55,190 bases of DNA from Chryseobacterium sp. 39-10. Lineage in GTDB: Bacteria; Bacteroidota; Bacteroidia; Flavobacteriales; Weeksellaceae. Positions 1 to 55,190 of the stretch are shown here, piece by piece. Numbering within the stretch: position 1 is the first letter of the stretch; every line of letters starts with the position of its first letter. The DNA is taken from assembly GCA_001898255.1 (NCBI GenBank), contig MKTK01000035.1, positions 58,101 to 113,290 on the forward strand, given 5' to 3'. Made by a program: the position numbers and the translations under genes. The notes beneath the pieces were generated by a model. The model saw only the letters and a program-made list of their open reading frames with translations, made no database searches and was not told the DNA's origin.

Positions 1-638
1 TTACTCATCACCGCCAATGGTTTCTCGGTAGAGCTGATTAAAATAATGTTCAGTTCTTCAAAATTCATGTGCGGATAATCGCGTGGAAGAATTTCTTTTT
101 TCATTTCTGCAAAAGCACCGGCAAGTTCTACACCTGTAGGTCCGCTGCCGACGATAACGATATTCCAGTTTCCGTCATCACTGCGCTTTCTTTCCAATAT
201 CAGTTTTTCGAAAGTAAGCAAAACATGATTTCGGATGGCGATGGCTTCCTGGGTATTTTTCATCCCAAAAGTAAGAGCTTCCATACCGGCATTACCAAAA
301 AAATTGGTTTTGCATCCGGTTGCAATAATCAGTTTATCGTAAGTAAATTCGGTTGCGTCGGTTGCGGTGATGATTTTATTTTCTTCAGGAACTATCTTCA
401 CCACTTCGGTCATTCGGTAGCGGATGTTTTTGGAATCCTGGAAAATTTTTCTAAAAGGAAAAGAAATGTTTGAGGGTTCAATTCGACCACTCGCCACTTG
501 GTAAAACAACGGCTGAAACATGTGGTGATTCACCCGATCGATCACAATGATTTTTTTGTTTCTGTTGTTGAGTTTTTTCGCCAACTGGAGACCGGCGAAA
601 CCACCCCCTATAATTACGATTTTTTCACGAACTTCCAT
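1..638 (-). CDS. ndh: Type II NADH dehydrogenase / NAD(P)/FAD-dependent oxidoreductase (3' end outside window)
   Basis: Read from 638 downwards the protein starts MEVREKIVIIGGGFAGLQLA, an FAD-binding Rossmann GxGxxA/G dinucleotide fold. About 90 residues on comes LIIATGCKTNFFG, and a second Rossmann motif IVIVGSGPTGVELAGA binds NAD(P)H. This is the layout of NDH-2, the single-subunit non-pumping dehydrogenase that passes electrons from NADH to menaquinone at the inner face of the membrane. Only about 212 residues are present; the C-terminal half with the membrane-anchoring helices lies beyond base 1. A TAACTTTG box at 643-650 (minus strand) ends five bases before the ATG, so a leaderless transcript is predicted. 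Family assignment is firm; the exact substrate is inferred. Confidence 0.88.
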   Translation of the reverse strand, partial: MEVREKIVIIGGGFAGLQLAKKLNNRNKKIIVIDRVNHHMFQPLFYQVASGRIEPSNISFPFRKIFQDSKNIRYRMTEVVKIVPEENKIITATDATEFTYDKLIIATGCKTNFFGNAGMEALTFGMKNTQEAIAIRNHVLLTFEKLILERKRSDDGNWNIVIVGSGPTGVELAGAFAEMKKEILPRDYPHMNFEELNIILISSTEKPLAVMS

Positions 639-642
639 AGTG

Positions 643-650
643 CAAAGTTA
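643..650 (-). promoter_or_regulatory. -7 promoter box of ndh, start codon at predicted +1
   Basis: TAACTTTG on the minus strand fits the Bacteroidota -7 consensus TAnnTTTG. Its last base lies five bases before the ATG of the NADH dehydrogenase gene, so transcription should begin at or within a base or two of the start codon. Confidence 0.6.
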
Positions 651-690
651 GTTAAATTTTTACCGGAAGCAGTGCAGTAAGTATGCCAAG

Positions 691-718
691 AAAAAATCCC
701 TGAAAATTATTTCAGGGA
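691..718 (-). terminator. Intrinsic terminator of the small T9SS-sorted protein gene
   Basis: TCCCTGAAA (697-705) and TTTCAGGGA (710-718) form a perfect 9-bp stem with a four-base loop. On the minus strand a run of six T follows. It lies just after the stop codon of the gene at 726-1082. Confidence 0.8.
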
Positions 719-725
719 CATTATA

Positions 726-1082
726 TTATTGTTTAACAATTTGGGTCACTTTCTGTGTATTGTCACTCATGACATACTTCATGAGGTATTTGCCTGGTCG
801 AAGCTTATCGAGTCGAATCTCCGCTGCGTTCATGTTTACCGGATATTGTGCTACTTCCATCCCGAGTATAGAATAAAATGTAACAGACTTAATTTTCAAG
901 TCGGCATCTTTAGATTTCACTACAATGAAATCTTTGGCGGGATTAGGGTAAGCCACCAACACGCCATCATCCGATTTTTGTGCGGAATACACTGGCTCTC
1001 GTTGGAAACTCTGTGCGGAAAAATTTTCCGAGAAACCCAAGAAACTACCGATTAATACTAAAGAAAAGAATAAATTTTTCAC
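726..1082 (-). CDS. Small secreted protein with T9SS type A C-terminal sorting domain
   Basis: The N-terminus MKNLFFSLVLIGSFLGFSEN has a positively charged start and a hydrophobic core ending near NFSAQ, a Sec signal peptide. The mature part is almost entirely a type A sorting domain: VAYPNPAKDFIVVK, a middle LGMEV-type strand, and a C-terminal end LRPGKYLMKYVMSDNTQKVTQIVKQ. Such domains direct export across the outer membrane by the type IX system. There is almost no passenger domain, so the role is unknown. A start at GTG (1082) gives the usual MKN beginning; a TTG three codons upstream (1091) is the alternative. Its own promoter lies at 1116-1123. Confidence 0.8.
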   Translation of the reverse strand: MKNLFFSLVLIGSFLGFSENFSAQSFQREPVYSAQKSDDGVLVAYPNPAKDFIVVKSKDADLKIKSVTFYSILGMEVAQYPVNMNAAEIRLDKLRPGKYLMKYVMSDNTQKVTQIVKQ

Positions 1083-1115
1083 CGATATCAACTTTTATTT
1101 ATAGATATATCCTTA

Positions 1116-1145
1116 CAAAAGTAAGAAATTCAATTTAACTTACAA
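1116..1145 (-). promoter_or_regulatory. Promoter of the small T9SS-sorted protein gene
   Basis: On the minus strand TTG is followed after 19 bases by TACTTTTG (plus-strand positions 1116-1123). This matches both elements of the Bacteroidota housekeeping promoter. Transcription should start about 20-30 bases before the proposed GTG/TTG start codons. Confidence 0.6.
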
Positions 1146-1167
1146 CAGTTTTTTTTAAAACAATGGT

Positions 1168-1175
1168 TAAATTTG
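1168..1175 (+). promoter_or_regulatory. -7 promoter box of hemB
   Basis: TAAATTTG followed by C fits TAnnTTTGC. It lies inside the first codons of the longest possible hemB frame (ATG at 1163), which argues that this upstream ATG is not used and that translation starts at 1205. Confidence 0.55.
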
Positions 1176-1204
1176 CAAACTGTATTTCAAATACCATTCC
1201 AAAA

Positions 1205-2197
1205 ATGATTATTTATTCCCGAAACCGAAGATTAAGAACCAACAGCTCCATTCGTGCCTTGGTTCAGGAAACCATTCTTACCACCAATGATTTTGTAATG
1301 CCCATTTTTGTGATGGAAGGCATCAATCAGCAAGAACCCATCTCGTCTATGCCCGGGATCAGCCGCAGAACGGTTGATCTTACCGTAAAGGAATGTCGTG
1401 AATTGTTTTCCTTAGGCATTAAAGCCGTGAATCTTTACATGAAGGTTTCGGAAGATCTTAAAGATAATTTGGGAACCGAAGCATGGAACAAGAACGGTTT
1501 AATGCAAAATACCATTAAAGCCATTAAAGATGCCGTTCCCGGGATGATTGTAATGCCCGATGTCGCCCTTGATCCCTACTCTATTTACGGACACGACGGC
1601 ATTATTACCAACGGTAAAATTGACAATGACGCAACCAATGACGCACTGGTCAAAATGTCAGTTTCTCATGCGGAAGCCGGCGCCGATGTGTTGGCTCCCA
1701 GCGACATGATGGACGGACGAGTTGCTGCAATTAGAACAGGATTGGAAGAAAACGGATTTACTGATGTGGCCATTGTTAGTTATGCTGCAAAATACGCAAG
1801 TTCTTTCTACGGCCCTTTCCGAAATGCGTTGGATTCGGCTCCCAAGAAAAATCAGGACATCCCGAAAGACAAAAAAACCTATCAAATGGATTTTCATAAT
1901 TCGCGTGAAGCAATGGATGAAGTCCTGAAAGATGTTGCTGAAGGTGCAGATATCATCATGATAAAACCCGGGATCCCTTATTTAGACATCGTTTCCAAAG
2001 TTCGCGAAACCATCGATTTACCGATCGCCGTTTATCACGTTTCCGGAGAATATGCCATGCTGAAAGCAGCTGCTCAAAATGGCTGGCTCGATAATGACCA
2101 AGCTATCATTGAAAGCTTAACCTGCATCAAAAGAGCCGGCGCCGATATGATTTTTACCTATGCCGCCAAAGAAGCCGCATTATTGCTGAATCAGTAA
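1205..2197 (+). CDS. hemB: Porphobilinogen synthase (delta-aminolevulinic acid dehydratase)
   Basis: This enzyme condenses two 5-aminolevulinate molecules to porphobilinogen in heme synthesis. The start at 1205 (MIIYSRNRRLRTN) fits the family beginning RxRRLR and gives 330 residues, the usual length. The two active-site lysines are visible in VSYAAKYASSFYGPFR (about residue 196) and IIMIKPGIPYLDIV (about 254, the Schiff-base lysine). The metal-site segment reads DVALDPYSIYGHDGI: the cysteines of zinc-type enzymes are replaced by Ala/Asp, so a magnesium-type or zinc-independent enzyme is inferred. It stands alone, convergent with the nitroreductase gene, which ends six bases downstream. Confidence 0.95.
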   Translation: MIIYSRNRRLRTNSSIRALVQETILTTNDFVMPIFVMEGINQQEPISSMPGISRRTVDLTVKECRELFSLGIKAVNLYMKVSEDLKDNLGTEAWNKNGLMQNTIKAIKDAVPGMIVMPDVALDPYSIYGHDGIITNGKIDNDATNDALVKMSVSHAEAGADVLAPSDMMDGRVAAIRTGLEENGFTDVAIVSYAAKYASSFYGPFRNALDSAPKKNQDIPKDKKTYQMDFHNSREAMDEVLKDVAEGADIIMIKPGIPYLDIVSKVRETIDLPIAVYHVSGEYAMLKAAAQNGWLDNDQAIIESLTCIKRAGADMIFTYAAKEAALLLNQ

Positions 2198-2203
2198 TGT
2201 GAT

Positions 2204-2758
2204 TTAACTTTTAGCCGGGGCATGTACTACTTTTCCCATATAGAAAAGACCGATGCATTGCTGATGATCATCCAACGCTAAAAATTCGGGAAGATGTCGA
2301 ATCATTCCGGGGGTACTCCAGTAACACCCTATTTCACGGGCGGTACATGCTAAATACATGTTCTGAACCGACATGGCAACCGACGCTAATTCCTCCCACT
2401 CCGGAACCAGCCCACTGTAGTTGACAGAAATTGTAATTACAGTATCACTCTTGCCCACTTTGGCAGTGATGTCGATATATTTTTTTTCTAAAAAAAGATC
2501 AGGTGAGGTAATGGCCTTGTAAATTTCAGCAAGCTTGTTGCCCAGTTCATTCTTTTCATCACCTCGAAAAACCTGCAGCCGCAAAGGTTTCGTGCGTTTA
2601 TGACTGGGCGCAAAGGAAGCCAGTTTTACGATTTCGCGCAACGTTTCTTCATCAATTTTTTCATCTGAATAATCGCGTGGGAAAACACTTTTTCGGCTTT
2701 CGATGATCTCGCTTAGCAAGGCAATTTTCTCTTCTGGGGTGAACTTTGGATGTTCCAT
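2204..2758 (-). CDS. Nitroreductase family protein
   Basis: A 184-residue FMN-dependent oxidoreductase of the nitroreductase fold. Family marks are SRKSVFPRDYSDEKID near the N-terminus (substrate/FMN arginine region), REIVKLASFAPSHKRTKPLR (the APSxxNxQP-type FMN-binding segment), SVAMSVQNMYLACTAREIGCYWSTPG (helix with the conserved A-x-x-x-A-Q/N-N-x-x-L-A pattern) and a C-terminal LFYMGKV. Such enzymes reduce nitro compounds, quinones or flavins with NAD(P)H; the natural substrate cannot be told. It directly follows the Gre-like gene, whose stop codon abuts this start, so the two form one transcript. Confidence 0.85.
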   Translation of the reverse strand: MEHPKFTPEEKIALLSEIIESRKSVFPRDYSDEKIDEETLREIVKLASFAPSHKRTKPLRLQVFRGDEKNELGNKLAEIYKAITSPDLFLEKKYIDITAKVGKSDTVITISVNYSGLVPEWEELASVAMSVQNMYLACTAREIGCYWSTPGMIRHLPEFLALDDHQQCIGLFYMGKVVHAPAKS

Positions 2759-3208
2759 TTACATAATTTCTTCTATGGTTTGACTGATGTTATTGAGCAC
2801 AAATGAATCGCCGGGTTGCTTTCCATGCATTATCTTCGCCATTGGGCTTTCTTCGGAAATCGCATAAAAACGGTCGCCTTCAAAGAAAAATTCACCCAAC
2901 GAGACCGAAATGTAAAAACGGGCTTTATTGGTAAAAACAACCGAACCCAGCTGCACATTCTCGGTGGGCTTATTCAGTACTTGGGTCAGTTTTCGCTGCA
3001 AATCGTGGAGAGACGCAAGCTGTTTCTGCATTTGGTAGATTTCTTCCTGCATCTCTTCACGGATCGAATCATATTTCGGTGTTTTTTTGATTTCGCGGCT
3101 CGCTTCCAGCGTAAAATCGATGAACTTTTTTAGTTTCTCTATTTTGGTATGAATCGTATCGCGAACAAAAAGGCGTATATCACTTTTCACAATCGTGCTC
3201 TTCGGCAT
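2759..3208 (-). CDS. Coiled-coil protein with GreA/GreB-like C-terminal domain
   Basis: The N-terminal half (about residues 15-80) is charged and helical with heptad spacing, suggesting a coiled coil. The C-terminal half, from VQLGSVVFTNKARFYISVS to ISEESPMAKIMHGKQPGD, resembles the FKBP-like C-terminal domain of Gre factors, where an IS-x-x-SP-x-x-x-x-L-x-G-x-x-x-GD pattern is typical. Gre factors bind RNA polymerase and rescue stalled complexes, but canonical GreA has an acidic pair at the coiled-coil tip that I cannot assign here. A role on RNA polymerase is therefore only a hypothesis. It is the first gene of a two-gene operon with the nitroreductase. Confidence 0.6.
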   Translation of the reverse strand: MPKSTIVKSDIRLFVRDTIHTKIEKLKKFIDFTLEASREIKKTPKYDSIREEMQEEIYQMQKQLASLHDLQRKLTQVLNKPTENVQLGSVVFTNKARFYISVSLGEFFFEGDRFYAISEESPMAKIMHGKQPGDSFVLNNISQTIEEIM

Positions 3209-3368
3209 ATTTCCTAAATTTTAATTTAAAGATAAACATCTTTTTTTTAATAAAACAGGACAACCAACATTCATCCCCTTTTTAAATAGCTTGCCATGAA
3301 GATTTATTTTGCATGTTATTAAAAAATCAAATTTACAAATCTGCTTCGACGATTTCAAATTAATACGT

Positions 3369-3376
3369 TATTTTTG
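3369..3376 (+). promoter_or_regulatory. -7 promoter box of yidD-lgt
   Basis: TATTTTTG followed by C matches TAnnTTTGC. The predicted transcription start is near 3381-3384, which coincides with the TTG start codon proposed for yidD, or leaves a leader of about 38 bases if the ATG at 3420 is used. Confidence 0.6.
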
Positions 3377-3383
3377 CATTGTT

Positions 3384-3626
3384 TTGAAAATCACTTTTAA
3401 TAAGATCATCACTTTTCCGATGGTAGTTTTCATTAAAATCTACCAATGGTTTATTTCGCCGCTGCTTCCCAAAAACTGCCGATACGAACCTACTTGCTCT
3501 CATTACATGGTGGAAGCATTGCAAGTTCACGGTGTTTTTAAAGGTTTATATTTGGGCGTAAAACGCATTTTACGCTGCCATCCGTGGGGAGGCGAAGGTT
3601 ATGATCCTGTTCCGCCGAACGAATAA
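3384..3626 (+). CDS. yidD: Membrane protein insertion efficiency factor YidD
   Basis: This is a short membrane-associated protein that helps YidC insert inner-membrane proteins. The family core is complete: [25 protein letters not shown], then the helix [19 protein letters not shown], and the end [14 protein letters not shown], with three conserved cysteines (CRY, TCS, RCHP). The TTG at 3384 keeps an amphipathic N-terminus ([11 protein letters not shown]) and gives 80 residues; an ATG at 3420 would give 68 and would fit better with a leader from the promoter at 3369. It is followed after 39 bases by lgt on the same strand. Both genes serve the cell envelope. Confidence 0.92.
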
Positions 3627-3665
3627 TTGCAGATGGAGAAACACGATTTAGTTTAAAACAAGATT

Positions 3666-4535
3666 ATGCTTACATTTTTATACAGCACCTGGAATCCTTC
3701 AACAGGAATTCATTTGGGTCCCATAACCCTTCATTACTACAGTTTAATGTTTATTTTGGCATTCGGGCTGGGCTATATCCTGATGACAAAAATGTTTAAA
3801 ATAGACCATGTTAACCAAAAGTACCTGGAGCCACTGTTCACATGGACATTGGTGGGAACCATTCTGGGCGCGCGATTGGGTCATGTTATTTTTTACCAGC
3901 CAGAATTATTTAAGCAAGACTTCTGGAGTGTTTTCTTACCCATTCAAACAAAACCAGAGTTCAAATTCACCGGTTTTTCAGGATTAGCGAGCCATGGTGC
4001 CACCATCGCACTGATTTTTACTACTTTGTATTACTCTTATAAAATCATCAAAAAAAATCCTTTTTGGGTGTACGATAGACTCGGCATTGTGGTCGCATTG
4101 GGAGGAACTTTTGTGAGAATTGGTAACTTTTTCAATTCAGAAATCATTGGGAAACCTGCTCCTGTAAACTCTCCGTTCGCGGTGCTTTTCCCTCAGCAAA
4201 GTTCGGAGTACGGAGCCATCGTTCCTCGATATCCTACCCAGCTTTTTGAGGCGGGTGGCTATTTTCTGCTCTTCATTGTGCTTTGGTACTTGTATCTCAA
4301 AACTCGTAAAAAATATCAGCAAGGATGGCTATTCGGTTTATTTTTCATCATCTTATGGGCCATTCGATTCTTTGTGGAGTTTTTGAAAGAACCACAGGGC
4401 GACGAGTTCATTACCTTTGCCGGACTCAATACCGGACAAATTCTCTCGATCCCTTTTATGATTGCGGGTTTTGTGATTATGTATACATCAAAACAGCGAG
4501 TGATTACTGAACAGGAAAATGAAAAACCGGAGTAA
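3666..4535 (+). CDS. lgt: Prolipoprotein diacylglyceryl transferase
   Basis: Lgt transfers a diacylglyceryl group from phosphatidylglycerol to the lipobox cysteine of prolipoproteins at the inner membrane. The 289-residue protein has about seven hydrophobic segments. Key motifs are GLASHGATIAL (catalytic His region), VRIGNFFNSEIIG (the signature R-x-GNFxN) and RYPTQLFEA near residue 195. The C-terminal tail after the last membrane segment is charged (about residues 275-289). It probably shares a transcript with yidD. Its substrates would include the lipoproteins encoded at 21.3, 33.2 and 46.7 kb. Confidence 0.95.
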   Translation: MLTFLYSTWNPSTGIHLGPITLHYYSLMFILAFGLGYILMTKMFKIDHVNQKYLEPLFTWTLVGTILGARLGHVIFYQPELFKQDFWSVFLPIQTKPEFKFTGFSGLASHGATIALIFTTLYYSYKIIKKNPFWVYDRLGIVVALGGTFVRIGNFFNSEIIGKPAPVNSPFAVLFPQQSSEYGAIVPRYPTQLFEAGGYFLLFIVLWYLYLKTRKKYQQGWLFGLFFIILWAIRFFVEFLKEPQGDEFITFAGLNTGQILSIPFMIAGFVIMYTSKQRVITEQENEKPE

Positions 4536-4554
4536 TTTTTAATGATCATATTCC

Positions 4555-4587
4555 ATCCTTTTGGCCCAAACCAAAAGGATTTTTTTA
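4555..4587 (+). terminator. Terminator of lgt
   Basis: ATCCTTTTGG (4555-4564) and CCAAAAGGAT (4571-4580) form a perfect 10-bp stem with a six-base loop, followed by seven T. The T-run overlaps the stop codon of the convergent nnr gene. The complementary A-run is short, so it mainly serves lgt. Confidence 0.8.
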
Positions 4588-6084
4588 TGTCAATATTCTG
4601 AAGACACTGCCGATTTCATTGATCAGATCTGAGGGAAGCATGGCTCCTTTCGACCATTTTTCTGCAGCCATATCACCTGCCTTACCGTGCAGCCAAACCC
4701 CGAAAACAGCTGCTTCTTTCGGTGTGTAGTTCTGGGCCAATAATGCCGTGATGATGCCCAAGAGAACATCACCACTGCCCCCTTTTGCCATCCCCGAATT
4801 GCCAGTAATGTTGTAAAAAACCAAACGCTCCGGGGTAATAACTTGAGTATGATGATCTTTAAGTACAATAAAAATTTCAAGTTCGGAGGCGATCCTTCGA
4901 GCAAGCTCCAATCGATCAAAAGAGTCTTTTGTTTTCCCAAAAAGACGCTCAAATTCTTTGGGATGAGGCGTGATTACCGATGCTTTAGGAATAAGCGAAA
5001 TATTCTGAGGCGAGCGCGATAAAATATTCAGTGCATCAGCATCCAGCACAATGGGCTGTTTACAGCTCGTCAAAAACTTAATCAGTGCTGTTTCTGTTCG
5101 TGAATCTGTTCCCAAACCAGGACCAATACCCGTCACAGCGCCATCTTCCGGAATGCTTTCCGAAAGCACTTCTTCACCTCCATTGATATACATCGCTTCC
5201 GGACAACTGATCTGCAAAATTTCGTAACCGCAGGCAGGTGCCATCGTAAAAGTTAGGCCACTTCCCGTTCGCAGCGCTGCTTTCGTGGCTAAAACTGCCG
5301 CCCCCATTTTCCCGAAACTTCCCGCTACGATCATCGTTTTGCCGTAACTTCCTTTGTTTGAAAACTCATTGCGTGGATGAACAATTTCCCGAATCATCGC
5401 CTCGTCAATTGTGAAAAGTTCGGTGGGTTCTTGGCGGATAAAATCTGTACTTAAACCAATATCAAGAACCGTCACGTTACCACAGAATACGCCAGTCTCA
5501 GGATGCAGAAAAGTTTTTTTCCAGCATTGAAAGGTCAAAGTTTCATCCGCCTTAAAAACCACAGCGTCGTGAGGAAGAATGTGATCTGCAAAAAGCCCTG
5601 AAGGTAAATCGATCGCAATTTTCTTATAAGGCAAGCCATTTAAAAAATTGATGAGATGCGCTACTTTTCCTTCTAAAATTCTGCTCAACCCAGATCCCAA
5701 AACCGCATCCACTATGATAGAGTTTTCCGGAAAGGTGAATGAATCTACATCGTCAAAATTTAACAGGGTGATTCCGGAAATTTCCTGTACTTTCCTCAAA
5801 TTCGTTAAAGCATCCGTTGAAAAATTTGGATTGTCCCTATTGAAGAAAACATTAGCATCAAACCCTTTCTGATAAAGCATTCTCGCCATGGCAAAGCCAT
5901 CACCGCCATTATTGCCGTTTCCGCAAAAAAGATGAATGCAATAACTTGTATCGTAGTGATCAGCAATCCATTCGGAGGCCGTTTTTGCTGCACGCTCCAT
6001 TAAACTCAACGAGGAAACGGGTGTATGATCAATGGTGTACTGGTCACATGCTTTGATTTGTGTTGCACTAAAAATCTTCATCAT
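4585..6084 (-). CDS. nnr: Bifunctional NAD(P)H-hydrate epimerase / ADP-dependent dehydratase
   Basis: This enzyme repairs damaged NAD(P)H hydrates. The N-terminal YjeF-type epimerase domain (about residues 1-215) contains FCGNGNNGGDGFAMARML near residue 53. The C-terminal carbohydrate-kinase-like dehydratase domain (about 225-495) has NKGSYGKTMIVAGS, TGIGPGLG, PIVLDADALN, VITPHPKEFERL and GNSGMAKGGSGDVLLGII. The fused arrangement and 499-residue length match E. coli Nnr. Two ATG codons in tandem begin the frame. The gene is monocistronic, lying between lgt (convergent) and mscL (divergent). Confidence 0.93.
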   Translation of the reverse strand: MMKIFSATQIKACDQYTIDHTPVSSLSLMERAAKTASEWIADHYDTSYCIHLFCGNGNNGGDGFAMARMLYQKGFDANVFFNRDNPNFSTDALTNLRKVQEISGITLLNFDDVDSFTFPENSIIVDAVLGSGLSRILEGKVAHLINFLNGLPYKKIAIDLPSGLFADHILPHDAVVFKADETLTFQCWKKTFLHPETGVFCGNVTVLDIGLSTDFIRQEPTELFTIDEAMIREIVHPRNEFSNKGSYGKTMIVAGSFGKMGAAVLATKAALRTGSGLTFTMAPACGYEILQISCPEAMYINGGEEVLSESIPEDGAVTGIGPGLGTDSRTETALIKFLTSCKQPIVLDADALNILSRSPQNISLIPKASVITPHPKEFERLFGKTKDSFDRLELARRIASELEIFIVLKDHHTQVITPERLVFYNITGNSGMAKGGSGDVLLGIITALLAQNYTPKEAAVFGVWLHGKAGDMAAEKWSKGAMLPSDLINEIGSVFRILT

Positions 6085-6136
6085 GACAAATTATTTGCTT
6101 AAAATTAGTAAAATGTTTCGGTAAACATTCATTTCG

Positions 6137-6169
6137 TTTGTCTCTTTATAAAATAATTATTTACATTTG
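6137..6169 (+). promoter_or_regulatory. Promoter of mscL
   Basis: TTTG at 6137-6140 is followed 21 bases later by TACATTTG at 6162-6169. Both elements fit the Bacteroidota promoter consensus. The ATG of mscL is at 6199, leaving a leader of about 25 bases. Confidence 0.65.
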
Positions 6170-6198
6170 AACCTCATTAACAAAATAAACTTAAAGCT

Positions 6199-6576
6199 AT
6201 GGGATTTTTTCAGGAATTTAAAGAATTTGCAGTAAAAGGAAATGTGGTAGATCTTGCTGTCGGTGTAATTATCGGTGGTGCATTTGGTAAAATTGTTACT
6301 TCCTTGGTAGAAGATATCATCACTCCGGCGGTTCTTACCCCTGCATTGAAAGCAGCTCACCTACAAAACCTCGCCGATTTGGTGATACCTGGAACGGCAA
6401 TTAAATACGGTAATTTCCTGTCGGCTGCAATATCATTTACCATTGTTGCTTTTGCTTTGTTTTTAATGATTAAAGGCATTAACAAGCTGAAGAAACCTGT
6501 TGAAGCTCCGGCGGCTGAAGCTACAAACGAAGAAAAGCTGCTTACTGAAATCAGAGATCTTTTAAAGAATAAATAA
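6199..6576 (+). CDS. mscL: Large-conductance mechanosensitive channel MscL
   Basis: MscL is a homopentameric inner-membrane channel that opens under high membrane tension and protects against osmotic downshock. The 125-residue sequence starts with the amphipathic helix [21 protein letters not shown], runs into the pore helix TM1 ([21 protein letters not shown]) and, after the periplasmic loop, TM2 ([24 protein letters not shown]). The cytoplasmic end [12 protein letters not shown] is the usual C-terminal helix. Length and motifs are canonical. It has its own promoter and a terminator shared with serA. Confidence 0.96.
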
Positions 6577-6593
6577 GTTATTCATCGCAATAA

Positions 6594-6619
6594 AAAAACC
6601 CGGAATCATCCGGGTTTTT
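6594..6619. terminator. Bidirectional terminator between mscL and serA
   Basis: AAAAACCCGG (6594-6603) and CCGGGTTTTT (6610-6619) form a perfect 10-bp stem with a six-base loop. A-runs and T-runs flank both sides, so it can stop transcription from either convergent gene. Confidence 0.85.
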
Positions 6620-6644
6620 GTTATTTATAAGTACACATTTTTAA

Positions 6645-7628
6645 TTACTGAATGTGCAAAATACTGCTGATTTGCTCCGCCAAAGAAAGCCCTATTCTGT
6701 CCTGTGCTTCAATGGTTGAAGCTCCCGTGTGAGGCGTAAGTGAAATTTTTGGATGGCTGAGCATCTTCTTGGATGGCACGGGCTCTCCCACAAAGACATC
6801 CAAACCTGCAAATGCCAATTTTCCGCTATTTAACGCAGCAATAAGAGCATCTTCATCCACAACCCCACCCCGTGAGCAGTTAATAATGGCAGCCCCGTTT
6901 TTCATCATGGCCAATTCTTTTTCACCAATCATGGCACCGTCCTTTTGCGCCGGAACGTGAAGGGTGATGAAATCAGCATGCTCCAAAACGCCTTCTAATG
7001 GTTCTGTCTCAATATCCACATTAATGAATTGACCATTATAGAATTTTACTTTAATGGTGGCTTTCCCAATGTTGCTGTCTGCAGCAATCACGCGCATTCC
7101 TAAACCGAGTGCAATTTTCGCCACTTCCTGTCCAATTCTTCCCATCCCAATAATACCAATGGTTTTGCCGCGAAGTTCAATGCCTTTCTCGTATGCTTTT
7201 TTCAGTTTTGCAAACTCGGTATCACCAGAAATAATCATACTTCTGTTGGATTCCTGCAGAAATCTTGCACCCGAAAAAAGATGTGCAAAAACCAACTCTG
7301 CCACGGATGCTGACGAAGCCGATGGCGTATTGATTACATGAATATTTTTTGAACGGGCATATTCCACATCAATATTGTCCATGCCGACACCGCCACGTCC
7401 GATGATCTCTAAAGAAGGACAAGCATCGATCAATTCTTTCCGCACTTGTGTTGCGCTACGAACTAAGAGAATTTTAATTTGATGCTGGTTGATATAATCG
7501 GCCAACGCTTCCTGCGGCACTTTTTGGGTGATTACCTCGAAACCCTTTTCTTCCAAGGCGTCAACTCCCGACTGATCCAATCCGTCGTTGGCAAGAATTT
7601 TAATTTTATGTTCTGTCATGGAAGGCAT
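6645..7628 (-). CDS. serA: D-3-phosphoglycerate dehydrogenase (short form without ACT domain)
   Basis: The enzyme oxidises 3-phosphoglycerate to 3-phosphohydroxypyruvate, the first step of serine synthesis. The D-2-hydroxyacid dehydrogenase marks are in order: IGRGGVGMDNID (about residues 76-87), the NAD-binding GIIGMGRIGQEVA near 158, NCSRGGVVDE with the catalytic Arg, VFVGEPVP with the Glu, and LTPHTGAST with the His. At 327 residues it ends after the catalytic domain and lacks the regulatory ACT domain, as in many Bacteroidota. Its start codon overlaps the stop of the upstream HAD gene (TAATG), so the two are translationally coupled. Confidence 0.9.
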   Translation of the reverse strand: MPSMTEHKIKILANDGLDQSGVDALEEKGFEVITQKVPQEALADYINQHQIKILLVRSATQVRKELIDACPSLEIIGRGGVGMDNIDVEYARSKNIHVINTPSASSASVAELVFAHLFSGARFLQESNRSMIISGDTEFAKLKKAYEKGIELRGKTIGIIGMGRIGQEVAKIALGLGMRVIAADSNIGKATIKVKFYNGQFINVDIETEPLEGVLEHADFITLHVPAQKDGAMIGEKELAMMKNGAAIINCSRGGVVDEDALIAALNSGKLAFAGLDVFVGEPVPSKKMLSHPKISLTPHTGASTIEAQDRIGLSLAEQISSILHIQ

Positions 7629-8029
7629 TAGTCTTTAAAAACCTCAATGGTTAATTGTTTTTCAATCATATCGGTAAATTTCCCTTTGTAACGGGTGGCT
7701 TTCACCAGGTGATTATCGATCCAATGATAATTTCCTCCGCGAGGTTTTCCACATAGAACGCTGTGGTACTTAAAACCGTGTTTATCAAGCCACTCCATGG
7801 TAATCTGTTTAAGATTCTCCGTTCTTGAAGTAAAAAAACAAATAATATGGCCCTGATCGTACCATCTGTTAATGGTTTCCAGCGCATCCGGATAAGGTTC
7901 GCAGGTGATCATACGTTCTGGTTCTTCATTCGGAATATCGTCGGTAATGGTACCATCAATATCAATAAGATAATTCTTGCAATCACCTTTTAAAACGGGG
8001 CTTAAATGACCTTTGTGTTCTAATTCCAT
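7628..8029 (-). CDS. HAD-superfamily hydrolase, small
   Basis: The 133-residue protein has the HAD nucleophile motif as YLIDIDGTITDD near residue 20, the second motif as CFFTSRTENL (about 65) and a basic residue plus acidic end in GKPRGGNYHWIDNH. It is probably a phosphatase. Homologues are sometimes labelled phosphoheptose isomerase, which the motifs do not support. It overlaps serA by one base, so a role in handling a serine-pathway phosphate ester is possible, but this is inference from coupling alone. The operon promoter is at 8047-8054. Confidence 0.72.
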   Translation of the reverse strand: MELEHKGHLSPVLKGDCKNYLIDIDGTITDDIPNEEPERMITCEPYPDALETINRWYDQGHIICFFTSRTENLKQITMEWLDKHGFKYHSVLCGKPRGGNYHWIDNHLVKATRYKGKFTDMIEKQLTIEVFKD

Positions 8030-8046
8030 CAGTAAAATTTAAGGGG

Positions 8047-8054
8047 CAAAAGTA
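8047..8054 (-). promoter_or_regulatory. -7 promoter box of the HAD-serA operon
   Basis: TACTTTTG followed by C on the minus strand matches TAnnTTTGC and lies 18 bases before the ATG of the HAD gene. No clear -33 TTG is present. Confidence 0.5.
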
Positions 8055-8233
8055 CGAAATTCTATCCATTTTTGTATGAATGTTAGGTTAAATAAAATCA
8101 AATCCCCTATTCATCACCATTTTAATTAAAAACATAGTCCTTTATTAAAATCATTAACGTTGAAAAACAGCCCCAAAACCAACAGCGGCAAATGAATTTT
8201 GAGAGAAAAATTTTTTATGATGTCGAAAAAACC

Positions 8234-8241
8234 TAATTTTG
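8234..8241 (+). promoter_or_regulatory. -7 promoter box of idi, start codon at predicted +1
   Basis: TAATTTTG ends six bases before the ATG at 8247. If this is the promoter, upstream in-frame ATGs (8199, 8217, 8220) are not transcribed and the idi mRNA is leaderless. Confidence 0.5.
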
Positions 8242-8246
8242 TAAGA

Positions 8247-8756
8247 ATGGAAGAACAGGTAGTTTTGATCTCAGAAAACGATGACATTCTGGGACAGATG
8301 GAAAAAATGCAGGCGCACGAAAACGGATTACTTCACAGGGCTTTTTCGGTATTTTTGTTTAATGAACAGGGAGAAATGCTTTTGCAGAAAAGAGCTCCAC
8401 AGAAATATCATTCGCCACAACGTTGGACCAATGCCGTGTGTTCGCATCCCCGGATTGATGAAACTTATGAAGAAGGTGCAAAACGGCGACTAAAAGAAGA
8501 GTTGGGAATTGATGCAGAAATAACTCCGAAATTTCATTTCATCTACAAAGCGTATGTTGGTGGAAATCTTTGGGAACACGAATTAGATCACGTTTTCACA
8601 GGCGAATATAACGGTTCTTTTAACCTAAATCAGGAAGAAGTTTCCGAAGTTCGTTTTGTCTCAATGGAACAGCTCAACCGCGAAGTGGAAGACAATCCTG
8701 ACCATTTCACTGAATGGTTCAAGATTATTCTTGACGAGTACCAACACAACCTTTAA
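8247..8756 (+). CDS. idi: Isopentenyl-diphosphate delta-isomerase, type 1
   Basis: The enzyme interconverts isopentenyl and dimethylallyl diphosphate for isoprenoid and menaquinone synthesis. It is a Nudix-fold protein with AHENGLLHRAFSVFLFN, QRWTNAVCSHPRI (catalytic Cys) and GNLWEHELDHVF (catalytic Glu). I start it at 8247 (MEEQVVLISENDD), which matches the family beginning and a promoter just upstream; the longest frame would begin at 8199. The result is 169 residues, typical for type 1. It sits alone upstream of gcvT with a 39-base gap. Confidence 0.92.
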   Translation: MEEQVVLISENDDILGQMEKMQAHENGLLHRAFSVFLFNEQGEMLLQKRAPQKYHSPQRWTNAVCSHPRIDETYEEGAKRRLKEELGIDAEITPKFHFIYKAYVGGNLWEHELDHVFTGEYNGSFNLNQEEVSEVRFVSMEQLNREVEDNPDHFTEWFKIILDEYQHNL

Positions 8757-8795
8757 TCTATATCTACTTAAAAATCACCAAACAAAATTTTAAAC

Positions 8796-9878
8796 ATGAA
8801 AAAAACTGCTCTGTATGACCAACACGTTGCATTGGGCGCAAAAATGGTTCCTTTTGCAGGATTTGAAATGCCGGTACAATATTCCGGCGTAACCGATGAA
8901 CACTTTGCTGTGCGCGAAAAAGTGGGCATTTTTGATGTTTCGCACATGGGTCAGTTTTTTGTGGAAGGTCCTCATGCAAAAGATTTGCTGCAATTTATAA
9001 CGAGCAATGATGTATCCACTCTGGAAAACGGAAAAGCGCAATATTCTTGCTTGCCTAATGGAAAAGGAGGTATTGTGGACGATTTAATTGTCTATAAAAT
9101 AAATGATGAAAAATATTTCATCGTGGTGAATGCATCCAACATTGATAAGGACTGGAATCAGTTCACAAAATACAATGAAAAGTTCGGCGCCACACTCACC
9201 AACGCCTCCGACGAGATGTCGCTCATCGCTCTTCAAGGACCCAAAGCAGCAGAAACACTTCAAAAACTTACCGATACGGAACTATCAGCTATCCCTTATT
9301 ATCATTTTACGGTAGGCACGGTCAATGGAATTCAGGATGTCATCATCTCTAATACAGGATATACAGGGAGTGGTGGTTTTGAACTTTATTTTAAAAATGA
9401 AGATGCGCTCAAAATCTGGAATGCACTTACCGAAGCTGGCGAAGAATTTGGCTTAATTCCTTGCGGTTTGGCTGCACGCGACACCTTACGACTGGAAAAA
9501 GGATTTTGCCTATACGGAAACGATATTGATGACAGCACTTCCCCATTAGAAGCCGGTTTGGGGTGGATTACCAAACTAGACAAAGGTGAATTTGTAGATG
9601 CTGAATTTTTGAAAAAACAAAAGGAAGAGGGAGTCTCCCGGAAATTAGTCGGTTTCGAAATGCTGGAAAGAGCGGTACCAAGACATGATTATACCGTTGT
9701 GGATGCAGACGGAAATACCATTGGGAAAGTAACCTCAGGAACGATGAGCCCGATGAGAAATGTGGGAATTGGGTTGGCTTACGTCGCAAAACCTCATTTT
9801 AAAATTGGCTCAGAAATTTTTATCCAAATCAGAAATAAAAATATTCCGGCAAAAGTGGTGAAACTGCCTTTCGTGTAA
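8796..9878 (+). CDS. gcvT: Glycine cleavage system T protein (aminomethyltransferase)
   Basis: GcvT moves the aminomethyl carbon from lipoyl-GcvH to tetrahydrofolate, releasing ammonia. The 360-residue protein starts [28 protein letters not shown], the family N-terminus. It carries [11 protein letters not shown] near residue 48, the folate-site D in [19 protein letters not shown] (about 90), [20 protein letters not shown] (about 190) and [20 protein letters not shown] (about 225). The C-terminal barrel contains [10 protein letters not shown]. The other glycine-cleavage genes are not in the window. It ends at a strong bidirectional terminator. Confidence 0.95.
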
Positions 9879-9923
9879 TCTTATAAAATACGAGGTGCAA
9901 TAAATCTCAATAGTAAATAACAA

Positions 9924-9949
9924 AAAGCGACCTCGAATTGGGTCGCTTT
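9924..9949. terminator. Bidirectional terminator after gcvT
   Basis: AAAGCGACC (9924-9932) and GGTCGCTTT (9941-9949) form a perfect 9-bp stem with an eight-base loop. It lies between convergent gcvT and the DUF5763-like gene. Confidence 0.8.
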
Positions 9950-9957
9950 ACTTTTGA

Positions 9958-10323
9958 TTAAGGTTGATGTTGAAAACAGTAGCCGTTACCAATACGGGTA
10001 AGATGTTTACAGCGACTTCCGGCTTTTGTAGTTCCTCGGCATTGCGCAGAAGACGAAGTGCCATTTGTTTCTTTTTGAGTTGAAGAGGTTGCTAGATCAC
10101 TTCCGACAGGAGGTTTACAGATTTTACAAGGACTTAAACCCATTTTCAATGCATTCTCAATGGACATTTTTGACGATACATTGGTAACCATTCTGCATAT
10201 CGCCAAATGATACTTCGTTCCAGCAGGTGTTTTATAAACATCTTGCGCTTTGACAAAAACTGAAAAAATAAGCAATAAAAACACCCAACCCTTCGTCATA
10301 AAAAGTTTTCTTATAGGAATCAA
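9958..10323 (-). CDS. Small exported cysteine-rich protein (DUF5763-like)
   Basis: A signal peptide is visible (GWVFLLLIFSVFVKAQ), so the protein enters the periplasm or leaves the cell. Two cysteine modules follow. The first, HLAICRMV to GLSPCKICKPP, has spacing reminiscent of Ada-type zinc modules. The second, QCRGTTKAGSRCKHLTRIGNGYCFQHQ, is the DUF5763 pattern with probable C/C/C/H metal ligands. Function is unknown. The start may be the first ATG or the ATG eight codons later, closer to the signal peptide. It begins six bases after the stop of the ArsC/Spx-like gene and is probably co-transcribed with it. Confidence 0.7.
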   Translation of the reverse strand: MIPIRKLFMTKGWVFLLLIFSVFVKAQDVYKTPAGTKYHLAICRMVTNVSSKMSIENALKMGLSPCKICKPPVGSDLATSSTQKETNGTSSSAQCRGTTKAGSRCKHLTRIGNGYCFQHQP

Positions 10324-10329
10324 TGGAAA

Positions 10330-10680
10330 TTACTTTTCGAAATAATCGTGCAACAACTGCAAGTTGCTTTTTTCACTTCCCACAAAAATAGCATCATCAG
10401 TAATAAAAACCGGACGTTTTAAAAAGCTATAATGATCCAACAGGAGATTCTTATAATCATCTTCCTTTAAAGATTTCACATCAATACCTCGCAATTTTAT
10501 CTGTGTGGATTTTCGGCTGAATAAAGCTTCGTAAGATTTTGTTTTGGCATACATCTCCGCCAATTGCTCTTCTGTAACGGGCGCTGATTTTATTTCCTGC
10601 AGTTCCCAATCATTCAAATCCAAATCCTGCATTATTCTTTTATTGGTGGTGCATGTTTTAAGATAATATACTTTTTTCAT
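10330..10680 (-). CDS. ArsC/Spx-family thioredoxin-fold protein
   Basis: From the ATG at 10680 the protein reads MKKVYYLKTCTTNKRIMQDL, the ArsC/Spx pattern with a single N-terminal cysteine in a C-T-T-N-K-R motif. RKSTQIKLRGIDVKSL and LLLDHYSFLKRPVFITDD correspond to the later family segments that contain the substrate arginines. At 116 residues it has the normal length. It may act as a glutaredoxin-linked reductase or as a Spx-like regulator; which cannot be told. A frame extending to 10758 is rejected because the rny terminator lies in that extension and a TAATTTTG promoter box ends six bases before 10680. Confidence 0.75.
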   Translation of the reverse strand: MKKVYYLKTCTTNKRIMQDLDLNDWELQEIKSAPVTEEQLAEMYAKTKSYEALFSRKSTQIKLRGIDVKSLKEDDYKNLLLDHYSFLKRPVFITDDAIFVGSEKSNLQLLHDYFEK

Positions 10681-10685
10681 ACCTT

Positions 10686-10693
10686 CAAAATTA
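10686..10693 (-). promoter_or_regulatory. -7 promoter box of the ArsC/Spx-like gene, start codon at predicted +1
   Basis: TAATTTTG on the minus strand ends six bases before the ATG at 10680. The geometry equals that of ndh, idi and the ABC ATPase gene and predicts a leaderless mRNA. Confidence 0.5.
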
Positions 10694-10735
10694 AGGTTTA
10701 TCATGATAAGTTTAAAGTATTGAGATACAAAATCG

Positions 10736-10769
10736 ACAAAAAAAATCCCTTCTGTCATCAGAAAGGATT
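10736..10769 (-). terminator. Terminator of rny
   Basis: AATCCCTTCTG (10744-10754) and CAGAAAGGATT (10759-10769) pair with one mismatch around a four-base loop. On the minus strand they are followed by a run of T. It lies 34 bases after the rny stop codon. Confidence 0.75.
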
Positions 10770-10802
10770 TGTGTGTAAACTAATGTTATTAAGCAATATT
10801 AA

Positions 10803-12374
10803 TTACCTTGCAATATTCACCGCTCTTGTTTCGCGAATGACGGTAACACGCACTTGTCCTGGATAGGTTAGCTCATTCTGAATCTTTTCGGAAATATCGT
10901 AAGAAAGTTGTGCAGATTGCTCATCATTCACTCTTCCGCTTTCCACCATTACGCGAAGTTCGCGGCCTGCCTGAATGGCATAAGCTGAAGAAACTCCATC
11001 AAAACTTAGCGCCGCAGCTTCCAAATCTTTCAATCTTTGAATGTACGATTCCAAGACTTGTCTTCTTGCGCCTGGTCTGGCTCCGGAAATCGCATCGGCC
11101 ACCTGAATAATTGGTGATAGCAACGAGGTCATTTCTATTTCGTCATGGTGAGCACCAATGGCATTCACCACTTCCGCATTCTCACCAAATTTTTCTGCCC
11201 ATTGCATACCGAGTAGCGCGTGTGGAAGCTCTGATTCCTGCTCTGGCACTTTCCCGATATCATGAAGTAAACCTGCTCTCTTCGCTAATTTAACATTTAA
11301 TCCTAATTCCGCTGCCATGGTTGCCGCGATATTTGCCACTTCTCTGGAGTGCTGCAGCAAGTTTTGCCCGTAGGAAGAACGGTATTTCATTCTACCCACT
11401 ATTTTTACCAGTTCCGGGTGAAGCCCGTGAATGCCCAAATCGATAATCGTTCTTTTTCCAACTTCTATAATTTCTTCTTCGATTTGCTTTTTGGTTTTAT
11501 CGACTACTTCTTCAATTCTTGCAGGGTGAATTCTACCATCAGTCACCAAACGGTGCAGCGAAAGCCGTGCAATTTCTCGTCTTACAGGATCGAAACAGGA
11601 AAGCAGAATCGCTTCTGGCGTATCGTCCACAATAATCTCTACACCTGTTGCAGCTTCCAAAGCACGAATGTTTCGGCCTTCGCGACCGATGATTCTTCCT
11701 TTTACCTCATCCGACTCAATGTTGAATACCGAAACCGAATTTTCGATGGCCTGTTCCGTACCGATTCTCTGAATGGTTTGAATAACAATCTTCCTGGCTT
11801 CTTGTTTAGCATTCAGATTGGCTTCTTCCATAATGGACTGAACGTGTGCTTGTGCTTTGGTTTTTGCCTCAGCTTTCATCGCTTCTATCAGCTCATTTTT
11901 GGCTTCTTCTGCAGAATAGCCCGAGATTTTCTGTAGCGTTTCCACTTTCTGTGCGGTAACGGCATCCAGCTCGCTTTGTTTTCGTTCCAGTATTTCGTGT
12001 TTTTTACCGTAATCAGCGATCTGACGGTCCAAATCTTTCTCTAATTTACCGGTTTTGCTCAGTTCATCATTGAGTTTATTTTCTTTGTCTTTAATTCTTT
12101 TCTCCGCCTCCTGCATTTTCTTTTCTCTTTGCTGGATATCGGCGTCGTGTTGCGATTTAAGTTCCAGAAATTTTTCTTTTGCCTGAAGGTGTTTTTCTTT
12201 CTTCACGGCTTCTGCCTGAACGGTGGCTTTTTCTATAAGATTTTCAGCATTTTTCTTTGCATCATCGATGATGAATTTACCTTTTGCATTGAGCGAACTT
12301 TTGGAAAAAACGTATCCCAAAACCGCACCTGCTACTAGACAAATAATGCCGATAATAATAGCGGTTGTTGTCAT
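10803..12374 (-). CDS. rny: Ribonuclease Y
   Basis: RNase Y is a membrane-anchored endoribonuclease that starts mRNA decay. The 523-residue protein has an N-terminal membrane helix ([20 protein letters not shown], residues 4-23), then a long charged coiled coil to about 190. A KH RNA-binding domain ([22 protein letters not shown], about 223) and an HD phosphohydrolase domain with [10 protein letters not shown] near 370 follow, ending in [18 protein letters not shown]. Length and domain order are canonical. It follows zapA and the 6S RNA candidate on the same strand. Confidence 0.96.
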
Positions 12375-12460
12375 ATTTATAAGTTTATTTTTATTCTTTT
12401 TAATGTTTAATATTCAGGATTTCCCTTCTGCAGAACTGCGAGCCAGAAAAAACGGAACAT

Positions 12461-12628
12461 AAAAAAACCTACAATAATTCAGTGATATAGAGTAAACTCC
12501 TAATCTCCACGATTTGAACTGATTTCTTTTCTTTGTAATCTGCGCTGGGCAGCACGCCATTAAAAAGACATTCGTTCGGTAATTGTTTAGCGTTGAGTTT
12601 ACCTTTAATGTGTTAGAATTATTGTAGG
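12461..12628 (-). ncRNA. ssrS: Candidate 6S RNA (flavobacterial type)
   Basis: The zapA-rny spacer contains a long rod-like fold on the minus strand. Ends 12616-12628 and 12468-12480 are perfect 13-base complements (CCTACAATAATTC with its reverse complement). An inner stem pairs 12594-12601 with 12492-12499 (GTAAACTC). A large central region with a further GC-rich hairpin around 12541-12560 lies between. The closing stem is followed directly by seven T on the minus strand (12461-12467), acting as terminator. Size of about 160 bases, shape and the zapA neighbour match known 6S RNA, which binds RNA polymerase. No covariance search was run. Confidence 0.72.
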
Positions 12629-12653
12629 CAGTCGGTTTCCGGAAAAGAAAAAT

Positions 12654-12941
12654 CTACTTTTCCAGTGCTTCCAATATTTGGTTAATCTGCATTAACCTTT
12701 CATTGGCAGCAATCATATTTTTTTCGTTGGTGATTTGCGAAACTTCTGCATTGGTACCCAATTTCAGGGCACACATTGCTAAAGCATCCTGCTTATCTCT
12801 TACGTCAAAATTTTGTTCAAAATCTTTAATCATTCCCTCAATTTGCTTTCCCACTTTCCGCAGGGTTTCTTCTTCTGCAGCGGGCACATTCAGCGGATAA
12901 TTTCTACCGGCAATGGTGATGGTAATTCTTCTTACTTCCAT
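12654..12941 (-). CDS. zapA: Cell division protein ZapA
   Basis: ZapA binds FtsZ filaments and promotes Z-ring bundling. The protein from 12941 begins MEVRRITITIAGRNYPLNVPAAEEETLRKVGKQI, the conserved beta-strand and first helix, then a long C-terminal helix (about residues 45-95) for tetramerisation. The 95-residue length is usual. The start is set by a TAATG overlap with the stop of the upstream coiled-coil gene; a longer frame to 12974 would run through that gene. The 6S RNA candidate and rny follow. Confidence 0.88.
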   Translation of the reverse strand: MEVRRITITIAGRNYPLNVPAAEEETLRKVGKQIEGMIKDFEQNFDVRDKQDALAMCALKLGTNAEVSQITNEKNMIAANERLMQINQILEALEK

Positions 12942-13243
12942 TACAGACCGCTGTTTTGAAGTTCTGCAATACAATGATCAACTTCTTTAATCAACCGGTT
13001 GATATGAGTTTTCATCAGTCGGTTATAATCTGGATTTCCTGATATTGCGGAATAGAGTTTAATATTTTTTTGTTCTTCTGCTAATACCTGATTTTTTCTC
13101 CTTTCTTCATCATACTTCATTTTCAATTCTTCATGCTCGCGCTGTAATTCTGAAAATTTATCGCTCAAATTGACGTAGTTCTTCTTGATATTCAGAACCT
13201 TATTTTCCAGCTGCGCGAAGTTATTTTCTAAATCTTTGAGCAT
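12941..13243 (-). CDS. Small coiled-coil protein upstream of zapA
   Basis: The 100-residue protein is nearly all helix and highly charged (about residues 1-60 show regular Leu/Val heptads), followed by NPDYNRLMKTHINRLIKEVDHCIAEL. I do not recognise a named family. Translational coupling to zapA (TAATG) and the coiled-coil character suggest a divisome partner comparable to ZapB, but this is inference from position. It has no visible enzyme motif. Confidence 0.7.
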   Translation of the reverse strand: MLKDLENNFAQLENKVLNIKKNYVNLSDKFSELQREHEELKMKYDEERRKNQVLAEEQKNIKLYSAISGNPDYNRLMKTHINRLIKEVDHCIAELQNSGL

Positions 13244-13412
13244 TTCTCAGGCGTATTCTAACTAATCAACAAAAATAGAAAAATTAATTGAAAACAGGAA
13301 GGAATTGTTGATTTCTTTCAATGTAAAGCAGATCAGTGCGCTGCTCATTATTCCGCAACTTCTGACGCTGTAGGGAGTTCAATCTTTTCTAATAAATTGA
13401 AATATTACAAAA

Positions 13413-13440
13413 AAAAGAGGGCTTTTAAAAGCCCTCTTTT
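13413..13440. terminator. Bidirectional terminator downstream of porT
   Basis: AAAAGAGGGCTTTT and its reverse complement are adjacent, giving a perfect 28-base palindrome with A- and T-tracts on both sides. It lies between the porT stop and the start of the coiled-coil/zapA operon. Confidence 0.8.
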
Positions 13441-13464
13441 GTGTATTTATAAAGTCGTCCTTTT

Positions 13465-14250
13465 TTACTCAAATTTCAGGACAAACATGAATGCCCGTGT
13501 TTTTGCTGTTGTTATGCCGGCACTCCAATAAGGGGGCGTCTCAGCATTGTCGGCAACCATTTCATTGTTGATCATGAAGGTTCCCCGAAAACCGGGTGTG
13601 AGTTTAAATCTGCTGAAATAAAACTGAATCCCGATTTCTGCCGTCCACGCAAAATTATTCATCGTTGTTCGGAAAATACCATTTGAATTATCATCTGCGG
13701 CTTTATTATTCGACTGTAAGTTCACCATCCAATTGACACCCGCAGCGGCGTAAGGTCTGGAATTGTACCAGCGGTCTCCATGTACTTCCAACAGTAAAGG
13801 TACATCAACGTAGGTTGATTTTACAGTTCGTACCCTGTCTGCGTCGGTTAATGTTCTTGGTGTAAATGGCTCACTGGAAGGAGTTCCGGCAGCATACTGA
13901 TCGTTCGACTGGGTATCGAAAGTAAACTCACGCTGCATGAACTGTAGCGCTGGCTCCAAGCGAAGGTCAAAATTATCGTTAAGACGCATTCTGCCAATTA
14001 ACCCGGCACCAAAACTATAAGAGGATTTTGTTTGTATTAAACTTTTCTGACCATCCATCCCAAATCGCGGATCCAAAACCAAGCGAAAATCGAAGTTATT
14101 GGCCGCCAGATAAAATCCGTAACTAAACTTATTGTTATCAATCCCTTCCAGATTATCCATCCGGTCACGCGTGCGGAACAGCTGCGCATCAAGCAATGTT
14201 GCAAGGCAGATGGCAAGGATGATTTTTGTTTTAAAGAAAAAGTTCCACAT
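13465..14250 (-). CDS. porT: PorT-family outer-membrane protein of the type IX secretion system
   Basis: The N-terminus WNFFFKTKIILAICLATLLDAQL is a signal peptide. The mature part has alternating aromatic strands typical of an eight-stranded outer-membrane barrel (for example KFSYGFYLAANNFDFRL, YSFGAGLIGRMRLNDNFDLRLEPAL, VDVPLLLEVHG, RPYAAAGVNW, WTAEIGIQFYF). This matches PorT/SprT, required for T9SS function. Its position directly after ubiE is known for flavobacterial porT. The ATG at 14250 lies immediately after the ubiE stop. Substrates with sorting domains are encoded at 0.7, 26.8 and 32 kb. Confidence 0.82.
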   Translation of the reverse strand: MWNFFFKTKIILAICLATLLDAQLFRTRDRMDNLEGIDNNKFSYGFYLAANNFDFRLVLDPRFGMDGQKSLIQTKSSYSFGAGLIGRMRLNDNFDLRLEPALQFMQREFTFDTQSNDQYAAGTPSSEPFTPRTLTDADRVRTVKSTYVDVPLLLEVHGDRWYNSRPYAAAGVNWMVNLQSNNKAADDNSNGIFRTTMNNFAWTAEIGIQFYFSRFKLTPGFRGTFMINNEMVADNAETPPYWSAGITTAKTRAFMFVLKFE

Positions 14251-14251
14251 A

Positions 14252-14971
14252 CTATTTGGTTGCTTTATAAATGGTGGCAATGCCTAAACTTTGTTTTTTG
14301 TACTCTACTTTTCGAAAACCCGTGTTCAGCAAGATGGATTTCATTTTTTCACCAAACGGAAAAGCATTCACCGAATCCGGAAGGTAGGTATAAGCGCGAT
14401 TATCTTTGGAAACCAGCTTGCCAATTTGTGGTAAAATGTTTTTAAAATAAAACATATACAATGGTCCGAAAAACCCTTCCACTTTGGAAAACTCAAGTAT
14501 ATATACGCTGCTGTTTTCCTTCACCACCCTTCTCAGTTCCGAAAGACCTTTTTCCAGATTCTCAAAATTTCTCACTCCAAAAGCAACGGAAACTGCATCA
14601 AATTTATTGTTATCGAAGGGCAAGTTTTCGGCATCACCTTTCTGCATGGAAATCTTGGCGTCTAAATTAAGTTTTTTTATTTTATCAATACCTACATTCA
14701 GCATTTGCTGCGAAAGATCAAGCCCCACCACATCTGCTCCTGTACCTTTTTGTACCGCGATGGCAAGATCGCCGGTTCCTGTAGCAACATCCAAAACCTC
14801 TTTGGGCACATCTTTGCTCATCCATTTTACCAGCGTATTGCGCCACAACACATCAATTTTCATGGAAAGTACATGATTCAGCAAATCGTATTTGGGCGCA
14901 ATATTGTCGAACATATCTTCGACTTCTTTCTTCTTTCCGGCATCGGTGTTATAAGGCGTAATCTGGCTCAA
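14252..14971 (-). CDS. ubiE: Demethylmenaquinone / 2-methoxy-6-polyprenyl-1,4-benzoquinol methylase
   Basis: The enzyme methylates demethylmenaquinone with S-adenosylmethionine in the last step of menaquinone synthesis. Family signatures are VEDMFDNIAPKYDLLNHVLS (about residues 17-36), the SAM motif VLDVATGTGDLAIAV (about 60), MQKGDAENLPFDNNKFDAVSVAFGVRNFEN (about 115) and LPDSVNAFPFGEKM. At 239 residues it is full length. It is coupled to porT downstream and is preceded by a small membrane-protein gene ten bases upstream. The organism presumably uses menaquinone only (inference). Confidence 0.94.
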   Translation of the reverse strand: MSQITPYNTDAGKKKEVEDMFDNIAPKYDLLNHVLSMKIDVLWRNTLVKWMSKDVPKEVLDVATGTGDLAIAVQKGTGADVVGLDLSQQMLNVGIDKIKKLNLDAKISMQKGDAENLPFDNNKFDAVSVAFGVRNFENLEKGLSELRRVVKENSSVYILEFSKVEGFFGPLYMFYFKNILPQIGKLVSKDNRAYTYLPDSVNAFPFGEKMKSILLNTGFRKVEYKKQSLGIATIYKATK

Positions 14972-14981
14972 AAGGTTAATT

Positions 14982-15551
14982 TTAAAGTTTATAATATTCT
15001 TTATAATAGTTCAGGAAATCCTGCTTGCGGAAAATCTTGCTCCGGGACTCCACTTTCTGAATATTCTTAACAACCTGATCGTACTTTTCATCAATATTGT
15101 AATAGAAATCATCGGTGTACAACTTATTAAAGTGAACAGGCTTGTTCAGGTAATTTTTACCATCAATTTCAGTAGCGCCACGTGCAGCGATCAGAGAATC
15201 TTTATTTAAACCATAGCCATAAAACTGCTCATTAATATAATAATCCTGATGCGCTATATTGAGCAATCCTCTGTTTTTATTCACCACAAAACCGGAATCG
15301 TACAGTTTGTTTTTTTTCGAATCAAAAACCTGAATGCTGTTTCTGCCTTTATTCAAATTCACTTGAAAATATTGACCAGAAGGAATGATGCGCTCTTCAC
15401 CACCATTGATTTTAAAATAGTAGGTATTTCCCGTAGGATTATCAACAAGATAGTAATTTTTCTTGGCTAAGAAAAGAAAATAAATCCCAAATGCAGCCAC
15501 CACCGAAATAACGGCAAAGAGCAAACCTTTTGTTGACGGACTTAATTTCAT
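14982..15551 (-). CDS. Conserved hypothetical membrane-anchored protein
   Basis: Not recognised as a named family. The 189-residue protein has one N-terminal membrane helix (GLLFAVISVVAAFGIYFLFLA, residues 9-29) and a soluble, probably periplasmic part rich in Tyr, Asn and Lys. The sequence YYLVDNPTGNTYYFKINGGEE suggests a beta-rich domain. The C-terminus KSRIFRKQDFLNYYKEYYKL is basic. It heads the operon with ubiE and porT. Its promoter box TATCTTTG (15556-15563) ends five bases before the ATG, so a leaderless mRNA is predicted. Confidence 0.75.
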   Translation of the reverse strand: MKLSPSTKGLLFAVISVVAAFGIYFLFLAKKNYYLVDNPTGNTYYFKINGGEERIIPSGQYFQVNLNKGRNSIQVFDSKKNKLYDSGFVVNKNRGLLNIAHQDYYINEQFYGYGLNKDSLIAARGATEIDGKNYLNKPVHFNKLYTDDFYYNIDEKYDQVVKNIQKVESRSKIFRKQDFLNYYKEYYKL

Positions 15552-15555
15552 AAAA

Positions 15556-15563
15556 CAAAGATA
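15556..15563 (-). promoter_or_regulatory. -7 promoter box of the hypothetical-ubiE-porT operon
   Basis: TATCTTTG on the minus strand ends five bases before the ATG at 15551. A second box TAAATTTG lies about 17 bases further upstream. Either the transcript is leaderless or the upstream box gives a short leader. Confidence 0.5.
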
Positions 15564-15620
15564 AAAAACGTGGCAAATTTACTAATAATTTTTCTTTTGA
15601 TATGATACCATATTAATTCT

Positions 15621-15628
15621 TAACTTTG
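15621..15628 (+). promoter_or_regulatory. -7 promoter box of the FabH-like gene
   Basis: TAACTTTG matches TAnnTTTG and lies 20 bases before the ATG at 15649, giving a short leader. Confidence 0.5.
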
Positions 15629-15648
15629 GCAAAATTTTTCAAAAAAAC

Positions 15649-16716
15649 ATGCCCAACACAATCATTATCGGTTCAGGTAGTTACATCCCGACAAAAGTAA
15701 TCGGAAAAGAGTATTTTATGGATTCTGTTTTCTATACCGACGACGGAGACCGCATCGACAAGCCCAATGAAGAAATCATTAATAAATTTGTAGAGATTAC
15801 TGAGATCGAAAACCGCAGGTATCTTGAAGCCGATGAGCACAACTCAGATTTGGGTTACCGCGCGGCAAAAGAGGCCATCTACGATGCAAAAATTGATCAG
15901 GAACAAATTGATTATATCATTTATGCCAGCAATTTTGGAGAGGTTGACCAAAACGGCATGACCAATTTTATGCCTTCAATGTCGGCGCGACTCAAAAACA
16001 AACTGGGCATCATGAACCGAAAATGCATCAATTATGACATGATTTTCGGCTGTCCGGGTTGGGTAGAAGCCATGATTTTAGCCGATACCCTTATTAAAGC
16101 CAAAAAGGCAAAGCTTATTTTGGTTGTTGGAGGCGAAACGCTGAGTCGTGTAACTGACGAGTTCGACCGCAATAAAATGATTTTTGCAGATGGAGCTGGC
16201 GCCGTTGTAGTGCAGGCAACAGATGAGGAAAACGTAGGAATGATTGCTGATGCCACGATATGTGACAACGCTGTAGAACTCAATTATCTGGAAAACGCAT
16301 GCTCACTCAATAAAGAGGCAGATCCTACAAAACTTTATATCCGGATGCATGGCAGAAAAATTTATGAATACGCTCTAAAAAATGTTCCTATTGCCATTAA
16401 AGAAACCATTGACAAGGCAGGCCTCACTATTGATGATATCGACAAAATCCTTATTCACCAAGCCAATGCCAAAATGGATTATGCGATGATTGGGCGGTTG
16501 TTTAAGCTTTATGGTAAAAACGACTACGACCATGACATTGCACCCATGACCATTCAGCAACTGGGAAATTCTTCCGTAGCCACCATTCCCACAATGTTCG
16601 ATCTTATAATTAAAGGAGAGTTGAAAGGACACCGTTTCCGCGAACATGGAAATATCGTTTTCGCCTCGGTGGGCGCAGGAATGAATATTAATGCGGTAGT
16701 TTACCGTTTCCCTTAG
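15649..16716 (+). CDS. 3-oxoacyl-ACP synthase III family protein (FabH-like)
   Basis: A thiolase-fold condensing enzyme of 355 residues. The catalytic triad is visible: Cys135 in MIFGCPGWVEA, His in ILIHQANAKMD (about 264) and Asn in QQLGNSSVATIP (about 305). FADGAGAVVV and FASVGAGMNINAVVYRFP complete the fold. It probably condenses an acyl-CoA with malonyl-ACP, but the sequence is longer at the N-terminus (residues 20-55) than FabH of fatty-acid synthesis, so a specialised acyl substrate is possible. No neighbouring fatty-acid or pigment genes are present. It ends at a terminator. Confidence 0.85.
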   Translation: MPNTIIIGSGSYIPTKVIGKEYFMDSVFYTDDGDRIDKPNEEIINKFVEITEIENRRYLEADEHNSDLGYRAAKEAIYDAKIDQEQIDYIIYASNFGEVDQNGMTNFMPSMSARLKNKLGIMNRKCINYDMIFGCPGWVEAMILADTLIKAKKAKLILVVGGETLSRVTDEFDRNKMIFADGAGAVVVQATDEENVGMIADATICDNAVELNYLENACSLNKEADPTKLYIRMHGRKIYEYALKNVPIAIKETIDKAGLTIDDIDKILIHQANAKMDYAMIGRLFKLYGKNDYDHDIAPMTIQQLGNSSVATIPTMFDLIIKGELKGHRFREHGNIVFASVGAGMNINAVVYRFP

Positions 16717-16740
16717 TCAGAGAACCGAAAATATAATAGA

Positions 16741-16767
16741 GCACAAAACACCATTTTGTGCTTTTTT
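16741..16767 (+). terminator. Terminator of the FabH-like gene
   Basis: GCACAAAA (16741-16748) and TTTTGTGC (16754-16761) form an 8-bp stem with a five-base loop, then six T. It ends only 12 bases before the start of the next gene, so that gene must be expressed by read-through or from a promoter inside this stretch. Confidence 0.8.
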
Positions 16768-16778
16768 GATTCCATTTT

Positions 16779-17984
16779 ATGCAGAAAAATATCCTCATCA
16801 TTACCGGCATCCTCTTTATTTTGGAGTTTTATGTCTATCAGGCATTCAAAACCATCACCTCCAACACCTGGTTGAGAGTGGGTTATTGGATGGTTAATTT
16901 AATGGTGTACGGATTTTTTATTTATGAAATTTTGGTGTTCAAAAGATCCGATAGAGACCAACATCGCGTACAACTGCTTACCTCCATCTTCTTGGTGTTT
17001 ATGCTGCCCAAACTATTCATTGTTTTCTTTCTGATACTGGAAGATATTAGCAGATTTTTTCGATACCTTTTCACCGTTTATGCGCAACCGGAAAGTTACT
17101 TCCCGGAACGTAGAAAATTCCTAAGCGTACTGGGAGTAAGCGTTGCGGGCATATTTTCTTTGCTTTTTATTGACGGCATTGTCTTTGGTAAATACAGGCA
17201 TCGTGTGCGAAAAGTAAAACTCAAAATTGCCGGGCTCCCTCAACAATTCAAAGGATACAAAATCGTCCAGATTTCCGACGTGCATTCCGGTAGTTTTTTT
17301 CATCCTGAAAAGTTGAAGCATGCTATTGATCTGATCAATGAGCAGAATGCCGATCTTGTGCTTTTCACAGGAGATATGGTAAACAATTATGCGGAAGAAT
17401 TTAAACCTTTCGTGCCTCTTTTTTCAACAATAAGAGCCAAAGACGGAAAATTTTCGATCTTAGGTAACCATGATTATGGAGATTATGGAGATTGGAAGTC
17501 AGCCGAAGAGAAATCGCAAAACATCCCCCAATTAGCTGCTCTCCAAAGAGATGCCGGGTTCAATTTGTTACGAAACGAAAACCGCATCATCGAAAGAAAC
17601 GGTGAAAAACTTTATCTGATTGGGGTAGAAAACTGGGGCGAACCACCTTTTCCTCAATATGGCGACTTGAATAAAGCCAGCGAAGGCATTCCACCAGAAG
17701 CTGCCAAAATACTGATGAGTCACGACCCTACGCATTTTGATGCAGTGGTTAAAAAACACCCTTCCAATGTTCAGCTCACGCTTTCCGGCCATACGCACGG
17801 TATGCAGTTCGGCCTCGATTTGAAAAATATACGGTGGTCACCCGTTCAGTATCGCTATAAAAAATGGGCAGATCTCTATGAGAGTGAGGGAAAATATTTG
17901 TATGTAAACCGAGGTTTCGGCGTTATCGCTTATCCTGGGCGAGTAGGCATTGAGCCCGAAATTACTCTGTTTGAGTTGAGCTAA
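16779..17984 (+). CDS. Membrane-anchored metallophosphoesterase
   Basis: The first about 135 residues contain four hydrophobic segments (for example NILIITGILFILEFYVY and LSVLGVSVAGIFSLLFID). The C-terminal calcineurin-like domain has the five metal-binding blocks: VQISDVHSGS, LVLFTGDMVNN, ILGNHDYGDYG, LMSHDPTHFD and LTLSGHTHGMQFG. This is the YkuE/UDP-diacylglucosamine-hydrolase-like layout, a di-metal phosphoesterase facing the cytoplasm or periplasm next to the membrane; lipid-linked substrates are plausible but not shown. At 401 residues it is typical. An acetyltransferase gene follows after 11 bases. Confidence 0.88.
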   Translation: MQKNILIITGILFILEFYVYQAFKTITSNTWLRVGYWMVNLMVYGFFIYEILVFKRSDRDQHRVQLLTSIFLVFMLPKLFIVFFLILEDISRFFRYLFTVYAQPESYFPERRKFLSVLGVSVAGIFSLLFIDGIVFGKYRHRVRKVKLKIAGLPQQFKGYKIVQISDVHSGSFFHPEKLKHAIDLINEQNADLVLFTGDMVNNYAEEFKPFVPLFSTIRAKDGKFSILGNHDYGDYGDWKSAEEKSQNIPQLAALQRDAGFNLLRNENRIIERNGEKLYLIGVENWGEPPFPQYGDLNKASEGIPPEAAKILMSHDPTHFDAVVKKHPSNVQLTLSGHTHGMQFGLDLKNIRWSPVQYRYKKWADLYESEGKYLYVNRGFGVIAYPGRVGIEPEITLFELS

Positions 17985-17995
17985 AAACCATTCAA

Positions 17996-18490
17996 ATGAT
18001 TGCCTTTACATCTGCCACCAAAACCGACATCCCGCTGATTCGCGAACTAGCTGAAAAATCTTGGAATGACGCTTATGCCGATATTCTTTCACAACAGCAG
18101 ATTGATTACATGATGATGGAAATGTACTCAGCTACTGAGCTTTCTTCACATTTTGATAACTCTCATTATCATTACTTCCTGATTCTTTACCACGAGAAAC
18201 CGGTGGGTTTTATAGGTTTCGAAAATCATTATGAGCCGCAAACCACAAAACTACACCGACTTTATCTTCTACCCGAAGCCAAAGGAAAAGGATTGGGTAA
18301 AGCGGCACTTAATTTTTTAAAAAAGCAAGTTGCTACCACTTCGAATCGTCGAATTATCCTGAATGTCAATAAAAATAACCCCGCTCAGCATATTTATCTT
18401 TCGCAGGGTTTTGTGATAGCGGATGAAGTTGTTGTCGACATCGGCAATGGCTTCGTAATGGATGATTTCCTGATGGAATTTAACCTTTAA
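17996..18490 (+). CDS. GNAT-family N-acetyltransferase
   Basis: The 164-residue protein shows the GNAT order: N-terminal SATKTDIPLIRELAEKSW, a central beta-bulge strand PVGFIGFENHY, then LHRLYLLPEAKGKGLGKAALNFLKK containing the acetyl-CoA pyrophosphate loop (Q/R-x-x-G-x-G/A type, here K-G-K-G-L-G), and NPAQHIYLSQGFVI. It acetylates an unknown amine, small molecule or protein. It follows the phosphoesterase gene closely and is probably in its transcript; it is convergent with alaS, whose stop codon lies six bases away. Confidence 0.85.
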   Translation: MIAFTSATKTDIPLIRELAEKSWNDAYADILSQQQIDYMMMEMYSATELSSHFDNSHYHYFLILYHEKPVGFIGFENHYEPQTTKLHRLYLLPEAKGKGLGKAALNFLKKQVATTSNRRIILNVNKNNPAQHIYLSQGFVIADEVVVDIGNGFVMDDFLMEFNL

Positions 18491-18496
18491 AGCAGC

Positions 18497-21154
18497 TTAG
18501 AACTCCAACGCTTTGGCAATTGCCGCATCGATGCCACCAATATTCTTTCCGCCCGCGGTTGCAAAGCCAGGATTTCCGCCGCCGCCGCCTTGTATTTCTT
18601 TTGCCAATTCTTTCACAATATTTCCGGCGTGGTACTGATTTTCCAAATCTGCTGCAACTCCCACAGTAATCATCGGTTTTTGATCGGCATCCGAAATGAT
18701 GATGATTACGGCATGCTCCACTTCCTTTTTCAATTGAAAAACAATATCTTTTACGCTTGCCGCATCCATTGACACTCTTTTAACCAATAATTTTTTGCCT
18801 TTGCTTTCTACAAAATCATTTTTCCAGTTGGCGGTTTCGGCATTGGCTTTTTCTTTTTTCAGAGATTCTATTTCCGATTTGAGGGCAGCGTTTTCCTCAA
18901 TGAGTTTCTCTACAGATTTTGCAATATCTTTAGTCTTCACCAACACCGAAATCTCTTTCAGTTGCTGCTCCAATCCGCGAAAATAAGAGTCGGACTGATC
19001 TCCCGAAATCGCTTCAATTCTTCGTATTCCAGCAGCTGTTGAACTTTCATTAGAAATCTTAAAATGTCCTATTTCACCGGTGTTTTTCACGTGCGTACCA
19101 CCACATAACTCCTTGGAGGAGCCAAACTGAATCATTCTTACATGGTCTCCATATTTTTCACCAAAAAGTGCCATCGCTCCTTTTTCCATTGCTTCGGCAA
19201 TCGGGATATTGCGAAACTCCTGCAATGCTATATTTTCTTTGATCTTAGCATTCACTTTATCTTCCACCGCTTTCAGCTCGTCATCTGTCATTTTTGCAAA
19301 GTGGGAGAAATCGAAACGAAGATAATCGGGACTTACAAATGAACCTTTCTGCTCCACATGGCTTCCCAAAACTTCCCTCAATGCTTCATGCAAAAGGTGG
19401 GTTACCGAGTGATTGGCCTGTGTGTTTTTACGGTCGGCTGCATTTACTTTTGCAAAGAACAGCGCTCCCGGATCTTTAGGTAAATCCTTGATTAAAGAAA
19501 TAATAAGATTATTCTCTTTTTTGGTTTCCAGCACGGCAATCACCTCGCTATTATTGGTAACATCAAAAACACTTGGATTCGAAATATCAAAACCATCGGC
19601 GTAACTTGGGATGATAATCCCTTTATCGCCCACCTGTCCACCACCTTCAGGATAAAATGGTGATTTTGCCAATACAATTTGATAAAATTCGCCGTCTTTA
19701 TTTTCAATTTTTCGGTATCGGGTGATATAGGTTTCAATTTCCGTTTGATCGTAACCAACAAAAACTTCTGGTTTTTCTTCAAGAATAACCCAGTCGTGTA
19801 CTTTCTGAGCAGATGATTTTTTGGACCGTTGTTTCTGTTTTTCCATCTCCTCATCAAATCCTTTTTCGTCAACAGTAAGATGTTTTTCTTCTGCAATAAT
19901 TCTGGACAAATCAGCGGGAAAACCATACGTATCATACAGCTCAAACACTTCGGCACCGGGAAGTGTTTTCTCATTCTTAGCAATAGTTTCGTTGATGATT
20001 AAATCAATCCTTTTCAGCCCGTGCTCAATGGTTTTCAGGAATGAGGTTTCTTCTTCCCTAATCACCTCAGTCATCAGTTTTTCTTGTTTAATCAGTTCAG
20101 GAAAGAAAGCTCCCATTTCCTTTTTGAGCACCGCAACAAGTTGATAGAGGAATGGTTCGTTCATCCCCAGAAAACGGTAGGAATACGAAATAGCACGGCG
20201 CAAAATTCTGCGAATAACATAACCGGCGCCACCATTGGAAGGCAACTGTCCGTCAGCAATTGCGAAGGCAACTGCACGAATATGATCGACCACCACACGA
20301 ATGGCAATATCTTTTTCATCCTGCAAAATGCCCGTATATTTTTTGCCCGAAATCTCCTCCACTTTAGCAATAAGCGGTGTGAAAACATCGGTATCATAAT
20401 TGGATTTTTTGCCCTGCAAAGCCATACAAAGTCGCTCAAATCCCATTCCTGTATCCACATGTTTTTTTGGCAATTTCTCTAAGCTTCCATCTGCTTTTCT
20501 ATTGAATTCCATGAAAACCAAATTCCAAATTTCAACCACTTGCGGGTGATCATTATTGACCAAATCCAGCCCTGAAACCTGTGCTTTTTCCTCTTCCGAT
20601 CGTAAATCAACATGGATTTCGGAACAAGGCCCACAAGGTCCGCTCTCGCCCATTTCCCAAAAGTTATCTTTCTTGTTTCCGTTGATGATACGATCTTCAG
20701 CAATATGCGATTTCCAGAAATTGTAGGCATCGTTATCGCGCTCCAAATGCTCGGTAGCATCACCTTCAAAGATGGTGACGTAAAGATTTTCTTTCGGTAT
20801 TTTATAAATTTCGGTGAGCAGTTTCCAAGCAAATTCGATGGCTTCTTTTTTAAAGTAATCGCCAAAAGACCAATTGCCCAACATTTCGAACATGGTGTGG
20901 TGATAGGTATCTCGTCCCACATCGTCCAAATCGTTGTGCTTACCGGAAACACGTAGGCATTTCTGGGTATCGGCTATACGAACACTGGATGGCTCTTTAT
21001 AGCCCAGAAAATAATCTTTAAACTGCGTCATCCCTGAATTGGAGAACATCAGCGTCGGATCATCCTTGAGCACAATGGGCGCTGAAGGAACAATCTGGTG
21101 ACCGTTTTCTTTAAAAAAATCTAAAAACTGCTGGCGAATTTGTTGTGAAGTCAT
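18497..21154 (-). CDS. alaS: Alanine--tRNA ligase
   Basis: AlaRS charges tRNA-Ala and edits Ser/Gly mischarging. The class II core includes PTLMFSNSGMTQFKDYFLG (near residue 40) and GRDTYHHTMFEMLGNWSFGDYF. The editing domain has the zinc-type HSVTHLLHEALR and CGGTHVKNTGEIGHFK. The C-Ala domain ends with the glycine-rich GGGGGNPGFATAGGKN. At 885 residues it is full length. I start it at the ATG at 21154 (MTSQQIRQQFLDFFKENGH); the longer frame begins with TTG six codons upstream. A promoter box lies at 21201-21208 and a small hairpin in the leader. Confidence 0.97.
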   Translation of the reverse strand: MTSQQIRQQFLDFFKENGHQIVPSAPIVLKDDPTLMFSNSGMTQFKDYFLGYKEPSSVRIADTQKCLRVSGKHNDLDDVGRDTYHHTMFEMLGNWSFGDYFKKEAIEFAWKLLTEIYKIPKENLYVTIFEGDATEHLERDNDAYNFWKSHIAEDRIINGNKKDNFWEMGESGPCGPCSEIHVDLRSEEEKAQVSGLDLVNNDHPQVVEIWNLVFMEFNRKADGSLEKLPKKHVDTGMGFERLCMALQGKKSNYDTDVFTPLIAKVEEISGKKYTGILQDEKDIAIRVVVDHIRAVAFAIADGQLPSNGGAGYVIRRILRRAISYSYRFLGMNEPFLYQLVAVLKKEMGAFFPELIKQEKLMTEVIREEETSFLKTIEHGLKRIDLIINETIAKNEKTLPGAEVFELYDTYGFPADLSRIIAEEKHLTVDEKGFDEEMEKQKQRSKKSSAQKVHDWVILEEKPEVFVGYDQTEIETYITRYRKIENKDGEFYQIVLAKSPFYPEGGGQVGDKGIIIPSYADGFDISNPSVFDVTNNSEVIAVLETKKENNLIISLIKDLPKDPGALFFAKVNAADRKNTQANHSVTHLLHEALREVLGSHVEQKGSFVSPDYLRFDFSHFAKMTDDELKAVEDKVNAKIKENIALQEFRNIPIAEAMEKGAMALFGEKYGDHVRMIQFGSSKELCGGTHVKNTGEIGHFKISNESSTAAGIRRIEAISGDQSDSYFRGLEQQLKEISVLVKTKDIAKSVEKLIEENAALKSEIESLKKEKANAETANWKNDFVESKGKKLLVKRVSMDAASVKDIVFQLKKEVEHAVIIIISDADQKPMITVGVAADLENQYHAGNIVKELAKEIQGGGGGNPGFATAGGKNIGGIDAAIAKALEF

Positions 21155-21168
21155 AGTTGTTTTTTGGT

Positions 21169-21183
21169 GCAAGCTCGGCTTGC
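21169..21183 (-). promoter_or_regulatory. Hairpin in the alaS leader
   Basis: GCAAGC and GCTTGC pair around a three-base loop, 15 bases before the alaS start codon and just after the predicted transcription start. It could affect mRNA stability or translation; there is no T-run, so it is not a terminator. Confidence 0.35.
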
Positions 21184-21200
21184 CGGAATTGATAAGAATG

Positions 21201-21208
21201 CAAATTTA
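21201..21208 (-). promoter_or_regulatory. -7 promoter box of alaS
   Basis: TAAATTTG followed by C on the minus strand matches TAnnTTTGC and lies 46 bases before the alaS ATG. Confidence 0.5.
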
Positions 21209-21249
21209 ATGATTTTTAGCCGATTGCCGAGTTGAGTTATGCATGTTTA

Positions 21250-21286
21250 AATAAAAAAATCCGTCTCCAAAAACGGAACGGAATTT
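21250..21286 (-). terminator. Possible terminator of the YceI lipoprotein gene
   Basis: On the minus strand ATTCCGT and ACGGAT-type arms pair imperfectly around a 13-base loop, followed by seven T. The position, about 20 bases after the stop codon at 21308, supports a weak intrinsic terminator. Confidence 0.45.
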
Positions 21287-21307
21287 TTACAGGCGTTGTA
21301 TTAAAAG

Positions 21308-21967
21308 TTATTCCTTTTCCAATGCCTTTATCAGCACCTGCAGGTTCACTTCACTCTTAATAATGCCATTGGCAACAGGCATCTGAAACTTCACGCCAAA
21401 ATCTTCCCGATCAATATCTTTGGGCTCTGTGGCAATGCTCACTTCACCTGCCTTAAGAGAAACATTTGCGTTGAACTGCACTGGTTTTGTGATGCCTTTA
21501 ATGGTAAGGTTTCCTTCTAAGGTAGTGTTGTAATCACCGGTTTCATTGTGTACAACTTTCGTAATTTCGTAGGATGCCGTAGGAAACTTTTCAACTTCGA
21601 AAAAATCGCCGCTTTTCAGATGACCCTCCAATTTTGATTTTTGCTCTGCATCAGCTTTCAGATCGACATTCTCAAGGGAACTCATATCGGCTACAAATTT
21701 ACCACTCTCGAGTTTCCCATCTTTTATGGTGACATCACCGCTTTCAAATTTAATGATTCCAAAATGGCTGGTATTGTCGGTTTTAAAGACTTTAAATCCC
21801 TTCCATTCAATTTTGCTGTTCAAGGTATCTACCACATAACTGGTGCCGCCAGAGGTGGTGGCTACCTGATTGCTTTCGCTAGTTAGAGGTTTATCTTTGC
21901 CGCATGAAACGGACAAAATTCCGATCATGATCGCGAGAAATACGGAGGTTAAAGTTGCTTTCTTCAT
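21308..21967 (-). CDS. YceI-family lipoprotein
   Basis: The N-terminus MKKATLTSVFLAIMIGILSVSCGKD is a lipoprotein signal with the lipobox LSVSC, so the protein is membrane-anchored by its cysteine. The remaining about 195 residues are a YceI lipocalin-like domain: YVVDTLNSKIEWKGFKV, HFGIIKFESGDVTIKDGKLESGKFVADMSSL, FPTASYEITKV, LTIKGITKPVQF and EDFGVKFQMP. YceI proteins bind polyisoprenoids or amide lipids. The frame could start one codon earlier at a TTG; the ATG at 21967 is preferred. No operon partner is seen. Confidence 0.88.
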   Translation of the reverse strand: MKKATLTSVFLAIMIGILSVSCGKDKPLTSESNQVATTSGGTSYVVDTLNSKIEWKGFKVFKTDNTSHFGIIKFESGDVTIKDGKLESGKFVADMSSLENVDLKADAEQKSKLEGHLKSGDFFEVEKFPTASYEITKVVHNETGDYNTTLEGNLTIKGITKPVQFNANVSLKAGEVSIATEPKDIDREDFGVKFQMPVANGIIKSEVNLQVLIKALEKE

Positions 21968-22073
21968 CAAAGTTTAAGTTATTATTGTTTCGGCTAAAAT
22001 AATAAAAAAAAGAATAGTGACGGGCCGGCTTATTTAATTTGAATGGGAAACCCCAATCTTTAGCGAAATGTCC

Positions 22074-22081
22074 TATTTTTG
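22074..22081 (+). promoter_or_regulatory. -7 promoter box of the ABC ATPase gene, start codon at predicted +1
   Basis: TATTTTTG followed by C ends five bases before the ATG at 22086. An in-frame ATG at 22068 lies inside or before the promoter and is probably not translated. Confidence 0.6.
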
Positions 22082-22085
22082 CAGT

Positions 22086-23021
22086 ATGCTTTTGGAAATT
22101 AACAATTTATTTTTTTCGTACAATGCCGATCGCCCGCTGTTTCAAAATCTTAATTTGAAAGTGGATGAAGGAAAAGTAATTGCACTTGCCGGTGAAAGCG
22201 GTTGCGGAAAATCGACGCTTATTAATTTGATTTATGGCTTAATCGACTGGGAAAAAGGAACCATCGTTTTTGATGGAACTCCGCTGCTAGGGCCAAAAGG
22301 TAACATTGTTCCCGGTGAAGGAAGCATGAAACTGGTCGCTCAAAATTACGACTTAATGCCGTACGCAACGGTGGGCGAAAATGTGGGAAAGTTCATCTCC
22401 AATATTAACCTTGCCGAAAAAAAAGAAAAAGTTCGTGAACTGCTTGCCGTGGTAGGACTTGCCGAATACGAAGATACCCTTCCGAAATATTTAAGTGGTG
22501 GCCAACAGCAACGCGTTGCCATAGCACGGGCACTTTCGGTGATGCCTAAGCTCCTTTTGCTGGATGAACCGTTTAGTAATATTGATTACTCCCGAAAGGT
22601 GGAACTGCGCGAACGGCTTTTTAATTACGTAAAAGAAAAGCATATTTCGCTAATTATTTCCACGCACGAAATACAGGAAGTGATGCCTTGGCTGGATCAG
22701 ATTATTGTGTTGCAAAACGGCCGCCTCATCCAAAACGACCAACCCGAAGAAACCTACCGAAATCCTTACAACGAATATGTGGCAAGACTTTTCGGTGAGG
22801 TGAATGTTTTTTCTGATGAAGAGAAAGAAACTTTTGGACTGAAAAAAAACTATTATTTTCCTACTGAAATAAAAATAGGCGAAAAGGGCTTTTTAGCCGA
22901 AGTGCAGCAAAGCAGATTTGGCGGCAACCATTATTGGAACAAGGTGTCACTGGATGGAAAAACGCTGACAATGTTTACTCCACAAAAAATAGAAGGTAAA
23001 GTTTCTATTGTTTTTGTTTAA
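22086..23021 (+). CDS. ABC transporter ATP-binding protein
   Basis: The ATPase subunit has Walker A GESGCGKSTL (about residue 38), Q-loop VAQNYDLMPY, signature LSGGQQQRVAIARAL (about 135), Walker B LLLLDEPF and the switch His in ISTHEIQEV. A C-terminal extension from about residue 240 (FSDEEKETFGLKKNYYFPTEIKI) resembles the TOBE-like tails of iron or polyamine importers. The start at 22086 (MLLEINNLFFSYNADRP) is chosen from family alignment and the promoter. No permease or binding-protein gene adjoins, so the substrate is unknown. Confidence 0.87.
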   Translation: MLLEINNLFFSYNADRPLFQNLNLKVDEGKVIALAGESGCGKSTLINLIYGLIDWEKGTIVFDGTPLLGPKGNIVPGEGSMKLVAQNYDLMPYATVGENVGKFISNINLAEKKEKVRELLAVVGLAEYEDTLPKYLSGGQQQRVAIARALSVMPKLLLLDEPFSNIDYSRKVELRERLFNYVKEKHISLIISTHEIQEVMPWLDQIIVLQNGRLIQNDQPEETYRNPYNEYVARLFGEVNVFSDEEKETFGLKKNYYFPTEIKIGEKGFLAEVQQSRFGGNHYWNKVSLDGKTLTMFTPQKIEGKVSIVFV

Positions 23022-23064
23022 AATGCTGGTAATTATTTTGGATCAAAATATTTTTTCAGTAACT

Positions 23065-23172
23065 TTATTCCTCGAAAATAGGGAAATCTTTGGTTAATTC
23101 TCTTTCTGCCTTTGAGACGAAATTAGCGCAATTCTTTGCACAACCAAGTCTTTGAAACGGAACCCTGTCCAA
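23065..23172 (-). CDS. Possible short ORF downstream of the YjdM-like gene
   Basis: A frame starting at TTG (23172) encodes about 35 residues including RLGCAKNCANFVSKAERELT and ending DFPIFEE. It begins 13 bases after the stop of the YjdM-like gene on the same strand. The Cys-x3-Cys pair and balanced charged helix look like a real small protein or the tail of a lost gene. No family is recognised and the TTG start is weak evidence. The rest of the 23022-23185 spacer shows nothing else. Confidence 0.35.
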   Translation of the reverse strand: MDRVPFQRLGCAKNCANFVSKAERELTKDFPIFEE

Positions 23173-23185
23173 ATTTTTCCTTTTT

Positions 23186-23518
23186 TTATGCTTTCTTCAC
23201 AAATTCTGACTTCAGCGCCATAGAGCCAAATCCGTCGATTTTGCAGTCGATATTGTGATCAGAATCTGGCCTTAGCCGGATGTTTTTTACTTTTGTACCG
23301 GCTTTTACTGGTTTCGGCGCCCCTTTAACAGGCAAATCCTTTACCACCACAACAGAATCTCCGTTTTGCAGTTCGTTTCCGTTGGCATCAAAAACTTTAT
23401 CATCATTTTCTGCTTCTTTTGGATCCCATTCGTAGAAACATTGGGAACACACCATTTTATGATCTTGTTCGTACGTAAATTCCGACTGGCATTTTGGGCA
23501 TATTACTGTATCGCTCAT
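23186..23518 (-). CDS. yjdM: YjdM/PhnA-like zinc-ribbon protein
   Basis: The 110-residue protein starts with a zinc ribbon ([27 protein letters not shown], two CxxC pairs) followed by the conserved domain [23 protein letters not shown] and [39 protein letters not shown]. This is the whole YjdM family length. Family members were named from phosphonate-use clusters, but no phosphonate genes are here and the molecular role is unsettled. It has no operon partner apart from the possible small ORF behind it. Confidence 0.9.
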
Positions 23519-23743
23519 TGTAATGTTTTGTTTTTGCGAAAGTACGGTTTTTTACGAGGAAAGACAATTTTCGTTAATTCCAAGAATTATCAGTACATTT
23601 AATGTTAAAAATATCACAAAATTTCACTATTATTGAGTATTAAATATGGGTTTAGAAAATATCTTAAAGAAAGATTAATTTTCACTCAGTAATCACCACC
23701 GTTCACCACTAATTAATGGCAGCACACTCAAATTAAAATAGAA

Positions 23744-25735
23744 ATGGGGAAAATATTACTTTGCATCACGTTTATGTTTTTGAATACGCTGGTTGTGTTT
23801 GCACAGAACCAAAAGATTGATAGTTTGAAGAATGAAATAAAAACAAGACCTAACTTTACAAATATACATGATCTAGCATGGGAATATTTAAGAATAAATA
23901 TAGATACATTACATTATTATAATAAAAAATCTCTGCCATTTATTAAAAATGATAATGATCGTGCAGAATATGAAAATCTGCTGGGAAAATATTTTCTGTT
24001 GAAGGGAAATTATAAAGATGCAGAAAAACAGGCCAATAAAACGATTTCCATTTCGGAGAAAAATCATCATATAAAAATGCTGAGTTCTGCATATAATACT
24101 TTGCTAATCACTGCAAATCGGACAGGAAATTTAATGCTTGCAAAGGAATTTGCTGAAAAAAATGTCAAATATTCTCTTTTATCGGGCGACAAATCAAAAA
24201 TACTAAATGCTTATCTTAATCTTGGCTCGATTTGTTTAGATTTGAATGATCTTGAATCAACAAAAAAAAACTATATGTTGGCAAGAAAGTTCTTTAACGA
24301 CAAAAATATCTATGAGCAAGCCGTCATTCTAAAAAATGTAGGTTTAAGTTATAATAAGGGGGGTGAATTTTCAAAAAGTAATACCTTTTTATTAGAAAGT
24401 GAAAAGCTCTTTCAAAAAGCAAAGGTATATGGTCCGTTGTCTGGTTTGTACAATATTGTTTCTAATAACTTCAGAGCACAAAAAAAATTGGAAACTTCGC
24501 AAAAGTATATTGAAACCAGTCTGAAACTTGCAAAAAACAGTGATGATTCCACCAACGTTTTTTATGAATATGCTAATTTAATGATTGCTAAAAAAGATTT
24601 TAAGCAAGCCAAGCAGCTTATTGAACTCTCTATGAAGATTGATGAAAGAAATGACAACACAAAAAAAATGGCAGAAAATTATTATCTGTTGGGAGAAGCA
24701 TCACGACTTTCTCATCATTTTCTGGATGCAGATAAAAATTACAGAAAAGCCATACATCTGTCTGAACCAGTGAAAGACAGCATTTCGCTTTCACAAATGG
24801 TCAACTCCCTTTTAATGAATAAATTGGAATCGGAAAAAGACCAATATTATTTTAATTATTTCCAGAAATATACAGGAATGTTAAACAAAGTATTCCACAA
24901 GGACAAGATTAAATCAATATTGGAGCTTGATGTAGCGTACAATACGGAGAAAAAAAATCAAAAAATCAATACACAGGAAAAAGTAATATACAGAGAGAGA
25001 AAACACAGGGTTAATGCTTACTTGGGCTTGGGCATTTTTGCGCTTCTGTCTTTAAGCGGTTTTTGGTTTGCGAGGAATGTTCAGAAACAAAAGCAACTCA
25101 AAACCCAAAATACGCTTTTGGAACTTCAGATGAATCTCGATCAAATGGAACTTCAGTCGCTGAACAAACAACTCGATCCACACGAGATTAAGAATTTACT
25201 GGCCAACATATCGCCCGAAATCCAGGAGAAGGCACCAGAAGCGTATCGCAAAATGTTGAAACTGTTTAATATCACCAAAGCGGCACTCAATAATAACTCG
25301 ATCACCGACAGCATTGCCAACCAAACACAGCAGATTGACGATTTGCTCGACTTGGAAAAACAGATGCTCACCGTACCATTGGAATATACCATTGAAAATA
25401 CCGTCCAAAATCCAGCCCATCAAATTCCACGGCTCATGCTGAAAAATTTGGTCGAAAATGCAGTAAAGCATGGCATCAAAGGAAAAGAAAATGGAGGAAT
25501 GATTAAGGTTGGACTTTCTGAAGAGGCCGGCTTTATCCATATTACGGTAGATGATACAGGGAAAGGCAGAGTGGCGGCTATTTCTACAGACAGCGGTATT
25601 GGAACCTCCACTTACCAGAACCTTTTTGCAACCTTAAACAAGAAAAATAAGGAGCACGCCAGTTTTGAAATTTTTGACAAGAGCGAGGGAACGACCGTGG
25701 TGGTAGTTATTCCTAAAGAATACAAGTATGAGTAG
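23744..25735 (+). CDS. TPR sensor histidine kinase (LytS-like output)
   Basis: A signal peptide (ILLCITFMFLNTLVVFAQ) leads into about 380 periplasmic residues with TPR-like repeats (helical pairs such as AEYENLLGKYFLLKGNYKDAEKQA). A membrane helix follows near residue 425 (VNAYLGLGIFALLSLSGFWFA), then a dimerisation segment with DPHEIKNLLANI, whose His is the likely phosphate site. The HATPase domain has LKNLVENAVKHGIKGKENGG (N-box) and ITVDDTGKGR (G1). This is the common Bacteroidota kinase that pairs with LytTR regulators; its partner follows at 25927 after a repeat-filled spacer. The signal sensed is unknown. Confidence 0.88.
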   Translation: MGKILLCITFMFLNTLVVFAQNQKIDSLKNEIKTRPNFTNIHDLAWEYLRINIDTLHYYNKKSLPFIKNDNDRAEYENLLGKYFLLKGNYKDAEKQANKTISISEKNHHIKMLSSAYNTLLITANRTGNLMLAKEFAEKNVKYSLLSGDKSKILNAYLNLGSICLDLNDLESTKKNYMLARKFFNDKNIYEQAVILKNVGLSYNKGGEFSKSNTFLLESEKLFQKAKVYGPLSGLYNIVSNNFRAQKKLETSQKYIETSLKLAKNSDDSTNVFYEYANLMIAKKDFKQAKQLIELSMKIDERNDNTKKMAENYYLLGEASRLSHHFLDADKNYRKAIHLSEPVKDSISLSQMVNSLLMNKLESEKDQYYFNYFQKYTGMLNKVFHKDKIKSILELDVAYNTEKKNQKINTQEKVIYRERKHRVNAYLGLGIFALLSLSGFWFARNVQKQKQLKTQNTLLELQMNLDQMELQSLNKQLDPHEIKNLLANISPEIQEKAPEAYRKMLKLFNITKAALNNNSITDSIANQTQQIDDLLDLEKQMLTVPLEYTIENTVQNPAHQIPRLMLKNLVENAVKHGIKGKENGGMIKVGLSEEAGFIHITVDDTGKGRVAAISTDSGIGTSTYQNLFATLNKKNKEHASFEIFDKSEGTTVVVVIPKEYKYE

Positions 25736-25750
25736 AGCGTTAAGGGTTGA

Positions 25751-25819
25751 GAATAAAGAATAAAGAATAAAGAATAAAGAATAAAGAATAAAGAATAAAG
25801 AATTGAGAATTGAGAATAG
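25751..25819 (+). repeat. Heptamer tandem repeat between sensor kinase and response regulator
   Basis: Seven exact copies of GAATAAA run from 25751 to 25799, followed by two copies of the variant GAATTGA (25800-25813) and a partial GAATAGA. The array lies 15 bases after the kinase stop and about 107 bases before the regulator start. Arrays of this kind change copy number by slipped-strand mispairing, so spacing or mRNA coupling between the two genes could vary. Confidence 0.9.
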
Positions 25820-25926
25820 ATATAGTGATTTGAATAGTGAAAAATCTTAAATTTAATGATGGAATTAAGTCTAATGAACTCATTCCTTTCTTCACAATTT
25901 AATTGTAAACCCAAAATCTAGCATGC

Positions 25927-26652
25927 ATGAACTATAATTACATCATCGTTGAAGACAATGCAGGAGCACTTAAAAACCTTCAAACCGCGCTAAAGCCCCA
26001 CCATGATTTTCGGGAAGTGGGTGTTGCACATACGTTGTCCAAAGGAATTTCATTAGCGCTGAAAGCCAGGCCGCATATAATTTTTCTCGATGTACAGTTG
26101 GGCGATGAAAATGGTTTCAATCTCATCAAAGAAATCCGGATGCTTTCGGCAGAAATTCCGTTCATCATCATGACTACCGATTTTGATCAATATGCAAAAA
26201 AAGCCGTCAACGCCGATGTACTCTACTTTCTTGACAAACCTATTGATCCCGATGAGTTAGAAATTGCGCTGCAAAAATTTGAGAGAAGATTTCTGGAATT
26301 ACAGAATCACATCACGCTAAAAAACAGTGAAGGCCATTATTTTATGCAACTGGACGACATCCAGTACATCCAGTCCGACAACAATTACTGCCGCATTTTT
26401 CGGATGAATCAACCGATGATGCACGTAGCCAAAACGCTGAAAGACATGGAGGCCATTCTTCCGTTGCCGTTTATTCGGATTCACAAGAGTTATGTGATCA
26501 ATTCACGATATGTAAAAATGTTGAATACCACGAAGAAAATAGTTCGTTTAGCCATTACAGATTTCGAAATGCAGACCGAAATTGAATTGCCCATCAGTGA
26601 TTTATATTTAGAAACCGTCAAAAGCCAGCTGCTTACCGCAAGGACACACTAA
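25927..26652 (+). CDS. LytTR-family response regulator
   Basis: The receiver domain (about residues 1-120) has YIIVEDNAGALKNL with the acidic pair, the phospho-acceptor Asp55 in IIFLDVQLGDENG, and the late Lys in YFLDKPIDPDE. The C-terminal LytTR DNA-binding domain (about 135-235) shows LDDIQYIQSDNNYCRIF and PFIRIHKSYVINSRYVKML. It forms a pair with the upstream kinase. The targets are unknown; the exported-protein genes downstream are candidates. GTTCAC-containing sequences occur upstream of the kinase (23701) and after this gene (26665, 26707) and could be binding sites, though unproven. Confidence 0.9.
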   Translation: MNYNYIIVEDNAGALKNLQTALKPHHDFREVGVAHTLSKGISLALKARPHIIFLDVQLGDENGFNLIKEIRMLSAEIPFIIMTTDFDQYAKKAVNADVLYFLDKPIDPDELEIALQKFERRFLELQNHITLKNSEGHYFMQLDDIQYIQSDNNYCRIFRMNQPMMHVAKTLKDMEAILPLPFIRIHKSYVINSRYVKMLNTTKKIVRLAITDFEMQTEIELPISDLYLETVKSQLLTARTH

Positions 26653-26727
26653 ATATTTTTGCCCGTTCACTCAACCGATCTTTGCGCCCGGTAAATATAT
26701 TGACCTGTTCACCACAAACACCCTACA

Positions 26728-26750
26728 CCCCTGATTATCAGGGGTTTTTT
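26728..26750 (+). terminator. Terminator of the LytTR regulator gene
   Basis: CCCCTGA (26728-26734) and TCAGGGG (26738-26744) form a 7-bp GC-rich stem with a three-base loop, followed by six T. Confidence 0.85.
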
Positions 26751-26820
26751 GTTGTAGATTTGAGGAAGATACTGATGAAATATAAATCAAGAAATGAATT
26801 TTAATATATAATTAATCAAA

Positions 26821-28341
26821 ATGAAGAAAACTTTATTAATTATGGCTTTATCCTTTGGACTAAATGCTTACGGACAATCTGAAATTATGTGGCAAAAAAG
26901 ATTTGGCGGTTCAGGAGAAGATTATGCTACGGCATTGGATAAAACCGCTGACGGCGGGGTAATTATTGCCGGGTATTCAAGCTCCACAGACGGGCATATT
27001 ACAGAAAACAAAGGCGCAAGTGATTATTGGCTGGTAAAACTTAATGGTGCGGGAACAATGCAATGGCAGAAAACTCTCGGTGGAAGTGGTAATGATGAAG
27101 CACAATCTGTTCAGCAAACTACAGACGGAGGTTACATAATAGCAGGCTATTCCACTTCTAACAACGGAGATGTTTCGGGAAATAATGGAGCTTATGATTT
27201 TTGGGTCGCAAAAACCAACAGCACAGGAACTATTCAATGGCAGAAATCTATCGGAGCTGCAGGTCCTCAAAAAGCATATTCCATAAAACAAACGCCTGAT
27301 GGCGGGTACATTGTCGGAGGAACAAACGGGCAGGATATACACATTGTAAAACTCAGCACAACAGGAACTTTACAATGGCAAAAAACGTATGGAGGCACAA
27401 GTTCGGAAACATTCGGGGAAATTAATAATACGAATGATGGAGGCTATATTTTTGCAGCCTATACAGCATCAAACAATGGAGATGTTACTATTCAACATGG
27501 ACAAGGAGATGCATGGGTGGTAAAACTGAATAATGTCGGTACTATACAATGGCAGAAAACTCTCGGCGGTACTAAAATGGATTTGGCAAACTCCATAATT
27601 CAAACAACAGACGGAGGTTATATTGTGGCAGGCTATTCTTATTCCAATGACGGTGACCTTACAGGACATTACGGAACAACAGAAAGTCCTGACGTATGGT
27701 TGGTAAAACTTAATTCATCAGGAACAATACAGTGGCAAAAAAATTATGGTGGTTCCGACCTTGACATGGCTCATTCTGTAAAAAAAACCTCTGATGGAGG
27801 CTATATCGTTGCGGGATATACAGGATCAAATGATAATGATGTTTCCGGTCTTAATAATCCATTTGGATTAACAGATATGTGGGTTTTCAAAGCAGATGTT
27901 TTGGGTAATCTTGAATGGCAGAAAACATTAGGCGGAACAAACGGAGATATTGCTTACGATGTTGTTCAATCATCTGACGGCAACTATATAGTAACCGGAC
28001 ATACAGGTAGTCCTATTTCCGGAAATATCACTGAAGCTTCTTTAGGCGGTTCTGACGTATGGATTGTAAAATTAGACGCAAGCATACTAAATGTTAATGA
28101 CATAGATACAATAGTAACTTTGAACATCTACCCAAATCCAACATCTGAGCTTGTTTTTGTAGAAAGCAAAAATACCATTACTGCCTTAGAACTCTATGAT
28201 ACGCAGGGCAAACTACTCAAAACGCAGAAAGCCAATGGTAAAAAAGAGCAGCTCAACCTTTCATCTTATCCTCAGGGAGTTTACATGGTAAAGGTCATCA
28301 CTGAAAAAGAGGTAAAAACATTGAAAGTTATCAAAAAATAA
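26821..28341 (+). CDS. Repeat-rich secreted protein with T9SS type A sorting domain
   Basis: After a signal peptide (MKKTLLIMALSFGLNAYGQ) the 506-residue protein has seven to eight repeats of about 55-60 residues. Each contains the sequences IQWQKTLGG, DGGYIVAGYS and a following DVWLVKLN. Such WQ/DGGY repeats probably fold as beta-propeller blades. The C-terminal 75 residues are a sorting domain (LNIYPNPTSELVFVESK to YPQGVYMVKVITEKEVKTLKVIKK), so the protein is exported by T9SS and attached to or released from the surface. The ligand is unknown. It opens the run of exported-protein genes. Confidence 0.88.
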   Translation: MKKTLLIMALSFGLNAYGQSEIMWQKRFGGSGEDYATALDKTADGGVIIAGYSSSTDGHITENKGASDYWLVKLNGAGTMQWQKTLGGSGNDEAQSVQQTTDGGYIIAGYSTSNNGDVSGNNGAYDFWVAKTNSTGTIQWQKSIGAAGPQKAYSIKQTPDGGYIVGGTNGQDIHIVKLSTTGTLQWQKTYGGTSSETFGEINNTNDGGYIFAAYTASNNGDVTIQHGQGDAWVVKLNNVGTIQWQKTLGGTKMDLANSIIQTTDGGYIVAGYSYSNDGDLTGHYGTTESPDVWLVKLNSSGTIQWQKNYGGSDLDMAHSVKKTSDGGYIVAGYTGSNDNDVSGLNNPFGLTDMWVFKADVLGNLEWQKTLGGTNGDIAYDVVQSSDGNYIVTGHTGSPISGNITEASLGGSDVWIVKLDASILNVNDIDTIVTLNIYPNPTSELVFVESKNTITALELYDTQGKLLKTQKANGKKEQLNLSSYPQGVYMVKVITEKEVKTLKVIKK

Positions 28342-28410
28342 AATGTTTGTATCAAACATCTATTTTCGGAAAAATATATCTCTGCGTTTTTGCCGTTGCA
28401 TTTTCTGATT

Positions 28411-28447
28411 TTAAACCTCATAGGTTTTGAAAACCTATGAGGTTTAA
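28411..28447. repeat. Perfect 18-bp inverted repeat, possible terminator or REP-like element
   Basis: TTAAACCTCATAGGTTTT (28411-28428) and its exact reverse complement (28430-28447) are separated by one base. The inner AACCT/AGGTT steps make it nearly self-repeating. It lies 70 bases after the stop codon of the 506-residue T9SS protein. There is no long T-run, so it is either a non-classical terminator or a dispersed palindromic repeat. Confidence 0.85.
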
Positions 28448-28530
28448 GAACTTCGTTCGCATCCGCTTTGTTTTAACGGACATTCAAAAAAAATTACTTC
28501 AAAAAAAATAAAACTTTAAATAAAAACATT

Positions 28531-29469
28531 ATGAAAAAGCAATTATTTACTTTTTTTATCAGTCTCTGGACTGCCGCCGTATTTGCACAGCAAAACCCGA
28601 TAGCCGTAAAAGGAGCAACAACCGATTTACTGGCTTCTACTCTGGACGAAGCTATAGAGCTGGCACATCCCAACGATAAAATTTATCTGCCGGGTGGGAC
28701 TTTTACACTGAATGACAGCATACAAAAACCTATACATATTATAGGAACAGGCTACGACCACACCATACCGAGAGCAACACCTATTACTGTATTTAGTTCT
28801 TCTATAAATATAGGGAGTCAAGCTATGGGGACAATTATTGAAGGAGTAAGGATTAATGGAGATATAAATGTAATGGCAGATTATGTTACTTTAAGGAATA
28901 TTTATGGAGGTGCTGTTCGTATTAAACCTGAAATGGAGCAAACCACTATTATACGAGCTGTTGCTTATGGAATAAGTAATAGTAATTATGGCGCCTCTAC
29001 TCTTAATGCTACCAACGTGAATGTATATAATTCTATCATTATGGGGAGTTTTACTAGGGTGAGTAATTCTTATGTAAGAAATAGTATCACTTCTTACCCT
29101 AATAATGTTGGAGGTTGTTCATTTATATATTGTTCCAATATAATAGTGGAAAATTCAATATGTGCTGGAGATAATTGGTATGGGATTGCCTATTCATCAG
29201 ATAACATATCTCTTGTAAATAGTCTGACAAGTTGGGATTTTGTAAATTTTCCACCAACCAGTAATCAATCCCCTCCAAATTTTTTCAACTCAGATTTTCA
29301 TTTGTCTCCAACTGCTCCAATCCAAGATATTGGTGTTTACTACGGCGATTACCCTTGGAAGGACGGCGGACAGCCTATCAACCCGCATATTGAGCAAAAC
29401 AACAGTTTCCTTGATGTACAGAATGAGCAGTTTAAACTCAAAGTAAAAGTAGTACCGCAAACCAACTAA
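28531..29469 (+). CDS. Exported protein, probable right-handed beta-helix
   Basis: The signal peptide KKQLFTFFISLWTAAVFAQ is clear. The body begins STLDEAIELAHPNDKIYLPGGTFTLNDSIQKPIHIIGTGYD, the pattern of beta-helix proteins with a first coil listing risk or lesion positions. Short repeated strands rich in Asn, Val and Ile follow (SNSYVRNSITSY, SNIIVENSICAG, DNISLVNSLTSW), as in pectate-lyase-like folds. No catalytic residues are recognisable and the last about 70 residues differ. There is no sorting domain at the C-terminus. It is 12 bases upstream of the 824-residue protein, in one operon. Confidence 0.75.
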   Translation: MKKQLFTFFISLWTAAVFAQQNPIAVKGATTDLLASTLDEAIELAHPNDKIYLPGGTFTLNDSIQKPIHIIGTGYDHTIPRATPITVFSSSINIGSQAMGTIIEGVRINGDINVMADYVTLRNIYGGAVRIKPEMEQTTIIRAVAYGISNSNYGASTLNATNVNVYNSIIMGSFTRVSNSYVRNSITSYPNNVGGCSFIYCSNIIVENSICAGDNWYGIAYSSDNISLVNSLTSWDFVNFPPTSNQSPPNFFNSDFHLSPTAPIQDIGVYYGDYPWKDGGQPINPHIEQNNSFLDVQNEQFKLKVKVVPQTN

Positions 29470-29481
29470 AAATACTGTACT

Positions 29482-31956
29482 ATGAAAAGAGTTTTAGTTT
29501 TCTTTTTATTGTGCTGGTTTTGTTTGGGTTGGTCGCAGCAGATCACCAAAGTAGAATACTGGTTCAATAACGATTTTGCAGGGAGAGTGCAGACGGATGT
29601 TTCGGTAAACGGCAATTACTGGACAGATTTTGATATTCCGTTTCCCGATAACGGCACTAATGAGTTTTACGAAACGGTTTATTTCCGTTTCAAAGACGGC
29701 TCCAACAATTGGAGTCCTATACAGAGCAAGCAGCTGTTTGATGCCAATGACCCGTATCTTTATCCGGTGCAGGTACAATATTGGTTTGATGATGGTTTCT
29801 CTGATAAAACCATAACCGATATTACCGGACAGATCAATGAGCAGGGCGCTTTTGAACAGGCAGCAGATATTGCGTGGAAACCAAAAGCACAAACCGTTTT
29901 TTACCGGTTCAAAAGCAAATACAACCAATGGACGGCAGTGCAAAAGTCCAACATCGACCAAATGCCGAACGTAAATCCCAAAATAGACGTGGCGGAATAC
30001 TGGCGGAACGATGATTTTGCCAACAGGAAAACCACCATCATTCTGGCAGATAATTCCTTTTATCTGGATATCCGCGACCTTGATATTGATACCGAAAATC
30101 CGGAAACGATTCATCTTCGTTATCGGGATAAAATGCACCGCTGGACTCCGGTGTATTCTTTCCGTTCCGATTATCAGGGAGATGAAATTGAACCGACACC
30201 TACCGGAGCAATCAATCTTGCCGTAAACAAAATGGCAGGCGGAAAAGTTCAGCTTACTTGGAATTCCGTAACCAACGGAAAACTGTATATGCTCTACCGC
30301 GACGGAATCTACTGGAGGTCGCTGGAAAATTCGCATCACCCGCAAACTTTGGAAGCCGTGGATTTTCCACCTTTGGGAACTCACAGCTATTATGTGATGG
30401 CAAAAAATTATCTTAATCCGAATTCGGTTACCAGTAATACCGTGAATACCGCTATTTCTCAGGAAGATTTGGAAGCAACTGTTCAATACGGAACTTTGAG
30501 TGGAATCATTACGGATGAAAACGGAAACCGCATAGATGATGTGGAAGTGATGTATTCCCACGACAACTATACGGTTTACAGCAATCTTGGAGCATTCGAA
30601 AGAGAAGGAATTCCTTACGGAACGGAAGGTACAATTTCGCTGTCAAAGTATGGTTATACATTTACACCGGAAACTGTTTCTGCTTACCATATTTCCGAGC
30701 CGTTGCAAACTTTGGTGTTTACCGGAACGTATGGTGGAGGTTCGGGAAGTTCGGAAGAAAATAATCAGGATTATAAGCTGGAGCAGACTAAACCTTTTAC
30801 ATTAATAACTTTAAATCCTCAATATCGTTCACCTTTTGAAGTAAAAACTACAGTAAAAAATATCAAGACAACTCCGTGGAGCGGAAAATTACAATTAATT
30901 GCTCAAAGATTATATTCATCTAATGATGAACCATTACAAATCATCAGTGAAATTCAGGTTACCAATCTTGGAGAAGGAAAAGAGCAAATTCTGGAATTTG
31001 TAAACGAATCTCTGAGACTGTATGCGGGAAGTTACAGCCTTAAAATTAGAACATACGTTTTTGAAGACAATATCAATTGTACTATTCAAGATGTTAAAAT
31101 AGGTGATAACATTTTGATTCTCCCCATTACAGTCGGAAATGAATTTGATTGGGAAGAACTTTCAGATGTAATGGAAACATTAAGATTGGTATTTAAAGGG
31201 TCTCGTCTTTATACACAAACTTTAATAGTTAAGAATGGTGATGAAATGCTCAATGAAATACTTGGGAAAATTAGGGACGGACTTGAAGTACAGGAGGATT
31301 ATGTTGAAAAAGCGAACAAAATAATAGCCGCTGTAAACCACGTAAACAATATATTGGGCGGAAATGATTTCAAAGATTATTGGAAAGCACTAAGTGGTCT
31401 TACAGAATATTGTGGCAGTGAATATGCCTCTTTCTGTAAAATAATCAATATGTATATGGATGTTTCATCACAGGCATTGGAAGCAATAGATAAAATTGAG
31501 AATTTAACCTATTCCGGTCACGCCAATTTCAATTTTATGGAAGGTGCTAAATTAAGAATGAAAATATATAAACAAAAAAATCTTTGGAATATTAATAATT
31601 CTTATTATCCGGCAAGTGATTTTATCAACCAGATACAATCGGCAAGTTTTATAGGTGTTGATTCATCGGGAACAATCAAAGATGATATTCCACTAAGCAA
31701 AGTGGTTTGCAATGACCCTATTAATTCGGAAACAATGTGTTTAGTTCCGCCTTATATGGATAATTATTATATGCAACCGAGTTATAAATATTTAGTAAAA
31801 ATCATCTGGACAAACGGAAAGATAACGTATGTACCTTTCGGAACAGCTTATTTTGATGAAGAAACCAATGGCGATTTTGAGTTTAAACTCAATGCAAGTA
31901 AGGCAGGAGGTAATTCTGAAAATATTAAAGTTTATGCTCAACCAATTTTTAATTAA
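29482..31956 (+). CDS. Large exported protein with YWF repeats, Fn3-like and carboxypeptidase-regulatory-like segments
   Basis: A signal peptide (RVLVFFLLCWFCLGWSQ) is followed by three repeats of about 60-70 residues each opening with EYWFNNDFA, QYWFDDGFS or EYWRNDDFA and closing on a YFRFKDG or FYRFKSK strand with a downstream W (residues 22-230). A fibronectin-III-like unit follows (KVQLTWNSVTNGKLYMLYRDG), then a carboxypeptidase-regulatory-like domain (GTLSGIITDENGNRIDDVEVMYS). The C-terminal about 400 residues are not recognised. The 824-residue protein lacks a sorting domain. It is probably a surface or periplasmic adhesion or structural protein, an inference from domains only. Confidence 0.75.
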   Translation: MKRVLVFFLLCWFCLGWSQQITKVEYWFNNDFAGRVQTDVSVNGNYWTDFDIPFPDNGTNEFYETVYFRFKDGSNNWSPIQSKQLFDANDPYLYPVQVQYWFDDGFSDKTITDITGQINEQGAFEQAADIAWKPKAQTVFYRFKSKYNQWTAVQKSNIDQMPNVNPKIDVAEYWRNDDFANRKTTIILADNSFYLDIRDLDIDTENPETIHLRYRDKMHRWTPVYSFRSDYQGDEIEPTPTGAINLAVNKMAGGKVQLTWNSVTNGKLYMLYRDGIYWRSLENSHHPQTLEAVDFPPLGTHSYYVMAKNYLNPNSVTSNTVNTAISQEDLEATVQYGTLSGIITDENGNRIDDVEVMYSHDNYTVYSNLGAFEREGIPYGTEGTISLSKYGYTFTPETVSAYHISEPLQTLVFTGTYGGGSGSSEENNQDYKLEQTKPFTLITLNPQYRSPFEVKTTVKNIKTTPWSGKLQLIAQRLYSSNDEPLQIISEIQVTNLGEGKEQILEFVNESLRLYAGSYSLKIRTYVFEDNINCTIQDVKIGDNILILPITVGNEFDWEELSDVMETLRLVFKGSRLYTQTLIVKNGDEMLNEILGKIRDGLEVQEDYVEKANKIIAAVNHVNNILGGNDFKDYWKALSGLTEYCGSEYASFCKIINMYMDVSSQALEAIDKIENLTYSGHANFNFMEGAKLRMKIYKQKNLWNINNSYYPASDFINQIQSASFIGVDSSGTIKDDIPLSKVVCNDPINSETMCLVPPYMDNYYMQPSYKYLVKIIWTNGKITYVPFGTAYFDEETNGDFEFKLNASKAGGNSENIKVYAQPIFN

Positions 31957-31962
31957 CAGATT

Positions 31963-33168
31963 ATGAAAAAAATAATTTTAGTATTTCTCTTTTTACCTTT
32001 GTTTTTTACGGCACAGGTAAAATTCAAATCTCCGGAATTTGAACTGGGAATAAGAAAACATCTTAATTTGTCTGAAACCGATGAGATCACATTTATTTCG
32101 ATGGATACCATTAGAAAAATAGATCTGAGCGGATTGGGAATAACCGATGTAAATGATGTGATTTATCTGAAAAAAGTAAGGAATATGGATTTGTCCAATA
32201 ATGGCATTTCCAATGTTTCGCCTTTGCTTTATCTGCCTCATTTGCAGGTTTTGAATATCTCGAACAACAATCTGAAAAATATCGCTACTTTTTCATTTTC
32301 CAACAAAAGAAATTTCAAGCTTATTGCTTCGGGAAATGAAATCACTCGTTTTGATTATTTGTCTCCGGCTACTTTTTCCAACGTGGAAGCTATCGGTACA
32401 AACAGGCAGAAAGAACCTGGACCTGATTTTTTACTGAACGATTTGTTTACCACAACAAAAAGCAACGGACAGGCAAAAATTTACTATAACATTTGGGATA
32501 AATTAGAAGAATGCGCTCCGTTTTCTATGAACTACGGAGACGGAAATTCCAATGCCTCCCTGCAATGCGGAACCTTTACCAACACATTAGATTATGATTA
32601 CAGCGTTGCAGGTTTCAAAGAAATTACCATTGAAAGAGAAGATAAGTTGCTGAAAACGCATTTTGTTGCTCCCTATTCATTTCTATTATCAACCGGGCAA
32701 ACCAACGTTTTAGATTTGAACCTACCGTCCGAGATTGAAATTCTTTCATTGGAAAACTCAACAACATTAGGTCTGGCAAGTATTATAGAGAATCAAATCC
32801 ATTATCAAGCATTAGAAAAGGGATCCGATGTTATAAAAGTAAAATATAAGTATAGCGAAAGTAACAGAATAGAGACGTTTTATATTTCAGTTACAAATGA
32901 CAGCAAATTAGCAACCATAGATAGCAAAATAGAAAATTCTGTAAATGTATACCCTAATCCATTCACAGATAATCTGAAAATAAAATGCAAAAATCAAAAT
33001 ATACAAGATATTCTTTTATATGATCTAAACGGTGAACTAATCAAAGACATCAAAAGTATCAATAAAAAAGAATTTGAATTTAAACCAATTAATCTTCCAA
33101 GTTCAATGTACTTACTAATGGTCATTACAAATAAAGGAATACAGACTTTCAAAATCATTAAAAAATAA
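31963..33168 (+). CDS. Leucine-rich-repeat protein with T9SS type A sorting domain
   Basis: After the signal peptide (KKIILVFLFLPLFFTAQ) about four leucine-rich repeats are visible (IRKIDLSGLGITDVNDV, VRNMDLSNNGISNVSPL, LQVLNISNNNLKNI). A middle domain of about 190 residues with Ig-like strand spacing follows. The C-terminal end is a type A sorting domain (VNVYPNPFTDNLKIKCK to SMYLLMVITNKGIQTFKIIKK). It is therefore a T9SS substrate, probably displayed for protein binding. It starts six bases after the 824-residue gene and is followed by a lipoprotein gene five bases on, all one operon. Confidence 0.85.
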   Translation: MKKIILVFLFLPLFFTAQVKFKSPEFELGIRKHLNLSETDEITFISMDTIRKIDLSGLGITDVNDVIYLKKVRNMDLSNNGISNVSPLLYLPHLQVLNISNNNLKNIATFSFSNKRNFKLIASGNEITRFDYLSPATFSNVEAIGTNRQKEPGPDFLLNDLFTTTKSNGQAKIYYNIWDKLEECAPFSMNYGDGNSNASLQCGTFTNTLDYDYSVAGFKEITIEREDKLLKTHFVAPYSFLLSTGQTNVLDLNLPSEIEILSLENSTTLGLASIIENQIHYQALEKGSDVIKVKYKYSESNRIETFYISVTNDSKLATIDSKIENSVNVYPNPFTDNLKIKCKNQNIQDILLYDLNGELIKDIKSINKKEFEFKPINLPSSMYLLMVITNKGIQTFKIIKK

Positions 33169-33173
33169 AACCT

Positions 33174-33686
33174 ATGAAAAATTTAAAACTACTATTCATT
33201 CTACTCATATCATTAGTATTGATCAATTGCAATCGCGAGAAAGACGATGAACAAGATGACAACTCAGGAAATTATCACGTTGTAATGAAAGTAAATGGAG
33301 AAACTTGGAAAGGAAACGGACAGGCAGCCATCAACGATAAAAACGGGAATACTCAAAATAAATTTATGTTGTTGGGCGCTTCTACCGACGATAATCAAAG
33401 TGGAGTAATTGAATTTAATTCGATGCTTTCCGGAGCTAACCTTTCCGTTGGAAAAACCATTATCATGAAAGGTGGATTCAACAACGGCGAATATCTTGGA
33501 TTAAACTACAAAGGGAAAGACTATGTAACCAACAAAGCTCCCGATAATCTGGAAGTCGGATTAATAATAATTAAGAGCTATAACGATCATATTACGGGGC
33601 AGTTTTCAGGTACACTATACGCCGAAACTGGAGAAAAAATTGTAATCACAGAAGGGTACTTCAACTTGCCAGTCCATCACTTTTAA
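33174..33686 (+). CDS. Small lipoprotein, last gene of the exported-protein operon
   Basis: The start MKNLKLLFILLISLVLINCNRE contains a lipobox (VLINC), so the protein is lipid-anchored, with an acidic linker (EKDDEQDDNS) after the cysteine. The remaining about 140 residues form a beta-rich domain (VVMKVNGETWKGNG, FMLLGASTDDNQSGVIEF, HITGQFSGTLYAETGEKIVITEG) resembling the DUF6252-type lipoproteins of Bacteroidota, an assignment I hold loosely. It may anchor or assist the neighbouring surface proteins. A strong terminator follows. Confidence 0.75.
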   Translation: MKNLKLLFILLISLVLINCNREKDDEQDDNSGNYHVVMKVNGETWKGNGQAAINDKNGNTQNKFMLLGASTDDNQSGVIEFNSMLSGANLSVGKTIIMKGGFNNGEYLGLNYKGKDYVTNKAPDNLEVGLIIIKSYNDHITGQFSGTLYAETGEKIVITEGYFNLPVHHF

Positions 33687-33730
33687 ACAAGACCAATTTC
33701 AAAAAAATAACATCAAATTACTTTTTCATT

Positions 33731-33762
33731 CAAAGCCACATCTCCCGTGGCTTTGTTTTTTT
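33731..33762 (+). terminator. Terminator of the exported-protein operon
   Basis: CAAAGCCAC (33731-33739) and GTGGCTTTG (33747-33755) form a perfect 9-bp stem with a seven-base loop and a seven-T tail. The following stretch to 34010 has no gene; it holds a GTTCAC motif (33801) and a sequence related to 26655-26700. Confidence 0.85.
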
Positions 33763-34011
33763 GGACTCATTTCAACTCCATTAAAAGTGAAAAAGCGAAT
33801 GTTCACACAAAACGGCAACTCAATATTTTGCCCCGCTCCCTCAAAGAAATCGTGCACTCGGTAATAATAATCCTAAAACACACATAACCAGCATATAATA
33901 ACTTTTTTATTCGCTGAAAATGGTGTACATTTGATACATGAAGCACGATTCTTAAACACAAACAATGAAATGAAACCGCACTTTTCTGGAGTCTTTTTTT
34001 CACCATGGTAA

Positions 34012-34045
34012 TTGCTGATAACCATTAAAATATTCACTATTTTTG
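34012..34045 (+). promoter_or_regulatory. Promoter of the RsmB-like methyltransferase gene
   Basis: TTG (34012-34014) and TATTTTTG (34038-34045) are 23 bases apart, within the Bacteroidota range. Transcription should start near 34050. Confidence 0.65.
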
Positions 34046-34048
34046 CAG

Positions 34049-34076
34049 AGCCGCACAAAAGCGGCTTTGATTTTTT
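34049..34076 (+). promoter_or_regulatory. Terminator-like hairpin in the leader of the RsmB-like gene
   Basis: AGCCGC (34049-34054) and GCGGCT (34061-34066) pair around a six-base loop and are followed by TTGATTTTTT, ending two bases before the ATG at 34079. The hairpin lies at the very 5' end of the predicted mRNA, so it could stop transcription early or hide the start region. Confidence 0.5.
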
Positions 34077-34078
34077 AT

Positions 34079-35284
34079 ATGGAACTTATTCACAGAAACC
34101 TCCTCATCGGAATCCACGACGCCCTGCAGGAAACTTTCTTTCAGGAAAAAAAATATGCCGACAAAGTCATCGAACGGCTACTAAAAGCGAATCGCAAATG
34201 GGGCAGCGAAGACCGAAAAGTAGTTTCCCAAATTTTTTATGATATCATCCGTTGGAAAAAACGACTCGAGTACTACATGGGCGAAGGCGTTAAACCCGGA
34301 AATATTTACAAACTCATCCTCGCTTATTGCTTGTGGACGAAAACCCATTACAAAAAATTTGAAGAATTCGACGGCATTAAAATCGCCGACATCCTTAATA
34401 AACTCAAAAAAGGAACCGTTCCCACCAAGTCCATCCACTACTCCATTCCTGAATGGCTGGCCGAAACGCTGGAAAAAGAATTAGGAAAAAACTGGGAAAA
34501 GGAAATGGAGGCACTGAACGAGCAAGCTCCAACAATTCTACGTGCCAATACCCTAAAAACTACCGCGCGCGAACTGGTTTCGGATCTGTCGGATGAAGGG
34601 GTCGCAAGTTTTCAACTTCGCAATTATCCTGATGCCGTGCAGCTGGAAGAAAAGAAAAACGTTTTTCTTACCTCTGCTTTTAAAGACGGTTTGTTTGAAG
34701 TTCAGGATGCATCTTCACAAAAAATTGGTGAGCTTCTGGATGTAAGCGACGGAATGCGCGTGGTGGATGCCTGTGCAGGAGCCGGCGGAAAGACGCTTCA
34801 CCTAGCCGCTTTGATGAAAAACAAAGGACAAATCATCGCCCTCGATATTTTTGAATGGAAACTGGCCGAATTGAAACGCCGCGCCAAAAGGGCTGGTGCT
34901 CATAACATCGAAACACGTTTCATTGAAGATAATAAAGTCATCAAAAGGTTGCACGAAAAAGCAGACCGCCTATTGATTGATGCACCATGTTCCGGCTTGG
35001 GTGTTTTGAAAAGAAACCCCGACAGCAAATGGAAAATCGATCAGGATTTTATCGATCGTATAAAAAAAGAACAACAGCAAATTCTACAGGATTACTCTAA
35101 AATCCTGAAAAAAGGCGGCAAAATGATCTATGCCACGTGCTCCATTCTGCCCAGTGAAAATAATGAGCAGGTGAAATTATTTCTTCAAAACAATACCGAA
35201 TTCTCCTTGATTAAAGAAGAGAAGGTGATGCCTAGCGACGGTTTCGACGGGTTTTATATGGCTTTGATGGAGAGAAAATCATAA
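34079..35284 (+). CDS. RsmB/NOP-family RNA m5C methyltransferase
   Basis: This SAM-dependent enzyme methylates cytosine in rRNA or tRNA. An N-terminal NusB-like helical part (about residues 1-130) precedes the catalytic domain. The SAM site is VVDACAGAGGKTLHLAALM (about 230), the Asp motif IIALDIFEWKL, the first Cys motif LLIDAPCSGLGVLKRNPDSKW (about 305, PC), and the second Cys motif MIYATCSILPSENNEQV (about 355, TCS). Both cysteines are present, so it should be active. The start at 34079 (MELIHRNLLIGIHDAL) is favoured over 34043, which lies within the promoter. Whether it is RsmB or a related enzyme is open. Confidence 0.88.
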   Translation: MELIHRNLLIGIHDALQETFFQEKKYADKVIERLLKANRKWGSEDRKVVSQIFYDIIRWKKRLEYYMGEGVKPGNIYKLILAYCLWTKTHYKKFEEFDGIKIADILNKLKKGTVPTKSIHYSIPEWLAETLEKELGKNWEKEMEALNEQAPTILRANTLKTTARELVSDLSDEGVASFQLRNYPDAVQLEEKKNVFLTSAFKDGLFEVQDASSQKIGELLDVSDGMRVVDACAGAGGKTLHLAALMKNKGQIIALDIFEWKLAELKRRAKRAGAHNIETRFIEDNKVIKRLHEKADRLLIDAPCSGLGVLKRNPDSKWKIDQDFIDRIKKEQQQILQDYSKILKKGGKMIYATCSILPSENNEQVKLFLQNNTEFSLIKEEKVMPSDGFDGFYMALMERKS

Positions 35285-35496
35285 TTGTTCAAAACTTAAG
35301 GTTTAAAAAATTCAGATAATTCATCAAAAAAACGAATTGAAGTTATTTTTATTCTTCAATAGAACTTTCTGTTTAAAATTTTTCATTTTAAAGCAATTTT
35401 ACTTTTAATATTTAAACTTAAATTTTATTATTGCAAATGAAATTTAAGTGCAAGAAACTTTAAACTTTAAACATTAAACTCAAAACAAAATAATGT

Positions 35497-37164
35497 ATGT
35501 GCGGAATTGTATGCCTGTTTGATGCGAAACAGAAAACTGAAACTTTAAGACCTCAAATCTTGGAAATGTCCAAAAAAATCCGCCATCGCGGGCCAGACTG
35601 GAGCGGCGTTTTCCAAAATGATAAAACGATATTTTCCCATGAAAGACTGGCCATTGTAGATCCTACTTCCGGCAAGCAGCCACTTTTTTCAAAAGATGGA
35701 AAGGTGGTGCTGGCGGTAAACGGCGAAATTTATAACCATCAGGAACTGCGAAAAGAATTTCCAGATTACGAATTTCAAACCAAATCCGACTGTGAAGTGA
35801 TTTTGGCATTGTACCAAAGAGATGGTAAAAATTTCTTGGAAAAACTGAACGGTATTTTTGCTTTTGCCCTTTACGATATCGAAAATGATGTGTACTTAAT
35901 CGGTCGCGATCACATGGGAATTTGCCCTTTGTATCAGGGTTGGGATAAAAACGGAAACTTTTATGTGGCGTCGGAATTGAAAGCTTTGGAAGGCGTTTGC
36001 AATACCATTGAAACTTTTCTTCCAGGGCATTTCTTGTACAGTAAAGATGGGCATGATTTGCAACAATGGTACGAAAGAGACTGGGAAAACTATGAAAGCG
36101 TAAAAGATAACGAAACCGACATTTCAGCGATCAGAAAAAGTCTGGAAGAGGCCGTTCACCGCCAGTTAATGAGTGATGTGCCGTACGGCGTTTTGCTTTC
36201 GGGAGGTTTAGACTCGTCTATTATCGCCGCGGTAACCTCCAAGTATGCCAGAAACCGAATCGAAAGTGGTGACACTCAGGAAGCATGGTACCCACGTTTG
36301 CATAGTTTTGCCGTGGGATTGAAAGGATCGCCGGATTTGGTGGCAGCTCAGAAGGCAGCTGATCATATTGGCTCCATTCACCACGAAATTCACTTTACCG
36401 TTCAGGAAGGTTTGGATGCGGTTCGCGATGTGATTTATCATTTGGAAACGTATGATGTCACCACCATTAGAGCATCGACGCCAATGTATCTTTTGGCAAG
36501 GGTCATTAAATCAATGGGGATTAAAATGGTGCTTTCGGGTGAAGGTTCAGATGAATTATTTGGCGGTTATTTGTACTTCCATAAGGCGCCAAATGCGAAG
36601 GAATTCCATGATGAAACGGTAAGAAAACTAGGAAAACTCCACTTGTACGATTGCTTAAGAGCCAATAAAGCGCTGATGAGTTGGGGCATTGAAGGCCGTG
36701 TTCCTTTCTTGGATAAGGAATTTATGGATGTAGCTATGACGGTAAACCCCAAAGACAAAATGATCAACAAAGCTGAAGGAAGAATGGAAAAATGGGTGTT
36801 AAGAAAGGCCTTTGAAGATTTATTGCCCGAAAGTATTGCATGGCGACAAAAAGAGCAGTTTTCGGATGGGGTTGGATACTCGTGGATCGATTCTCTGAAA
36901 GAACTTGCGGAGAAAGAAGTGAGCGACGAAATGATGGAAAATGCGAAATTCCGTTTCCCGCTAAACACCCCTCAAAACAAAGAAGAATACCGATACAGAA
37001 CCATTTTCGAAGAACATTTCCCAAGCGAAACTTCAGCAGGAACAGTTCCTTCTGTTCCTTCCGTTGCATGTTCTACACCTATTGCATTGGAATGGGATGA
37101 GGCCTTCAAAAAAATGAATGACCCAAGCGGTAGAGCGGTGAATGTGCATGAAACAGCGTACTAA
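35497..37164 (+). CDS. asnB: Asparagine synthase B (glutamine-hydrolysing)
   Basis: AsnB makes asparagine from aspartate, ATP and glutamine. The N-terminal glutaminase domain begins MCGIVCLFD, so Cys2 becomes the nucleophile after Met removal; RHRGPDWSG, HERLAIVDP, LAVNGEIYNHQ and the D of KSDCEVI follow. The synthetase domain has the PP-loop LLSGGLDSSIIAA near residue 233 and VLSGEGSDELFGGYLYF. The 555-residue length equals E. coli AsnB. The 212-base leader is AT-rich, contains several TTTAAAC-like repeats and shows no clear TAnnTTTG box. Confidence 0.96.
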   Translation: MCGIVCLFDAKQKTETLRPQILEMSKKIRHRGPDWSGVFQNDKTIFSHERLAIVDPTSGKQPLFSKDGKVVLAVNGEIYNHQELRKEFPDYEFQTKSDCEVILALYQRDGKNFLEKLNGIFAFALYDIENDVYLIGRDHMGICPLYQGWDKNGNFYVASELKALEGVCNTIETFLPGHFLYSKDGHDLQQWYERDWENYESVKDNETDISAIRKSLEEAVHRQLMSDVPYGVLLSGGLDSSIIAAVTSKYARNRIESGDTQEAWYPRLHSFAVGLKGSPDLVAAQKAADHIGSIHHEIHFTVQEGLDAVRDVIYHLETYDVTTIRASTPMYLLARVIKSMGIKMVLSGEGSDELFGGYLYFHKAPNAKEFHDETVRKLGKLHLYDCLRANKALMSWGIEGRVPFLDKEFMDVAMTVNPKDKMINKAEGRMEKWVLRKAFEDLLPESIAWRQKEQFSDGVGYSWIDSLKELAEKEVSDEMMENAKFRFPLNTPQNKEEYRYRTIFEEHFPSETSAGTVPSVPSVACSTPIALEWDEAFKKMNDPSGRAVNVHETAY

Positions 37165-37181
37165 ACCCTCTTAAAAAGAAC

Positions 37182-37216
37182 AAAAAAGCAGACATTTTTT
37201 AATGATCTGCTTTTTT
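37182..37216. terminator. Bidirectional terminator after asnB
   Basis: AAAAAAGCAGA (37182-37192) and TCTGCTTTTTT (37206-37216) form a perfect 11-bp stem around a 13-base loop, with A- and T-tracts on both sides. Confidence 0.8.
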
Positions 37217-37220
37217 AATT

Positions 37221-37553
37221 TTATCCGATCAGCAATAGTAAAATCGCTAGAATCAGTCCGGCACCAGTGTAGATTAAACCGCGTTTAAATGCTTTTGATT
37301 TTACATTAAACATCCAAAAACTGGAAACCACAAAAAACAACAGACATACACCGAAAAAGACATTCAGAGGAGAAAGTGATTCTTCCGATTTCGATTTGTG
37401 CAGTTTTGCCATTTTATCAATCACCAAAGGAAGTTCCATCTTTTTATAGTCGGCTTCACCCGTAATTTTGTTGTAGGTTCCATCTTTAAAATAAATTTTC
37501 AGTAAAAATACATCAAAGATTAAAAACAGGCAAAGCGGTTGTAAATAAAGACT
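37221..37553 (-). pseudogene. 3' part of a membrane-protein gene, probably cut by element insertion
   Basis: The frame with an ATG at 37439 encodes 72 residues ending in two membrane helices (LNVFFGVCLLFFVVSSFWMF and GLIYTGAGLILAILLLLIG). However, the same frame stays open upstream to 37553 and reads protein-like text (KIYFKDGTYNKITGEADYKK) before reaching a stop inside the inverted repeat at 37536-37562. No ATG, GTG or TTG lies in this extension. I infer a longer gene whose 5' part was separated by insertion of the element that starts here. Alternatively the 72-residue protein starting at 37439 is intact. Confidence 0.55.
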
Positions 37554-37562
37554 TTACAGCCG
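37536..37562. other. Candidate attachment (crossover) site at the left end of the mobile element
   Basis: CGGTTGTAAA (37536-37545) and TTTACAGCCG (37553-37562) are inverted arms with one mismatch, separated by seven bases. Tyrosine recombinases act at such sites: two core sites flanking a short overlap. It lies where the reading frame of the host gene stops and about 190 bases before the integrase. Direct repeats of GTAAAAAGC at 37585 and 37595 may be arm sites. Confidence 0.4.
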
Positions 37563-37752
37563 TTTTATGATTTTTTGGTAATGAGGTAAAAAGCAGTAAA
37601 AAGCGATGTCTGGCAAAAGTAGGGTTACTAAAACGTTACTTTTAAAAACAGAAGATAACACCATTAAAATACTGTATTTCAGCTTTCTGCATAGTTTTTC
37701 ATATTGTTCCGTAGCTCACATAGGTTTAATTTTATCATTAAGAATTGTGAGT

Positions 37753-39003
37753 ATGGAAACGACAAAAAAATCAACGTTTAAGGTATTGTTCTACCTTAAA
37801 AAGAATGCCCCGAAGAAAAACGGAAAGGTAACGGTTATGTGCAGAATTACCGTAAACGGTAAGCAGTCTGCATTCAGCACCAAGTTGGATATTTCCGCAA
37901 CAAATTGGGATTTGAAGTACGGCAGGGTTTTAGGAAAGAGCCGAGAAGCCCAAGAGGTAAACGGCCAGCTTGATAAAATCCGTTTGGATATCGAGGAATG
38001 CTATTCCAAAATTTTAAAGAATGAGGGAACTGTAAACAGTACCAAACTTAAAAATGCAGTTCTTGGGATGGAAAGCGGAGAACTGACCTTTTTCAAATTC
38101 TATGAACACTTCCTTTCTGACTATGAGAAAAAGGTCAATAATGGACTTCGGGTCAATGGTACACGCAGTAAGTACAAAACACTTTTGAAACACCTACGAA
38201 ATTTTGCATTTACAAAATACGGTTACTCTGATTTATCATTCAATGACCTTACCTCTGATTTTGTACAGGATTTTGATTATTACCTGCGTGACGACCAAAG
38301 TTTGACACATAACACTATTTGGCTGTATATGATTGGATTTACCACGCTTTGTCGATTGGCAATGAGCAGAAAGCACCTTGCTTTTAATCCGTTCAGCGAA
38401 TACAAGAATACCAAAAAGGACAAAGACAGAGGTTATCTGTTGCGGAACGAATTGGAACAGCTTGTAACATTCAACTGCGAGAAAAAGAAAGACGAATTGG
38501 TTAAAGATTTGTTTGTTTTCAGTTGCTTTACAGGTCTTTCTTATTCGGATATGAAAGGTCTAAAAAACAGTAATATTCAGGATTTCTTTGATGGCAACCA
38601 ATGGGTTATTGTACGCAGAAAGAAAACGGCAACATCATCAAACGTGATGCTCTTGGATATTCCAAAAATGATTATCGAGAAATATGCAGGGTTCTCAAAG
38701 GACAACAAGGTGTTTCCTGTACCATCAAATACTGTATGTAATGACAGCCTAAAGCGAATATCCCAACAAATCGACTGCCTAAAAGAAAAGAAAGTAACCT
38801 TTCATTTAGCACGCCATACCTTTGCCACGTTATTTTTAAGCGAAGGTGTTCCGCTCGAAAGTTTAAGCAAAATGTTAGGGCATAAGAATATTGCCACCAC
38901 TCAGATTTATGCCAAAATTCTCAACGAGAAAGTTGGTAAGGATATGCAAAAGGTATCGCATAAATTTAAGGGTATGGAGCAGTCTTTTGTTTCGCAACTA
39001 TAA
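37753..39003 (+). CDS. int: Tyrosine recombinase/integrase of the Bacteroidota element type
   Basis: From the ATG at 37753 the 416-residue protein has an arm-binding N-terminus (KSTFKVLFYLKKNAPKKNGKVTVMCRI), a SAM-like core-binding domain (about 105-205, FFKFYEHFLSDYEKK) and the catalytic domain. Box II is HLARHTFATLFL, with LGHKNIATTQIYAKI supplying the His and the Tyr nucleophile. The box I Arg is replaced: the motif reads CFTGLSYSDMKGL, as in IntDOT, where a serine also stands there. It should integrate and excise this element. The longer frame from 37606 is unlikely. A terminator follows at 39027. Confidence 0.92.
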   Translation: METTKKSTFKVLFYLKKNAPKKNGKVTVMCRITVNGKQSAFSTKLDISATNWDLKYGRVLGKSREAQEVNGQLDKIRLDIEECYSKILKNEGTVNSTKLKNAVLGMESGELTFFKFYEHFLSDYEKKVNNGLRVNGTRSKYKTLLKHLRNFAFTKYGYSDLSFNDLTSDFVQDFDYYLRDDQSLTHNTIWLYMIGFTTLCRLAMSRKHLAFNPFSEYKNTKKDKDRGYLLRNELEQLVTFNCEKKKDELVKDLFVFSCFTGLSYSDMKGLKNSNIQDFFDGNQWVIVRRKKTATSSNVMLLDIPKMIIEKYAGFSKDNKVFPVPSNTVCNDSLKRISQQIDCLKEKKVTFHLARHTFATLFLSEGVPLESLSKMLGHKNIATTQIYAKILNEKVGKDMQKVSHKFKGMEQSFVSQL

Positions 39004-39026
39004 AACCAATCGAGTGATTAAAGAAA

Positions 39027-39056
39027 GCCAATGCAAGAAACTGCATTGGCTTTTTT
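39027..39056 (+). terminator. Terminator of the integrase gene
   Basis: GCCAATGCA (39027-39035) and TGCATTGGC (39042-39050) form a perfect 9-bp stem around a six-base loop, then six T. Confidence 0.88.
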
Positions 39057-39057
39057 G

Positions 39058-39065
39058 TATTTTTG
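39058..39065 (+). promoter_or_regulatory. -7 promoter box of the GIY-YIG gene
   Basis: TATTTTTG follows directly after the integrase terminator and lies 21 bases before the ATG at 39087, so the nuclease gene has its own promoter. Confidence 0.55.
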
Positions 39066-39086
39066 AAGTCAATAAAACATCAAAAT

Positions 39087-39878
39087 ATGATTGAACAATT
39101 TTCACAAAAGGCGCAAGAAGAATTAAAATCTTATGTTTATATTTTAATAGACCCAAGAGATAATAAAATATTCTATGTTGGAAAAGGTTATGGAAATCGT
39201 GTTTTTTTTCATATTAATGAAGCGATATTCAACCCAAACGGAACTGAAAAATTAGAGATTATAAGAGCGATTAAATTAGAAAATCTAAAAGTAAAACACT
39301 TTATAGTCAGACACGGATTGGAAGAAAATGAAGCATTAATAGTTGAATCGGTTTTAATTGATTTTTTAACTTTTAAGGATTTTGCGGAGATTGCGAAAAT
39401 TTCAAATATTGTTGCAGGACATCATTCATTTAGTCAAGGGATAAAAACTGTTAATGAATGTGAAATACTTTACAATTGTGAAGTATTAAAAAATGAAGAT
39501 ATTAAACATAACATTTTAGTAATCAATATAAACAAAACATACGATAATAAACGAAAAAAGAAAAGTGAGAACCCAATTTATGACAGACCAAATATTTATG
39601 AAGCAACCAGAGGTTGGTGGGTATTAGACAAAAACAGAGCAGAAAATTCAGATTTTGTTTTAGCAGAATATAAAGGTGTAATTAGAGCGGTATTTAAACC
39701 TGAAAAATGGGTTCAAGATATTGAAAATAGAGGTTTAAAAAGATGGGGATTTGAAGGTTCAGAAGTTACTTCAAGAGAAATTCTTGATGTATATATGAAC
39801 AAAGAAGTTTCTAAAATTAGAGGAATGGCAAATCCAATTCGTTATTTTGAAAAAACACCCACAACTACAGGGTATTAG
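39087..39878 (+). CDS. GIY-YIG nuclease-family protein
   Basis: The N-terminal domain (about residues 10-100) starts SYVYILIDPRDNKIFYVGKGYGNRVFFHI. The paired YVYI and FYVGKG strands with the catalytic-type Arg of GNRV are the LEM-3-like GIY-YIG pattern, and VESVLIDFL carries the conserved Glu. The C-terminal about 110 residues (DRPNIYEATRGWWVLDKNRAEN to KRWGFEGSEVT) resemble a conserved companion domain of these nucleases. It probably cleaves DNA. Standing alone between the integrase and the HTH genes, it is element cargo; defence or regulation of transfer are possible roles, neither shown. Confidence 0.8.
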   Translation: MIEQFSQKAQEELKSYVYILIDPRDNKIFYVGKGYGNRVFFHINEAIFNPNGTEKLEIIRAIKLENLKVKHFIVRHGLEENEALIVESVLIDFLTFKDFAEIAKISNIVAGHHSFSQGIKTVNECEILYNCEVLKNEDIKHNILVININKTYDNKRKKKSENPIYDRPNIYEATRGWWVLDKNRAENSDFVLAEYKGVIRAVFKPEKWVQDIENRGLKRWGFEGSEVTSREILDVYMNKEVSKIRGMANPIRYFEKTPTTTGY

Positions 39879-39887
39879 GCAAAACAA

Positions 39888-39922
39888 AGCCCACCGTTTT
39901 TTAAGCAGTGGGCTGTTTTTTT
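39888..39922 (+). terminator. Terminator of the GIY-YIG gene
   Basis: AGCCCAC (39888-39894) and GTGGGCT (39908-39914) form a 7-bp stem with a 13-base loop, and a run of seven T follows at 39916-39922. The convergent HTH gene ends 47 bases further on. Confidence 0.75.
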
Positions 39923-39968
39923 CATTGACCGATACGGTTACAGTTTCAAAGCATTCTTTTTTTAACGA

Positions 39969-40250
39969 CTAACGCTGATAGTTATCTTCCAACACCTTGC
40001 GAATATCGCTTTCACGGAAAAGGATTTTCCGTTCGAGCTTGATAAAGGGCATAAGTCCGTCATCCCTGTACTGTTGCAATGTCCGTTTGCTTATGTGTAA
40101 CATTTGACAAACTTGTTCACCTGACAGGTAGATTTCACCTTTCAATAAAGGGTGGAAATATTCCCTGATATACAGCAGTTCATTTTTGATACCTACCACA
40201 GCTTCGAGCAGTGCAAGCATATCCTCGTTTGAATTTCCAATCTGTTTCAT
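39969..40250 (-). CDS. Helix-turn-helix (excisionase/MerR-like) protein 2
   Basis: The 93-residue protein has an N-terminal helix (DMLALLEAVVGIKNELLYIREYF) and a C-terminal winged helix of the excisionase/AlpA type: IYLSGEQVCQMLHISKRTLQQYRDDGLMPFIKLERKILFRESDI. It binds DNA, and with its neighbour it resembles the Xis-type regulators of CTnDOT-like elements that control excision. It overlaps the upstream HTH gene by four bases (ATGA), so the two are translationally coupled. The two proteins are clearly paralogous. Confidence 0.85.
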   Translation of the reverse strand: MKQIGNSNEDMLALLEAVVGIKNELLYIREYFHPLLKGEIYLSGEQVCQMLHISKRTLQQYRDDGLMPFIKLERKILFRESDIRKVLEDNYQR

Positions 40251-40543
40251 TTCTTTTGCTTTTTTAATGGTCGCTCTCCCTGCATAAGTAACTCCACTTC
40301 GGACAATCTGAAATACGTTTTCCGATTGATTTGCGTTGCTCCAAGAATACCCTTTGCCCTATACGTCTGCAACGTACGTTTGCTAATTTTCAGCAGTTGG
40401 CAGGCTTCCTGTTGGTCGAGCCATTTCGTTGCCTGTTGCAATGCTTTGTAAGGTGCAGTCATTTCCGCAATCAGATTGGAAACTTCTTTTACTTCCCTAT
40501 GCAATGCTTTCAAAATCTGAATGTCTAAAACCGTTATTTCCAT
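40247..40543 (-). CDS. Helix-turn-helix (excisionase/MerR-like) protein 1
   Basis: The 98-residue paralogue of the next gene has the same design: helix LDIQILKALHREVKEVSNLIAEM, then KWLDQQEACQLLKISKRTLQTYRAKGILGATQINRKTYFRLSEVELL. The recognition helix K-I-S-K-R-T-L-Q is shared. It is the first gene of the pair, with its promoter in the 40544-40620 region, where TATACAGG and a conserved repeat (40594-40634) lie. It probably represses or directs recombination and transfer functions. A basic tail (PLKKQKK) ends it. Confidence 0.85.
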   Translation of the reverse strand: MEITVLDIQILKALHREVKEVSNLIAEMTAPYKALQQATKWLDQQEACQLLKISKRTLQTYRAKGILGATQINRKTYFRLSEVELLMQGERPLKKQKK

Positions 40544-40593
40544 ATTCTAATCAATTTAGACTTCAAATGTATAAGGTACTTATACAGGACGTT

Positions 40594-40634
40594 CCAATGT
40601 TGTAGTGAGAGGTAGCATTTGGCGTTCAGTTACC
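40594..40634 (+). repeat. Copy 1 of a ~40-base sequence repeated at 51228
   Basis: This stretch and 51228-51267 share the blocks CCAATGT, GAGGT-GCA and TTTGGCGTTCA in the same order and orientation, with a three-base difference between the last two blocks. It lies 51 bases upstream of the HTH gene pair. It could be a protein-binding site of the element core or a boundary of the cargo inserted between the two copies. Confidence 0.55.
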
Positions 40635-40695
40635 GAATATTATTATGAAAGAAGTTAAAACCATTCCCAGAAAAGAATAAAAAGGTAGCAAAGGT

Positions 40696-40840
40696 AAGAC
40701 GGACAGCCACCGCACCACCCCACCAAAAAACTACGGCATAATGGCAGGGCAAATATGGTGGCTTCGCCGAATTTGTTGTGTTGCCCTACCACCCTTCGGG
40801 ACTTATTCCGTTTCCTTTTGGTTTTCCCCCTGTCCGCCTT
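40696..40840. other. Nested inverted repeats between the HTH pair and the arsenic operon
   Basis: AAGACGGACAG (40696-40706) faces CTGTCCGCCTT (40830-40840) with one mismatch. Inside, GGCAGGGCAA (40743-40752) faces TTGCCCTACC (40781-40790) with one mismatch, and GGC-TTC-GCC forms a small hairpin at the tip. The 406-base gap 40544-40949 contains no gene. The fold suggests a structured RNA or a relaxase/recombinase substrate; there is no T-run to make it a terminator. Confidence 0.5.
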
Positions 40841-40900
40841 GTTAAAATGGCTTTCTTTTTTTTCTGTTTTTTTGTTTTGGAAAATAATTTTAAGAAAACC

Positions 40901-40940
40901 TTTGGGGTTTGAATTTAATATCGTAATATTGCGATATTAA
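40901..40940 (+). promoter_or_regulatory. arsR promoter with overlapping ArsR operator
   Basis: TTAATATCG (40915-40923) and CGATATTAA (40932-40940) are perfect 9-base inverted arms around an eight-base spacer, the form of an ArsR/SmtB operator. A TTTG (40901) and TAATATTG (40924-40931, one mismatch to TAnnTTTG) 19 bases on form a promoter that the operator covers, so bound ArsR would block it. Confidence 0.75.
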
Positions 40941-40949
40941 AAATGAAAT

Positions 40950-41279
40950 ATGGGACTTACCAAATCGGAAATATTCACAGACGAGCAAAACAGATTGGCA
41001 TCACTGTTTAAGGTCTTGGCACACCCTGCGAGGGTTGCTATACTTCAATATATCATCAATCAGAAAGCCTGTATCTGTAATGATTTGGTCGAGGAATTGG
41101 GTTTGGCACAGGCAACCATTTCTCAACATTTAAAAGAGTTGAAAAATATCGGTATCATTCAGGGAACTATTGAGGGAAAATCCGTTTGCTATTGTATTGA
41201 TGAAAATGTCTGGAAAGAAATACAAGCAGATTTTAATGCTTTTTTCAATCAGGAAGTAAAAGTAAACAAGTGCTGTTAG
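40950..41279 (+). CDS. arsR: ArsR-family arsenite-responsive repressor
   Basis: The 109-residue winged-helix protein shows LASLFKVLAHPARVAILQYI, then KACICNDLVEELGLAQATISQHLKELKNIGII, where the alpha-3 segment carries the arsenite-binding Cys41-x-Cys43. The recognition helix is QATISQHLKEL. A further Cys pair ends the protein (KCC) and may also bind metalloid. It represses its own promoter until arsenite or antimonite binds. Two near-identical operators (40915 and 41300) show that it also controls the downstream genes. Confidence 0.93.
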   Translation: MGLTKSEIFTDEQNRLASLFKVLAHPARVAILQYIINQKACICNDLVEELGLAQATISQHLKELKNIGIIQGTIEGKSVCYCIDENVWKEIQADFNAFFNQEVKVNKCC

Positions 41280-41299
41280 ACGTATTTTTTTAACATTTA

Positions 41300-41321
41300 A
41301 CATCGTTATATTGCGATATGT
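41300..41321 (+). promoter_or_regulatory. Second ArsR operator, upstream of the DUF6428-acr3 genes
   Basis: ATCG (41302-41305) and CGAT (41314-41317) flank an eight-base spacer TTATATTG. Aligned to the arsR operator, 16 of the 19 core bases are identical by my count. It lies 32 bases before the ATG at 41353, so the resistance genes have their own ArsR-controlled promoter. Confidence 0.65.
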
Positions 41322-41352
41322 CATTAATTAAATCATTAAAATTTAAAAACCA

Positions 41353-41817
41353 ATGAAACTATCAAACATCAAAGAAATCTTACCAACATTGGACAATGTT
41401 GAATTTCAATTAGAGAACGGAACATTTGTACCGGAACACTTCCACGTTACAGAAGTAGGTGTAATTACAAAACACTTTATTGATTGCGGTGGAACTATCA
41501 GAAATGAAAAAGTGGTCAATTTCCAATTATGGAACGCTAACGACTTTGAACATCGATTAAAACCAACCAAACTATTAAACATCATCAAACTATCCGAAGA
41601 AAAATTGGGTATCGAAGATGCCGAAATAGAAGTGGAATATCAAAGCGATACCATTGGTAAATACGATTTGGATTTTAACGGAAACCATTTTGTACTGAAG
41701 AATAAACAAACCGCTTGCTTAGCAAATGATGCCTGCGGTGTTCCTGCCGAAAAACAAAAAGTACAATTATCCGCATTGAATAATACTTGTTGTACACCCA
41801 ATTCTAATTGTTGTTAA
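41353..41817 (+). CDS. DUF6428-family protein of arsenic operons
   Basis: The 154-residue protein has the family core MKLSNIKEILPTLDNVEFQLENGTFVPEHFHVTEVGVITKHFIDCGG and an acidic C-terminal half. Its tail is rich in cysteine (TACLANDACGVPAE, then TCCTPNSNCC), a feature suited to binding arsenite. Function is not established; a scavenger or chaperone handing arsenite to the pump is a hypothesis from composition and its place between arsR and the pump. It is the first gene after the second ArsR operator. Confidence 0.8.
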   Translation: MKLSNIKEILPTLDNVEFQLENGTFVPEHFHVTEVGVITKHFIDCGGTIRNEKVVNFQLWNANDFEHRLKPTKLLNIIKLSEEKLGIEDAEIEVEYQSDTIGKYDLDFNGNHFVLKNKQTACLANDACGVPAEKQKVQLSALNNTCCTPNSNCC

Positions 41818-41835
41818 TCAAAAATCATATTATAA

Positions 41836-42456
41836 ATGGAAAACTTTAATCGAAAAACCCACTGGGAAAATATCTACGAAAACAAACCTCTGGAAACGGT
41901 AAGCTGGTATCAACCCAACCCTGAAACTTCACTCAACTTTATCAGTCAATTCAATTTACCTAAGACAGCCAAAATTATTGATATTGGTGGAGGTGATAGC
42001 TTTTTTGTTGACCATTTATTGGACTTAGGTTATCAAGATATTACGGTATTGGATATTTCTAATGCCGCTATCGAACGGGCAAAAACAAGATTAGGAAATA
42101 ATGCCTCTAAAGTAAAATGGATTGTTTCAGATGCTTCGGAATTTCAGCCAAAAGAACAGTACGAGTTTTGGCACGACAGAGCGGCATTTCATTTTCTTAC
42201 GGATGAAAAGGAAATAGGCAATTATATAAAAACTACTACCAAAGTCATTTCCGAAAATGGTATTATGGTTATCGGCACTTTTTCAGAACAAGGTCCGAAA
42301 AAATGCAGCGGTATCGACATTAGGCAATATTCAGAAAGCACGATGACGGAATTGTTTCAAACTAACTTTGAAAAAATAGAATGTATTACCGTTGACCACA
42401 AAACCCCGTTTGATACCATTCAGAATTTTGTGTTTTGCAGTTTCCGTAAAAAATAA
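41836..42456 (+). CDS. Class I SAM-dependent methyltransferase in the ars operon
   Basis: The 206-residue protein shows KTHWENIYENKPLETVSWYQPNPETSL, a tellurite/thiopurine-methyltransferase-like start, then the SAM motif AKIIDIGGGDSFFVDHLLDLGYQDITVLDIS (about residue 42) and WHDRAAFHFLTD. It lacks the cysteine set of ArsM arsenite methyltransferases, so it may methylate another thiol or metalloid compound. It lies 19 bases after the DUF6428 gene and 11 bases before the arsenate reductase gene, so it belongs to the arsenic operon. The substrate is unknown. Confidence 0.8.
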   Translation: MENFNRKTHWENIYENKPLETVSWYQPNPETSLNFISQFNLPKTAKIIDIGGGDSFFVDHLLDLGYQDITVLDISNAAIERAKTRLGNNASKVKWIVSDASEFQPKEQYEFWHDRAAFHFLTDEKEIGNYIKTTTKVISENGIMVIGTFSEQGPKKCSGIDIRQYSESTMTELFQTNFEKIECITVDHKTPFDTIQNFVFCSFRKK

Positions 42457-42466
42457 ACATCAAACT

Positions 42467-43078
42467 ATGTACGCAGCATTATCAAAAACAATAGAGCAAT
42501 TAACACCCCAAAACATCAGTGAAGAGCGTAAAGCAACATTACAACCGTTGATAGATTTTGTACAGCAAAGGGCAAACAAGGGACAGGAAATAAACCTAAA
42601 TTTCATTTGTACCCACAATTCACGTAGAAGTCATTTAGCACAGGTCTGGGCAAAGGTGGCAAGTGCGTATTATCATATTCCGAATGTGCATTGCTATTCG
42701 GGCGGTACAGAAGAAACGGCACTATTTCCGAAAGTTACAGAAACATTAACTAATCAGGGCTTTAATATTTTCACAATTGCAGAAACGGACAATCCTGTAT
42801 ATGCCATTAAGTATAGTGAGAATGCCCTGCCAATAATCGGCTTTTCAAAAAAGTACGATAGTCCTTTCAATCCTGTATCGGCATTTGCAGCTATTATGAC
42901 CTGCTCACAGGCAGACGGAGGCTGTCCTTTTATCGCAGGTGCGGAAAAACGAATACCTGTCACATTTGAAGACCCGAAGATTTCGGACGGTACACCTGAA
43001 CAAACACAGGTATATGTAGAAAGAAGTTTGCAGATAGCAACAGAAATGTTCTATGTTTTCTCAATGATTAACAGATAG
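42467..43078 (+). CDS. arsC: Thioredoxin-type arsenate reductase (low-molecular-weight phosphatase fold)
   Basis: Starting at 42467 the 203-residue protein has an extra N-terminal helix region (1-44) and then FICTHNSRRSHLAQVW, a C-x5-R phosphatase loop (Cys48, Arg54) that takes arsenate. Cys146 and Cys153 in MTCSQADGGCPF reproduce the C-x6-C pair of the S. aureus-type ArsC, used for the disulphide cascade to thioredoxin. It therefore reduces arsenate to arsenite for export by the ACR3 pump, whose gene begins three bases after this one. A longer frame from 42392 overlaps the methyltransferase and is rejected. Confidence 0.88.
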   Translation: MYAALSKTIEQLTPQNISEERKATLQPLIDFVQQRANKGQEINLNFICTHNSRRSHLAQVWAKVASAYYHIPNVHCYSGGTEETALFPKVTETLTNQGFNIFTIAETDNPVYAIKYSENALPIIGFSKKYDSPFNPVSAFAAIMTCSQADGGCPFIAGAEKRIPVTFEDPKISDGTPEQTQVYVERSLQIATEMFYVFSMINR

Positions 43079-43081
43079 CCT

Positions 43082-44113
43082 ATGCAACCAAAACTAAAAT
43101 TCCTTGACCGTTACCTTACCCTATGGATATTCCTTGCAATGGCAGTAGGCGTAGGATTGGGCTATTTCTTTCCCAATATTTCCGATGTAACAGACCGCTT
43201 GTCCGTAGGTACCACCAATATTCCATTGGCAATCGGTTTGATACTGATGATGTACCCACCATTGGCAAAAGTCGATTATTCCCTATTGCCCAAAGCGTTT
43301 AAGGACAAGAAAGTAATCGGAATTTCTTTATTGCTCAATTGGGTTGTCGGTACGGTGCTGATGTTTGGTCTGGCTGTCTTGTTTTTAAGGAACGAACCCG
43401 ATTATATGGCAGGGCTGATTTTAATAGGTTTGGCAAGGTGTATCGCAATGGTGATCGTATGGAGCGATTTGGCAAAAGCCAACAGGGAATATACGGCATT
43501 ATTGGTAGCGTTAAACAGCATCTTTCAGATATTGAGTTACAGCTTTTTGGTTTGGCTCTTTATCAATGTATTGCCCAATAAATTGGGATTAGCCAATTTC
43601 AATGTAAGCGTGTCGATGAAAGATGTAACCGAAAGCGTATTGATATACTTGGGTATTCCTTTTTTTTCAGGTTTTGTTAGCAGATATGCACTTGTTAAAT
43701 CAAGGGGTATCGAATGGTATAACAGGAAATTTGTACCCAAAATATCCCCTGTTACTTTGTACGCGTTGCTGTTTACCATTGTATTGATGTTCAGTCTGAA
43801 AGGCGACAAAATATTGGATTTGCCAATGGACGTTATAAAAATAGCCACACCGTTAATCATCTATTTTGTACTGATGTTTTTCGTTAGCTTCTTTATAAAC
43901 AAATCGTTGAATGTTACTTACGACAAGAATGCTTCCATAGCATTTACAGCCACAGGGAATAATTTTGAATTGGCAATAGCGGTAGCCATTGCCGTATTTG
44001 GCATTCATTCGCCACAGGCATTCGTGGGCGTTATTGGCCCGCTTGTCGAAGTGCCTGTATTGATACTTTTGGTAAGGGCAAGTTTATGGTTAAAGAAAAG
44101 GTATTATGATTAA
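43082..44113 (+). CDS. arsB: ACR3-family arsenite efflux transporter
   Basis: A ten-helix inner-membrane carrier of 343 residues that exports arsenite. Family marks are FLDRYLTLWIFLAMAVGVGLGYFFP, PLAKVDYS, LARCIAMVIVWSDLAKANREYTA, with the conserved Cys of transmembrane helix 4, and FTATGNNFELAIAVAIAVFG in helix 9. It ends VEVPVLILLVRASLWLKKRYYD. It is the last intact gene of the ars operon. A second, diverged copy of its last 66 bases lies at 49175-49240, and an integrase remnant follows directly. Confidence 0.93.
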   Translation: MQPKLKFLDRYLTLWIFLAMAVGVGLGYFFPNISDVTDRLSVGTTNIPLAIGLILMMYPPLAKVDYSLLPKAFKDKKVIGISLLLNWVVGTVLMFGLAVLFLRNEPDYMAGLILIGLARCIAMVIVWSDLAKANREYTALLVALNSIFQILSYSFLVWLFINVLPNKLGLANFNVSVSMKDVTESVLIYLGIPFFSGFVSRYALVKSRGIEWYNRKFVPKISPVTLYALLFTIVLMFSLKGDKILDLPMDVIKIATPLIIYFVLMFFVSFFINKSLNVTYDKNASIAFTATGNNFELAIAVAIAVFGIHSPQAFVGVIGPLVEVPVLILLVRASLWLKKRYYD

Positions 44114-44245
44114 AACAAGATTGATGCTTTAAACAACGGTATGCGTATAGAGTATGTAAGTAAATTACTTGACCGTTCTACCATTCAGCAAGCACCGGTT
44201 TACGCAAAAATCATTTCAGAGGAATTGGATAAAGCAGTTGAATAG
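44114..44245 (+). pseudogene. C-terminal remnant of a tyrosine integrase
   Basis: A frame open from 44114 reads DALNNGMRIEYVSKLLDRST and IQQAPVYAKIISEELDKAVE before a stop at 44243. This matches the end of Bacteroidota integrases: the LGH motif is altered to LDR, the nucleophile Tyr is kept, and the tail EELDKA is typical. The rest of the gene is missing. It marks an earlier recombination event just after the ACR3 gene. Confidence 0.65.
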
Positions 44246-44291
44246 TACATCAATTGAACCGAAAGTAAACGCAGTAGTTCAACTTAAATTG

Positions 44292-44299
44292 TAATTTTG
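44292..44299 (+). promoter_or_regulatory. -7 promoter box upstream of a small ORF and the Crp-family gene
   Basis: TAATTTTG matches TAnnTTTG. It precedes a Shine-Dalgarno sequence and short ORF (44331-44401) and the Crp-family gene at 44434. Confidence 0.45.
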
Positions 44300-44330
44300 T
44301 CTATGAGTATAATTGTGAATTTATAGCATT

Positions 44331-44401
44331 AGGAGGCAATAATTATGAATATATTTTTTGCTAAAAAATCGCTGATTAAGAGAAATACAATTAAAAAGTA
44401 G
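44331..44401 (+). CDS. Possible 18-residue leader peptide with a full Shine-Dalgarno sequence
   Basis: AGGAGG (44331-44336) lies eight bases before an ATG (44345) that opens an 18-codon frame, MNIFFAKKSLIKRNTIKK. A perfect Shine-Dalgarno sequence is unusual in this group. The peptide is basic and its ORF ends 33 bases before the Crp-family gene. It could be a leader peptide that regulates that gene, or chance. No family is known for it. Confidence 0.4.
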
Positions 44402-44433
44402 AAATAAAAAACAAACGATAACCCTAATCAAAA

Positions 44434-45012
44434 ATGCAGGACGACCACTTTTTAAAAACCATTTTTTCGCCCACCGACTTTAAAGAAAGTGAACTTGCAT
44501 TGATATTGCCAAAATTCAAACAGGTAAAATTTGAGAAAAAAGATTTTTTGTTGAAAGAGGGAAAAACGGAAAATTACTATTGGTTTTTAGAAAGCGGTTT
44601 TGCTCGCTCGTTTGTGAACGATACTAACGGAAGCGACATCACGACAAACTTTTATAGTTCGGGCGAAGTTGTGATTGATTGGTCATCTTTTTTCTTACGA
44701 AACCCAACAAGGGAAAATATACAGGCTTTAACAGACTGCGTTTGTTGGGCTTTGGATTTTGAGAATTTCCAACAACTCTTTCACAGTATTGAAACATTCA
44801 GAGAACACGGACGAAGAAGATTAGTAAGCTCTTATTTTGCATTGAAAAATCACAGTATCGCCATTATTGCCGACCAGGCAAAAGCAAGATATATTCAACT
44901 TTTGAAAGACAAACCTAATATCGTTCGAAATGTTTCTTTGCAACACATCGCTACTTATTTGGGTATTACAAAATATTCATTGAGCCGAATAAGGAAAGAA
45001 ATATCGCTATAA
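44434..45012 (+). CDS. Crp/Fnr-family transcriptional regulator 1
   Basis: The 192-residue protein has a cyclic-nucleotide-binding-type beta-roll (KQVKFEKKDFLLKEGKTENYYWFLESGFARSF, about residues 28-60) and a C-terminal helix-turn-helix (VSLQHIATYLGITKYSLSRIRKEI, about 168-191). The cNMP-contacting residues of E. coli Crp are not obvious, so the effector is unknown; no Fnr-type cysteine cluster is present. It sits upstream of the YciI and sigma factor genes and may regulate them. Confidence 0.85.
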   Translation: MQDDHFLKTIFSPTDFKESELALILPKFKQVKFEKKDFLLKEGKTENYYWFLESGFARSFVNDTNGSDITTNFYSSGEVVIDWSSFFLRNPTRENIQALTDCVCWALDFENFQQLFHSIETFREHGRRRLVSSYFALKNHSIAIIADQAKARYIQLLKDKPNIVRNVSLQHIATYLGITKYSLSRIRKEISL

Positions 45013-45115
45013 AAGCACTTTTTGCAAAATAAAAATGAGGGTTGAAAAATATTCAGAAAAATGTCCAAAACCGAAACACTGAAATGTCTTTAATAAAATT
45101 TAAAAACAATTTACA

Positions 45116-45472
45116 ATGAAACAGTTCTTATTATTACTTCACGAAGACGTTGAAAAGTTAAACGAATTATCTCCAAAAGAAATGGAGGAATTGGCTAATG
45201 CTCATATGAATTGGGCAAGCAAATTAGCCGAAAAGGGGAATTTAATTTCGGGAGACGGATTACACGAAAAGGGTGTACTCATCACAGGAAAAGACTCTGT
45301 AGTTAAAGACGGACCTTATTTGGAATCCAAAGAAATTATTGGTGGGTACTATTTATTGCAAGCGGACGATTTAGAAACGATTGTGAAATTAGCTAAAGAA
45401 TGTCCGACACATCATTATGGAGGAACGACCGAAATCCGACCGATAATGGAAATGGAAGATTATGAACAGTAA
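45116..45472 (+). CDS. YciI-family (YCII/DGPF) protein 1
   Basis: The 118-residue protein has the YciI-type ferredoxin-like fold: FLLLLHEDVEKLNELSPKEMEELANAHMNWASKLAEKGNLISGDGL, the family variant of the DGPF motif in KDGPYLESKEIIGGYYLL, and GGTTEIRPIMEM at the end. DGPF proteins are typically encoded next to ECF42-type sigma factors, as here: the sigma gene overlaps its last 11 bases. Its biochemical role is unknown; the fold carries a His/Asp pair in related enzymes. Confidence 0.85.
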   Translation: MKQFLLLLHEDVEKLNELSPKEMEELANAHMNWASKLAEKGNLISGDGLHEKGVLITGKDSVVKDGPYLESKEIIGGYYLLQADDLETIVKLAKECPTHHYGGTTEIRPIMEMEDYEQ

Positions 45473-46664
45473 TTTAGAAATAAATTACAGAGCATTATAT
45501 GGAAAGCTGTTTTCGGGTTTACTAAACCTGTTTGGTACAAATTACGTTTCTGAAATTGAGGACGCTATTCAAAATTCATTTTTGAAATCCTTGAAAGTTT
45601 GGACAAAAACTAATGTTCCTAATAACAAAGAAAATTGGCTTTTCATAGTGGCTCGTAACGATGTGTTGAACCAAATTAAAAAACAAAACGAAAATCATAA
45701 TTTTTCGGTAGAACAAATTGAAGAAACTTTACCAATCGGCAACGAAACTGATTTACGGATTCAAACAATTGTCTTCATTGCTTCTCTGGGAAATGTTTCA
45801 AATCAAGCCAAAATACTTTTTGCCCTCAAAAATATTTTCGGTTTAAGCATAGCAGAAATAAGCAGCAGTACTTTAATTAATCAGGAAGCCATTTACAAAA
45901 GCATAAACCGAACAAAGAAAGACATTCAGCTTGAGTTTAACGGCAATACAGTTGACCTGAATACAATTTCAGCTAATCAACGAGCTATTGCCATTGCGGA
46001 AGAAATTTTTTATGCAGTTTTCAATATCGGTTTTGACTCTTTTAGCGAAAAGACGGAAAATATTGTAAATGAAGATTTATGTTTGGAAGCATTTGCTTTG
46101 ACAAAATTTTTGTTCAGTCAATATCAAAGTGTTTCAACAAGCAATCTGTTGGCTCTTTTTTGTTTTCATATTGCAAGAATTCCTGCAAAAATTGATGATG
46201 AAAAGCTCATTTCATTTTTCAATCAAAATCGTGAAAAATGGAATAAAGAATTGCTCAACTTGGGCTTTCATTATCTCATAAAGCCGAAAGAAATAAGCAA
46301 GTTTTATCTTGAAGCGGTCATTGTCATTAAGTATATGTCGATAAGCCAATTAACGCAAAACGATTGGAATGATATTGTAAAACTCTATGAATTGATGCAA
46401 CAAGTTTCGCAGTCGCCTATTGTAAAACTTAACTATTGTTTTTGTTTAAGCAAAATTGGCAAAACCGATGATGCATTGAAGATTCTTTCGAAAATTGAAA
46501 AAGAGTTACCCAACGAACACGTCTATTTTTCTTTGGTAAAAGCGAAAATTCTAAAAGAAATCAATCCTAAAGAATCCGATCATTTATTCATCTCGGCTAT
46601 GAATAAAATGAACCAAAAAATCAGAAAAGAATATTTATTAGGAAACGAACTAATCCGATTATAA
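45462..46664 (+). CDS. ECF RNA polymerase sigma factor with C-terminal extension (ECF42-like)
   Basis: The N-terminal 180 residues are a group IV sigma factor: region 2 (EIEDAIQNSFLKSLKVWTK to NWLFIVARNDVLNQIKKQ) and region 4 (FGLSIAEISSSTLINQEAIYKSINRTKKDI). A 220-residue C-terminal part follows, helical with TPR-like character, matching the DUF6596-containing sigma factors of the ECF42 group. These need no anti-sigma factor and regulate linked DGPF genes. The start overlaps the YciI gene in another frame, which indicates coupling. A lipoprotein gene follows two bases after the stop. Confidence 0.85.
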   Translation: MNSNLEINYRALYGKLFSGLLNLFGTNYVSEIEDAIQNSFLKSLKVWTKTNVPNNKENWLFIVARNDVLNQIKKQNENHNFSVEQIEETLPIGNETDLRIQTIVFIASLGNVSNQAKILFALKNIFGLSIAEISSSTLINQEAIYKSINRTKKDIQLEFNGNTVDLNTISANQRAIAIAEEIFYAVFNIGFDSFSEKTENIVNEDLCLEAFALTKFLFSQYQSVSTSNLLALFCFHIARIPAKIDDEKLISFFNQNREKWNKELLNLGFHYLIKPKEISKFYLEAVIVIKYMSISQLTQNDWNDIVKLYELMQQVSQSPIVKLNYCFCLSKIGKTDDALKILSKIEKELPNEHVYFSLVKAKILKEINPKESDHLFISAMNKMNQKIRKEYLLGNELIRL

Positions 46665-46665
46665 G

Positions 46666-47151
46666 ATGAAAAATATACTGAAGTTTATAGCTGTTACACT
46701 CGTTGTCTTTACATTTATAATGTGTAACAATAACCGAAATGAAAGCAGAGAAGACATAACCCAAAAAGTTGAGAATTTTGATTGGCTGTTAGGTAAATGG
46801 CAACGAACAAATGAAGAACAAGGAAAATCTACATTTGAAAACTGGGAGAAAATCAACGATTTGGAATACAAAGGAATAGCCTTTACTATTCAAAATAATG
46901 ACACAATAAGTCAAGAGCAAATGAGGATTTTTGAAGCTGATGGGAAATGGAATTTATTGGTTAAAACATTGGACGAAACAGAGTTTATAAATTTTCAAAT
47001 GTCGGAAATAGAAGAAGATAAATTTGAGTGCAAAAATGATAAGGTGGATTTTCCAAAATTGATAAAATATTGTAAAAACGGAAACAAGATAAACGCTTTA
47101 GTTTCAGGCGACAGTTTGGAATTGTCATTTGAATTTGAACGAATTAAATAA
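46666..47151 (+). CDS. Lipoprotein of the DUF6265 type
   Basis: The N-terminus MKNILKFIAVTLVVFTFIMCNNN has a lipobox-like end (TFIMC) and is followed by the domain FDWLLGKWQRTNEEQGKSTFENWEKINDLEYKGIAFT. This LLGKW plus E-x-W pattern is the DUF6265/lipocalin-like family. The remaining strands run to the end at residue 161. Function unknown. It is the third gene of the YciI-sigma transcript (two-base gap), so it is probably expressed with the sigma factor. Confidence 0.75.
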   Translation: MKNILKFIAVTLVVFTFIMCNNNRNESREDITQKVENFDWLLGKWQRTNEEQGKSTFENWEKINDLEYKGIAFTIQNNDTISQEQMRIFEADGKWNLLVKTLDETEFINFQMSEIEEDKFECKNDKVDFPKLIKYCKNGNKINALVSGDSLELSFEFERIK

Positions 47152-47218
47152 AAAACTCACGCAAAAGCATATTTGAGAATACATTCATCCTGACACATAA
47201 ATTTGAAGCTATACTCAC

Positions 47219-47239
47219 TTTTGCCATAGAGCAACTTTT
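47219..47239 (+). repeat. Copy 1 of a 21-base direct repeat
   Basis: An exact 21-base sequence centred on GCCATAGAGCAAC (47223-47235) with TTTT on each side recurs at 47998-48018. It lies 68 bases after the lipoprotein gene. The two copies bracket the VOC gene and the truncated SRPBCC frame, suggesting a recombination or insertion scar. Confidence 0.8.
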
Positions 47240-47272
47240 ACACGTTAGGAACAGAAATACAACAATAGTATT

Positions 47273-47296
47273 GCCTCGGTTTTCGGGGCTTTTTTA
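47273..47296 (+). terminator. Terminator after the YciI-sigma-lipoprotein genes
   Basis: GCCTCG (47273-47278) and CGGGGC (47284-47289) pair fully counting one G-U pair, with a five-base loop and a T-rich tail. The rest of the 364-base gap 47152-47515 holds only the 21-base repeat and AT-rich sequence with a 14-codon frame at about 47469. Confidence 0.65.
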
Positions 47297-47515
47297 TTGC
47301 TTTCCTAATTGGCTTCAAAAACAAGTATTCAATTTCTTGTCTTATGAAAAGCTGGTTAAAAAAGAAAGTTCATAAATTCGCAATAAAAGCAGTAATAATC
47401 AAAATCTAAATAGGATAAAAATAAGGGGTGCAGTAGTTTGTTTTCCAAAAGTAAAGACGAAATAGTTATGGAAAATAAAAACATTGAAACGAAATATTTT
47501 AAAAAACGATAAGTT

Positions 47516-47881
47516 ATGAACACAGAATTTGAAGCAGGAATTAACATTGCGATAAAAATCCCAAAAAGCAAATACGAAAAAACGGTTGCTTTTTACAGGG
47601 ATATTTTGAAGTTAGAAGTAGAAGAAAAAACAATAAACAATCCAACTATTTCCAGAACACACGAAGTAAAATTTGGCAATAACATTCTTTGGTTAGATTG
47701 TGTGGACAATTACACAAATTCAGAAACTTGGCTACAACTTACCGTTCCTAACGTGGAAGAAGCAACAAGCTATTTGCAATCAAAAGGCGTGGAAACTTGT
47801 GATGAATTGGAAGAACTACCCGAAAATATGCATTGGATAAGCGACCCGTCAGGAACGGTTTTTAACCTGCAACAGAGATAA
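47516..47881 (+). CDS. VOC-family (glyoxalase/bleomycin-resistance-like) protein
   Basis: The 121-residue protein begins GINIAIKIPKSKYEKTVAFYRDILKLEVEEK, the N-terminal beta-alpha-beta unit of the vicinal oxygen chelate fold, then VKFGNNILWLDCVDN and the second unit WLQLTVPNVEEATSYLQSKGVETCDEL, closing with HWISDPSGTVFNLQQ. It may act on small organic molecules or bind a toxic compound. Metal ligands are not fully conserved to my eye. It is part of the cargo patch with the YciI and SRPBCC-type genes, which often travel with ECF sigma factors. Confidence 0.8.
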   Translation: MNTEFEAGINIAIKIPKSKYEKTVAFYRDILKLEVEEKTINNPTISRTHEVKFGNNILWLDCVDNYTNSETWLQLTVPNVEEATSYLQSKGVETCDELEELPENMHWISDPSGTVFNLQQR

Positions 47882-47889
47882 ATAAACTA

Positions 47890-48021
47890 ATGGAGAATAA
47901 AATCATTGAAGCAATTATTGAAATAAACACACCATTATACAAAGTTTGGAGCGTGTTGACCAATCCCGACATAACCAAAAAAAAGTGCGGCTTTATTTTT
48001 TGCCATAGAGCAACTTTTTAG
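47890..48021 (+). pseudogene. Truncated SRPBCC/AHSA1-type gene (N-terminal fragment)
   Basis: The frame begins MENKIIEAIIEINTPLYKVW and continues SVLTNPDITKKKCGF; the opening is the start of the SRPBCC (START-like) fold with the typical I-x-x-P-x-x-x-V-W pattern. After about 31 residues it runs into unrelated sequence at the second copy of the 21-base repeat and stops at 48019. The rest of the gene is lost. It lies eight bases after the VOC gene, so it was probably part of that operon. Confidence 0.6.
47998..48018 (+). repeat. Copy 2 of the 21-base direct repeat
   Basis: It is identical to 47219-47239. The SRPBCC-like frame is cut exactly at this copy, which supports the repeat as a junction of a deletion or insertion. 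Confidence 0.8.
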
Positions 48022-48035
48022 AAGACGGAACCCGA

Positions 48036-48043
48036 TACTTTTG
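48036..48043 (+). promoter_or_regulatory. -7 promoter box of the second YciI gene
   Basis: TACTTTTG matches TAnnTTTG and lies 26 bases before the ATG at 48070. Confidence 0.45.
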
Positions 48044-48069
48044 TTTCCATAATCAAGTTTTAAAAAAAT

Positions 48070-48417
48070 ATGGGAACGTTAAAAGAATTTATGTTGCTGT
48101 TCAGGATGCAACCAAGCAACACACCACCAACTGCCGAACAGATTGCAACAATGCACCAGCAATGGCAAAAATTTATCGGTGCGATTGCTTCACAAGCCAA
48201 ATTAGTCAATGTTTCAAGGTTGGGTTTTGAGGATGCAGTTATCAAAAGTGACCAAACAAGCGAAAGCAAATGTTTTATTGAGAACGGTTTTGCTGTTAGT
48301 GGAAATCTTACAATGAAAGCGGAAAGCACTGAAGAAGTTATTGAAACTGCCAAACTTTGCCCTGCACTATTTGCAGGAGGAACAGTTGAAGTAAGACCGA
48401 CAATACCAATGAATTAA
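48070..48417 (+). CDS. YciI-family protein 2
   Basis: The 115-residue protein opens KEFMLLFRMQPSNTPPTAEQIATMHQQWQKFIGAIASQAKLVN and ends CPALFAGGTVEVRPTIPM, the YciI family pattern with the GGTVEVRP close. The central motif is less DGPF-like than in the first YciI protein (it reads NGFAVSGNL). It is followed after one base by the membrane-protein gene in another frame. Function unknown. It is a distant paralogue of the protein at 45116. Confidence 0.82.
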   Translation: MGTLKEFMLLFRMQPSNTPPTAEQIATMHQQWQKFIGAIASQAKLVNVSRLGFEDAVIKSDQTSESKCFIENGFAVSGNLTMKAESTEEVIETAKLCPALFAGGTVEVRPTIPMN

Positions 48418-48418
48418 A

Positions 48419-49060
48419 ATGACAGCAACATTTTTTACAATCATTAGCCTTTTGTCTATGCTTTTGTTCTACTTTGGAACAGGCAGGGATAAAAGGCTTT
48501 TGTTCGTTTATACGGCTTGGCAATTAGCTGTTGGAAGCTTTGCGGTTGGGAATGTTTTTAAAGAAAGACCAAATTTATTTCCATTTGTACTTTTAGGTAC
48601 AGTAATCTTGACTTTTCTCACTGTAAAGCAGATAGAAAAGAAAAAAATAAATGCTAAAATTCTGTTAGGTGTTCACACATTGAGAATACCTGTTGAATTG
48701 ACTTTATACCAACTTTATCTACAAAATAAAATCCCAAACTTAATGACTTTTAAAGGGTGGAATTTTGATATTCTGATTGGTTTTTCTGCGTTGGTTTTAT
48801 TGGTTTATGCTCTAATCACGAACAAGAAATTTAATAAGCAATTTTTCATTATTTGGAACATAATCGGGATTGTATTTCTGTTATTCATTGTTGCATTAGC
48901 GATTTTATCTTCGCCTTTACCCATTCAACAATTAGCTTTTGAACAGCCCAACATTGCCGTACTTGAATTTCCATATTGTCTTTTGCCTACTTGTGTAGTC
49001 CCAATAGTTTTAATGTCGCATATTTTGTTATTGCGTTCGAGTTGCGTGTGTGATAAATAA
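48419..49060 (+). CDS. Integral membrane protein, uncharacterised
   Basis: The 213-residue protein has about six hydrophobic segments: FFTIISLLSMLLFYFG, FVYTAWQLAVGSFAVGNV, LFPFVLLGTVILTFLTV, ILIGFSALVLLVYALI, FFIIWNIIGIVFLLFIVALAIL and CLLPTCVVPIVLMSHILLL. Arginines follow the third and fourth segments (inferred topology). I do not recognise a named family. The gap to the preceding YciI gene is one base, so it is expressed with it. Confidence 0.75.
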   Translation: MTATFFTIISLLSMLLFYFGTGRDKRLLFVYTAWQLAVGSFAVGNVFKERPNLFPFVLLGTVILTFLTVKQIEKKKINAKILLGVHTLRIPVELTLYQLYLQNKIPNLMTFKGWNFDILIGFSALVLLVYALITNKKFNKQFFIIWNIIGIVFLLFIVALAILSSPLPIQQLAFEQPNIAVLEFPYCLLPTCVVPIVLMSHILLLRSSCVCDK

Positions 49061-49090
49061 AATAGAACAATCTACAATCCCAACAACAAT

Positions 49091-49240
49091 ATGCCAAAAA
49101 CTTACCAAATAAAGCAAACCGTTCAATTTCCCGAACTTACGACTATTCCAAAAGAGCAGTCCGAAAATGCTTTAGAAGTGCCAGTGCTGATATTATTGGT
49201 TAGAGCAAGTTTATTGTTAAAGAAAAAGTATTACAAATAA
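49091..49240 (+). pseudogene. Chimeric ORF ending in a second copy of the ACR3 C-terminus
   Basis: An ATG at 49091 opens a 49-residue frame. Its first 28 residues (MPKTYQIKQTVQFPELTTIP and on) are not recognised, and its last 21 read EVPVLILLVRASLLLKKKYY plus a Lys. The final 66 bases align without gaps to the end of the ACR3 gene (44048-44113), about 54 of 66 bases equal by hand count, with the same frame and stop position. It is a remnant of another acr3 allele fused to foreign sequence, not a recent copy. Confidence 0.7.
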
Positions 49241-49252
49241 CAAAACGGATAT

Positions 49253-50437
49253 TTAGACAACTGTTCCCTTATTATTTCTACTCGAAAATCTCAAAATTAA
49301 ATATCCTAAAATCCCCGCTATTAATGAGGTTATTAATACGGATAACTTAGCTTCTTCAATGAAAACCTGATTATCAAAAGAAAGCATTGATATGAAGATG
49401 GACATCGTAAAACCTATTCCGGCTAACAAACCCAATCCAATCATATGGATTAATTTGCTATTGGCAGGCAGTTGTCCAATACCTAATTTAGAGCATATAA
49501 ATGAGGTTATTACAATTCCAATCGGTTTACCAAAAATCAGTCCTAATGAAATCCCCAATCCTAAAGGAGAAGTCAAACCTTCTATCATTTCACGATGTAT
49601 AGTAATATTGGTATTCGCAAATGCAAATATTGGAATGATTAGAAAATTAACGGGTTTTACAAGGGCGTGTTCCAGTTTTTCCAATGGAGATTGAACATCT
49701 GTATCATTGGTTGGCAAGGTCATAGCTACCAGTACACCTGCAATCGTAGCGTGAATACCCGAATGATGTACGAAATACCAAATAAATACTCCCGGAATTA
49801 AATACAGAAAAGGATTTTTTACATTAAATCGGTTCATCATTATAAGCACAAACATTCCAATTCCTGCGTATGCCAAGTAACCAAATTCTATTCCTGATGA
49901 ATAGAAAAAGGCAATTACTAAAATGGCAATTAAATCATCTACAATTGCCAAAGCAGCTAAAAATATTTTTAAACTGCTGGGCACTCGTTTGTCTAACAAT
50001 GAAATAACGGCTAATGCAAAAGCAATATCTGTAGCCATAGGAATACCCCAACCACTGGAAGTTTCGCTTCCTGAATTAAAGAATACATAAATCAGTGCCG
50101 GTACCGCCGCACCACCCATAGCGGCTATTATTGGTAGCATTGCTTTTTTAGGAGAAGAAAGTTCCCCTTCAACAATTTCCCTTTTGATTTCTAAACCTAC
50201 CAATAGAAAAAAAATAGCCATTAAACCATCATTTATCCACATACTGATGGAATAATTGAGGTGTATGGATTGATTTTCAAAACCAAATTTCGTATTCAGC
50301 AGATTTTGTAGTGGTGTTGCCAATGATGTGTTGGCAACAATCAATGAAATTATTACACATAAAAAAAGGAGAAATCCTCCAAAATTGCTTGACTGTACAA
50401 AGTCTTTAAAAACCTTTAGATTGATTTTTTGCGGCAT
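49253..50437 (-). CDS. nhaA: Na+/H+ antiporter NhaA
   Basis: NhaA exchanges two protons for one sodium ion across the inner membrane. The 394-residue protein has about eleven to twelve membrane segments. The ion-binding Asp pair stands in LAIVDDLIAILVIAF (about residue 160). GIPMATDIAFALAVISLLDKR (about 135) provides the upstream Asp. GGFLLFLCVIISLIVANT near the N-terminus and IFGKPIGIVITSF in the later half complete the fold. It is convergent with the acr3 remnant, 13 bases away, and is monocistronic within the element. Confidence 0.94.
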   Translation of the reverse strand: MPQKINLKVFKDFVQSSNFGGFLLFLCVIISLIVANTSLATPLQNLLNTKFGFENQSIHLNYSISMWINDGLMAIFFLLVGLEIKREIVEGELSSPKKAMLPIIAAMGGAAVPALIYVFFNSGSETSSGWGIPMATDIAFALAVISLLDKRVPSSLKIFLAALAIVDDLIAILVIAFFYSSGIEFGYLAYAGIGMFVLIMMNRFNVKNPFLYLIPGVFIWYFVHHSGIHATIAGVLVAMTLPTNDTDVQSPLEKLEHALVKPVNFLIIPIFAFANTNITIHREMIEGLTSPLGLGISLGLIFGKPIGIVITSFICSKLGIGQLPANSKLIHMIGLGLLAGIGFTMSIFISMLSFDNQVFIEEAKLSVLITSLIAGILGYLILRFSSRNNKGTVV

Positions 50438-50512
50438 ACCAAAAATGTAAATTTAAACATCGCAATTTACCAATAATAATAAGGGAAACCTATTGGTTCC
50501 TAAATATAAATA

Positions 50513-51007
50513 TCAAAACAACGGTTTGTGCTTATCGTTGTAGATTTCGCTGATCAATTCCCCGAACTCCTGAAAATGGTATTCAATAATGTTGTCGAGA
50601 TACGCATAAATCGTCAGTTTATCAATTCCCATAATGCTTGTAAGTCTGTTAAATGTTTCGTGGTGTTCCTGCCGAACATAGACCGATTTTCCTTTACTCG
50701 CTGCCCTGTTCGGAATTTTAAAGAACTGTCCGCAGTAATCCTCTTTGGTCAGCTTCTTTGGCTTTGAGGTTATTTTTTGGGCGTTTCTCGCAGTTGGCCT
50801 GGGCTGTTCCGTTTCTGTTTCCACCTCAATTGGTTCTTCCCCAGCGATTACCTGCATAAGGGCTTCCTCATCCACATCGGGTTTGGCAAAGTCCCGATTT
50901 ATTACGGTCTGCTTTTCCTGTTGGGGATTTTTCTTGTCGTTACCGATAATCATTTCCATAAAATCCTGTTCTTCCGGTTGCTGTTTTTTGTCTTCTTCGT
51001 GTATCAT
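50513..51007 (-). CDS. DUF3408-family element protein
   Basis: The 164-residue protein has a charged, disordered N-terminal half (about residues 1-85, rich in Glu, Gln and Lys) and a conserved C-terminal half: YCGQFFKIPNRAASKGKSVYVRQEHHETFNRLTSIMGIDKLTIYAYLDNIIEYHF. This is the DUF3408 signature, found in transfer or partition regions of CTnDOT-like elements. The Y-V-R-x-E-x-H and I-Y-A-Y-L-x-N segments resemble ribbon-helix-helix DNA-binding modules. It lies divergently from mobA, with iteron-like repeats between them. Confidence 0.82.
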   Translation of the reverse strand: MIHEEDKKQQPEEQDFMEMIIGNDKKNPQQEKQTVINRDFAKPDVDEEALMQVIAGEEPIEVETETEQPRPTARNAQKITSKPKKLTKEDYCGQFFKIPNRAASKGKSVYVRQEHHETFNRLTSIMGIDKLTIYAYLDNIIEYHFQEFGELISEIYNDKHKPLF

Positions 51008-51030
51008 ATCTTTTGCTTTTAATATTATTT

Positions 51031-51208
51031 CTAATTAGCTATATGGTTAGCTGTATATATCCATTGTATTACATACCCTTAATTAGCTGTTCCATTAACT
51101 GAAAAATCAGTAATCCGCCTGCAATCAATCACGCAGATTTGCTATCGATTTTTTTTACCATTCATTTACTTAATTAAGGATATAACCAATCATCTGGCTA
51201 ACCATATA
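51031..51208. repeat. Iteron-like and inverted repeats between DUF3408 and mobA
   Basis: Perfect 12-base inverted arms TATATGGTTAGC (51040-51051) and GCTAACCATATA (51197-51208) enclose 145 bases. TTAGCT also occurs as a direct repeat at 51035, 51047 and 51083, and ATATATCC/GGATATAA face each other. The dense arrangement suggests protein-binding sites controlling the divergent DUF3408 and mob genes, or part of a transfer origin. It falls in the 508-base gene-free stretch 51008-51515. Confidence 0.6.
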
Positions 51209-51227
51209 CAAAGGAAACAAAAGCAGT

Positions 51228-51267
51228 CCCAATGTGTATAGAGGTGGCACTATTTGGCGTTCATTGG
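51228..51267 (+). repeat. Copy 2 of the ~40-base sequence repeated at 40594
   Basis: It shares CCAATGT, GAGGT-GCA and TTTGGCGTTCA blocks with 40594-40634 in the same order. TTTGGCGT is itself repeated here at 51253 and 51273, exactly 20 bases apart. It lies between the iteron-like repeats and the hairpin cluster. Confidence 0.55.
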
Positions 51268-51355
51268 CTTTGTTTGGCGTAATTGTAAGTAATTGTTATT
51301 CAAATAGTCTTATCGAAATTTGTAATCGGAGCAGTTGATTTTTTCGGCTAACTCT

Positions 51356-51490
51356 AATCCGTTTGCAAAACGGATTTTTCTGAACTCCTGTTCAGAGCAA
51401 GTTATCTCTTGAGGTCCTTGAAATGAATTTCGGCACCTCAAAAGCACTTGCCCTTGCAGGGGCTGAAAACTGCTCCGAAGTCGCAGTTTT
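51356..51490 (+). other. Candidate origin of transfer (hairpin cluster before mobA)
   Basis: Four hairpins stand in a row. AATCCGTTT (51356-51364) pairs with AAACGGATT (51368-51376), and CTGAAC (51380) with GTTCAG (51390). GCAAGT (51397) pairs with ACTTGC (51446) around an inner TTGAGGT (51409)/ACCTCAA (51435) stem. AAAACTGC (51466-51473) pairs with GCAGTTTT (51483-51490). The cluster ends 25 bases before mobA. oriT sites sit next to relaxase genes and carry such repeats; the nick site cannot be named. Confidence 0.55.
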
Positions 51491-51515
51491 GGTTTAACAT
51501 TAAAATGAATTTATT

Positions 51516-51950
51516 ATGGAAGAGAAAGACAGAAATCAGATTAAAAAAACAGGGAGAAAACCAAAGATTGACCCTGCGGTTCATCGTTATTCCTTTAACC
51601 TGAATGATGAAGACAATGCTAAGTTCCTTGCCCTTTTCGACCAATCGGGAATGAACGTAAAGGCTCATTTCATTACGGCTTGTATCTTTCAAAAGACGGT
51701 AAAGACTGTAAAAATTGATATGAATGCGGTTGAATATCACACAAGATTGACCAAACTTTTCGGTCAGTTTCGGGCAATCGGGACAAATTATAATCAGGTT
51801 GTGAAGCTGTTGTACGCCAATTTTTCGGAGCAAAAGGCATACGCTTATATTCAAAAATTGGTAAAGCAGACGTATGAATTGGTTTTGGTAAATCAAAAAA
51901 TCATTCAGCTCACGGAAGAATTTGAGAAGAAATACCTAAACAAAGAGTAA
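51516..51950 (+). CDS. mobA: Mobilization protein MobA (relaxosome accessory protein)
   Basis: The 144-residue protein has a basic N-terminus (NQIKKTGRKPKIDPAVHRYSFNLNDEDNAKFLALFDQSGMNVKAHFITACIF), a ribbon-helix-helix-like DNA-binding layout, and a helical C-terminus (RAIGTNYNQVVKLLYANF) that is conserved in MobC/MobA accessory proteins. It binds oriT and helps the relaxase nick. It lies four bases upstream of mobB and just downstream of the candidate oriT. Confidence 0.85.
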   Translation: MEEKDRNQIKKTGRKPKIDPAVHRYSFNLNDEDNAKFLALFDQSGMNVKAHFITACIFQKTVKTVKIDMNAVEYHTRLTKLFGQFRAIGTNYNQVVKLLYANFSEQKAYAYIQKLVKQTYELVLVNQKIIQLTEEFEKKYLNKE

Positions 51951-51954
51951 AGAA

Positions 51955-53217
51955 ATGATTGCAAAAATCGGAAAAGGAAGCAATATGTACGGAGCGATTT
52001 TGTACAATCAGCAGAAAGTGGAAAAGGAAAACGGAGCGGTTCTGTTGCTGAACAAGATACCCGACACGGTGGACGGCAGGTATTCCGTTGCGTATTTTAA
52101 TAAGTGTTTTGAGCCGTATCTGTCTGCCAATATCCGAACGGAAAAGACGGTACGGCACATTTCATTGAACCCCGACCCGAAAGACAAGGTAAGCGATGAA
52201 CAGTTTTCCGAAATGGCACAGGAATATATGAAACGTATGGGCTACGGCAATCAGCCGTATATCGTATTCAAACATACGGACATTGACCGCACGCACATAC
52301 ATATTGTTTCGACCTGTGTGGGCATTGACGGAAAGAAAATCCCCGATGATTATGACCACCCACGTTCAATGGCTATCTGTCGGGATTTGGAAACCAAATA
52401 CAACCTGCACAAAGCCACCGAGCAGGAGCAGAAACAAGCTGATAAGATTTTTAAGCCTGTAAATCATAAAAATGGCGACATCAAAAGTCAGATTGCTTCG
52501 GTAGTACGGCATCTACCAAAGTATTACCAATACACAAGCATTGGAACATACAATGCTTTGCTTTCGTTTGTGAATATTACGGCAGAGGAGATAAAAGGCG
52601 AACGCAACGGAGAGCCTGTACACGGATTGGTATATTTCGCTTTGAACGACAAGGGAGAAAAGGTAAGCAATCCGTTCAAAGCATCACTATTCGGGAAAGA
52701 TGCAGGGATTGCCCAACTGCAAAAACACTTTGAACAGTCGAAAGAGAAAATGAAAACCAACCCTGCGAGGTCTGTTCTCAAAAATGTGGTGGAGCTTGCC
52801 ATTCATACCACAGACAACGAAAAGGAATTTAAACAACAACTTGCCGAACAGAACATTCAAACGGTTGTCCGCAGGAACGACAGCGGACGGATTTACGGTA
52901 TCACTTTTATTGATAATGGTAGCAGTACCGTTTGGAATGGCTCGCAGTTGGACAGAAACCTGTCTGCCAATCTGTTTAACGAATGGTGGAACAATGGAAA
53001 CAAACCCGAATTGAAAGCACAGGACAGCCCTGTTTCCAATTCGAACACCATAGACCACCAACCAACAAAAGACCTTTTTGAGTTTATCTCGCAGGAACAT
53101 TCGCAGAGTTTGGATTTGGGATTGTTCAGTTTGCTACCTGATGCACAGGGCGTGGATTACGAAGAAGAGCAGTTTGCCAACCGAATGAAGAAGAAAGTCA
53201 ATAAACCCAAAGTGTGA
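51955..53217 (+). CDS. mobB: Relaxase MobB (MobP-type mobilization nuclease)
   Basis: The relaxase nicks one strand at oriT and stays bound to it during transfer. The N-terminal domain begins MIAKIGKGSNMYGAILYN, with candidate Tyr nucleophiles at 12 or 17. The metal-binding histidines stand in VFKHTDIDRTHIHIVST (His107, His114, His116). HISLNPDPKDK near residue 68 is the other family block. After about residue 200 the sequence is less conserved. The 420-residue protein is normal for CTnDOT-like MobB. The coupling protein MobC (TraG-like) that usually follows is absent; cargo starts 45 bases later. Confidence 0.92.
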   Translation: MIAKIGKGSNMYGAILYNQQKVEKENGAVLLLNKIPDTVDGRYSVAYFNKCFEPYLSANIRTEKTVRHISLNPDPKDKVSDEQFSEMAQEYMKRMGYGNQPYIVFKHTDIDRTHIHIVSTCVGIDGKKIPDDYDHPRSMAICRDLETKYNLHKATEQEQKQADKIFKPVNHKNGDIKSQIASVVRHLPKYYQYTSIGTYNALLSFVNITAEEIKGERNGEPVHGLVYFALNDKGEKVSNPFKASLFGKDAGIAQLQKHFEQSKEKMKTNPARSVLKNVVELAIHTTDNEKEFKQQLAEQNIQTVVRRNDSGRIYGITFIDNGSSTVWNGSQLDRNLSANLFNEWWNNGNKPELKAQDSPVSNSNTIDHQPTKDLFEFISQEHSQSLDLGLFSLLPDAQGVDYEEEQFANRMKKKVNKPKV

Positions 53218-53223
53218 ATAAAT

Positions 53224-53231
53224 TATCTTTG
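53224..53231 (+). promoter_or_regulatory. -7 promoter box of the second Crp-family gene
   Basis: TATCTTTG matches TAnnTTTG, begins seven bases after the mobB stop and lies 31 bases before the ATG at 53263. Confidence 0.5.
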
Positions 53232-53262
53232 TAAAAGCTAATTGCAATTGACATATAATGAT

Positions 53263-53835
53263 ATGGAAGACAAATATAAATTATTACGAAAGCATATAGA
53301 AAATATAGTAGACATCACAAACGAGGAATTTGCATTTGTGAAGGAAAATTTCATTTTTGAAAAATATCAAAAAAACGAAATCCTTTTTTCTAAAGGGAAA
53401 AAGGTAGAGTATGTATATTTTGTATTATCGGGGCTTTTAAAATTAGTATATACTGATGATAATTTGAAGCAACATATTGTTTCATTTGCTATGGAAGATT
53501 GGTGGGAGACAGATTTTCAGGCATATTATACAAAGGGAAATGCATCTTTTACTTTAGAATGTTTAGAAAATACAGAGGTACTTTGCTTATCCTTAGAAAA
53601 TTTTGAAAAACTTTGTAACAGTCTACAAAAAATGGAACGTTTTTTTCTTCGTAAATCCATAGCGGGACACATCGGTTCCGAGCGACGAATTCTCTCTTTT
53701 ATTACATCTGTAGCAAGAGATAGATACGAACAGTTACTAAGCCAAAACCCATCATTATTTCAAAGAATTCCCAAATCACAAATCGCTTCTTACTTGGGTG
53801 TTTCCCGAGAAACGTTAAGTAGATTATTTTCGTAG
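53263..53835 (+). CDS. Crp/Fnr-family transcriptional regulator 2
   Basis: From the ATG at 53263 (MEDKYKLLRKHIENIV) the 190-residue protein has a cNMP-binding-like beta-roll (YQKNEILFSKGKKVEYVYFVLSGLLKLVY) and a C-terminal helix-turn-helix (IPKSQIASYLGVSRETLSRLF, about 168-189). SRETLSR is the classical Crp recognition helix, which explains the near-consensus CRP half-sites found just downstream (53847). It is only distantly related to the regulator at 44434. A TTG start at 53242 is possible but less likely. Confidence 0.88.
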   Translation: MEDKYKLLRKHIENIVDITNEEFAFVKENFIFEKYQKNEILFSKGKKVEYVYFVLSGLLKLVYTDDNLKQHIVSFAMEDWWETDFQAYYTKGNASFTLECLENTEVLCLSLENFEKLCNSLQKMERFFLRKSIAGHIGSERRILSFITSVARDRYEQLLSQNPSLFQRIPKSQIASYLGVSRETLSRLFS

Positions 53836-53846
53836 CTCCGATAAAT

Positions 53847-53861
53847 TGTGAGGTTTGTCAC
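53847..53861 (+). promoter_or_regulatory. CRP-like operator upstream of the RidA-family gene
   Basis: TGTGA, six bases and TCAC form a near-perfect match to the E. coli Crp palindrome TGTGA-N6-TCACA. It lies 12 bases after the stop codon of the Crp-family gene and 52 bases before the RidA-family ATG, so that regulator may control this gene and itself. Confidence 0.55.
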
Positions 53862-53913
53862 GTTACTTAATTTGAAAACATCACGATTTTTACCTCAAAA
53901 TAATCGTATTAAA

Positions 53914-54303
53914 ATGGAAAAAAGAATTATCAATCCTTGGCAATGGCAGGATGCCAGAAATTATGCACAAGCAGTAGAGGTAAAAAACGTACTAAGCACT
54001 TTATACGTGTCCGGGCAAACTGCAATAAACGATGAAGGAGTTTCGAGTAATGAAGGAATGCGAATCCAATTAGTAAAAACGATAGAAAATCTTGAAAAAG
54101 TAATTCTAGAAAGTAATTATGAACTAAAAAATATAGTTCGCCTTAATATTTACACAACAGATTCTACCGAACTTTTTGAAAATTTTGATCTAATTCAGGA
54201 CTGGCTAACAAAAAATGAAGTAAAACAAGCAAGTACAGTTTTAGAGGTCAAAAGCCTTTTCGAAACTTTGAAAGTAGAATTGGAAGCAACAGTCGTAATG
54301 TAA
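53914..54303 (+). CDS. RidA-family (YjgF/YER057c/UK114) protein
   Basis: RidA proteins deaminate reactive enamine/imine intermediates. The 129-residue protein from 53914 (MEKRIINPWQWQDARNYAQAVEVKN) has STLYVSGQTAINDEGV near residue 30, a repeated-subunit fold strand, NYELKNIVRLNIYTTDSTEL (Arg contact region) and STVLEVKSLFETLKVELEATVVM as C-terminal strands. The key Arg of RidA is at VRLNIY by position (inferred). It belongs to the Crp-RidA-methyltransferase cargo at the right of the window. The 23-codon-longer frame from 53848 would overlap the CRP-like site. Confidence 0.82.
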   Translation: MEKRIINPWQWQDARNYAQAVEVKNVLSTLYVSGQTAINDEGVSSNEGMRIQLVKTIENLEKVILESNYELKNIVRLNIYTTDSTELFENFDLIQDWLTKNEVKQASTVLEVKSLFETLKVELEATVVM

Positions 54304-54322
54304 TTTTGGTAAATGTAAAACA

Positions 54323-54517
54323 ATGGCAATAAAGTTGAGATTTTTTATTGCTATTGTTTTTTATTTATTAGTATCTTTTTCTGAATGTTCAAGTTCAAAT
54401 AATTATTACTCAGCTATAACAATAACAAATTGCTTGAACATCATATCGGTAAAAAGATATGTTAACGAGCATTGTAAATCAACAATAGAGTTCAACAAGA
54501 AAAATAAAACGACATGA
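54323..54517 (+). CDS. Possible small exported protein overlapping the methyltransferase start
   Basis: The 64-residue frame starts MAIKLRFFIAIVFYLLVSFS followed by ECSSSNN, a plausible signal or lipoprotein start, and ends in a basic low-complexity tail. Its stop overlaps the next ATG by four bases (ATGA), which would fit translational coupling. No family is recognised and the tail does not look conserved, so it may be a gene remnant or chance frame. Confidence 0.35.
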   Translation: MAIKLRFFIAIVFYLLVSFSECSSSNNYYSAITITNCLNIISVKRYVNEHCKSTIEFNKKNKTT

Positions 54518-55122
54518 CAGAATTTTGGGAAGAAGCATTTAAAGACAAACAAGAAATGTGGGGCTTAGAACCCGCAAAATCTACCGTTTTGACAAAGGAC
54601 ATTTTTCTTGAACATAATGTGAAGAATGTCCTTATTCCAGGAATTGGGTATGGACGTAATGCACAAATTTTTCTTGAGAACGGAATGACCGTAACAGGTA
54701 TTGAAATTTCACAGACAGCCATTGATTTGGCTCAAAAACATTTTGGAAGTGGATTGAAAATTTATCACGGTTCGGTTACAGATATGCCTTTTGACGACAA
54801 TTTATTTGACGGAATATTTTGCTACGGTTTAATTTACTTGTTAGATATGGACGAAAGAGCAAAATTGATCCAAGACTGTTTTAATCAGCTGACTGAAGGT
54901 GGATTAATGGTTTTTACAGCAATTACTAAAGATGCAACAACCTATGGACAAGGATCGCTAATAGGCAAGGATCGCTATGAAATGTTTGGTGGGGTCAAAA
55001 TCTTCTTTTATGATAGGCAAACCATTGAAGAAGAATTTGCCGATACAGGACTTCTTGAAATAACCGAAGTGACAGAAAACTATCCGTTTTACTTAATCAA
55101 ATGCAAGAAAAGAACATTATAA
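54514..55122 (+). CDS. Class I SAM-dependent methyltransferase (TPMT/tellurite-methyltransferase-like)
   Basis: The 202-residue protein begins FWEEAFKDKQEMWGLEPAKSTVLTKDIFLEHNVKNVLIPGIGYGRNAQIFLENGMTVTGIEIS, the thiopurine S-methyltransferase-like start with the SAM-binding glycine motif at about residues 47-55. SVTDMPFDDNLFDGIFCYGLIYLLDMDERAKLI and GGLMVFTAIT follow. Such enzymes methylate thiols or metalloids and are common resistance cargo. A similar-sized but different methyltransferase is in the ars operon (41836). The remaining 68 bases to the window end show no gene. Confidence 0.85.
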   Translation: MTEFWEEAFKDKQEMWGLEPAKSTVLTKDIFLEHNVKNVLIPGIGYGRNAQIFLENGMTVTGIEISQTAIDLAQKHFGSGLKIYHGSVTDMPFDDNLFDGIFCYGLIYLLDMDERAKLIQDCFNQLTEGGLMVFTAITKDATTYGQGSLIGKDRYEMFGGVKIFFYDRQTIEEEFADTGLLEITEVTENYPFYLIKCKKRTL

Positions 55123-55190
55123 CGAAGAGGTAGTATCTTTCTAACTGTGTAAGTTGAAAAGTTATTCTGAAGATATTTTGAGCCCTCAAA

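Follow-up and report, generated by a model that had tools for sequence, protein, structure and literature searches.

A candidate 6S RNA between zapA and rny in Chryseobacterium, and boxA-like sites ahead of its relatives

What is encoded in the 279-base spacer between zapA and rny, two minus-strand genes of the window, the 55,190-nucleotide stretch of Chryseobacterium sp. 39-10 DNA analysed here? The original prediction placed a candidate 6S RNA in this spacer and warned that standard annotation could miss it. We consider it very probable that the spacer encodes a 6S RNA, given the fold, the covariation, the homology to Rfam families, its occurrence at one genomic site and its constant position behind zapA.

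Fold and covariation of the spacer RNA

The spacer extends from the zapA stop, which ends at 12654, to the rny start at 12374, and the gene preceding zapA gives a weak match to ZapB below the cut-off (PF06005, E 1e-3). The folding energy of the 180-nt strand 12640-12461 is −46.0 kcal/mol versus −29.8 (sd 3.9) for shuffled sequences, a z of −4.2 that none of 200 shuffles equalled, which bears out the long rod at its predicted coordinates. The predicted elements were recovered on the minus strand: the 13 perfect end pairs, formed by CCTACAATAATTC (12628-12616) with GAATTATTGTAGG (12480-12468) and extended by a G-U pair (12629/12467); the inner 8-bp stem GTAAACTC/GAGTTTAC (12602-12595 with 12499-12492), which has 9 pairs with its flanking G-U; the central bulge region with a GC-rich hairpin, paired as 12552-12549 with 12543-12540; and the seven-T tail directly after the closing stem (12467-12461). 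From its sequence, the T run together with the closing stem is likely an intrinsic terminator.

The structure was followed in two alignments. The best 80 of 522 confirmed relatives of the window's rny belong mostly to Chryseobacterium, Kaistella and Epilithonimonas, with Elizabethkingia, Riemerella and Bergeyella also present, and all 80 have zapA upstream and carry ACTCAAC and GGAGTTT, 96-99 bases apart, ahead of rny. The window and these 80 loci (81 sequences, minus eight repeats) gave alignment A1, with 73 distinct sequences, from which the covariance model R1 was built; its E-values are rough. Alignment A2, with 71 rows minus nine antisense R1 matches and one repeated place, holds 61 sequences of the class. 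Locus L146 did not pass the E-value cut for A2 and is not in the boxA counts given below. The features of the locus are as follows.

12654..12941, minus strand: zapA, upstream neighbour (PF05164, E 7.4e-16)
12461..12630, minus strand: 6S-like RNA, from the extent of model R1, the 6S-Flavo and Bacteroidales-1 matches and covariation
12616..12629, minus strand: closing stem, 5' arm; 14 pairs, of which 7 changed on both sides; 99.7% of cells paired
12467..12480, minus strand: closing stem, 3' arm; covariation in A1
12595..12603, minus strand: inner stem, 5' arm; 9 pairs, 8 of which never vary in A1
12491..12499, minus strand: inner stem, 3' arm; pairing in A1 and across families
12578..12594, minus strand: central bubble, 5' strand; AACTCAAC conserved in nearly all 61 class sequences
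12500..12515, minus strand: central bubble, 3' strand; from the sequence and the 61-sequence comparison
12574..12577, minus strand: next helix after the bubble, 5' arm; 4 pairs, of which 2 changed on both sides; 98.6% of cells paired
12516..12519, minus strand: next helix after the bubble, 3' arm; covariation in A1
12558..12568, minus strand: upper stem, 5' arm; 9 pairs, 96.2% paired, 5 changed on both sides
12525..12535, minus strand: upper stem, 3' arm; covariation in A1
12540..12552, minus strand: terminal GC-rich hairpin; 4 pairs, 100% paired, 3 changed on both sides
12461..12467, minus strand: seven T after the closing stem, from the sequence
12589..12603, plus strand: predicted product RNA sequence, about AGCGUUGAGUUUACC, complement of the 5' bubble strand
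10803..12374, minus strand: rny (RNase Y), downstream neighbour (PF12072, E 6.1e-35)

The 40-pair structure has 98.9% of its cells paired in A1, compared with 92.2% in column shuffles and 32-46% in slid versions. Changes on both sides of a pair were found in 202 cells (57.6 in shuffles) and at 17/40 pairs (10.7 in shuffles), and none of the five covariation measures was reached by any of 500 shuffles. Conserved pairing in the zapA-rny spacers of relatives, whose absence would by the prediction's own terms have refuted it, is present with compensatory changes in these 73 sequences. Together with the covariance-model matches described below, this disposes of two of the three refuting conditions set by the prediction. 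The inner stem is nearly invariant in A1 and so is uninformative on covariation there; across families, in the 61 class sequences, some of its pairs are changed on both sides. These 61 sequences have 94.1% of cells paired and both-side changes at 36/40 pairs, in an alignment that is model-fitted and leans towards the structure. The rod with its closing stem, central bubble and upper stem, kept by compensatory changes, agrees with the architecture expected of the 6S class. Across families, the 3' bubble strand is mostly near CnTGT, preceding GGAGTTT.

On the 5' arm (window 12609-12618, minus strand), TTCTAACACA is invariant in the 73 rows of A1. It spans from the closing stem into the internal loop, the opposite side of which varies, and it is not constant in the basal genera.

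Relation to known 6S families and distribution

A search of the spacer region (cmscan, 1401 bases) with the Rfam covariance models, the check named in the prediction, matched 6S-Flavo (RF01685) over model positions 1-108 of 108, with 46.7 bits and E 7.8e-6. Bacteroidales-1 (RF01693) matched the same place and strand over positions 1-179 of 179, with 36.8 bits and E 3.8e-4. The remaining five of the seven matches with E ≤ 10 have E 0.29 or worse, and there was no further 6S family among the seven. At the gathering scores (85 for RF01685, 60 for RF01693) no Rfam match was found in the whole window, as would be expected if standard annotation overlooks this RNA: the window copy lies 38 bits under the RF01685 cut-off, and at that score it is not a member of the family. 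Elsewhere in the genome the sole other 6S-Flavo match has E 1.17. By these model matches the window RNA is a homologue of 6S-Flavo, outside RF01685 as curated, in line with the divergent flavobacterial class that the prediction had invoked.

The window RNA shares ACUCAAC and GGAGUUU with 6S-Flavo (PMC2864571), as well as the zapA-rny location, which is common to the window and to 20/20 above-cut-off loci of f3, another family of its order (probably Flavobacteriaceae). The window's own family, f1, is taken to be Weeksellaceae, since Chryseobacterium and Kaistella are the closest named relatives of its rny, and the order is accordingly taken to be Flavobacteriales. The window RNA differs from 6S-Flavo in that its closing stem and T run fall outside the Rfam model, and in having RTTCTAACACA at the 5' arm without a boxA-like site upstream. 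Bacteroidales-1, which carries the Rfam remark "6S-Bacteroidales RNA suggested", matches the window at full length, and its two above-cut-off loci are matched by R1 (42.9 and 37.0 bits); in contrast to the window, both of these genes stand alone and are preceded by a perfect TAnnTTTG. The ssrS 6S RNA of beta- and gamma-proteobacteria is a rod with a central bubble. Its genes follow the order ZapB-ZapA-ssrS (PMC7641849), which is comparable to the sub-cut-off ZapB match preceding zapA in the window; the next gene there is ygfA or an EVE gene, whereas here it is rny.

Within the order, 134/246 genomes match RF01685 at E ≤ 0.01. Thirty of these are above the cut-off, all in f3, and 104/134 are below it. 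The own-family matches listed are below the cut-off without exception (52/52, 35-56 bits); own-family misses are possible among the 92/112 genomes without a match that the search results do not name. Ten own-family and related loci examined by cmscan gave 47.6-57.7 bits with RF01685, all under 85. R1, which scores the window sequence, from which it was partly built, at 199.2 bits, matches 196/197 genomes of the family and 187/187 of those of good quality, the lone miss being a genome that is 81% complete. There was one match in 193 genomes and two in three (G267, G269, G308), where the second is possibly the antisense strand. Weak antisense matches of R1, with 23-41 bits, were seen at nine loci (L010, L057, L008, L063, L041, L021, L077, L001, L149), because the rod is nearly palindromic; they must be removed in surveys.

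Across the phylum, R1 matches 44/392 genomes (9 own-family, 33 f3 and two from other families of the class) and, at the stringency used, gave no match in the other 348. RF01693 matches 9/296 genomes: six matches fall where RF01685 or R1 also matches, two are above the cut-off, and one stands alone (G564), at a locus (L144) that R1 misses. Since the R1 and Rfam matches coincide and R1 finds Bacteroidales-1 loci, the two Rfam entries 6S-Flavo and Bacteroidales-1 appear to be a single 6S family. The curated cut-off is too strict for this RNA, leaving a likely global transcription regulator unannotated across a common bacterial family. This gap could be closed by R1 or by a lower cut-off, and the two Rfam families could be joined.

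The gene order zapA-6S-rny was found in all 119 loci read in the order (80/80 own-family, 20/20 f3, all of the latter above the RF01685 cut-off, and 19/19 from other families). Together with the placement of the 6S gene after zapA in beta- and gamma-proteobacteria (PMC7641849), this upholds the prediction that 6S RNA is commonly found beside zapA; the parallel with ZapB-ZapA-ssrS may be ancient or may have arisen by convergence. Beyond the order, zapA was found in 18 of the 20 regions read upstream of rny. In five of these zapA-rny loci, from a family designated f16, a 6S candidate sits in a long spacer. Four of the spacers are matched by R1 (32.8, 24.9, 17.8 and 16.4 bits, the last two with E 0.1 and 0.2), and the fifth (L166) has similar motifs by eye. 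The other 13/18 showed neither motif nor R1 match. Five 6S loci (L136, L137, L143, L144 and L164, of which L144 was added by its RF01693 place) are stand-alone, with no zapA or rny found within ~1.5 kb.

These distributions bear on an alternative that we consider improbable, namely that the structure is no independent 6S RNA but a cis-acting 5' leader of rny, acting as a regulatory element or as an attenuator. Transcription coming from zapA would run through this leader, and the amount of rny made would depend on its closing stem and T run. Such a leader would explain why the structure terminates in a stem with a T run and why rny follows it immediately, in the same orientation, in 119/119 loci read in the order. 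However, two 6S families match the structure, the five stand-alone relatives in the class indicate an RNA independent of rny, and 13/18 zapA-rny loci outside the order are without it. A second role of the 6S structure in termination before rny may nevertheless accompany its role as a separate RNA.

Less probable still is another structured small RNA that acquired a 6S-like shape by convergence. Rods are common among bacterial RNAs and the scores are under the Rfam cut-offs, but both 6S models align over their full length, and the R1 places are the RF01685 places in f3 genomes and the RF01693 place in G489, with Bacteroidales-1 loci found as well. The T run after the closing stem would also be expected of a chance inverted repeat or a plain zapA terminator, to which we give next to no credence in view of the fold (z −4.2, 0/200 shuffles) and of covariation measures reached by 0/500 shuffles. 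A 6S RNA is thus the reading retained here.

Proposed function

The proposed mechanism follows from what the 6S class is known to do. An RNA of ~165-170 nt, transcribed from the minus strand, would imitate an open promoter and bind sigma-A RNA polymerase, with the inner stem (12603-12595/12499-12491) serving as the putative downstream duplex. The polymerase would copy a short product RNA from the 5' bubble strand, which together with the inner stem would form the template, and this copying would likely release the 6S RNA. In the window's strain, transcription would either read through from zapA or begin at a weak start located by the zapA stop codon, and would end at the closing stem plus T run. 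The expected outcome is that sigma-A transcription is damped as growth slows. In B. thetaiotaomicron 6S RNA was detected with two kinds of product RNA, and RNA polymerase binding and product-RNA templating are described for this Bacteroides relative (PMC7366714); 6S RNA was also detected in F. psychrophilum (PMC9723704).

The promoter box of these bacteria is TAnnTTTG (PMC9723704, PMC7366714). The 61 RNAs were scanned for it with the inner stem as anchor. The best offset in the bubble has a mean of 2.75/6 matches compared with 1.75 (sd 0.42) over all offsets, and three offsets at or beside the inner stem outscore it. The 6S class is expected to carry a copy of the sigma-A −7 element in its bubble; no such mimicry is claimed for the 3' bubble strand, which has no clear TAnnTTTG and whose offset lies over the mean of all offsets yet under those at the stem. 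In the literature collection searched, no paper mentions Chryseobacterium together with 6S RNA. A broad survey of 6S RNA, reportedly that of Wehner et al. 2014 (RNA Biol 11:1468), may already list this RNA.

Sequences upstream of the 6S gene

In f3 loci a block resembling GTTCTTTAAAATA starts 21-29 nt ahead of the 6S closing stem, just past zapA. GYTCTTTAANA is the gamma-proteobacterial boxA consensus (PMC5725501). In the rRNA leaders of six genomes from this order, GTTCATTGACATA and similar sequences were identified by eye; they lie 46-68 nt downstream of a TAnnTTTG and 87-156 nt ahead of 16S. GYTCTTT blocks of this kind, between zapA and 6S, were seen in families of the order other than the window's (L083-L102, L145-L163, L262-L292).

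As this motif had been spotted by eye in the initial loci, 31 further loci were fetched as a test set, and the gamma-proteobacterial GYTCTTTAANA was used as the consensus. Within 50 nt upstream, 20/31 test loci have it with at most one mismatch and 11/31 with two, compared with 11/1620 and 125/1620 control 50-mers, respectively. In the discovery sets, at most one mismatch was found in 18/25 f3 and 8/18 other-family loci, and at the same threshold the class sequences gave 0/6. The shorter core GYTCWT lies within 40 nt upstream in 25/25 f3, 16/18 other-family, 31/31 test and 2/2 f16 sequences; in the order outside the window's own family this amounts to 72/74 loci, versus 5.2% of control 40-mers. 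These loci share ancestry and are not independent events, and 14/31 of the test loci come from a single genus, g11. A perfect TAnnTTTG was absent from the 40 nt upstream in all 76 f3, other-family, test and f16 sequences. Over the same distance, 5/5 stand-alone 6S genes carry a perfect TAnnTTTG and 0/5 carry GYTCWT.

A matrix derived from the six rRNA leaders scored 31/43 upstream regions at or above the 95th percentile of controls and 23/43 at or above the 99th. At a shuffle P ≤ 0.05 it detected 23/25 f3, 7/18 other-family, 2/12 own-family and 1/6 class sequences, the weak other-family result being due in part to variable spacing inside the site. GTTCTT lies no more than a dozen bases past zapA in each of the five f16 spacers, whereas the 13 zapA-rny spacers without 6S have none in up to 120 bases (L177 has GTTCTTTT 525 bases further). 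The site therefore tracks the presence of 6S, not that of zapA or rny. A genome-wide boxA claim built on GTTCTTTRAAAWA was abandoned, since in 12 genomes the sequence was not clearly commoner than its reversed control.

The sites ahead of 6S resemble both GYTCTTTAANA and the rRNA leaders of the order, and in this respect the boxA of rRNA leaders and suhB (PMC5725501). They differ in preceding a non-coding RNA, a kind of target that the boxA survey, by its own statement, did not consider (PMC5725501), and in being absent before the window's 6S. On balance we lean towards the following reading of these sequences. In the families of the order other than the window's, as well as in one family beyond it, 6S would be a Nus-controlled operon RNA, with a boxA located between zapA and 6S that loads an rRNA-type antitermination complex on the polymerase; the stand-alone genes would use a sigma-A promoter; and the clade of the window would have dropped the boxA and kept the place. 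A NusB gene is encoded in the window's genome. If this reading holds, a global transcription brake is made by the same machinery as ribosomal RNA, and 6S is a conserved boxA target that is neither ribosomal nor coding. In a literature search, the papers that mention both boxA and 6S RNA are unrelated to such a link by title, and the titles and abstract openings of part of the matches on boxA with Nus factors, and on 6S RNA with antitermination, showed none either.

Before the window's own 6S, the best match to GYTCTTTAANA in the 50 nt upstream has 3 mismatches, and at most one mismatch occurs in 0/73 rows of A1. Neither GYTCWT nor a perfect TAnnTTTG, as expected of a sigma-A promoter, lies within 40 nt upstream in any of the 73 rows, the window included. 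RTTCTAACACA was considered as a boxA relocated inside the window RNA and rejected, on account of three central mismatches to GYTCTTTAANA. A possible promoter of the 6S gene itself, TAGATTTT, has 5/6 matches, a level that 39% of random 60-mers reach; it is found at the zapA stop in 45/73 A1 sequences and, in the window, within the loop of a 9-bp hairpin. The 50 nt upstream fold more stably than shuffles (P ≤ 0.05) in 25/73 A1 sequences.

In the window, the loop of the hairpin CTGGAAAAG-TAGATTTTT-CTTTTCCGG (12639-12665) contains the zapA stop codon, and comparable stems whose arms differ in sequence occur in relatives (GGAAATG/CATTTCC in L077). A GTTCAT block is visible by eye upstream in L232 and L233, two loci of genus g86, and boxA loss in the window's family is therefore incomplete. 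Upstream of 6S, L242 has GTTCTTTTCC at the position of the window's TTTTCTTTTCC, a possible trace of an eroded boxA turned hairpin arm. At the 3' end of the 6S gene (window 12463-12470, minus strand), TAGGTTTT has 5/6 matches to TAnnTTTG and could be a weak start for rny.
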